37,781 nucleotides of DNA from Bacteroidota bacterium (GTDB lineage Bacteria; Bacteroidota; Bacteroidia; Bacteroidales; F082): positions 1 to 37,781 of the forward strand of contig CANNKD010000008.1 in assembly GCA_947505205.1 (NCBI GenBank), in the 5' to 3' direction. Positions 1 to 37,781 of the stretch are shown here, one piece after another (positions within the stretch are counted from its first letter, which is position 1; the number at the start of each line of letters is the position of its first letter). The position numbers and the translations under genes are program-made. Under the pieces are notes generated by a model. That model worked only from the letters and a program-made list of their open reading frames with translations, did no database searches and had not been told where the DNA came from.

Positions 1-1
1 C

Positions 2-571
2 CACCAACAAAAAAATGTTTGGAGTGAGATTGGCTTCTGGCGGCAGTTTATGCAATTTACAATGCTGGTTGATAACGAGCCTTTTACAATAGAAATACTT
101 GAATATGAGCATAATTCGATGAAGTTAATTATTGGAGGAGAGCCATTTTCAATACGTTTACACAGCTTCGATACTAACACAATCATCTGCGAAACTGAGG
201 TTTCCATGTTTAAAGCATTTGTGTCGGTCAATAGCGAAGGATTAAGCCTGATAACGATTTCAGGAGAACATTTTAACATTATTCGCAAAGATCAACTAAA
301 CGATTCCATTGATTATTCAATCGCCGATGCAACTGAAGATACAGGAAATTTATTTTCACCCATGCCCGGAAAAATCATTAAAATCAATGTAGCCGAAGGA
401 GACAAGGTGAAACGTGGAACCATTTTATTGGTTGTCGAAGCCATGAAAATGGAGAATAATATCGTGGCATCACAGCAAGCCATCGTTGAAAAAGTAAATG
501 TTAAAGTAGGTGAAATGGTGAATGTGAAAACGCAATTGATTCATTTAAAAGAATTGGAAGCGCGAAGTTAG
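2..571 (+). CDS. C-terminal part of a biotin-dependent carboxylase alpha subunit (biotin carboxylase-BCCP type), truncated by window start
   Basis: Biotinyl domain with EAMKMEN motif at the C-terminus. Frame is open upstream of the listed ATG to the window edge (HQQKNVWSEIGFWRQFMQFTML...), so the ATG at 50 is probably internal. Confidence 0.75.
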   Translation, partial: HQQKNVWSEIGFWRQFMQFTMLVDNEPFTIEILEYEHNSMKLIIGGEPFSIRLHSFDTNTIICETEVSMFKAFVSVNSEGLSLITISGEHFNIIRKDQLNDSIDYSIADATEDTGNLFSPMPGKIIKINVAEGDKVKRGTILLVVEAMKMENNIVASQQAIVEKVNVKVGEMVNVKTQLIHLKELEARS

Positions 572-642
572 AAGCACGAAGTGTTCTGGGTACAAACCTT
601 ACAAAAAAACGTATTTATATAACTGAACAAAATAAATAGACT

Positions 643-1788
643 ATGAATTTCGATTTAACAGAAGAGCACAAAATGATTCGTGAGACCGTACGCGAGTTCG
701 CAGAACGCGAGATAAAACCCGTTGCACAGGAACTCGACGAAAAGGCCGAATTTTCATATCCACTCACCAAACGCATGGGCGAACTTGGTTTGTTTGGCAT
801 GTATTTGCCCGAAAAATATGGTGGACAAGGCTCCGACATACTTTCCTATATCATAGCCGTGGAGGAAATTGCACGTATTGACGGTTCGCAAGCAGCAACC
901 CTCGCAGCACATAACTCATTGGGAATAGGACCATTATACTATTTTGGATCGGAAGAACAAAAGAAAAAATATCTTCCACAACTTTGCACCGGTGAAGCCT
1001 TGTGGAGTTTCGGATTGACCGAACCCGGCGCCGGCTCAGATTCACGTGCATCAAAAACGACTATCGAACTCATTGATGATGAATGGGTTATCAACGGTTC
1101 AAAAATTTTTATCACCAATGGCGCTTCAGATATCAATATTGGCAGCACGGTGCAGGCTGTTCAGACTATGCCCGACGGAAGCAAACAATTTACAACCGTT
1201 ATCGTGGACAAGAACATGGCAGGTTTTAAACGTGTTGCCATGCACAATAAAATGATGTGGCGCGCCTCCGACACCGCCGAATTGTTTTTCGACGATTGCC
1301 GAGTTCCGAAAGAAAACCTGTTGGGTACGATTGGACAAGGTTCGAAAATTATGCTTGCTACGCTCGATGCGGGCCGACTCTCAATCGCTGCCATGGGATT
1401 GGGCTGCGCTCAAGGCGCCTACGAACTGGCATTAAATTATGCCAAGGAACGTAAACAATTTGGACAAGCAATCTCAAAGTTTCAGATTAACGCATTCAAA
1501 TTGGCCGATATGGCAATGAAAATTGAGCTGGCAAGAAACCTACTTTACAAAGCATGCTGGCTGAAAGATGAAAACAAACCTTATGGTTTAGAAGCTGCCA
1601 TGTCGAAACTCTATTGTTCCGAAATTGCGAAAGAAGTTGCCGACGAAGCCGTTCAGATACACGGTGGTTATGGTTTAATGAAAGATTATGCCGTGGAACG
1701 TTTCTACCGCGACCAACGCCTATTACAGATTGGTGAAGGAACATCAGAAATACAACGATTGGTGATCTCGAGGTATATTGGGTGCTGA
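643..1788 (+). CDS. acyl-CoA dehydrogenase
   Basis: Full-length 381 aa; LTEPGAGSD, ITNG and QIHGGYGLMKDYAVERFYRDQRLLQIGEGTSEIQRLVISR are characteristic of the family. Confidence 0.95.
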   Translation: MNFDLTEEHKMIRETVREFAEREIKPVAQELDEKAEFSYPLTKRMGELGLFGMYLPEKYGGQGSDILSYIIAVEEIARIDGSQAATLAAHNSLGIGPLYYFGSEEQKKKYLPQLCTGEALWSFGLTEPGAGSDSRASKTTIELIDDEWVINGSKIFITNGASDINIGSTVQAVQTMPDGSKQFTTVIVDKNMAGFKRVAMHNKMMWRASDTAELFFDDCRVPKENLLGTIGQGSKIMLATLDAGRLSIAAMGLGCAQGAYELALNYAKERKQFGQAISKFQINAFKLADMAMKIELARNLLYKACWLKDENKPYGLEAAMSKLYCSEIAKEVADEAVQIHGGYGLMKDYAVERFYRDQRLLQIGEGTSEIQRLVISRYIGC

Positions 1789-1791
1789 AAA

Positions 1792-1891
1792 AAGTACTTA
1801 GAGTGCCTTGAATAATTTAAGTTTAAAAAGTGAACTATTGTTAAAAAAGAGTACTTGGAGTACTTAAAGTGCCTAAAGTACTTAAAGTGTA
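1792..1891. repeat. degenerate direct microrepeat (AGTACTTAAAGTGCCT-like units)
   Basis: agtacttagagtgcctt, agtacttggagtacttaaagtgcctaaagtacttaaagtgt in the 643/1907 intergenic spacer. Confidence 0.6.
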
Positions 1892-1906
1892 GAAAAGACT
1901 TAGAAG

Positions 1907-2689
1907 ATGAAAACGAAATTATTAAAATCATTACTAATTGCTGTACTATTTTCAATTTCATTGAAAGATACGTTCGCACAGATTAATCTCGAACAAACTT
2001 ATACAGGTTGGGCGTCGGTGACTAATCTTGCAGTTTCAGGTTACAAGTACAATGTACTCGATGTTAATGCCAAAACTTTGAAACTTTACCATCCGGATCA
2101 TTCGTTATGGAAAACGATAAACCTTTCTGTTCCAAACGGATACACATTACAATCGAGTGTTTATAATGTATCTGAAAATTTATTTACACTCGATGGCAAG
2201 GTGTGTTTTGCCTATTCATATTACACCACTAATCCAAGTTACACATCTGAGTCAAGAGTAATCAACGAAAATGGAACTATTTTGTTGACCATTGCGGGTG
2301 CAACGTATGCTTATGCTTACCAGGTTGAAAATGAGGCTAAGTTGCTGGCATATATCACCAATTACACAACCGGTGCAACCACAAGCAAGGTTTACAGTCT
2401 TCCGGGAATGCTTGTAACGGGTGTTTCGAGTAACAAGATTGAAACGCCAACCCCTTATCCTAACCCAGCCGATTCCTATATCATCATTCCTTATTCTCAG
2501 GAAATGATTGGAAATCAGGGTGAGATATCTGTTTATGATATAAGTGGAAATTGTTTAAAAACGTATCAGATCGATAATACTTTCGATCATCTTCGAATTC
2601 CAACCGGGTTTTTCGCCTCGGGGATTTATATTTACAAGATTAGAAATTCAACTTCAGAAACCGGATCAGGAAAATTTGTTGTTAGGTAA
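1907..2689 (+). CDS. secreted protein with T9SS type A C-terminal sorting domain
   Basis: Signal peptide MKTKLLKSLLIAVLFSISLKDTFAQ; C-terminus TPYPNPADSYIIIP...ISVYDISGNCLKTYQI...GIYIYKIRNSTSETGSGKFVVR. Confidence 0.8.
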   Translation: MKTKLLKSLLIAVLFSISLKDTFAQINLEQTYTGWASVTNLAVSGYKYNVLDVNAKTLKLYHPDHSLWKTINLSVPNGYTLQSSVYNVSENLFTLDGKVCFAYSYYTTNPSYTSESRVINENGTILLTIAGATYAYAYQVENEAKLLAYITNYTTGATTSKVYSLPGMLVTGVSSNKIETPTPYPNPADSYIIIPYSQEMIGNQGEISVYDISGNCLKTYQIDNTFDHLRIPTGFFASGIYIYKIRNSTSETGSGKFVVR

Positions 2690-2870
2690 TATATTATTGA
2701 TGATCAATACTAAAGTGATCTAAAGGCTGGAACTGAAATCGCACCAATACCAATAATTATAAAGCCATTGTCCAGCGTTCTTTTGTTTGTAGCCGCCTAT
2801 CGATTCAGCTTTCTTGCAGCTTTGTCAGAAATCAAGCACCAACATTAGCATTCAAACTCGTCTACATTTT

Positions 2871-3647
2871 TTAAAACCTATATCCAATTAATACCATATA
2901 GCGGTATGTTAAACCGGGAGTGGTTGTGGTTCCTGATTTTTTAAATTCTTCACCGTTGATAATGGTAGAATATGCGGGGAATTTATCTTCTAAATAGTTA
3001 TTAAATATTTCAAATAATTTACCTTCTGTGTTTGGATCAACACTGGAATTCACCTTAACTTTCATGCTATAATAGGCAACCCCAGGACCAAATAATATCA
3101 TATCAACCGACAGTCTTTTCCAAAAAACAAACTGATATCCCAACTGGAAACCCACGGAATGAATATTAATTTTCATCTGCGATTCTACATTCCCAGTGTA
3201 CGGTTCGGTATTTACATTAAAATTAATCGTCCTTTTGAAATAATTATATGAATAATATGGACCAAAATAAACACCGCGTGGTGCGCCGTATTTATTCAGT
3301 TTTAGCGGATAAAACCTATAATCTATTGAAGTATTGAATCCATTATCAGTATAACCTTTTTCAACGTCTAACTTAATTGAATCAAAATCTATACTTACCA
3401 ATTTTGGATATGACGCCCTACCGATATTTATTGAAATGGATTGATTTTTTGGTAATATCCTTTCGTAACCCAAAACAATGGCCTTGTCACCAAAAATCAT
3501 GGGATTGGTGATGCTATATCTTATTGTATTCTTTCGTATTGAATCGGACTGGGCATTGCTTTTAAATGAAAGAATAAAGAAAATTAACAACAGGCTAATA
3601 CTTGCCAATTTAATTCCGTTTTGATGATAATCTCTTTTTATTTCCAT
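2871..3647 (-). CDS. putative outer-membrane beta-barrel/DUF3575-like hypothetical protein
   Basis: 258 aa, hydrophobic N-terminus ending SNAQ, alternating barrel-like strands, terminal aromatic (GYRF). Confidence 0.55.
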   Translation of the reverse strand: MEIKRDYHQNGIKLASISLLLIFFILSFKSNAQSDSIRKNTIRYSITNPMIFGDKAIVLGYERILPKNQSISINIGRASYPKLVSIDFDSIKLDVEKGYTDNGFNTSIDYRFYPLKLNKYGAPRGVYFGPYYSYNYFKRTINFNVNTEPYTGNVESQMKINIHSVGFQLGYQFVFWKRLSVDMILFGPGVAYYSMKVKVNSSVDPNTEGKLFEIFNNYLEDKFPAYSTIINGEEFKKSGTTTTPGLTYRYMVLIGYRF

Positions 3648-3804
3648 GACCTTAGTACATTTTCAATTTATGATTCAAATTACCTAATGCACAGCAAAGT
3701 TAGATGTATTTCAATGGAGATACGTGGAATACTTTGATAAATATTAAAATTCGCAACTTAGGTTTTGCCTTTGTTTAGATTGAGCAATTTTCGATTAATA
3801 GCTC

Positions 3805-3812
3805 TATTTTTG
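3805..3812 (+). promoter_or_regulatory. Bacteroidetes -7 type element TATTTTTG
   Basis: Matches TAnnTTTG, 19 bp upstream of ATG at 3831. Confidence 0.4.
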
Positions 3813-3830
3813 CAAACAGCAAATCAAAAT

Positions 3831-5066
3831 ATGAAAGCTTATTATTTTTCCTTTTTGTTTTTCTTTTTGATGAATATTTTGTTGTATTCTCAAAATGATA
3901 GTACTGTTATTCAAGCTATTATTATCGATTCTACTGCAACGATCCAGCAAAGTGACTCTATTCAGCAGCTCGATCTGGTGGATATTTTAAGCAAAATGTT
4001 TAAAATTAAGAATGTGGACGAAAAGCGGGAGAAGGGGAAAGTGCGTTTCACGCTTTTCCCAACCTCTTCGGCTGCTTCTGGAGATAAAACTGTTTTTACT
4101 TCATTCAACGTAACTTTTTTGGCTGGTGACAAGAAAACCACCAATCTTTCTAACATTTTTTTTATTCCGTATATTGGTTTCGGAAAACAATACGGTTTCA
4201 TAGTCCAACCAAATATTTGGCTTCGGAATAATAATTGGAACTTTGTAGGAGAACATTTTATCCTTAACTATCCCCAAAATACCTGGGGATTAGGCGGAAA
4301 CAGTCCGGATGAAAACGAAATACTCATCGATTACGATCATCTGCGTTTTCATCAAAATGCCCTCGTTGGGATATTTCCACACTTCGCTCTTGGTTTAGGA
4401 TACGCATTCGACAATCATTATAATATTGTTATTGATTCTGCCGATTTGAGTGAAATATCTGCACCACATCTATTTAATACTTCTGATAATAGTTCATTAT
4501 CCTCCGGGCTGACATTACCAGTTGTTTTAGATACCAGACAAAACTCATTAAATGCCGAGCAAGGAATTTATTGCAGCATAACCTATAGTTTTTACGATCC
4601 CATTTTCGGTAGCGATGACCGGTGGCAATCACTCTTTGTTGATGTGAGAAAATATTTTCCGATATCCGGTAAAAAATACAGCATTCTTGCACTACGAAGT
4701 TATTACTGGACCATCCTTTCTGGAACTGTGCCTTATCTCGATCTACCTGCCAACCGGTGGGAACCCACAACAGGTTCAGCCTCACGAGGAATCCGCCAAA
4801 ACCGTTATCGAAGCAATGCAATCCTGTATTACGAATCGGAATATCGTTTTGGAATCAGTAGAAATGGCCTTTTGGGTGGTGTGGTTTTTGCCAGTGTTAC
4901 GGCTCCTTCTGAGTATGGAACGCAACATTTTATTTATTGGCATCCCGCAGCCGGCGTTGGTGTCAGGTTGAAATTTAACAAATACTCACGCACCAATGTA
5001 ACGCTTGATTATGGCTTTAGCAAAGGCTTTCAGTCGGTTTATCTCAATATTGGAGAAGCCTTTTAA
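3831..5066 (+). CDS. BamA/TamA (Omp85-like) family outer-membrane protein
   Basis: ORF track starts at 3765, but a signal peptide begins at MKAYYFSFLFFFLMNILLYSQ (3831), downstream of TAnnTTTG. C-terminal barrel features (GVVFASV..., GAGVRLKFNKYSRTNVTLDYGF-like) and terminal Phe. Confidence 0.65.
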   Translation: MKAYYFSFLFFFLMNILLYSQNDSTVIQAIIIDSTATIQQSDSIQQLDLVDILSKMFKIKNVDEKREKGKVRFTLFPTSSAASGDKTVFTSFNVTFLAGDKKTTNLSNIFFIPYIGFGKQYGFIVQPNIWLRNNNWNFVGEHFILNYPQNTWGLGGNSPDENEILIDYDHLRFHQNALVGIFPHFALGLGYAFDNHYNIVIDSADLSEISAPHLFNTSDNSSLSSGLTLPVVLDTRQNSLNAEQGIYCSITYSFYDPIFGSDDRWQSLFVDVRKYFPISGKKYSILALRSYYWTILSGTVPYLDLPANRWEPTTGSASRGIRQNRYRSNAILYYESEYRFGISRNGLLGGVVFASVTAPSEYGTQHFIYWHPAAGVGVRLKFNKYSRTNVTLDYGFSKGFQSVYLNIGEAF

Positions 5067-5178
5067 TAAGTGAAAAACTAATAGTGAATAAGGAAAAATG
5101 GGAATGCAAATTAGCTTATCAACTATACCATTGGTACTTTAGATAAACCAACTTGCACTTATGATTAAATGTATCATT

Positions 5179-5217
5179 ATCAAATACTTCATAATTTTTT
5201 AAGCGAAGTATTTTGAT
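5179..5217. terminator. possible hairpin between convergent genes
   Basis: atcaaatacttc ... gaagtattttgat, inverted repeat with one bulge, between the ends of the 3831 (+) and 5226 (-) genes. Confidence 0.35.
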
Positions 5218-5225
5218 ATTTAAAC

Positions 5226-5699
5226 TTACTTCTTCTTGACTTCGCCGATAAATGGAATTTCTTCGCCAATTTCACCTCTGATAATATTTTCAAGATACAT
5301 TTCGGCCTGAAAAAACTGCGCTGCTCTCACAGGTGTAATAGCTTTTGCCATTTTCTTAAAGGTCTTTTTCTGCAACTTGATGAAATCACTGTTGAAGGCT
5401 AACGAAGCATTCACCATTTGGGTTGCTTTATCGTTGGTAAGCCCTTTGTAATTTTTGGCATATTCGAAAAGATTATTGGCTCTGTCCATTCCAATATCTT
5501 TGCGGGTAACTTCATATTCATCATAAATTTTCCAGAATGAAGCTGATTCTGCATCTGTAAGCTTCATAAAATCGGTAATCAATTGCTTTTTACCCATTCC
5601 ATAAATATCTTGAACCAAAGCAACTTCATCAGTTACATTCTGAGCCTGCATTCCAAAGGCAAAAAGAATGCCAATAGCAAAAATTAAGATTTTTTTCAT
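5226..5699 (-). CDS. secreted hypothetical protein (possible Spy/CpxP-like helical periplasmic protein)
   Basis: Signal peptide MKKILIFAIGILFAFGMQAQ; short helical, Lys-rich protein with LTDAESASFWKIYDEYE. Confidence 0.5.
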   Translation of the reverse strand: MKKILIFAIGILFAFGMQAQNVTDEVALVQDIYGMGKKQLITDFMKLTDAESASFWKIYDEYEVTRKDIGMDRANNLFEYAKNYKGLTNDKATQMVNASLAFNSDFIKLQKKTFKKMAKAITPVRAAQFFQAEMYLENIIRGEIGEEIPFIGEVKKK

Positions 5700-5844
5700 A
5701 CGTTTTTGAATTTAAAATTTTAAAAAAGGAATTTTGATCTGTTATTGAATTTGCAAAGTTAAACGTATTTCGACCACAGATAAAATACTTATCAATAAGT
5801 AAAACTGTAGTACATTTCTTTGACTAATTTTGCCAATAAAATCC

Positions 5845-5876
5845 TTTGTCAACAAAAGATTTTTGACATATTTTTG
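5845..5876 (+). promoter_or_regulatory. Bacteroidetes-type promoter TTTG-N20-TATTTTTG
   Basis: TTTG 5845-5848 and TATTTTTG 5869-5876, 20 bp spacer, 43 bp upstream of the ATG at 5920. Confidence 0.6.
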
Positions 5877-5919
5877 TATTCAATTTAATCAGATTCATTA
5901 GAACCTAAAATTATCAATT

Positions 5920-6540
5920 ATGAAGTTATTGAAAATGGTAAGCATTGCACTGATCGCTGTTTTGCTTACACAATGTTATCCCGAAGGGCCCACCTACGTG
6001 GACGAGGTGGATCTCGTTTTAAGTAGTTACGATCCGGCTTATGATTTTTCGGCAAAGCATACTTTTGCAATGCCTGATAAAATTATTAAGGTTGATGCAG
6101 ACCTTGTCAACGGTGGCGAACCGGCATTTGTGAAAGATCAGTATGCAAGTGTAATTCTCGGCAGCATCAGGCAGAATATGCTCAATATGGGCTGGGTAGA
6201 AGTAGATATTGCAAACCGTCCGGATGTGATGGTTGTTCCTGCTGAGTCAGAATCAACAACATACTACACTTACGGTTGGGGCTATTACGGCTGGTGGTAT
6301 GGCGGTTATTATCCTCCTGGAGGATGGTATTATCCATATCCTACTTACGACAGCTACACATCTGGCAGCTTGATCGTATCCATGGTAGATCCCAATGACT
6401 TGAGTGCCAATGACAAAGTTCGCCTTACATGGACATTTATTGTGAATGGTTTATTACAGGGAAGCACTACGGAACTCAACGCTCGCATGACTAAAGGCAT
6501 AAATCAGGGATTTGCACAATCACCATATCTTAAAAAGTAA
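5920..6540 (+). CDS. DUF4136-like lipoprotein with Tyr/Trp/Gly/Pro-rich insert
   Basis: Lipobox-like LIAVLLTQC; YDPAYDFSAKHTFAMPD; NMGWVEVDIANRPDVMV; aromatic-rich patch YYTYGWGYYGWWYGGYYPPGGWYYPYPTYDSY. Confidence 0.7.
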   Translation: MKLLKMVSIALIAVLLTQCYPEGPTYVDEVDLVLSSYDPAYDFSAKHTFAMPDKIIKVDADLVNGGEPAFVKDQYASVILGSIRQNMLNMGWVEVDIANRPDVMVVPAESESTTYYTYGWGYYGWWYGGYYPPGGWYYPYPTYDSYTSGSLIVSMVDPNDLSANDKVRLTWTFIVNGLLQGSTTELNARMTKGINQGFAQSPYLKK

Positions 6541-6546
6541 ACATCC

Positions 6547-7143
6547 ATGAAAAAGATAATCATTTTATTCAGTTTGCTGGTAAGTTGTGTTATAGTAGCA
6601 CCCCTTGCTTCAGCCCAAAGTTTTACTTCAGTTCAATACACCATGGGTATCCCATTTGCCGGACTGAAAGATCATGCATCCAATATTAGCGGTCGTGGTT
6701 TTACATTCGAATTCCACAAAGAAGTCGCATCTCAGTTGTCGGTTGGGGTAAATCTTGCCTACAGCGTATTCTACGAACACAAAGGTTATGACAGCTATAC
6801 CTCAGGAAACGCTACTTTAACAGGTAATAAATATTGTTATGATAATGTATTCCCGATGCTGGTGAATGCACATTTTACCTTTGGCGAAGGCATGGTTGTG
6901 CCCTATGTTGGATTTGGTGTGGGAACTATTTATGACCTACGGAACACCGATATGGGCTTATACACCTACGAACAGGATATCTGGCAATTCCTTATGTCGC
7001 CTGAAGCTGGTTTTATGTTCGATATGGCGAGCGGAACCAGCCTTAAACTAAACGCAAAATACGATTATGGATTCAAAACCAGCGAAGCTGATGCTTATGG
7101 AAACCTCAATATCAGCTTAGGTTTTGTATTCAATAGCTGGTAG
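6547..7143 (+). CDS. outer-membrane beta-barrel protein (OmpA-like N-domain/porin family)
   Basis: Signal peptide ending ASAQ; barrel signature VPYVGFGVGTIYDLRN...LKLNAKYDYGF...LNISLGFVFNSW. Confidence 0.65.
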   Translation: MKKIIILFSLLVSCVIVAPLASAQSFTSVQYTMGIPFAGLKDHASNISGRGFTFEFHKEVASQLSVGVNLAYSVFYEHKGYDSYTSGNATLTGNKYCYDNVFPMLVNAHFTFGEGMVVPYVGFGVGTIYDLRNTDMGLYTYEQDIWQFLMSPEAGFMFDMASGTSLKLNAKYDYGFKTSEADAYGNLNISLGFVFNSW

Positions 7144-7188
7144 GCTTTTTTAGTAATCACATTTCTTGAAGCGTGAGACCTTCAAATA

Positions 7189-7239
7189 ATTTATAAATTA
7201 GAAAGGCCACCCGATGGGTGGCCTTTCTAATTTATAAAT
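7189..7239. terminator. bidirectional hairpin terminator, 24-bp perfect arms, 3-nt loop
   Basis: atttataaattagaaaggccaccc-gat-gggtggcctttctaatttataaat between convergent genes 6547 (+) and 7268 (-). Confidence 0.85.
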
Positions 7240-7267
7240 GCTTTTAATTCGAAAATAATTTTAAAGA

Positions 7268-8011
7268 TTATCCTATTTCGCGTTTCTCAATTCGCCATTC
7301 GGCCAATTGCTTTAATCTGTTTAAAACATTGGTTGTTACCCTGTTATGAACAGATTCCCAAATCTTATTTACAAATTTCATATTCGATTTGTATTCCTTT
7401 CCATAAAAATTAAAGCCAACAACAAACAAGAGTTGCGACTGCTCCTTCTCGCCAGATTCTGCAATGGATGAACGCACATACATCGTAAAAATACCAATCG
7501 GATAACCGCCACTGCATTTGTAAAGCAGATAACGCGCATTGTCGAAATCGAAGGCGTCGGGAACTTGTTTTATTTTGATTGAATTCAGGTAAAACAACGG
7601 AATAAAACTTAAACCAAAGAAACTTTTCTTGAATCCAAATGGATAATTTCCCCATCCAAATGGTAAAATTCTGATTTCCTCAATGGCTTCATGAATGCGT
7701 TCAACCTTTGCAATATGGTTTGGCCAGCAGGTTGAATCTCCGTTCCAATTCATCAATTCATCAAAAACATAGCTTGCCGGAGCATCGATTCCAATTTTAT
7801 GAATATTCAACACAGAATATTTATTTACCTCAACACCAACACGTTGCAATATTCTTTGATTGTATTCAATCCGCTTTTCATCGTTATTGAATTTCACGAG
7901 TGTGGAAATAACCGGCTTATTCCACAGAAAATACCTGAAATCGGAAAACAGCCCCTTACTTTTGTTAGGCGGTTTTAGCGAGGATAAATGGATATTTTTT
8001 CCTTCAGGCAT
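7268..8011 (-). CDS. SRPBCC/START-like hypothetical protein
   Basis: IGIDAPASYVFDELMNWNGDSTCWPNHIAKVERI resembles the N-terminus of polyketide-cyclase/SRPBCC folds; weak assignment. Confidence 0.4.
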   Translation of the reverse strand: MPEGKNIHLSSLKPPNKSKGLFSDFRYFLWNKPVISTLVKFNNDEKRIEYNQRILQRVGVEVNKYSVLNIHKIGIDAPASYVFDELMNWNGDSTCWPNHIAKVERIHEAIEEIRILPFGWGNYPFGFKKSFFGLSFIPLFYLNSIKIKQVPDAFDFDNARYLLYKCSGGYPIGIFTMYVRSSIAESGEKEQSQLLFVVGFNFYGKEYKSNMKFVNKIWESVHNRVTTNVLNRLKQLAEWRIEKREIG

Positions 8012-8030
8012 GCTTATTTTTTTTGGGAAA

Positions 8031-9206
8031 TTACATTAGTTTTTGATAGAACTGCCACCAACGATCTGGAATTTCATCTTTTTTTGCCAGTTCATAATCA
8101 TCTTTCGTACATGGCACAAAATAATGCCGGTCAAATTGTTTATTTGGGTCACGGCCATAGGACAAATCAATCCACCATCGATCAGTTATCTTACTTTTCA
8201 GAAATATAATTTCCTCATCCTGACCTTCGTTCTTCACGATATAACGGGCAAAATCGAGACTCCCTGAAACCGGCAAATCATTCTTCCGATTCGCTAAACC
8301 TTCAACGAAATACCAAATCATTTGGGCCACTAATTGCGAAGTTACCTGCTGTTGGTCGAAGATTGGATTCACCTCATAAAAACCAATTGAACTTAATTTG
8401 TCGCTCATCCCGGCATAGCGGGCAATTCGACAGGCTTCGTCGCCCGAAAATCCATTTGGACCGGCGTTACCATTCCCCGGTGCGTCGGAAGCTTTTACAG
8501 AGGAAATATCAAAACTTAAAATATCTGCATTTCGCACAATTGGCTCAGCATCAGCGATATTAGACTTTACGATACCCAGTCGATACACATCAAACAGTAG
8601 GTTTTTCATCAAATCGACCGATTCATATTCAGTAAAATGGGTTTGATATCCAAGATTGGTGAAATTGAAAAGAAAATTTGGCTGATGCATGATGATTTTA
8701 CTCAGATACGAGCGCGAATTCAGCGGTTCTTCCTCTTTTCCTAAATCGAAAAGCGGATCCACAGAAACGATATTTACCAATTGGCCAATACTCTCATAAG
8801 CCATATAATTGGCATAAGTCAAATCCTGTGAGCCTCCGATGATAATAGGTATAACTTTTTTGCGCACCAATTCACCAACCACCTGACTGACAGCAAAATA
8901 AGTGTCTTCAACACTATGCCCTTGCCTTATGTTTCCTAAATCAACAATTTTAACATTCGGCCAGTGATGATACAATTTATACCATTGCTCTCGTACGATA
9001 TCGGGTGTATGCGCAGAACCCTCATTATTAATGGCTTGCCTGTCTTCACACACACCAAAAATAGCTAATTGAAATTGGCTAATATCAGGAAAATGATCCT
9101 TCTGACTATAAATTTCGATCAAATCCGCAACACGTTTTTGACCTGTTTCACGGTATTTATCAATGATTTGCTCGTTCACCGGCTCGAAAAAAAGATTGAT
9201 TTCCAT
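8031..9206 (-). CDS. arginase/formimidoylglutamase-fold protein with degenerate metal site
   Basis: Ureohydrolase-like order of motifs: IPIIIGGSQDLTYA (canonical GGDHS), VSVDPLFDL (canonical DAHxD), LSFDISSVKASDAPG (canonical SxDxDxxDPxxAPG). Confidence 0.75.
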   Translation of the reverse strand: MEINLFFEPVNEQIIDKYRETGQKRVADLIEIYSQKDHFPDISQFQLAIFGVCEDRQAINNEGSAHTPDIVREQWYKLYHHWPNVKIVDLGNIRQGHSVEDTYFAVSQVVGELVRKKVIPIIIGGSQDLTYANYMAYESIGQLVNIVSVDPLFDLGKEEEPLNSRSYLSKIIMHQPNFLFNFTNLGYQTHFTEYESVDLMKNLLFDVYRLGIVKSNIADAEPIVRNADILSFDISSVKASDAPGNGNAGPNGFSGDEACRIARYAGMSDKLSSIGFYEVNPIFDQQQVTSQLVAQMIWYFVEGLANRKNDLPVSGSLDFARYIVKNEGQDEEIIFLKSKITDRWWIDLSYGRDPNKQFDRHYFVPCTKDDYELAKKDEIPDRWWQFYQKLM

Positions 9207-9216
9207 GTGAGAGATT

Positions 9217-9244
9217 CTGGTTACTTGTTACTGGTTACTGGTTT
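9217..9244. repeat. short direct microrepeat (GGTTACT units)
   Basis: ctggttacttgttactggttactggttt upstream of the 8031 CDS. Confidence 0.45.
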
Positions 9245-9276
9245 CAAATTACGAAATGTCAATTAAAAATATTCAT

Positions 9277-11598
9277 TTACTTCCTCTTTCCTTTAAAAGC
9301 CTTTTTTGGTGCATTATCCGGATTGGCTACAATAGCCATACATTCTTCCAGGCTAAGTTTCGCCGGATCGGCTCCTTTCGGAATTTTATAATTCTTTTTC
9401 TTGAAAGTGATATAAGGCCCATAACGACCATTAAGTACTTTTAAATCAGGCTCTTGTTGAAATTCCTGAATGGAAGCCTGTTCTTCCTTTTCGCGTTTGG
9501 CAAGAATGATTTCGATGGCACGCTCGGCATCTATCGAGGCCGGATCATCCGTTTTTGCCAGGCTGTAAAATTTCGAATCGTGCTTCACATAAGGTCCAAA
9601 CCGACCAATGGCAACCGCCATTTCCTTGGTTTCATATTCACCCAAGGTTCTTGGGAAACTGAACAATTCAAGCGCGTCTTCCAAAGTCAACGTATCCATG
9701 GTTTGGTTTTTATGCAAACCGGCAAACTTTGGTTTTTCTTCAGAATCAGTATCGCCTAACTGAACCATTGGACCGTAACGACCAACTTTCACAAAGAGAT
9801 TTTTTCCGCTAACAGGGTCAACACCAAGTAGTTTCTCACCACTGAATTTAGCTGAATTTTCGTTTGTGTCTTCAATCTTTTTATGAAACGGTCCGTAAAA
9901 CTCACCGATCATTTTGTTCCATGCCTGGTTTCCGTCAGCGATTTCATCAAATTCCTTCTCTACATTGGCTGTGAAATTGAAATCGATGATCGATTCGAAA
10001 TACTGGCACAAGAATTTATTCACCAAAATACCAATATCGGTTGGGAAAAGCTTCGATTTCTCGAATCCAACATTTTCGGCTTCGGTTTTGGAAGTTATTT
10101 TATCACTCAGCAAACTCAGCACTTTATATTCGCGGCTTGTGCCCGGACGATCCTCTTTTACAACATATTCACGCTTCTGAATCGTTGAAATTGTTGGTGC
10201 GTAGGTTGATGGACGGCCAATTCCCAATTCTTCGAGTTTCTTTACCAAACTGGCTTCAGTATATCTTGCCGGACCACGTGTAAAACGCTGTTGTGCAAGT
10301 ATTTCACCTACCTTTAATACTTGTCCGTTCTTCACCGGTGGAAGCAGATCAGCACTTTCTTCTGACGAATCATCGTCATTTCCCTCGAGGTAAACTTTCA
10401 AAAATCCGTCGAACAAAATCACCTCGCCGGTTGCTATAAATGTATATTTTGATGAAGAAATATCGACTGTAATAGTGGTCTTTTCCAGCTCGGCATCGGC
10501 CATTTGTGAAGCCAGTGTGCGTTTCCAGATCAGGTCATATAAACGCTTCTCTTCAGAGGTTCCGCTGATGCTTGAAGCAGCCATTGATGTTGGACGAATG
10601 GCTTCGTGTGCTTCTTGAGCTCCTTTGGTTTTGGTGGTATATTTGCGGGTTTTTACATATTCTTTCCCAAAGCTGTTTGTGATTTCATCTTTAGCCAGAC
10701 TGAGTGCCAGATTTGAAAGATTTACGGAATCGGTACGCATATAAGTGATTTTTCCCGATTCATACAAATGCTGGGCAACACGCATGGTGTTTCCAACAGA
10801 ATAACCGAGTTTACGACTGGCTTCCTGCTGTAATGTGGAAGTTGTAAAAGGTGCAGCAGGCGATTTTTTCATGGGTTTCTTTTCAACCGCTGAAACTGTA
10901 TAACCTGCTCCAATACATGATGTTAAAAAATTTTGTGCATCGGCTTCTATGGCAAATCGTTCAGAAAGTTCGGCTTTCAATTTGGCATTTGGCTGGCCAT
11001 CGACAGAAAAAACAGCGGTTACTCTATAAGCCGAAGTAACTTTAAAATCTTTCACTTCTTCTTCACGTTCCACAATCAGGCGAACAGCAACGGATTGCAC
11101 ACGTCCGGCCGACAAAGCTGGTTTTACTTTTCGCCAGAGAAGCGGTGAAAGCTCATACCCAACCAGACGATCCAAAACCCTGCGTGCCTGTTGTGCAGAA
11201 ACCAAATTGAGGTCTATTCCACGCGGATTTTCGATCGCATGCGCGATGGCTGTCTTTGTAATCTCATGAAAAACAATACGTTTGGTTTTGTCTTCCTTTA
11301 ATCCAAGTGCTTTGAACAAATGCCACGAAATGGCTTCTCCCTCGCGGTCCTCGTCAGATGCCAACCAAACCATTTCGGCCTCTTTGGCAAGCTTTTTCAG
11401 TTCGGCAACAAGCTTTTTCTTATCGGCCGAAACCTCATATTGGGGTTCAAAACCATGCTCAATGTCAACACTCAGCTGGGTTTTATTCAAATCCATTACG
11501 TGGCCGTAGCTCGATTTAACAATATAATCCTTACCTAAAAATCCTTCTATGGTTTTTGCCTTGGCAGGCGACTCAACTATGACCAAATTCTTCGACAT
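9277..11598 (-). CDS. topA: DNA topoisomerase I
   Basis: MSKNLVIVESPAKAKTIEGFLG; LASDEDREGEAISWHL; ITYMRTDSVNLS; C-terminal GRYGPMV/GRFGPYV/GRYGPYI repeats. Confidence 0.97.
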   Translation of the reverse strand: MSKNLVIVESPAKAKTIEGFLGKDYIVKSSYGHVMDLNKTQLSVDIEHGFEPQYEVSADKKKLVAELKKLAKEAEMVWLASDEDREGEAISWHLFKALGLKEDKTKRIVFHEITKTAIAHAIENPRGIDLNLVSAQQARRVLDRLVGYELSPLLWRKVKPALSAGRVQSVAVRLIVEREEEVKDFKVTSAYRVTAVFSVDGQPNAKLKAELSERFAIEADAQNFLTSCIGAGYTVSAVEKKPMKKSPAAPFTTSTLQQEASRKLGYSVGNTMRVAQHLYESGKITYMRTDSVNLSNLALSLAKDEITNSFGKEYVKTRKYTTKTKGAQEAHEAIRPTSMAASSISGTSEEKRLYDLIWKRTLASQMADAELEKTTITVDISSSKYTFIATGEVILFDGFLKVYLEGNDDDSSEESADLLPPVKNGQVLKVGEILAQQRFTRGPARYTEASLVKKLEELGIGRPSTYAPTISTIQKREYVVKEDRPGTSREYKVLSLLSDKITSKTEAENVGFEKSKLFPTDIGILVNKFLCQYFESIIDFNFTANVEKEFDEIADGNQAWNKMIGEFYGPFHKKIEDTNENSAKFSGEKLLGVDPVSGKNLFVKVGRYGPMVQLGDTDSEEKPKFAGLHKNQTMDTLTLEDALELFSFPRTLGEYETKEMAVAIGRFGPYVKHDSKFYSLAKTDDPASIDAERAIEIILAKREKEEQASIQEFQQEPDLKVLNGRYGPYITFKKKNYKIPKGADPAKLSLEECMAIVANPDNAPKKAFKGKRK

Positions 11599-11957
11599 CT
11601 ATATCCTTTTCTTTATATTGTTCAAGTTGTTTGAACAAAATTACGGTTGCAAAATTATAATAATAACACAGATAAACAGAGGCTAATTGTAAAGTACTAT
11701 TAATAAGGTGTAGAAATGGTCAGAAATGGAATTAAAATTTAGGTCATTTTCCGAACAAATAAGTCTTTTTTTGGTTTACTCGTCAACTCTTCAACGCTAT
11801 TAAATGGATGCAATAAGGATGGAAAATAGTCGAATTTGAAACGATTAATTACGCTTAAAATACGTCTAAAATACATTTATAATACAGCCTAATAGTATCG
11901 TTGGTGATACCTTACGATCAGTCTGGATGAGGAATGGCTTACAACAATAAAACAGCA

Positions 11958-13202
11958 TTATTTTTTCTTTTTCTTCTTTTTGGCCATATATTCGCGTTGT
12001 TCTTTTTCGTTATCGCGAATGAGTTTTTTCCAGTTATTATCGGTGTCTTTGGTAAAATCGAGTGTTTCGCGGTACGTGTTTTTATCTATTTCCATAACCA
12101 CAATATCCTTATCCAGAAATGTCTCTATTTCTGCTAAAATCTCTTTCTCTTCAGAACTGCAAAACGAAAATGCCTGTCCTTTTTTGGTGCCTCGTCCGGT
12201 TCTTCCAACACGGTGAACATAGTTTTCGGGAACTTCAGGCAAGTCATAATTTACCACAAAATCAACATTTGGGATATCAATTCCACGAGCACTGATATCA
12301 GTAGCAATCAGCAGTTTTAGGGTGCCGTTTTTAAAATCGTTTAAGGTAGCGGTACGCTCGTTTTGCTCCTTGTCGCTATGAATTGTTTCGCTTGTAATCT
12401 GAACTCTTTCCATCGCATTTTTAACTCTTTCGGCACGAACTTTTGTACGCACAAAAACAAGGACTTTACTGTCTGGATTTTCATCAATCAATCGTTCAAG
12501 AAATGCACGTTTGTCATCCATTTCGATAAAAGCTACAAAATGCTCAATGTTTTTAGCGACTGGATTTTTTGGCGAAATCTGTATGCGAATAGGTTTTATC
12601 ACCAGCGAATAGGCTAGTTTTTTAATTTTAGGATTGATAGTTGCCGAAAAGAATAAAGTCTGTCGTTTTGCCGGCAAGTGACGCATCAAATCGTTGATAT
12701 CTTTTATGAATCCGAGATCGAGCATGTGGTCGGCTTCATCGAGAATTAACACTTCAATGCCGTGCAATTTTAAATGACCTTGGCTTACCAAATCGAACAG
12801 GCGACCAGGAGTAGCAACCAAAATATCGATACCGTTTTCAAGTGCTGAAATTTGAGGTGCCTGATCAACGCCACCAATTATCCCGATTGTTTTAACACCC
12901 GTATTTTTAGCCAGTGCCGTAAAAACTTCGGTTATTTGTTGCGCCAGCTCATGGGTGGGAACCATTACCAAACATTGAATGTAATTGGATCGTTTTGTTT
13001 TTTTTGCATTTTGTATTTTGTGAATTACCGGAATGGCAAATGCTGCCGTTTTGCCAGTACCAGTTTGTGCTATTGCCAATACATCTTCGCCTCTTAAAAT
13101 AGGCGGAATTGCTTTGAACTGAATGTCGGTAGGCCGCCGGAAACCTTGGTTTTCAAGATTTTTTTTAAGCTCTAACGAAATAGAATACTCCTCGAATTTC
13201 AT
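11958..13202 (-). CDS. DEAD/DEAH-box RNA helicase
   Basis: AQTGTGKTAAFAIP, VMVPTHELAQQ, VATPGRLFD, VLILDEADHMLD, FFSATI, ATDISARGIDIPNVDFVVNYD, YVHRVGRTGR; poly-Lys C-terminus. Confidence 0.96.
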   Translation of the reverse strand: MKFEEYSISLELKKNLENQGFRRPTDIQFKAIPPILRGEDVLAIAQTGTGKTAAFAIPVIHKIQNAKKTKRSNYIQCLVMVPTHELAQQITEVFTALAKNTGVKTIGIIGGVDQAPQISALENGIDILVATPGRLFDLVSQGHLKLHGIEVLILDEADHMLDLGFIKDINDLMRHLPAKRQTLFFSATINPKIKKLAYSLVIKPIRIQISPKNPVAKNIEHFVAFIEMDDKRAFLERLIDENPDSKVLVFVRTKVRAERVKNAMERVQITSETIHSDKEQNERTATLNDFKNGTLKLLIATDISARGIDIPNVDFVVNYDLPEVPENYVHRVGRTGRGTKKGQAFSFCSSEEKEILAEIETFLDKDIVVMEIDKNTYRETLDFTKDTDNNWKKLIRDNEKEQREYMAKKKKKKK

Positions 13203-13254
13203 GAAAATGGGATTTAAAAATGCAAAGATAGCCTAAAGAATGAGGAATGATAGA

Positions 13255-13525
13255 TTCGATTACGAAGGAAGAACACGCATTTACGATGAGGAAGATTGCG
13301 TAATTTGGGCTAAAATACAATCTCGATTTTTATAGCGGCTATTCACCCGAACGTATCAATCCTGGTGATAAGATGCGTACTGTTACCAAAATCAGGAAAG
13401 TTACTTTGGGCAGTAATGCTGAAATTGCCTCAATCGATATTAATTCACTTATGACAAAAAATGCTATGATTTACGATATCAAAACTGTTTTGCCAAAAGA
13501 TAAAATTGATGCACGTCTTTATAAC
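13255..13525 (+). pseudogene. decayed nucleotide-sugar (UDP-N-acetylhexosamine-type) dehydrogenase fragment
   Basis: Frame 1: YEGRTRIYDEEDCV (cf. YESTVYPGATEEDCV). After a frame change: FGLKYNLDFYSGYSPERINPGDKMRTVTKIRKVTLGS, then directly NSLMTKNAMIYDIKTVLPKDKIDARL, which resembles the protein C-terminus. The central part is missing and there is an in-frame stop upstream (13301-13303). Confidence 0.75.
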
Positions 13526-13559
13526 TTCCAGATCAACTTTTTGAAAGTAATAATCCAAT

Positions 13560-13597
13560 CGACCCGTCAAAAACCAAGCTGACGGGTCGTTTTTTTA
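13560..13597 (+). terminator. rho-independent terminator
   Basis: cgacccgtca-N10-tgacgggtcg followed by ttttttt; 10-bp perfect stem. Confidence 0.85.
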
Positions 13598-13699
13598 TTT
13601 TTCGATTTTTATTTCACATTAATTTGTGAATAACTACCTTCGTATCAGCATTCGAAATATGCGCAAGAAGTTGTATTTTTAACAGTTGAAATAATTTTA

Positions 13700-16600
13700 A
13701 TGAAATATTACAAGTTTATATTTTCTCTTATTTTAATCAATTGTCTGATCTTCAATACATTGATTCAGGCGCAATCGCGCACTGGAAGCACGGTTGAACA
13801 ATTCAGTATTGAAATTATGTTTGCAAATCCGGTTGTCAACCCGAATGTTTACAAAGCCCCACTCAAATACAACAAAGATTTTGCACTTATACTTCAAATG
13901 GATGATGAAACGCCTGCCATTAATGACGTTGTGATGCCATACTTCAAGGGTCAACCCCCCAATCCGGGATTGTTTTTTACAGAAGGTGACCCTGCAAGTA
14001 ATCAGCCATTCAAGGCTGAAGTTTCATTGTATTCATTCGACGAAACCGGAATGGACATTCATAATTATGTTACGGGTTTTTTGCATTGGGACAATATTAT
14101 CAATTTGTGGGCAGGTGAATTTGGGATGGTCAGCCGTGGACTTTCCAGTCCTCCCGGCACTGATAATGCTGTTGAGGTGCAACGAAATGCAAGTTATATA
14201 AAGCGAAAAACAAAAAGTGGAACCATTCCGGATGGTTACGATTTGAATGTTTTTGCCATCCCGCCTAATGGTTCATCTCAACTTGCTGAAGCAAAGGCAC
14301 ACAATCTGGCTGTTTTTAGCAGCACCGGAGCAACTAATCCGGTAAAAGTTGAAACACTTCCTGCTATTTCAGGTATTGAACTCAAGCGTAATTTGATTAC
14401 AAATAATCTATTTAATGACGTTCAAAACGTTGCAAATCAATGCAATGCATCAAACCACTACATAGCGACTTATTATAACCATGGCTTTGGGAATGGTGAA
14501 ATCAGTTTCGATGAGTTTAAATTGCAAATGGATCAAATTGCTGCTACTTATGGAAAAGCCGGCTCTGACAAGATTTGGTCAGGTTCGTCAACTGAAATAT
14601 TTGAATATCTGAGAATTAAAGAATTAGTAACGGTAACACAATCAATTACTGACAATGTATTGACACTTACTTTTACCGGAAATAATATTCCGGATAATTT
14701 CCGGTATTATGCTTCGAGCATAGTTGTTTTAGGAGAATCGAATATCGTGGAAATGACAGTTACGCAGCCTGATGGGTTATCAACCTACCATTTTTCAGGA
14801 AAAAATGCGCTGATAAACATGAAATGGAATGGTTATGTTCCTCAGGATGCCGTTTCGCAGGCAGAAAATCTGGTTACTTTGACAGAAACAGAAACCACAC
14901 AAGTGAATGGAATTGTGGCTATGGATTATGTACAAATGCTTCCTGATGGTGATACTAAATGGGCACTTCGCGATCGTTTATGTGCCTTGGAGACAATCGT
15001 TTACGAACCAAATTTTTGTCCATTAGGCGAATTTTTAGGCCCAGACGTTACACTATGTTTCGGTCAAACTATCGATTTTCAATTACCAAGTGCGGCCGGA
15101 TATTTATGGAGTACCGGCGAAACAACGCAAAACATTACATATACAGCTATGGCAACTGAAAAGGTTTGGGCACGTTTAACACAAGGTGATGGATCAACTT
15201 TGGCCGACACCGTGCTAATAACCGTGAATCCATTGCCCAATCTATTGATCAATCCCGATACCATTGCCATATTTCCAGGTGACGAAATCATTTTAAGAGC
15301 CTCGGGTGCAGCAACTTATCTATGGTCGGATAACAGCACTGCAGATTCACTTATTGTTTCACCATCAACAACCACAGATTTTACCGTTACCGGTACTTCA
15401 GCATTAGGCTGCTCAACAGATGCAACTTCACATATTGTAATAGCTTTTTTGGGTGATGATATATCACTTTGCTTCAATGAATCCATCGTACTCTCCGCAC
15501 CAATCGCCGAAAGTTATTCATGGAGTACCGGTGAAATCACGCAAAACATTAACTATGTGGCAGTCCAAAATGACACTGTTTGGGCTCAGCTCACATTTGG
15601 TAATGGTTCAACAGAGACCGATACACTCCTTATAACTGTGAATCCATTGCCTGAAATAACCATTAACCCTGATACGCTTACAGTGAATCCGGGTGATGAA
15701 GTCATTTTACATGCCTTGGGAGGTGTTTCCTATCTTTGGTCGAATGACAGTATTAGCGATACAATTGCTGTATATCCGATGATTACAACGGATTATTTCG
15801 TTACCGGAACATCGGCTCTGGGCTGCAAAAACACAGCAAACGCTCACATCATTGTCGAATATATTACGGATATAAATTTCACTTTCGACACAGTTTGCTT
15901 TGGCGACACCACACATCTTATATCACAAGTGACTTCGAACGATCCGGTTCTTATTTCGGAGTGGGATATGAACGGAGACGGCCTCTTCGTGGATGAAGTT
16001 GTTGGTGATACTGTAAAAATAGTTTTCGCAACAGCAGATGAACATTTGGTTGGACTGCGGATTAAAACACTCAGCGGAGCCATTCATATCATATATAATA
16101 AGGTCCCTGTTGCCGATTTCCCAATTCCTTCATTCATTTATGCTGGAACCTGCGAGGGACAAACAGTATTTTATTGGGATAAATCTACCGTACAAGTCGG
16201 GAAAGTTAACAATTGGACATGGGATTTTGGAGATGGCAGTTCTTCGAATGAGCAAAATCCGAATTATTATTATACCACTGCCGAATTATTCAATGTTTCT
16301 TTGATCGCCGTTTCAAGTTACGGTTGCCTTGATACCATAACTCAGAGCGTCAATATTATTCCTGCGCCAACCCTTGATCTCAGGACAACTGACGGAACAG
16401 CAGTGGCTTCAGAACAAACCGTAGAAATGGTTGCCGGAGGCAGCGTCGATTTCGAAGTGTTGAGTGTTTATGACAGTCTGGAATGGTCGGGAGGAGTGAA
16501 AACAGACGTTTTTCATGTGATAAATGCTGGTTATTTCTCCGTTGTGGTTTATGTGAATGCATGTAACAACAGCCGTTTTTTCACAGTTACAGAAACCGGA

Positions 16601-16876
16601 AATCCCCCAAATCCAACAGTGGGAATAATGAATTTGCTGACTCCAAATGGTGATGGCTTTAACGATGTATGGCAAATTCAGGATCTGGCAGGAATCAGCC
16701 CAGCCAAGGTAGCTATTTACACTCGTGCAGGCAATCTGGTTTACAGTTCAAACAATTACGACAACAGTTGGAAAGGATATTACAATGGGAATCCATTACC
16801 CGAAGGAAGCTATTTTTATATCATTGAAGGCGTAACAGGATCTGTTTTAAAAGGCACAATCAGCATCGTCAGATAA
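13700..16876 (+). CDS. large secreted protein: NodB/polysaccharide-deacetylase-like N-terminal domain, Ig/PKD-like repeats, T9SS type B C-terminal domain
   Basis: Signal peptide; YNKDFALILQMDDE...; ...DKIWSGSSTEIFEYLRIKELVTV; PKD motif WTWDFGDGSSSNEQNPNYYY; C-terminal LLTPNGDGFNDVWQIQDLAG...VAIYTRAGNLVYSSNNYDNSWKGYYNGNPLPEGSYFYII. Confidence 0.8.
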   Translation: MKYYKFIFSLILINCLIFNTLIQAQSRTGSTVEQFSIEIMFANPVVNPNVYKAPLKYNKDFALILQMDDETPAINDVVMPYFKGQPPNPGLFFTEGDPASNQPFKAEVSLYSFDETGMDIHNYVTGFLHWDNIINLWAGEFGMVSRGLSSPPGTDNAVEVQRNASYIKRKTKSGTIPDGYDLNVFAIPPNGSSQLAEAKAHNLAVFSSTGATNPVKVETLPAISGIELKRNLITNNLFNDVQNVANQCNASNHYIATYYNHGFGNGEISFDEFKLQMDQIAATYGKAGSDKIWSGSSTEIFEYLRIKELVTVTQSITDNVLTLTFTGNNIPDNFRYYASSIVVLGESNIVEMTVTQPDGLSTYHFSGKNALINMKWNGYVPQDAVSQAENLVTLTETETTQVNGIVAMDYVQMLPDGDTKWALRDRLCALETIVYEPNFCPLGEFLGPDVTLCFGQTIDFQLPSAAGYLWSTGETTQNITYTAMATEKVWARLTQGDGSTLADTVLITVNPLPNLLINPDTIAIFPGDEIILRASGAATYLWSDNSTADSLIVSPSTTTDFTVTGTSALGCSTDATSHIVIAFLGDDISLCFNESIVLSAPIAESYSWSTGEITQNINYVAVQNDTVWAQLTFGNGSTETDTLLITVNPLPEITINPDTLTVNPGDEVILHALGGVSYLWSNDSISDTIAVYPMITTDYFVTGTSALGCKNTANAHIIVEYITDINFTFDTVCFGDTTHLISQVTSNDPVLISEWDMNGDGLFVDEVVGDTVKIVFATADEHLVGLRIKTLSGAIHIIYNKVPVADFPIPSFIYAGTCEGQTVFYWDKSTVQVGKVNNWTWDFGDGSSSNEQNPNYYYTTAELFNVSLIAVSSYGCLDTITQSVNIIPAPTLDLRTTDGTAVASEQTVEMVAGGSVDFEVLSVYDSLEWSGGVKTDVFHVINAGYFSVVVYVNACNNSRFFTVTETGNPPNPTVGIMNLLTPNGDGFNDVWQIQDLAGISPAKVAIYTRAGNLVYSSNNYDNSWKGYYNGNPLPEGSYFYIIEGVTGSVLKGTISIVR

Positions 16877-17868
16877 TGGGAAATAAAAAGAACATAATGC
16901 TTGCTTTGATTCTCTTTTTTGGAGGAAGCCTGATCAATGCCCAACAATTTCCATTGACTTCTCATTATGTATTTAACGGATATTCGCTCGATCCAGGTTT
17001 TGCCGGAATTTTTACGACCGGAGAAGCCACATTTACCTATCGCAAAGACTGGACATCAATCAACGGAAGTCCGACCACTATCCGGGCAAATGGCTTTGGC
17101 AAGATTCATCCAAATATGTATCTGGGAGGTGAATTGCTAAACGACAAAGTAGATATTTTTAATCGTTTTAAAGCAAACCTCAATTATACATATCGGCTTC
17201 AGTTAGCTGATATTCAATATTTAAACTTCTCTTTTTGGGGAAGTCTGTATCAAAGTTCGATTAATTTGAATGGCGTAAATGCCGATCCCAATGATCCTCT
17301 CATCATTGATCAGACAAAACTGAATGGAACCGATCTCAATGCAGGATTCAGTCTGGTTTACAACCGAAATACATTTATTATCGGTTTTGGAATGCCAACA
17401 CTGTTTCAGACAAAAGATGCCTATTTGAATCAGGCAAGTGGTAAATTTGCCTTCGACCAGGAAATGTTGTTCCATATTTCGAATAGATTTAAGTTAAACC
17501 CCGATTGGCAACTACAACCATTCCTGATGTGGAGCCGAACCAATAATTCTCCATCCGTTATCGATATTTCCGCTACCTTATTTTATCTCGAAAAATACTG
17601 GTGTACAATGCTTTATCGTAACAGTAAACTGTTGGCACTGGGTATTGGCGGCGAGTTATATCGTGGACTTTCAATGGCTTATAGTTATGAGATTGGTATG
17701 GGTGGTATCAATAGTAAATCGGGTGGTTCGCATGAAGTGAGCATTGGTTTCCGGTTTGGCGCAAAAGAGAAGCAAAAATATGTGCCAAGAATCAAAGGTA
17801 AATCTACCGGACATTCAGGAGATAGATTTCCACAACCTACAGAATATGATATTAGGAGGGCTGAATAA
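16876..17868 (+). CDS. PorP/SprF family type IX secretion system membrane protein
   Basis: QQFPLTSHYVFNGYSLDPGFAGIFTTGEATFTYRKDWTSINGSPTTIRANGFG... is typical of PorP/SprF; position directly after a type B substrate. Confidence 0.92.
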   Translation: MGNKKNIMLALILFFGGSLINAQQFPLTSHYVFNGYSLDPGFAGIFTTGEATFTYRKDWTSINGSPTTIRANGFGKIHPNMYLGGELLNDKVDIFNRFKANLNYTYRLQLADIQYLNFSFWGSLYQSSINLNGVNADPNDPLIIDQTKLNGTDLNAGFSLVYNRNTFIIGFGMPTLFQTKDAYLNQASGKFAFDQEMLFHISNRFKLNPDWQLQPFLMWSRTNNSPSVIDISATLFYLEKYWCTMLYRNSKLLALGIGGELYRGLSMAYSYEIGMGGINSKSGGSHEVSIGFRFGAKEKQKYVPRIKGKSTGHSGDRFPQPTEYDIRRAE

Positions 17869-20800
17869 TGAAAATTGCACGATATAATATATTTCTCGCA
17901 CTTTCAATTACTGTCCTGATCCTTTTTGGACAATGGACGAATAGCTATGCGCAATCGCCTCCGGGCGATCCTGGCGTGACCTGGATTATGGTAACCTTCA
18001 ATCAGGCACCGACAGTATATAGTGTTGTTGAAACGCCGCTAAGATATAATAAGACTTTTGCAGTCAGTTTTCATAACGATGATGGTATAGGTGACATATA
18101 TACGGAAGGATTTCCCTTCTTTACAGGAATTCAGGTTGGCAACACAAACTATCCGGGTTTGTTTTATACCGATGGTTGTGGCAATGACATCTCCTTCAAA
18201 TTAAGCTCGAACTTATTCTCTTTTAGTGGTGAAAACGGTCCTGACATGCACAATCCGGGCAATGGATATGGTGCTGTAAGCTGGCCTCAACTTGATATCA
18301 TGTATAACAATGACTGTGCGATATACAACCATGGTATTTCGAGTGATGCAGGTTCAGATCCCGCATTTATCAATTATTCTATCAGAAGAAATGAGAGTTA
18401 TATCCGTCGTAAACTTTATGAAACCACACCAGGCGGTGTACAAACCAAAATCTTTGTGAATCCGAATGGAAATATTGCTTATTCGCCTATTGCTTTTGGC
18501 CTTGGATATTTTAGCGCACTTAATCAATATTCTCAGGGTGTTCTTGGTCAAAACGGTGGTGATGTGAATGCCTATACAAATTGGTTAACCCCTGTTGATT
18601 TATATCGTTTGTTAGCTGAATCAACAAATGTGATGCAATTAGCTGATTATATGAATGCTAACAGTATAAATGGTGCTAATTACTGGAGCACAATTTTCAC
18701 CCATTCGCTTGTAACCAACTATCCGTTAACCGATTTTCATACCGATTGGAATTATATTGCAAACACTTATGGCAGAGATGGATTGGATAATGTTTGGGTT
18801 GCTTCCGAAGAAGAAATCATTAGTTATCTGCGTGTGAAAGAGGCAACAACCGTCACGTATGGCCTTGCCGGAAATACTTTATTGATTACCCTTAACGGTT
18901 CAATCCCATCCGATATGCGATTTTATCCTTTGAGTTTATTGGTGAATGCAAATACTACAATCACAAATATCTCCTTCTCTGGTGGCACGAACACGTTTAA
19001 CGGTATTGGTCAAACATCCTCACTCATCAACCTTGAATGGGATGGCCGTTTTATTCCTGATGCAGCGACACTTGCAGATAGCATTGTCACTATTGCCGAA
19101 CAAACCCAGACGCAGTACGACTGCTGGATCGCCATGGATTATGTGTATATGGTTAGTCCGGGGCAGGAGCATAATGCCTTGCGTGACAGATTATGCGCAA
19201 TTAATGGAGTTACATACGATCCTGGTTTCTGCGAAACCTGCGATTTCAGTCTTGGAAGCGACACGACCATTTGCCAGAATAATTGCGTTCTTTTATCAGC
19301 TCCAGTTGCCACAGGAAATACCTATCTCTGGAGCAACGACAGCACCACACAAAATATAACAGTTTGCCCGGCAGATACAACAACTTATTGGGTTGAATTA
19401 ACAACCATTGGAGGTTGTATCGCTTCCGATACAATTGTGATTAATGTATTGCCGGCTCCAATTGTAAATATTGGTCCTGATCAATCAATCTGTATAAATG
19501 AAGTTGCCATATTCGACAGTCCACAGGATCCAACCTACACCTATGTTTGGTCTGCAAATCATGTTCAACTTGAAGAAACAACTTCACATTTATCCTATAC
19601 TGTGGTAGATACGGCATTAATCCGGCTCGATGTACATGTTCCGAATGGTTGCATCGTTTCCGATTCGGCCATGGTTAACGCATTGCCGATACCGGTTGTT
19701 GATTTGGGAGCCGACCGTCTTGTCTGTATTGGTTCTTCAGCCAGCCTGTCTGGTCCGGTTGACCCAACCTATAGCTATGTATGGTTTGCTAACGATGTAC
19801 AAATCACAGGAGAAACGACTGCACAATTGGTAATCATTATCACCGACACAACGTTGATCCGGCTTGAAGTTACTACACAGTATGGCTGCATGGCCAGCGA
19901 CACGGCACGGGTTTTTGCTTTAGAACTTCCCATTATCACTGTAACTCCTGAGTCTGCAACTTTGTGTTTTGGCGAGTCCATTGACTTGCTATTTGTAACT
20001 GAGAATGCAACCAGTTTCCATTGGTTTGATAACACTATACTTCCAAACCTGACCTACACTCCTCCAACACCTGATAGCATTTATTCTTGTTGGGCGATTG
20101 CGACTAACGGTTTCGGTTGTACAAAAACGGATACCGCCATTGTTAATGTGTGGGATAATCCTTCATTCCAGCTATCTGTGATAGAAGGCAGTGATACATT
20201 ATGCAAAAACGATTCATTGACATTAGAGGTTGTTTTTCAAAATACCGTCCCTATTCAATCTCTGATTTGGAATGATACTTTAACGATTACCAATCCAACA
20301 GGAAATACACATTCACAAAAGATAAAACCCACACAAAGTGGCTGGTTTACAATTCAAATTATAAGCACACACAATTGTATTGATACAGATAGTATTTTCA
20401 TTGATGTCGTGCCTTTGCCTGAGATGACGATCACTCCTGACGTTGAAATTTGTGTGGGCGAAACAGTTACATTAGTTGCGACCGGCGGCGAAAGTTGCGC
20501 ATGGTATGTCGGTACAGGGTTGATTTCCAATACCTACACACTAGATGTCAGTCCAGACACTACAACCACTTATAGAGCTGAAATTACCGGAAATAATCCG
20601 ATTGCCTGTGTTTCGAAAGACAGTGTTGTCGTCACTGTTCATCCTAAGCCAACTGTGGTTATCACAAGCACTGCTGATTCGACAATCTGCGTCGGTTCTA
20701 CCATCGATTTAACTGCAAGCGGTGCAATAAATTATACATGGTCAAACGATCAAACAGGTAATACGATTCATGTTTCTCCGTCTGACACAACGATTTTTAC

Positions 20801-21599
20801 AGTGATTGGCTCAATAGATTTTGGATGTACGGATACCGCTTCTATCACAATAAATACATTCGCAAAAACAATTGTTTCATTCACTGGACTCCTTCCTGTT
20901 TATTGTCTGAACGATGCGCCATCGCAATTGGTTGGCACTCCTGAAGGCGGTCATTTTTCAGGAGCCGGAATGGTGGCGGGCCGTTTTAATCCTTCACTCG
21001 CACTCGAAGGAATGCACACAATAGCTTACGCTTTTACAGATGCAAATAATTGTATATCAATTGATTCGATGCAAACATTGGTTATTGGAGGCCTTACTCA
21101 AATTGATTTGGGTCCGGATAGTACGATCTGCCCGAATGACTTTGTGTTCTTGGATGCCGGAACAGGATTTAACAGTTATTTTTGGTCGAATGGAGAAACA
21201 AGCCAAACGGTGGTTATTTCAGGAACAGACTATATGGCCGGTACAAGCCGCGAGATTTCAGTTGTCGGCGTTCTTGAAGGATGCACCGCCTCGGGCAAAA
21301 TGACGATCACCATCCGCAACGATTGTTTTATCGGTATTGGAGACCAGAAAGCAAAATCCGGAATTTCAATTATACCAAATCCTAACGATGGGAATTTCAG
21401 CCTGATTGTACCCAATGATATTGAACCTCAAAGAATTATAATATCAACAATCAGCGGTTTGCAGGTTTACGAACATCATTTTGCTTCACCATCCAATGAA
21501 GCAGTTTCTATCCATCTTCCAGAAAGATTGAAAGGTATTTTCTTTGTAAACTTACAAACTTCCAATGCTGTATTTACCTCCAAGTTGGTTGTGAGGTAA
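17868..21599 (+). CDS. large secreted protein: NodB/polysaccharide-deacetylase-like N-terminal domain, Ig-like repeats, T9SS type A C-terminal domain
   Basis: Paralogous N-terminus PLRYNKTFAVSFHNDDGIGDIYTEGFPFFTG...AIYNHGISSD...NVWVASEEEIISYLRVKEATTV; C-terminus ISIIPNPNDGNFSLIV...IISTISGLQVYEHHF...GIFFVNLQTSNAVFTSKLVVR. Confidence 0.8.
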   Translation: MKIARYNIFLALSITVLILFGQWTNSYAQSPPGDPGVTWIMVTFNQAPTVYSVVETPLRYNKTFAVSFHNDDGIGDIYTEGFPFFTGIQVGNTNYPGLFYTDGCGNDISFKLSSNLFSFSGENGPDMHNPGNGYGAVSWPQLDIMYNNDCAIYNHGISSDAGSDPAFINYSIRRNESYIRRKLYETTPGGVQTKIFVNPNGNIAYSPIAFGLGYFSALNQYSQGVLGQNGGDVNAYTNWLTPVDLYRLLAESTNVMQLADYMNANSINGANYWSTIFTHSLVTNYPLTDFHTDWNYIANTYGRDGLDNVWVASEEEIISYLRVKEATTVTYGLAGNTLLITLNGSIPSDMRFYPLSLLVNANTTITNISFSGGTNTFNGIGQTSSLINLEWDGRFIPDAATLADSIVTIAEQTQTQYDCWIAMDYVYMVSPGQEHNALRDRLCAINGVTYDPGFCETCDFSLGSDTTICQNNCVLLSAPVATGNTYLWSNDSTTQNITVCPADTTTYWVELTTIGGCIASDTIVINVLPAPIVNIGPDQSICINEVAIFDSPQDPTYTYVWSANHVQLEETTSHLSYTVVDTALIRLDVHVPNGCIVSDSAMVNALPIPVVDLGADRLVCIGSSASLSGPVDPTYSYVWFANDVQITGETTAQLVIIITDTTLIRLEVTTQYGCMASDTARVFALELPIITVTPESATLCFGESIDLLFVTENATSFHWFDNTILPNLTYTPPTPDSIYSCWAIATNGFGCTKTDTAIVNVWDNPSFQLSVIEGSDTLCKNDSLTLEVVFQNTVPIQSLIWNDTLTITNPTGNTHSQKIKPTQSGWFTIQIISTHNCIDTDSIFIDVVPLPEMTITPDVEICVGETVTLVATGGESCAWYVGTGLISNTYTLDVSPDTTTTYRAEITGNNPIACVSKDSVVVTVHPKPTVVITSTADSTICVGSTIDLTASGAINYTWSNDQTGNTIHVSPSDTTIFTVIGSIDFGCTDTASITINTFAKTIVSFTGLLPVYCLNDAPSQLVGTPEGGHFSGAGMVAGRFNPSLALEGMHTIAYAFTDANNCISIDSMQTLVIGGLTQIDLGPDSTICPNDFVFLDAGTGFNSYFWSNGETSQTVVISGTDYMAGTSREISVVGVLEGCTASGKMTITIRNDCFIGIGDQKAKSGISIIPNPNDGNFSLIVPNDIEPQRIIISTISGLQVYEHHFASPSNEAVSIHLPERLKGIFFVNLQTSNAVFTSKLVVR

Positions 21600-21628
21600 T
21601 TTTACGGTTACCGCCCAAAATTAATTTC

Positions 21629-21636
21629 TATTTTTG
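21629..21636 (+). promoter_or_regulatory. Bacteroidetes -7 type element TATTTTTG
   Basis: TAnnTTTG match 20 bp before ATG at 21656. Confidence 0.35.
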
Positions 21637-21655
21637 CATCCTTAATTATTTCTCC

Positions 21656-22630
21656 ATGACAAAAATCTTAGGTATTGGCAACGCTTTGGTCGATCAATTG
21701 ACTATTATCGAAAATGATGATCTTCTATTATCATTAGAGCTTCCGAAAGGAAGCATGCAATTGGTAGATGCGGAACGATCGGCAAAAGTAATCGAAGCAA
21801 CCAAAAATTATCAAAAATCAATGGCATCGGGTGGTTCAGCCGCAAACACCATTTGTGGATTGGGCAAATTGGGAACAAAAACTACCTTTATCGGCCATGT
21901 TGGAGAAGATGAAATTGGTGATTTTTTTAATAATGATCTGTTAAAAAGCAGTGTAATTCCACATTTATTCAGAAGTAAAACAGCAAGCGGAATAGCAAAC
22001 GCTTTCGTAACACCTGATGGTGAACGCACTTTTGCAACCTATTTGGGCGCAGCCGTCGAATTGAGTGCGACACATCTCACTGTTGATTTGTTTAAAGGAT
22101 ATGATATTCTCTATCTGGAAGGTTATCTTGTTTTCAATACACCTCTTTTCCTTAAAGCTATTGAGCTTGGTAAAGAAGCAGGTCTTAAAATCGCCCTCGA
22201 TTTATCGAGTTACAATGTAGTCGATGCCAACAAAGATATCCTCGATAAGGTAATTGACTCACATATTGATATCGTATTTGCCAATGAAGAAGAAGCCAAA
22301 TCATTAACTGGTCTCGAACCTTATGAAGCCTTGCTCTATTTGGCCAAAAAATGTGACTATGCCATCGTTAAAATTGGTTCAAAAGGTTCATTTATCGCTC
22401 ACGATGGAAAAATCACAAGGATTGACATCTTCCCTACAACGGCTATCGACACAACCGGCGCCGGTGATATGTATGCAGCCGGATTTCTTCATGGATTGGT
22501 GAATAACTGGACGATTGAGAAATCGGGTAAAACAGGATCACTATTAGCTTCGAGGGTGATTAGCCTGATTGGTGCCAAAATTGACGATAAACAGTGGGAT
22601 GAAATTTACAAAATTATTGAAGGGCTCTAA
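21656..22630 (+). CDS. PfkB-family carbohydrate/adenosine kinase
   Basis: GIGNALVDQL N-terminus; SGGSAANTICGLGKLG; DTTGAGDMYAAGFLHGL PfkB signature 2. Confidence 0.93.
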   Translation: MTKILGIGNALVDQLTIIENDDLLLSLELPKGSMQLVDAERSAKVIEATKNYQKSMASGGSAANTICGLGKLGTKTTFIGHVGEDEIGDFFNNDLLKSSVIPHLFRSKTASGIANAFVTPDGERTFATYLGAAVELSATHLTVDLFKGYDILYLEGYLVFNTPLFLKAIELGKEAGLKIALDLSSYNVVDANKDILDKVIDSHIDIVFANEEEAKSLTGLEPYEALLYLAKKCDYAIVKIGSKGSFIAHDGKITRIDIFPTTAIDTTGAGDMYAAGFLHGLVNNWTIEKSGKTGSLLASRVISLIGAKIDDKQWDEIYKIIEGL

Positions 22631-22923
22631 TTTTGTTTAAGTTGCCACGAATTAATGTAAGACCGCATAATAGTCTGAAGATTTTATGACCATGTTCCAG
22701 ATTTTAGAATCTTCAATCCCACGTGAATTGGTTAGTGCCAATTTTATATAATAAGATTAGGTTTTATCGTTTATTACTTTCATCGATGGTAACTAATTAT
22801 TGAATCCTTAGCACAATTTCACGTTATTTAGCTTATCAAACTCCTGTTAATAAGTCTTTTACACCATCTTATTCAACTTCATTATAAATAAGGCATCTGA
22901 TTTTTTTATACCGCCTAAATTCC

Positions 22924-22931
22924 TAAATTTG
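22924..22931 (+). promoter_or_regulatory. Bacteroidetes -7 type element TAAATTTG
   Basis: TAnnTTTG match 43 bp upstream of the ATG at 22974. Confidence 0.35.
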
Positions 22932-22973
22932 CTCGTTAATTTTTATAATTAGTATAATTAAAGTTAATTTTAT

Positions 22974-25109
22974 ATGAAGATATTCCAAACAGATGAGATT
23001 AGAAATGTGGCCCTCATTGGCGCTGCGAAATCGGGTAAAACAACCCTTTCAGAAGGGATGTTGTTCGAAGGAAATATGATTAATCGCAAAGGCTCGGTTG
23101 ACGACAAGAATACAGTGTCCGACTACCGCCAGATTGAGATTGACCGTCATATTTCGGTAAACGCTACCTTAATGCATACCATTTATAACGAAAAGAAAAT
23201 CAATATCATAGATGCTCCTGGCTTTAGCGATTTCACGGGCGATATTCAATCAAGTGTTTGTGTTGCAGATACTGCCATATTTACCATCAATGGTCAGGCC
23301 GGTGTTGAAGCCACTACTGAAAATGCATGGCATCAAACTGAAAAAAGTAATACACCTGTCGTGTTTTTCGTGAATTACCTCGATCATCACAATGCTAATT
23401 TCGATGAGGCATTGGGTCAGATGAAAGATTATTTTGGCGATAAAGTTACTGTTGTCCAGTATCCGGTGAACACGGGCGAAGGCTTCGATAGCATCATCGA
23501 TTTGATGTATATGAAAATGCTGAAGTTTAAACAAGGCGGCGGCGTAGCAGAAGTCTTAGATATTCCCGCTAACGAATTGGAAAAAGCCAAAAAATTGCAC
23601 AGAAGTCTGATCGAAAATGCTTCAGAAGGTGACGAAGCTTTGATGGAAAAATATTTTGAAAATGATGATTTAAGTCTCGAGGACACCCGATTGGGAATTC
23701 GTTTGTGTCTGGCACAACGTGGAATGTTCCCCGTATTGTGCGGCGCAGCCAAACATGGTATTGGAATTTCACGTTTGTTGGAATTCATCATCAAAACATG
23801 TCCGACTCCTGAACAATCAATGGGTCGTAAAACAACATCAGGCAAAGAATATACTTACAAAGTAAGTGATGCTCCTGCCCTGTTTATCTTCAAAATTTCA
23901 AACGAGCAGCATCTGGGTGAAGTTTCTCAGTTTAAAGTTTATGGCGGAACAATCTTTGAAGGTCAGGATCTTATCAATCCACGCACCGGCAACAAGGAAC
24001 GTATTTCGCAGCTTTTTGTAGTGAATGGAAAAAACCGTGAAAAGGTGGAAAAGGTTGTTGCCGGAGATATTGCAACCACCATCAAATTGAAAGAAGTCCG
24101 CACAAGCGATTCATTATTCGATCCAAAGGCTGCCGATGAACCATTTGAAATGATTCAATATCCAGATCCGATATTCAGTTGTGCTATCAAAGCAGCAAAC
24201 TCAACCGAAGATGAAAAATTAGGCAGTATTCTGCAGGAAATGCATCGTAACGATCCAACGATTATTGCCGGAATGTCGCGCGAATTGCGTCAGTTAATTC
24301 TGCAATGTCAGGGCGAATATCATTTGAACACGATTAAATGGTACTTCGATCATGTTCACAAACTTGAGATTGAAACTTTCTCTCCCAAGGTTCCATATCG
24401 CGAAACCATTACCAAGACTGCCAAAGCTGATTACCGTCACAAAAAACAATCAGGCGGATCCGGTCAGTTTGGCGAGGTTCATTTGATGGTTCAACCTTAT
24501 GTGGAAGGCTACAAAGAACCAACTGATTTCCCTGTTCGTGGCAAAGAAGAACACAAATTGCCATGGGGCGGTGTGCTTATTTTTAATAACTGTATCGTTG
24601 GAGGTTCGATTGATGCACGCTTTTTACCTGCTATTTTCAAAGGTGTAATGGAGCGTTTGGAAGAAGGCCCGCTCACCGGATCTTATGCACGTGACATCAT
24701 GGTTTATGTGTATGATGGCAAAATGCATCCTGTTGACTCAAACGAGCTGTCGTTTAAGTTAGCCGGCCGTCAGGCATTTATTGCTGCCTTTAAAAATGCC
24801 GGACCAAAAATTATGGAACCGATTTATGATCTTTCTGTTAGAATGCCCGAAGATATGATGGGTGGCGTGATGACCGATTTACAAGGGCGGCGTGCAGTAA
24901 TCATGGGCATGGATTCAGATGGTAAATATCAGATTATCAATGCCAAAGTGCCATTGGCTGAAATGGATAAATATTCAACTTCACTCAGTTCGATCACTTC
25001 CGGACGCGGTACATTCAAGATGAAATATGCTGAATATATGCAGGTTCCAACAGAAGTACAGGCAAAATTGCTCAAAGACTACGAAGAAAAAAGCAAGGAC
25101 AACGAATAG
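22974..25109 (+). CDS. elongation factor G paralog (EF-G2-like)
   Basis: EF-G domain architecture; P-loop GAAKSGKTT; switch II DAPGFSDF instead of DTPGHVDF; SGGSGQFGEVHL and RLEEGPLTGSYARDIMV of domains IV/V. Confidence 0.9.
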   Translation: MKIFQTDEIRNVALIGAAKSGKTTLSEGMLFEGNMINRKGSVDDKNTVSDYRQIEIDRHISVNATLMHTIYNEKKINIIDAPGFSDFTGDIQSSVCVADTAIFTINGQAGVEATTENAWHQTEKSNTPVVFFVNYLDHHNANFDEALGQMKDYFGDKVTVVQYPVNTGEGFDSIIDLMYMKMLKFKQGGGVAEVLDIPANELEKAKKLHRSLIENASEGDEALMEKYFENDDLSLEDTRLGIRLCLAQRGMFPVLCGAAKHGIGISRLLEFIIKTCPTPEQSMGRKTTSGKEYTYKVSDAPALFIFKISNEQHLGEVSQFKVYGGTIFEGQDLINPRTGNKERISQLFVVNGKNREKVEKVVAGDIATTIKLKEVRTSDSLFDPKAADEPFEMIQYPDPIFSCAIKAANSTEDEKLGSILQEMHRNDPTIIAGMSRELRQLILQCQGEYHLNTIKWYFDHVHKLEIETFSPKVPYRETITKTAKADYRHKKQSGGSGQFGEVHLMVQPYVEGYKEPTDFPVRGKEEHKLPWGGVLIFNNCIVGGSIDARFLPAIFKGVMERLEEGPLTGSYARDIMVYVYDGKMHPVDSNELSFKLAGRQAFIAAFKNAGPKIMEPIYDLSVRMPEDMMGGVMTDLQGRRAVIMGMDSDGKYQIINAKVPLAEMDKYSTSLSSITSGRGTFKMKYAEYMQVPTEVQAKLLKDYEEKSKDNE

Positions 25110-25128
25110 TAACTTCAGTTCCGATAAA

Positions 25129-25160
25129 TACAAAAAGCCTCGCAGTGCGGGGCTTTTTTT
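25129..25160 (+). terminator. rho-independent terminator
   Basis: aaaaagcctcgcagtgcggggcttttttttg; stem with one G-U, poly-T. Confidence 0.8.
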
Positions 25161-25220
25161 TGATGAAAAATCAGACCAACCAAACACAGCTACCACTTCG
25201 ATAACAGCCAAATGTAATGC

Positions 25221-25253
25221 CAAAAAAAATGCGAGGCTTTCACCTCGCATTTT
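25221..25253 (-). terminator. rho-independent terminator of the 25275 gene
   Basis: aaaatgcgagg-ctttca-cctcgcatttt; reads into an 8-T tract on the minus strand. Confidence 0.85.
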
Positions 25254-25274
25254 GAATATCATAAGCTTTCGTTT

Positions 25275-27380
25275 CTAATAGAAGGAGATTCTGTTATCAA
25301 CAACATCACTCGTTTTTTCTATTGCTTTCACAATACCATTATTAGTAACCGACTGTGCGAAAGAAGCTGCCCTCTCAGTTGCCAAAGTGCTATAAGAATC
25401 ACGATCGGAAGCAACACTAACAGCTTTCAATTGAATAACATACGCGGCTCCTGTTCCGGCGATCGGTCCTATTTGCTGGCCGGCCGAAAGGGCGAATATT
25501 TCTCCAATCACTTTACTTTCTTGTCCAAAACCTTGCAATACACGGCTTTCAAAAGCTACGCCATTCACATCCTGAACGGTGGTTTTAAACTGTGAAGCCA
25601 AAGCTCCCATATCTGAAATACCCTTCATTTGTTCAACAAGCATTTCGCCTTTTTTGGTATTCAAAACCTGATTTTTGATCATGTCTTTCACATCTTGCCA
25701 TGGAGCAATACCTTTTTCAGTGCTTTTCTTCAAAACCGCTACAACATAAGCGTTGTCAAGATCAAAAATGGTTGAAACATTTCCAACTTCTGTTTCTTTC
25801 TCAAATGCCCAACGAATAACCTGGCGTGGGTTTTCGATTCCGGTGATGCGGCTTGCTGTCGATTTCAGATTTGGAGCAACGCGTTTGGTTAAACCATCTT
25901 TTTCAACTGTTTTATCGAATTCAGCTAAGGTTTTCGTTCCGGTGGCAAATTTGCTTGCCTGAGCAAAAACATCCTGAGCCGTTTGTGTACTTGGCGACAC
26001 CAAACGTGTGATTGTTGCCAATCGAACTTGCTTTACAGGTTCTTTTTTGCCGGTAACCTGAATCACGTGGTATCCAAAATCTGTTTCTACCACGTCCATG
26101 CTTCCAATAGCATTGTTAAGTACATATGAATTAAACGGTGCGACCATTTGGCCATTTTTAAACCATCCAAGGTCTCCTTTGTTTTGTTTTGAGCTTGGAT
26201 CATCCGAGTATTTCATCGCAAACTCTATAAATTTATCAGAACTGCGTTTGATTTGACTGGCTAAACTATCAGCCAGACTTTTTGCAGCATCTTTGCTACG
26301 GGTTGCCTGGCTTCGTGATGATCCTTTGTACGAGATTAGGATATGATTTGCTTTCAATGAGTCGGGACGCATGCTGACATCTACCAAACGAACAAGTTTG
26401 TAAGAACCATTGTCAAGATAAGGGCCATAAACAAAACCCTTTTCGTTACTAAATATTACATTTTCAATGGCAACAGGAACATCTTTCTGACCTAACCAGG
26501 TGCTGTCGTAACGATTATCAGAATTCGCATTCACAAATGAGGCAACATTCGGTGTTTGGGTGAATTCGTTTACCATATTTTTTACATATTCTTCAGCGTC
26601 CTGCATGTCTTTTGCTGAAGGTTTGATATCAAATACAACATAATCAATGTCGCGCATAGCTTCACGATCATACGATTTTTTGTTTTTATTGTAGAATACC
26701 TGATAATCTTCATCTGTCAATTTCACCAATGAATCGGAAATAGTACTGTATTTTACGCCCACCAGTTTCAAATCTGCCTTATCATTTTTTTCATGATAAA
26801 TCATTTTGGCTAAAGCTGTAGGTGTGTAATAACTCTTGGCGACCAAGGTCTGGTATTTCGTTCTTAAACGATCATCTTTTATATATCTCTCGAAAGATAG
26901 CCACTGATCGCGCTGTGCCTGAGGCATTTCCTCCAATTTCTGCAGATAATTAATCACAACATCGCGATCAAATTTTCCAGTTGCAGGATCAGTGAAATTC
27001 TGTAAAACAGCAGAGTGTGGGTTTGGCCCCTGAATCTGATCAAAAAGCTCTTCACTGGTAACCACCATGCCAAGTTCTTCATATTCTTTACCCATCAGGT
27101 TTTTTTCAAGAATTTGATTCCAGGTATTATCGCGCGTGCGCATCAAATCTTCCTGCGAAAGTTTATCCGATTGTTTCTGACGTTTCGCGCCTTCAACATT
27201 TTCATCAAATAATTTATTGAAATCCTGAATCTTTATTTCTTCTCCATCTACTACCCCAATTTGAACAGGGTTTTTGCGACTCTTTTTTGTAAAGTCACCC
27301 AAGATGAAAGCGGCGAGTGCAACACCAATTACAATTACCAATAACCCGGATTGTTTTCTGATTTTTCCAATAACGGCCAT
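25275..27380 (-). CDS. peptidylprolyl isomerase (SurA/PpiD-like, parvulin domain)
   Basis: N-terminal TM MAVIGKIRKQSGLLVIVIGVALAAFILGDF; parvulin segment ANHILISYKG...FAMKYSDDPSSKQNKGDLGWFKNGQMVAPFNSYVLNNAIGSMDVVETDFGYHVIQVTGKK. Confidence 0.93.
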   Translation of the reverse strand: MAVIGKIRKQSGLLVIVIGVALAAFILGDFTKKSRKNPVQIGVVDGEEIKIQDFNKLFDENVEGAKRQKQSDKLSQEDLMRTRDNTWNQILEKNLMGKEYEELGMVVTSEELFDQIQGPNPHSAVLQNFTDPATGKFDRDVVINYLQKLEEMPQAQRDQWLSFERYIKDDRLRTKYQTLVAKSYYTPTALAKMIYHEKNDKADLKLVGVKYSTISDSLVKLTDEDYQVFYNKNKKSYDREAMRDIDYVVFDIKPSAKDMQDAEEYVKNMVNEFTQTPNVASFVNANSDNRYDSTWLGQKDVPVAIENVIFSNEKGFVYGPYLDNGSYKLVRLVDVSMRPDSLKANHILISYKGSSRSQATRSKDAAKSLADSLASQIKRSSDKFIEFAMKYSDDPSSKQNKGDLGWFKNGQMVAPFNSYVLNNAIGSMDVVETDFGYHVIQVTGKKEPVKQVRLATITRLVSPSTQTAQDVFAQASKFATGTKTLAEFDKTVEKDGLTKRVAPNLKSTASRITGIENPRQVIRWAFEKETEVGNVSTIFDLDNAYVVAVLKKSTEKGIAPWQDVKDMIKNQVLNTKKGEMLVEQMKGISDMGALASQFKTTVQDVNGVAFESRVLQGFGQESKVIGEIFALSAGQQIGPIAGTGAAYVIQLKAVSVASDRDSYSTLATERAASFAQSVTNNGIVKAIEKTSDVVDNRISFY

Positions 27381-27628
27381 AATGTATCTTTCTTTTTAAA
27401 ATAGGGTGCAAATGTACAAAGGATATTTTAAGTATAAAAATAAAATAAGGAATAAAACTGCATTGGATTCATTATGTTAAAGAATTAAATATCAATATTT
27501 TATATGTTGATAACTTCTTTATAAATCACATTGCCCTTTGCCGTGAAGGAATTAGGAAAGAAAAAGCGCTCCAAAAAACTGCAATTATCGATTAATGATG
27601 CTTGGGGAATAATCAAAACTTTGGTTAC

Positions 27629-28897
27629 TTATTTGTCCAGCAATTTGATTCTCACTTCCTCGAGTCTGTTTTTCCTGGCTTTCGTAATGATGATTTTATA
27701 ACGATCATAGATGATTTCTTCACCTAATGCAGGAATACTTTCATGGATATCGAGGATATAACCGGCTAAAGTTTCGTATTCTTCCGACTTGGGTAAATCG
27801 AGTTTATAGTTTTCATTCAAATAATCGATCTCCAATCCTGTCGAAAAAACAAATTCAGTGCCTGAAATCTGCTCTTCAATCGTTTCCTCCACATCAAACT
27901 CATCATCAATTTCACCAAAGATCTCCTCTATGATATCTTCAATAGTTACAATTCCGGAGGTGCCGCCAAACTCATCGACCACGACAGCAATGCTTTGTCG
28001 CGATTGTGTCATGCGAGTGAGTAAAATGTTGGCCGGATAAGTCTCTGGATAATTTTCGATCGACCTTAAAACTTCTCTGATCTCCTGTGGCTTGCGAAAC
28101 ATATCGTAAGAATGTACATATCCGATGATATTATCTATATTATCCTGATAAACAAGTACTTTAGAATGTTTTGTATCTTCAAAACGAGCTAATAACTCTT
28201 TTACATTGGCTTCTACTGTTATTGCCTCGATGGCAGTGCGATGCACCATGCATTCGCGCAATTTCACGAACCGAAAGTCGATAGCATTTTGAAACAATTG
28301 TATGTCGTGATGTATTTGTTCTTCTGACTCTTCGTTGGGGGCAAATTCTCTTACATATTCATTCAAATCGTGCGAGCTGAAAGCATATCCTTCGGGGTCA
28401 ATTTCCATCCTGAAAATCTTTTTCAAAATGAGCTCCACGATGAGGATATAAACAATAACGAGTGGATAAATGGCATAATAAATAATCCAGATCGGCACAG
28501 CCAATGCATTTAAAATTCCATTGGGATTAAATCGGAAGAGTATTTTAGGTAGAAACTCGCCCACAATTAAAATTAAAATAGTTGAAATAATTGTTTGAAT
28601 AAAAAGTACGAAAAACTCAGAATTCAGGCTAAGAGGAAGCCATGCTGCAATGCGCGGTTCGAGCATTGAAGCCATCACTGTTCCATAAATTACGAGGGAA
28701 ATATTTGTGCCTAACAGCAACGATCCAATAAACCTACCCTGATTTTTATAAAAACCATTTAAAAGACGGGCATTAAACTTGTTTTTTTTAAGATCAAGCT
28801 CTATTCGCAAGCGGTTTGAAGTGGCATACGCAATCTCAACACCCGAGAAAAAGGCGGAGAAAAGGAGTGTAATAATGATTAATAACCAGTTATTCAA
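27629..28897 (-). CDS. CNNM/DUF21-CBS-CorC/HlyC family transporter-associated protein
   Basis: N-terminal TM region with FSGVEIAYATSNRLRIE; CBS region; VVVDEFGGTSGIVTIEDIIEEIFGEIDDEFD. Confidence 0.9.
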   Translation of the reverse strand: MNNWLLIIITLLFSAFFSGVEIAYATSNRLRIELDLKKNKFNARLLNGFYKNQGRFIGSLLLGTNISLVIYGTVMASMLEPRIAAWLPLSLNSEFFVLFIQTIISTILILIVGEFLPKILFRFNPNGILNALAVPIWIIYYAIYPLVIVYILIVELILKKIFRMEIDPEGYAFSSHDLNEYVREFAPNEESEEQIHHDIQLFQNAIDFRFVKLRECMVHRTAIEAITVEANVKELLARFEDTKHSKVLVYQDNIDNIIGYVHSYDMFRKPQEIREVLRSIENYPETYPANILLTRMTQSRQSIAVVVDEFGGTSGIVTIEDIIEEIFGEIDDEFDVEETIEEQISGTEFVFSTGLEIDYLNENYKLDLPKSEEYETLAGYILDIHESIPALGEEIIYDRYKIIITKARKNRLEEVRIKLLDK

Positions 28898-28973
28898 TAT
28901 GTTAAATTAATGTTACCGTTTAATTATCGGGTAAAGATAAGCAGTGTTTTCAAGATTGCTTAATTTGTGATCA

Positions 28974-29543
28974 TTACAATCCTTTTTCATCGAGTTCGAT
29001 GGTAGCACGCACATTGTGAATGGTGCGCCGATCGAATCCTTCTGTGGCAGTGAGGCTGTCACCGAAAATCACCTTGTCAGGAGAAGTTATTTTCACAAAA
29101 GCGCGTGTATAAATAGTTTTCTTTTTCTGATCCCAAAACAACGATTCAGTGTTTAATTTTTCTAATGTTTTGAAGTTCTCAACAACAACAGCATTGCGGG
29201 CTACCATCAACTTCGTGTTTTCGTAATTGATGCCATACTCAGCCGTTATTCGCGAGCTTTGCTGGTTCAACGAATCATAGAAAATGGCTTCAAATCCTTC
29301 CGGAAATTCGATGTGATTATCCTTTCCCTCGAATCTTTTCATCACAGGAGCTTTCAGTCTGATTTTCACGTTTCCTTCTTCGCTGCGAATGAAAACAATA
29401 TCTTTTGCACTCTGGCTTTCCAGTGTGTCGGCACGGGTGACTTCTTTCACGACGGTGATGGAGTTTTCACACGAATACATCATGAAAATAAGATAAAAAG
29501 TCGCTGCGAACAGGCTTTTATTTATAAAGTTCAATTTATTCAT
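28974..29543 (-). CDS. lptC: LPS export ABC transporter periplasmic protein LptC
   Basis: Lipoprotein-like N-terminus (MNKLNFINKSLFAATFYLIFMMYSCEN); ITAEYGINYENTKLMVARNAVVVENFKTLEKLNTESLFWDQKKKTIYTRAFVKITSPDKVIFGDSLTATEGFD. Start chosen at 29543, giving an ATGA overlap. Confidence 0.85.
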   Translation of the reverse strand: MNKLNFINKSLFAATFYLIFMMYSCENSITVVKEVTRADTLESQSAKDIVFIRSEEGNVKIRLKAPVMKRFEGKDNHIEFPEGFEAIFYDSLNQQSSRITAEYGINYENTKLMVARNAVVVENFKTLEKLNTESLFWDQKKKTIYTRAFVKITSPDKVIFGDSLTATEGFDRRTIHNVRATIELDEKGL

Positions 29544-30934
29544 GGATTTATATTTTTGAGTGCTCTGACGATTGTGTTTTCGGTAAACCAACATTCGATT
29601 GTATAGTTTGATCCTTCCTTTAAACCTTGATTCACAATCGATTCCTTCGATGGAAATCGTGATGAATAGGTAATTATCAATTGATTGGCCTTATCGAAAA
29701 GTGTCGAATCAACAGCAATCGCTTTCCGAAATTTATCTACGGCTACCCAATAAGCCACATTTGATGTAAAATCATCTGTTCCACAATTGGTTGCGGTTTC
29801 AGCATATAAATTTCCAATTGTGATATATGGAAACCCATCCGTTGGCTTGAGCTCGATGGCTTTTAATGCCATTTGCCGCGACTTTGGATAATTTTTATTG
29901 TAACTGTATATCTCCGACATCATTTTATAGGCACGCTGAACTGTGTCGATATTCGCCGATTTTATCGATTCTTCGAAATATGGAAGTGACTCGGAAAATT
30001 GATCGGATTTGTATAGATAATTAGCAATCTGGAAGGCATTTGCTGTGCTTGGTTCGAGTTCATAAATCGAAAAGAGTGCGTTTCGATACATCGAATCTGA
30101 TTCACAATCAAACTGTTCGAGATTATTGACAACCATTTTTAATAATGCCATTTTCGGGGGTGTCTCCTGTAAGTATTTTCCAAAAATACCCTTTAAACTT
30201 GTACAGTCTGCAAATGACTCAAAGGTATCCAGGATATTTTCTTTGAACCTTTCTGCGATTTCAAGGTTACGAAAGTCATGGTTAATAGTATAGTTAAGAA
30301 TCTGATTATCTGCAATTTTCATAACACTATTATAAACTTCAACAATCGTTAGGCTGTCAACTAAACCAGATCGCGCCATTTTTATTGTCGAACGCAGATA
30401 ATAAACCAGCACGGTTCCTTCAGATTTATTTTGTTCCAAATCAATCGATTGCCGGAATAAATCATTGGCTTCTTTAAACCGATCGTCGTTGTAGGTAATC
30501 AAATCAATGCCCTTTTGTCCCAAAAGCCAAGCTTTTTGTGATTCATTCGTTTTGGCTCGGTTTGGGAAATATTGAATGTATCGATCATAAAGGAGCATCA
30601 AAGTGTCGGTATAAGCCTTGCTGAGCTCTGTATCTGGTTCATTTTCAATATGGAACTGCAATATTTTTATTCCGTTGGAATAAACATTCTCATTAACTGA
30701 CGGACAATACTTTAAAAGCATGTTCCATTGTTCAATCAATGAATCAGAAATAGGAATTGAATATTCGCTGTTTTTCCACAGTTTGAAAGAGAAATCGAAT
30801 TTATTGTAACCGAAATAACAGGCTGAGTAATCGGGAATGCTGTCGTTGAACCTCAATTCACTTCTGTAACTACCTGCCCAAACAGTTGATGCACAAAGCA
30901 TAACTGCTAAAAGCATGTACCTAAAGTTCATCAT
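29540..30934 (-). CDS. tetratricopeptide-repeat protein
   Basis: TPR-like helices (YLYKSDQFSESLPYFEESIKSANIDTVQRAYKMMSEIYSYNKNYPKSRQMALKAIELKPTDGFPYITIGNLYA); signal peptide ending VWAG. Confidence 0.8.
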   Translation of the reverse strand: MMNFRYMLLAVMLCASTVWAGSYRSELRFNDSIPDYSACYFGYNKFDFSFKLWKNSEYSIPISDSLIEQWNMLLKYCPSVNENVYSNGIKILQFHIENEPDTELSKAYTDTLMLLYDRYIQYFPNRAKTNESQKAWLLGQKGIDLITYNDDRFKEANDLFRQSIDLEQNKSEGTVLVYYLRSTIKMARSGLVDSLTIVEVYNSVMKIADNQILNYTINHDFRNLEIAERFKENILDTFESFADCTSLKGIFGKYLQETPPKMALLKMVVNNLEQFDCESDSMYRNALFSIYELEPSTANAFQIANYLYKSDQFSESLPYFEESIKSANIDTVQRAYKMMSEIYSYNKNYPKSRQMALKAIELKPTDGFPYITIGNLYAETATNCGTDDFTSNVAYWVAVDKFRKAIAVDSTLFDKANQLIITYSSRFPSKESIVNQGLKEGSNYTIECWFTENTIVRALKNINP

Positions 30935-30956
30935 TCAAACTATTTACAATCAGGGG

Positions 30957-32246
30957 TTAATCGTATTTACGTTTCACAAACCAACGTTCGTAAAGCGAAA
31001 CACCCACCGTAAAGTTAATGAAATTCTCTTGAATGAGGCCATGTGCGGTTGTTCCCATCTTACCAAATTCCACGCTTAAATCGACTGTTGAAAGTGAACG
31101 TGGCAAAGGTAATTCCAGTCCAAGACTAAAGGCAAACTCATGTATTGGGTAACCATTGACTTTTAAATAGGTTTGGTCGTATCTGAAACCTCCGCGGTAA
31201 ACGACACGTTTCCAATAACCTGAAATGGAAGTGTAATTAGGAGTAAATTCGCCGCCAATAGCCACATTCCAGCTATTTATCAATGAATCATTCTTCCCGA
31301 AAGCCGTAAAATCTTTCCATCTCTGGTAATTTGCGTCAATGCCAATCATCCAATTGTTATCCTTGGCAAAGGTTGCTCCCAATCCGAATTTATGTGGCAA
31401 AACAATCACACCATCCTCGCTGGGCATATTGATAATGGTATCGAGAATATATTCAATTTGTCCGTCAATACCACCAAACATCGATTTGAGCATGAAATCA
31501 CGTTTCACATCCAGGTTAATTTTCTGACTATATACCAAACCTAAACTCATAGAATATCTACGATCGATAGACGTTTTGTATAACAATCCATAGTCGAATA
31601 TGAAGTCATTCGCCTGAATTCTTGTCATCGCCAGCGTATTGGCATACAAGGATGAATCAGGGAAATAGATTAGTGTGCTTGCGGCATTTTTGCCAAAAAC
31701 GTATGCAACATTTACGCCAAATGACAATTTTTTGTTTATCGCGAAAGAGTTTCCGATAAAAGTTTGGTTCAGACCTCCGCTACCCGTGAAACTCTTGTTA
31801 TATCTTCCAATTTCAGGATCTTCGTAAGGAATAATAACATTGTATCCAACGAGGCTGTATGGAAGTATTCCGATGGCCGAATGCCACCGTTTCATAACAG
31901 GGAATCCCAACGAAAAATAACTGAGTGTTGCGTTTGTCCCAATTTCAGTTTGCGTCGTTGTTTTGTAAGCCACACGACCCATGCTAAAACCGGCATCAAA
32001 CAGAAATGATAATGAATCGAAAGCGGCATAAGACGCAGGATTCGATGGATTCACGAAACGGTTGCTGCTTACTGCATTCGCAATACCACCCATGCCAAGT
32101 AACTTCGAATTAACGCTTTTGGTTTGAAGCTGACCGATTCCAAATCTTGAATATGGTGAACTAATTCCTGTTTGCGCAGAGAGATTCTGAAACGCAAGTA
32201 ACACGATAACAACGATTAAGATTCTTTTCAACTTATTGTAAATCAT
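30957..32246 (-). CDS. outer-membrane protein (FadL/OmpP1-like hypothetical, SSPYSRFGIG type)
   Basis: Signal peptide MIYNKLKRILIVVIVLLAFQNLSAQ; TGISSPYSRFGIGQLQTKSVNSKLLGMGGIANAV; barrel strands. Start set at 32246 rather than 32264. Confidence 0.75.
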   Translation of the reverse strand: MIYNKLKRILIVVIVLLAFQNLSAQTGISSPYSRFGIGQLQTKSVNSKLLGMGGIANAVSSNRFVNPSNPASYAAFDSLSFLFDAGFSMGRVAYKTTTQTEIGTNATLSYFSLGFPVMKRWHSAIGILPYSLVGYNVIIPYEDPEIGRYNKSFTGSGGLNQTFIGNSFAINKKLSFGVNVAYVFGKNAASTLIYFPDSSLYANTLAMTRIQANDFIFDYGLLYKTSIDRRYSMSLGLVYSQKINLDVKRDFMLKSMFGGIDGQIEYILDTIINMPSEDGVIVLPHKFGLGATFAKDNNWMIGIDANYQRWKDFTAFGKNDSLINSWNVAIGGEFTPNYTSISGYWKRVVYRGGFRYDQTYLKVNGYPIHEFAFSLGLELPLPRSLSTVDLSVEFGKMGTTAHGLIQENFINFTVGVSLYERWFVKRKYD

Positions 32247-32988
32247 TAAATTCCAAGATAGCATTCAAGCCTTCCAATACAAGATTTGAGCTTGCAAAGA
32301 TGCTACAATTAAACTTTTTATCAAAATATTTATTGTCACCACCACCAAATAATACTGTTAAATCTTTATAATTCTCCGAAAACTCGTCGATAATACCCTT
32401 TAATTCAGCTTGTATTCCGTTCATTACACCCGATTGAAGCGAAGCTTTGGTGCTTTTACCAATAAGTGATATCTCTGTATCCGGTTCAACCAGAGGCAGT
32501 TTTCCAGTAAAAGCATTCATTGCCCTGAAACGCATTTGCACTCCAGGACTAATCAACCCACCCAAATAGGTTGCGTCAGCACGCAATAAATCGTAAGTAA
32601 TGCAGGTTCCCATATCGATCACCAGCACATTTTGGTTCGGGAAACGGACAAAAGCAGCCGCTACAGCAGCAATCCGGTCACGACCCAAAGTTTCAGGTGT
32701 TTCATAATCAATTGCAAAAGGTAAGCGGGTTTGATGATCAAGTTGAATCACTTTTGGAATAGCTGAAAGCAAGGACAAAAGTCCAACCGGCGTTTCGCGC
32801 ACCGAGCTGACAATAGCACTTGACAAGGGAAAATATTTTTCGATAAACGCCTTAAAACCAAACAATTCACTGAGTTCAAAACGAATATTGTCAAGCTGAT
32901 TTGCCTGATCATATACAGCAGCTTTCACAAAAGTATTGCCGATATCGACGCAGAGTTTCATTGGGAAATTTTCAAATATTTTCGACAA
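32233..32988 (-). CDS. coaX: type III pantothenate kinase
   Basis: LCVDIGNTFVKAAVYD; TPETLGRDRIAAVAAA; VLVIDMGTCITYDLL; GGLISPGVQMRFRAMNAFTGKLPLV. Confidence 0.95.
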   Translation of the reverse strand: MSKIFENFPMKLCVDIGNTFVKAAVYDQANQLDNIRFELSELFGFKAFIEKYFPLSSAIVSSVRETPVGLLSLLSAIPKVIQLDHQTRLPFAIDYETPETLGRDRIAAVAAAFVRFPNQNVLVIDMGTCITYDLLRADATYLGGLISPGVQMRFRAMNAFTGKLPLVEPDTEISLIGKSTKASLQSGVMNGIQAELKGIIDEFSENYKDLTVLFGGGDNKYFDKKFNCSIFASSNLVLEGLNAILEFNDLQ

Positions 32989-33032
32989 ATGTACTGATAA
33001 TCAGCTACAACAGAGAAATAATTAAAAAATGT

Positions 33033-33062
33033 TTTGAAGTGTAAATAAATGTGCTACTTTTG
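33033..33062 (+). promoter_or_regulatory. Bacteroidetes-type promoter TTTG-N18-TACTTTTG
   Basis: TTTG 33033-33036, TACTTTTG 33055-33062, 16 bp upstream of the tRNA. Confidence 0.65.
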
Positions 33063-33078
33063 CACTTCCAAAAATGAT

Positions 33079-33151
33079 GGCATCATAGCTCAGTTGGTAG
33101 AGCGTCGGACTGAAAATCCGTGCGTCCCTGGTTCAAGTCCGGGTGATGCCA
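33079..33151 (+). tRNA. tRNA-Phe(GAA)
   Basis: ggcatca/tgatgcc acceptor stem; anticodon loop ctgaaaatc with GAA; T-arm ggttcaagtcc; CCA not encoded directly after the discriminator A. Confidence 0.95.
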
Positions 33152-33155
33152 CACC

Positions 33156-33182
33156 AAAAGCCCTTGCAAAAGGGCTTTTTTC
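33156..33182 (+). terminator. rho-independent terminator of tRNA-Phe
   Basis: aaaagccctt-gcaa-aagggctttttt; 10-bp perfect stem, GNRA-type loop. Confidence 0.9.
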
Positions 33183-33540
33183 GTTTATTGACCTGAAGTT
33201 ACAAGCGAATTTTGAAAAGTGGTTAAGACTAAATTGACTTACAATTAATCCCGGTTTTTTTCAACTTTTGAATATCTGGGATGTCATTAAAATTCCGCTG
33301 GTTTGCCATAAATGACAATTATGTGGGAAAAAGTCAGAATATTTTGACTTTTACTTAGATATTAATCAAATTTAGCATAAAAAGCACTTCAATTACCATA
33401 AACGATGTTTGTAAAAAAATACTATAGTCCATATTCAATAAGGAATTCCAGAAAACATATCGGTTTTGAGAATCAGATAAAATCGATACCCTTTTATGCG
33501 GTAACCCAAAGCAGAAAGCAACATTAACCAAACCATTTTT

Positions 33541-33629
33541 TCTACAATACTTTATCCGCTACGCGGAAATTATCACTGAAAACCATGCTTATTACCGAAC
33601 ATTCCGCGTAGAGGATACAGTATTGTAGA
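33541..33629. repeat. imperfect long inverted repeat (28-nt arms, 26/28 matching, 33-nt spacer)
   Basis: tctacaatactttatccgctacgcggaa ... ttccgcgtagaggatacagtattgtaga. Confidence 0.85.
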
Positions 33630-33651
33630 TATGAATACCAATGCCCCCATT

Positions 33652-33664
33652 ACCCCGTAGGGGT
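33652..33664. repeat. small REP-like palindrome accccgtaggggt
   Basis: 5-bp arms around GTA loop, same loop as the palindromes nested in the 33541-33629 element. Confidence 0.5.
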
Positions 33665-33859
33665 TAAACAAACATCTCTTTTCGAAGTCATTTTTTATTA
33701 CCTATTTTAGCTTCAAAAACCTCAATTTAATCTGATAGTCTGTGGCTATATTTTCACTCGTAACAACCGATTGCAATTTTTGAACCCCTTAATTTTTCAA
33801 AATTTCCTTTCAGATAGCTTTGTGTGAAGTATCTTTGTGTTGAATTGTAATTTATTAAA

Positions 33860-34969
33860 ATGAAAAGAGCATTAATAGTAACCGGCGGGGGCGATTGTCC
33901 CGGATTAAATGCCGTTATTAGAGCAATCGTAAAACGGGCCTCTCAGGAAAAAGATTGGGAAATTTTAGGAAGCATCCAGGCTTTTAATGGCGTTCTTTGG
34001 GAGCCAAGTGAAATTAAAGTTTTAACACCGGAAGTCGTCAGAGGTATTCATTATCAGGGTGGTACAATCATAGAAACGACCAATAAAGGCGGCCCGTTTG
34101 CCTGGCCTGTTAAAAATAATGATGGAACATATAGTGCCGTTGATCGCTCGGACGAGATGATTCGCAAGATTCAATACATGGGTATCGATGCCGTAATCAG
34201 CATTGGCGGCGATGGCTCACAGCGGATTTCCCAATTACTTTTCGAAAAAGGATTGAATATTATAGGTGTTCCAAAAACGATTGATAATGACCTATCTACA
34301 ACCGATTCTACCTTTGGTTTTCAGACAGCCGTTGAAATTGCAACCGATGCCGTTGATAAACTAGTTACTACTGCAGCGAGTCATAATCGTGTGTTTTTTC
34401 TGGAGGTGATGGGCCGTTATGCCGGTTGGATCGCTTTGAATGCCGCGGTTGCTGGTGGTGCAGAAGTATGTTTAATACCTGAATTTCCGTACGATCTGAA
34501 TATTGTAAAAGAACGCTTAGAAGCCAGATTTCGCCATGGCAGAGGATTTGCAGTTGTTGTAATTTCAGAAGGCGCACGACCGAAAGACGGAACCTTATCA
34601 ACCGAGCAAAACGATGAAGTCGGATACGAAAACCTCAGGTTAGGCGGTGCCGGCAGAGCTTTGATCAAACGATTGAAAGACACTGGTTTTGAACACGATA
34701 TGCGCGAAACTGTGCTGGGACATTTGCAACGTGGAGGTGTGCCAATCGCATACGACCGTGTGCTTTCAGCTCAATTTGGTGTGAAAGCATTCGAAATGGC
34801 ACTCGAGGGCGATTTTGGTAAAATGGTTGCCTATCGCCATCCGCATTTTATCTCCGTTCCACTGGTGGATGCTATTGCCGAACCAAATATCGTTACGATC
34901 GATAATGCTCTGGTGAAAACAGCAACCGGTTTAGGAATTTCGTTGGGTATTGATTTGAATAAAGAATAA
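33860..34969 (+). CDS. 6-phosphofructokinase (phosphoryl-donor specificity uncertain)
   Basis: VTGGGDCPGLNAVIRAIV; SIGGDGSQRIS; GVPKTIDNDLSTTDSTFGFQTAVE; EVMGRYAGWIALNAAVAGGAEVCLIPE. Confidence 0.95.
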   Translation: MKRALIVTGGGDCPGLNAVIRAIVKRASQEKDWEILGSIQAFNGVLWEPSEIKVLTPEVVRGIHYQGGTIIETTNKGGPFAWPVKNNDGTYSAVDRSDEMIRKIQYMGIDAVISIGGDGSQRISQLLFEKGLNIIGVPKTIDNDLSTTDSTFGFQTAVEIATDAVDKLVTTAASHNRVFFLEVMGRYAGWIALNAAVAGGAEVCLIPEFPYDLNIVKERLEARFRHGRGFAVVVISEGARPKDGTLSTEQNDEVGYENLRLGGAGRALIKRLKDTGFEHDMRETVLGHLQRGGVPIAYDRVLSAQFGVKAFEMALEGDFGKMVAYRHPHFISVPLVDAIAEPNIVTIDNALVKTATGLGISLGIDLNKE

Positions 34970-34974
34970 AAACA

Positions 34975-35694
34975 ATGATGCGGATTCAAGTTATTTCTAC
35001 CGCAACACATTGTAAATCTGTCGATTTCAAAAACAAAACTGCTGTCATTATTGATGTGCTTCGTGCAAGTTCGGTAATGACAACGGCTTTATACAATGGT
35101 GCAAAAGCCATTTTACCTGTAACCTCAGTTGAAGAGGCAAAGATGGTTTTTCTACAATTTAATGAGGATGAAGCACTCCTCTGTGGCGAACGTGACGCTA
35201 AACGCATCGATGGCTTCCATTTGGGAAATTCGCCACTGGAATACACACGCGATAAAGTCAGGGATAAAATAATTGTTCTAACCACAAGCAATGGAACAAT
35301 TGCAATCCATGCCGCCAAAGAAGCTAACGAATTATTGGTTGCTTCGTTTCTAAATATCAGTAGCCTAACTAATTATCTATCTCACAAAACCAAGGATTTG
35401 GTCATCGTTTGTTCGGGAACAAATGGCGCTTTTTCGATGGATGACGGGATGTGTGCCGGGATGTTGATTGCATTGCTGTCGAATAATGAAGAAATACATT
35501 TCGACGACTTAGGCTTGGTCTTGAAAGCATTTTATGAGGATAATGAATCTGATATTTATGCCGGGTTACGCTATTGCAAGCATCTCAATTATCTGATTGA
35601 CAATAGTTTTGAAAAAGATGTTGTCCATTGTATGCAAGTTGACACAATGAACATTGTACCTAAACTTTCAGGGAAATTTGTCAAGATCTTCTGA
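34975..35694 (+). CDS. comB: 2-phosphosulfolactate phosphatase family protein (ComB-like)
   Basis: AVIIDVLRASSVMTTALYNGAKAILPV; LCGERDAKRIDGFHLGNSPLEYT; IVLTTSNGTIAI; VCSGTNGAFSMDDGMCAG. Confidence 0.9.
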   Translation: MMRIQVISTATHCKSVDFKNKTAVIIDVLRASSVMTTALYNGAKAILPVTSVEEAKMVFLQFNEDEALLCGERDAKRIDGFHLGNSPLEYTRDKVRDKIIVLTTSNGTIAIHAAKEANELLVASFLNISSLTNYLSHKTKDLVIVCSGTNGAFSMDDGMCAGMLIALLSNNEEIHFDDLGLVLKAFYEDNESDIYAGLRYCKHLNYLIDNSFEKDVVHCMQVDTMNIVPKLSGKFVKIF

Positions 35695-35810
35695 TATTTT
35701 ATCAAGCCTATATTTTCTTTTAATTCTCCAAATTCAGCACTTCCAATCGCTGGTTTGAGTACATTTGTGGCGTATCTTGTAGCATTTACATTACAGCTAA
35801 AATATTGATT

Positions 35811-37781
35811 ATGAAAGCAAAATTTGTATGGGTTTCATTGTTGGGAATTCTTTCTCTCGGCCTTATTTTATTTATCTATAAATCTGATAAACAATCAGAT
35901 AAAAGAACATCTTATGAGCAGTTTCTTTTAAAATCGTATAAAGATTTCCCTGATCCGGATACGAATCTCAAAGAAATCCCGAAGGCAGACCGTCCCGATA
36001 TGGCTGCGTTACAAAATTATTTTCAAACACTTGATCCTGCGCTGGGTTACGTTCCTTTGAAACGTCAATATGCTGCCTATTTGCAAACGAAAGCGATGGA
36101 AACAGCCGATCGAAGCCAGTCCATCTTCTGGGAAGGAACCGGTGCCACCATGGGCGGAAGAACGCGTGCCATGATGTTTGATCCAAACGATAGCCAGCAT
36201 AAAAAGGTTTGGGTTGCTGGTGTTACAGGTGGAATTTGGTACACCAATGATATCACCGATGTGAACGAAGATTGGGTTCCGGTCAATGATTTTTATCCAA
36301 ATCTCGCGATTAGTTCGTTGGCTTACGATCCAAACGATCCGATGGTGTTTTATGCCGGAACCGGTGAAGCCCAAACGGCTCGTGTCATTTACCGTGAATC
36401 ATCGGGTTTGGGAATGGGAATCATGAAAACAATCGATGGCGGCGACAATTGGGAACTGCTTCCGTCAACCGAAGAATTTGCTTATGTTACGGATATTAAA
36501 ATTCGCAACGAGAACGGAGTTAGTGTAATTTATGCCGGTGTCGTTTCAGGAACTTATCAGGGTGGCGATCACGAAAGTCAGCCAAGCGACGGTTTATACC
36601 GTTCGATGGATGGTGGATTGACCTGGGAACAGGTTTTGCCGGTGATTCAGGGCGAAACAACAGCGCGTTATGCTCCGGCTCAAATCGAGATTACTACCAA
36701 TAATCGGCTTTTTATCGGAACGATGGAAAATCTGGATAAAAAAGGTGGTGCAACGATTTTATGGTCTGATGAAGGTACCGATGGAACCTGGACGGTTTAT
36801 TCGCATTACAATGAAACCATTTCTGTTGAAAGCTATTACAATATTCCTGCCCGAACAATCATAGCTGCAGCACCATCGAATCCGAATATTTTATATGCCC
36901 AGTTTGCTGCCGGATTTAACAATGGATTTACCTATTACCGTGGACGTTATATGGCGAAATCGGTTGATGGCGGCGAAACCTGGACTTCGATCAACATCCC
37001 AAATGCCGATTGGTCAACCTTGGCTTGGCACGCTTTTGTGCTGAAAGTTGATCCAACTAATCCTGCAGCTGTTTTCACCGGTGGTCTCGATTTATGGAAA
37101 ACCACAAACAGCGGACAAAGTTGGGCTCATGTATCCGACTGGTCACTCATGTATTCGGGCGGTGGCGATGCTTATGTACATGCAGATCAGCATAATATCA
37201 TGTTTCGACCCGAAAATCCAACCCAGGCTATTTTCTCATCTGATGGCGGTGTGTTTCTCTCCGAAAATGCAAATCTTTCTATTCCAACTTTCGTGGAAAG
37301 GAATCAAAACTACAATACATTACAGTTTTATTGTGCCGATATCAATCCAAGTATTTTAGATTATCAGTTTGTTGGTGGCTTGCAGGATAATGGAAGTTTG
37401 AAATACACAGGCAATCCATTGAGCATCAATGATATGATTAGCGGTGGAGACGGTGCATTTTGCTTCTGGGATCAAAACGAATCGAACATTTACATTACAT
37501 CGGTTTATTACAATGTGTATTACATCTGGAAAAACAATGCCATGATTGACGCTTTTGATGGTGGCAACGGCACTTTCATTTCACCGGCCGACTATGATTA
37601 CAAAACCAACACTTTGTATTCCAATGCGACGTCTTTTACAGGCAATTATGGCGGTCAGATGTATGTCATCTCCGGAATTGGCTCTTCGGCAAGTGAGGGA
37701 ATTATGGATTTAAACATTTTCAGTCTGGTTCCTTTCTCAAATATTAAATATTCGCAACATTCACCAAGTGGGACAACAACC
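35811..37781 (+). CDS. large secreted VPS10/sortilin-like BNR-repeat protein, truncated by window end
   Basis: ORF open for 657 codons to the window edge: MKAKFVWVSLLGILSLGLILFIY...GGRTRAMMFDPNDSQHKKVWVAGVTGGIWYTND...GMGIMKTIDGGDNWELL...GLYRSMDGGLTWEQV...MAKSVDGGETWTSINIP...LWKTTNSGQSWAHV. Not in the ORF track because no stop is reached. Confidence 0.85.
   Translation, partial: MKAKFVWVSLLGILSLGLILFIYKSDKQSDKRTSYEQFLLKSYKDFPDPDTNLKEIPKADRPDMAALQNYFQTLDPALGYVPLKRQYAAYLQTKAMETADRSQSIFWEGTGATMGGRTRAMMFDPNDSQHKKVWVAGVTGGIWYTNDITDVNEDWVPVNDFYPNLAISSLAYDPNDPMVFYAGTGEAQTARVIYRESSGLGMGIMKTIDGGDNWELLPSTEEFAYVTDIKIRNENGVSVIYAGVVSGTYQGGDHESQPSDGLYRSMDGGLTWEQVLPVIQGETTARYAPAQIEITTNNRLFIGTMENLDKKGGATILWSDEGTDGTWTVYSHYNETISVESYYNIPARTIIAAAPSNPNILYAQFAAGFNNGFTYYRGRYMAKSVDGGETWTSINIPNADWSTLAWHAFVLKVDPTNPAAVFTGGLDLWKTTNSGQSWAHVSDWSLMYSGGGDAYVHADQHNIMFRPENPTQAIFSSDGGVFLSENANLSIPTFVERNQNYNTLQFYCADINPSILDYQFVGGLQDNGSLKYTGNPLSINDMISGGDGAFCFWDQNESNIYITSVYYNVYYIWKNNAMIDAFDGGNGTFISPADYDYKTNTLYSNATSFTGNYGGQMYVISGIGSSASEGIMDLNIFSLVPFSNIKYSQHSPSGTTT

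Follow-up and report, generated by a model that had tools for sequence, protein, structure and literature searches.

Layout and genomic setting of the locus

Examination of the window (the whole 37,781-nucleotide stretch of DNA that was analysed, from a Bacteroidales bacterium of GTDB lineage F082) shows three ORFs on the + strand at 13700-16876, 16876-17868 and 17868-21599, with one shared base at each junction. The original prediction of a coupled three-gene arrangement at 13700-21599 is borne out by this strand placement, the one-base overlaps, and the matches to domains and tails. The genes and their flanking features are as follows.

13700..16876, + strand: ORF1, 1058 aa, with signal peptide, degenerate PF15421 deacetylase-like domain, Ig/PKD region and type B T9SS signal
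16145..16354, + strand: ORF1 PKD domain, residues 816-885 (PF18911, E 4e-12)
16622..16873, + strand: ORF1 type B T9SS signal, residues 975-1058 (CHU_C, E 4e-22; TIGR04131, 67.7 bits)
16876..17868, + strand: ORF2, 330 aa, PorP/SprF-family outer-membrane barrel (PF11751, E 1e-44; TIGR03519, E 1e-51)
17868..21599, + strand: ORF3, 1243 aa, with signal peptide, intact PF15421 deacetylase domain, four Ig_7 repeats and type A T9SS signal
21369..21596, + strand: ORF3 type A T9SS signal, residues 1168-1243 (TIGR04183, 30.8 bits, cut-off 23)
21656..22630, + strand: PfkB-family sugar/nucleoside kinase, context outside the module, a conserved downstream neighbour (family in 35 of 74 loci)
22974..25109, + strand: elongation factor G2, context, a conserved downstream neighbour (NF058620 above cut-off; family in 22 of 74 loci)

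Both tail assignments of the original prediction hold, with CHU_C and TIGR04131 matching the end of ORF1 and TIGR04183 scoring over its cut-off on ORF3. ORF1 thus combines the TIGR04131/CHU_C tail and the adjacent PorP/SprF gene that mark type B cargo of the T9SS. Where present, the PfkB kinase family usually lies directly downstream. Three spaced patterns for a Bacteroidetes-type promoter gave no match in the 497 bases before ORF1, and no PorE-type anchor gene was recognised among the conserved neighbour families beside the triad.

The host genome contains the T9SS components SprA, PorV, PorK and PorL. It also has three PorPs; type B tails number three above cut-off, and type A tails about 130. 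A direct search of this genome with the deacetylase domain returned ORF1 and ORF3 as the only two matches. Of the other two PorPs, one is encoded beside a GldJ-like gene and one beside the PorK and PorL genes. In a PorP tree the triad PorPs group apart from these two, the exact place of which is unsure because of long branches. At L210:2032-4548, the GldJ-like gene directly follows one of these two PorP genes and scores 448 bits, just under the GldJ cut-off of 458.

Fold and active sites of the two domains

The N-terminal domains of ORF1 and ORF3 align end to end with 35% identity, and the blocks FAxxxxxDD, SYI+RK and EIxxYLRxKExxTV, previously proposed as common to the two proteins, are aligned between both. 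Against Polysacc_deac_3 (PF15421), the score of the ORF1 domain equals the curated cut-off (28.5 bits, E 7e-7), and the ORF3 domain alone gives a weak match below it (14.3 bits, E 0.015). A single-sequence search found BoPDA (4dwe) at E 0.0014; a 61-row profile of ORF3 relatives finds the same structure at E 5e-25, covering nearly the whole domain. The domains and their active-site codons are located as follows.

13763..15040, + strand: ORF1 deacetylase-like (NodB-fold) domain, residues 22-447 (AF2 pLDDT 94.3; best fold match 4dwe, E 5e-23)
14135..14137, + strand: ORF1 Arg146 codon, at the position of the motif 2 metal-binding His of ORF3 and BoPDA
17946..19259, + strand: ORF3 deacetylase (NodB-fold) domain, residues 27-464 (AF2 pLDDT 95.1; best fold match 4dwe, E 7e-25; profile match to 4dwe, E 5e-25)
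18078..18083, + strand: ORF3 motif 1 codons, Asp71 (base) and Asp72 (metal)
18330..18332, + strand: ORF3 motif 2 codon, His155 (metal), equivalent to BoPDA His213
18702..18704, + strand: ORF3 motif 5 codon, His279 (catalytic acid), equivalent to BoPDA His337

AlphaFold models of the two domains, built from alignments of relatives, have the mean pLDDT values listed. For both, the top Foldseek match is 4dwe, followed by other polysaccharide deacetylases such as PplD. The whole-match rmsd to 4dwe is large (12-13 Å), so the subdomain arrangement may differ; ORF3 superimposes on PplD with 2.3 Å over 158 columns. In distant members of the family the HSxxH motif is complete and the score exceeds the PF01522 cut-off, linking the family to classical NodB proteins. 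These results uphold the proposed NodB-like fold of the N-terminal domains. Six stand-alone type-A proteins (L102, L193, L194, L195, L197 and L198) carry the domain near residues 800-1240, with full HSxxH and no PorP nearby.

In the window, the classical His-His-Asp metal triad is absent, the second His of motif 2 being Ser in both ORF1 and ORF3. In BoPDA, Asp102 and His213 bind the metal and the catalytic His337 is retained (PMC11713874). In the profile alignment, Asp102, His213 and His337 correspond to Asp72, His155 and His279 of ORF3, in which Asp71 is the base. The ORF3 active site is therefore intact (DDHH): it has the Asp base, both members of the Asp-His metal dyad and the catalytic His. 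ORF1 reads DDRH: Asp68, Asp69 and His261 are present, and the metal His is replaced by Arg146. Judged from its sequence, the ORF1 domain is a homologue of PF15421 enzymes that is itself probably not an enzyme of the BoPDA type. The suggestion of two equivalent deacetylases in the window found no support, and two equal enzymes were rejected here because the metal His is missing in ORF1. An Asp126-x-His128 pair of ORF3 (window 18243-18251) is conserved in the majority of type-A copies and in almost every type-B copy, including those that are broken.

Distribution of the triad

The order type B, PorP, type-A deacetylase was found at 47 distinct loci, so the arrangement is not due to chance, and the proposed type A/type B split flanking PorP is conserved far beyond the window. 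With the NodB-like fold and this synteny, the prediction withstands both conditions originally set for its refutation. Tails in the survey were typed by profiles grown from the window's own tails, a sample being confirmed by Pfam. Two surveys of loci yielded 69 distinct genes for type-A deacetylases; 47 belong to full triads and 22 have no PorP just upstream. The type-B protein of the triad carries the deacetylase domain in 34 cases and lacks it in 13. At L134 it is the type-A gene that lacks the domain.

Within the window's family, 52 of 174 genomes have the domain, as do 12 of 16 genera. Matches were obtained in 46 of 393 sampled genomes of the order and in 14 of 388 of the class, many of them weak. 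The contigs of L101, L105, L109, L116 and L117 are labelled Paceibacterota, Falkowbacteria or Patescibacteria and may be mis-binned or represent real transfers. At L057, L058, L060 and L062, the triad is followed by a second pair of a type-B gene (about 525 aa) and a PorP gene, which looks like a local duplication because its PorP nests within the triad PorPs.

Evolutionary history of the type-B domain copies

The type-B domain copies sit in four places in the domain tree: one large clade that includes the window's copy, the other three being sets that nest among type-A copies. The starred branches of the tree force at least four changes between the type A and type B labels. A single clade of type-B domain copies was rejected (AU p about 3e-11). 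This polyphyly may reflect repeated capture of the domain from the type-A gene, or gene conversion or overwriting by it. Other lineages instead carry two domains within the type-A protein (L185; L083 and L088).

The nesting of type-B copies in three places is what conversion would give, and bears on the view that the three genes are merely co-expressed, in which case ORF1 and ORF2 make up a usual type B/PorP pair, ORF3 is a secreted enzyme unrelated to them and the shared domain is a by-product of gene conversion between neighbouring genes. The dispensability of the domain in the type-B protein of 13 triads and the 22 type-A genes without PorP fit this view as well. However, order and tight spacing are kept in the 47 distinct loci and the triad PorPs group separately from the other two of the genome, and we consider mere co-expression quite unlikely.

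Intact and broken active sites across relatives

The catalytic Asp-Asp-His-His set is intact in 55 of 58 type-A copies vs. 13 of 42 type-B copies (Fisher p 6e-12, uncorrected for relatedness); these are counts of non-independent events, the tree requiring a minimum of six changes of state among type-B rows and two among type-A rows. Among the 36 loci with both copies, the type-A copy is intact and the type-B copy broken in 22, both are intact in 11 and both broken in 3, and the reverse combination occurs in none. At 33 positions conserved in type A, the mean fraction kept in type B is 0.53 at the four catalytic positions and 0.86 at the other 29. Within this set, Cys104, Trp273, His155, His279, Asp72 and Asn154 are lost most often in type B; Lys62, Trp139, Asn388 and Trp391 are 100% kept. 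The tandem-domain type-A proteins of L185, L083 and L088 show a similar pairing, with a first domain reading DDHH and second domains reading DAFQ, ENQS and DQIN, respectively.

Retention of DDHH in 13 of the 42 type-B copies, and of the base and catalytic His in the window clade (DDRH), would suit a pair of deacetylases that both work but differ in substrate or metal, with another metal ligand replacing His146 in the type-B copy. We regard this as very unlikely, since in type-B copies the base, the metal Asp, the metal His and the catalytic His have been lost in many different combinations (such as NNNE, DNQS and ANRN), which looks like relaxed catalytic constraint, and no conserved substitute ligand is seen in them.

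Five triads (L067, L071, L074, L191 and L192) have no fully intact domain, suggesting that catalysis is dispensable in some loci; in L191 and L192 the sole deacetylase domain is broken (EDQK and EGQK). These triads favour an explanation in which both proteins are adhesins or stalks and the NodB-fold domains are only glycan-binding heads, with catalysis in neither. The absence of the second metal His of motif 2 throughout the triads points the same way, as does BoPDA, which was inactive on chitin and xylan yet bound both moderately (PMC11713874). Against it, DDHH is kept in nearly all type-A copies (the 55 of 58 above) across deep divergence, and activity in CtAxeA, as cited in PMC11713874, is compatible with a metal dyad lacking the second His. 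On balance, a purely adhesive role appears unlikely.

Comparison with known systems

Type B proteins are surface-bound to PorP-like barrels and PorV-independent, and their secretion and anchoring depend on PorP in other species (PMC9143113, PMC12618676). Type A proteins use PorV and, in P. gingivalis, are attached covalently to a glycolipid (PMC9143113, PMC12618676). From this published work on other species, it follows that ORF1 and ORF3 would differ in export and anchoring; the PorP pairing of ORF1 and the PorV routing of ORF3 are both inferred by this analogy.

The triad resembles SprB-SprF, PG1035-PorP and Fjoh_3952-Fjoh_3951 in having a porP/sprF-like gene directly after the type B gene. 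Unlike those pairs, it adds a third gene, a type A enzyme that shares its N-terminal domain with the type B protein, and has no recognised porE-like neighbour. In F. johnsoniae, the absence of a porE-like gene goes with mobile type B proteins; given the lack of a recognised porE-like gene beside the triad, a link to gliding is therefore possible, though unproven.

BoPDA (BACOVA_03992; PDB 4dwe, 9d44, 9d4i, 9d5t, 9d60) shares with the triad domains the PF15421 family, the fold and a motif 2 without the second His, and its Asp-Asp, metal His and catalytic His are all found in ORF3. However, BoPDA is a lipoprotein of a capsule locus, without a T9SS signal and described as unique to Bacteroides, whereas the triad branch is widespread in Bacteroidales and has Ig/PKD stalks, T9SS tails and an intact/degenerate pair. 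The CE4 pseudoenzymes BA3943 (6hm9) and EcCDA (2vyo), both among the fold matches, likewise combine the NodB fold with loss of catalytic or metal residues; unlike them, the broken copy of the triad is encoded next to a paralogue that is intact, and such pairing has more than one origin. Classical CE4/NodB proteins (PF01522; PplD, 6dq3) share the fold and, with the outlying stand-alone members, the full HSxxH, but in the triad copies the second metal His is missing and the domain is flanked by extra strands and helices.

No earlier description of the arrangement was found in the open-access literature searched, of which coverage was incomplete. The triad is a variant of the known type B/PorP pairing; what is new is the domain-less type-B protein in 13 of 47 triads, the distribution of type-B copies over more than a single clade, the intact/broken bias and the repetition of this pattern in tandem proteins.

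Proposed working of the module

We put at about one in two the probability that the locus encodes a T9SS surface module of Bacteroidales, in which a degenerate, barrel-held ORF1 is combined with a separately exported intact enzyme, ORF3. By analogy with PG1035-PorP and SprB-SprF, ORF1 would be exported by the T9SS, assisted by a PorP/SprF barrel of its own (ORF2), to which it would remain bound on the surface. ORF3 would take the PorV route of type A signals and then be attached to a surface glycolipid or released. Its CE4-type domain (Asp71/Asp72/His155/His279) is predicted to remove acetyl groups from an extracellular or capsular glycan, and the degenerate copy in ORF1, which has lost a metal ligand and mostly kept the fold, may serve at the barrel to hold or place either that glycan or ORF3. 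The pattern suggests that the barrel-linked copy is the grip and its intact partner the tool. The original prediction named exopolysaccharide or peptidoglycan as possible targets; BoPDA, the relative with a solved structure, was inactive on chitin and xylan (PMC11713874). Weighing against this module are the 11 paired loci with both copies intact-looking, the five triads without a fully intact domain, and the fact that no PF15421 member has shown activity, BoPDA included (PMC11713874).

A broader proposal, which we offer tentatively and hold to be possible though doubtful, is that Bacteroidales have repeatedly built an intact-plus-degenerate deacetylase pair on a PorP-linked module, as a type-B partner or a type-A tandem, in which the degenerate copy is specialised to grip the glycan or to dock the live enzyme.

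What is known of PorP/SprF barrels and type B signals comes mainly from adhesins and gliding. The conserved third gene, a type A enzyme sharing its domain with the type B protein, joins both T9SS export routes in one unit, and the BoPDA family now extends across Bacteroidales. The triads supply dozens of natural intact/broken pairs, and make it possible to test directly whether a pseudoenzyme held at a barrel guides an enzyme that is exported separately.
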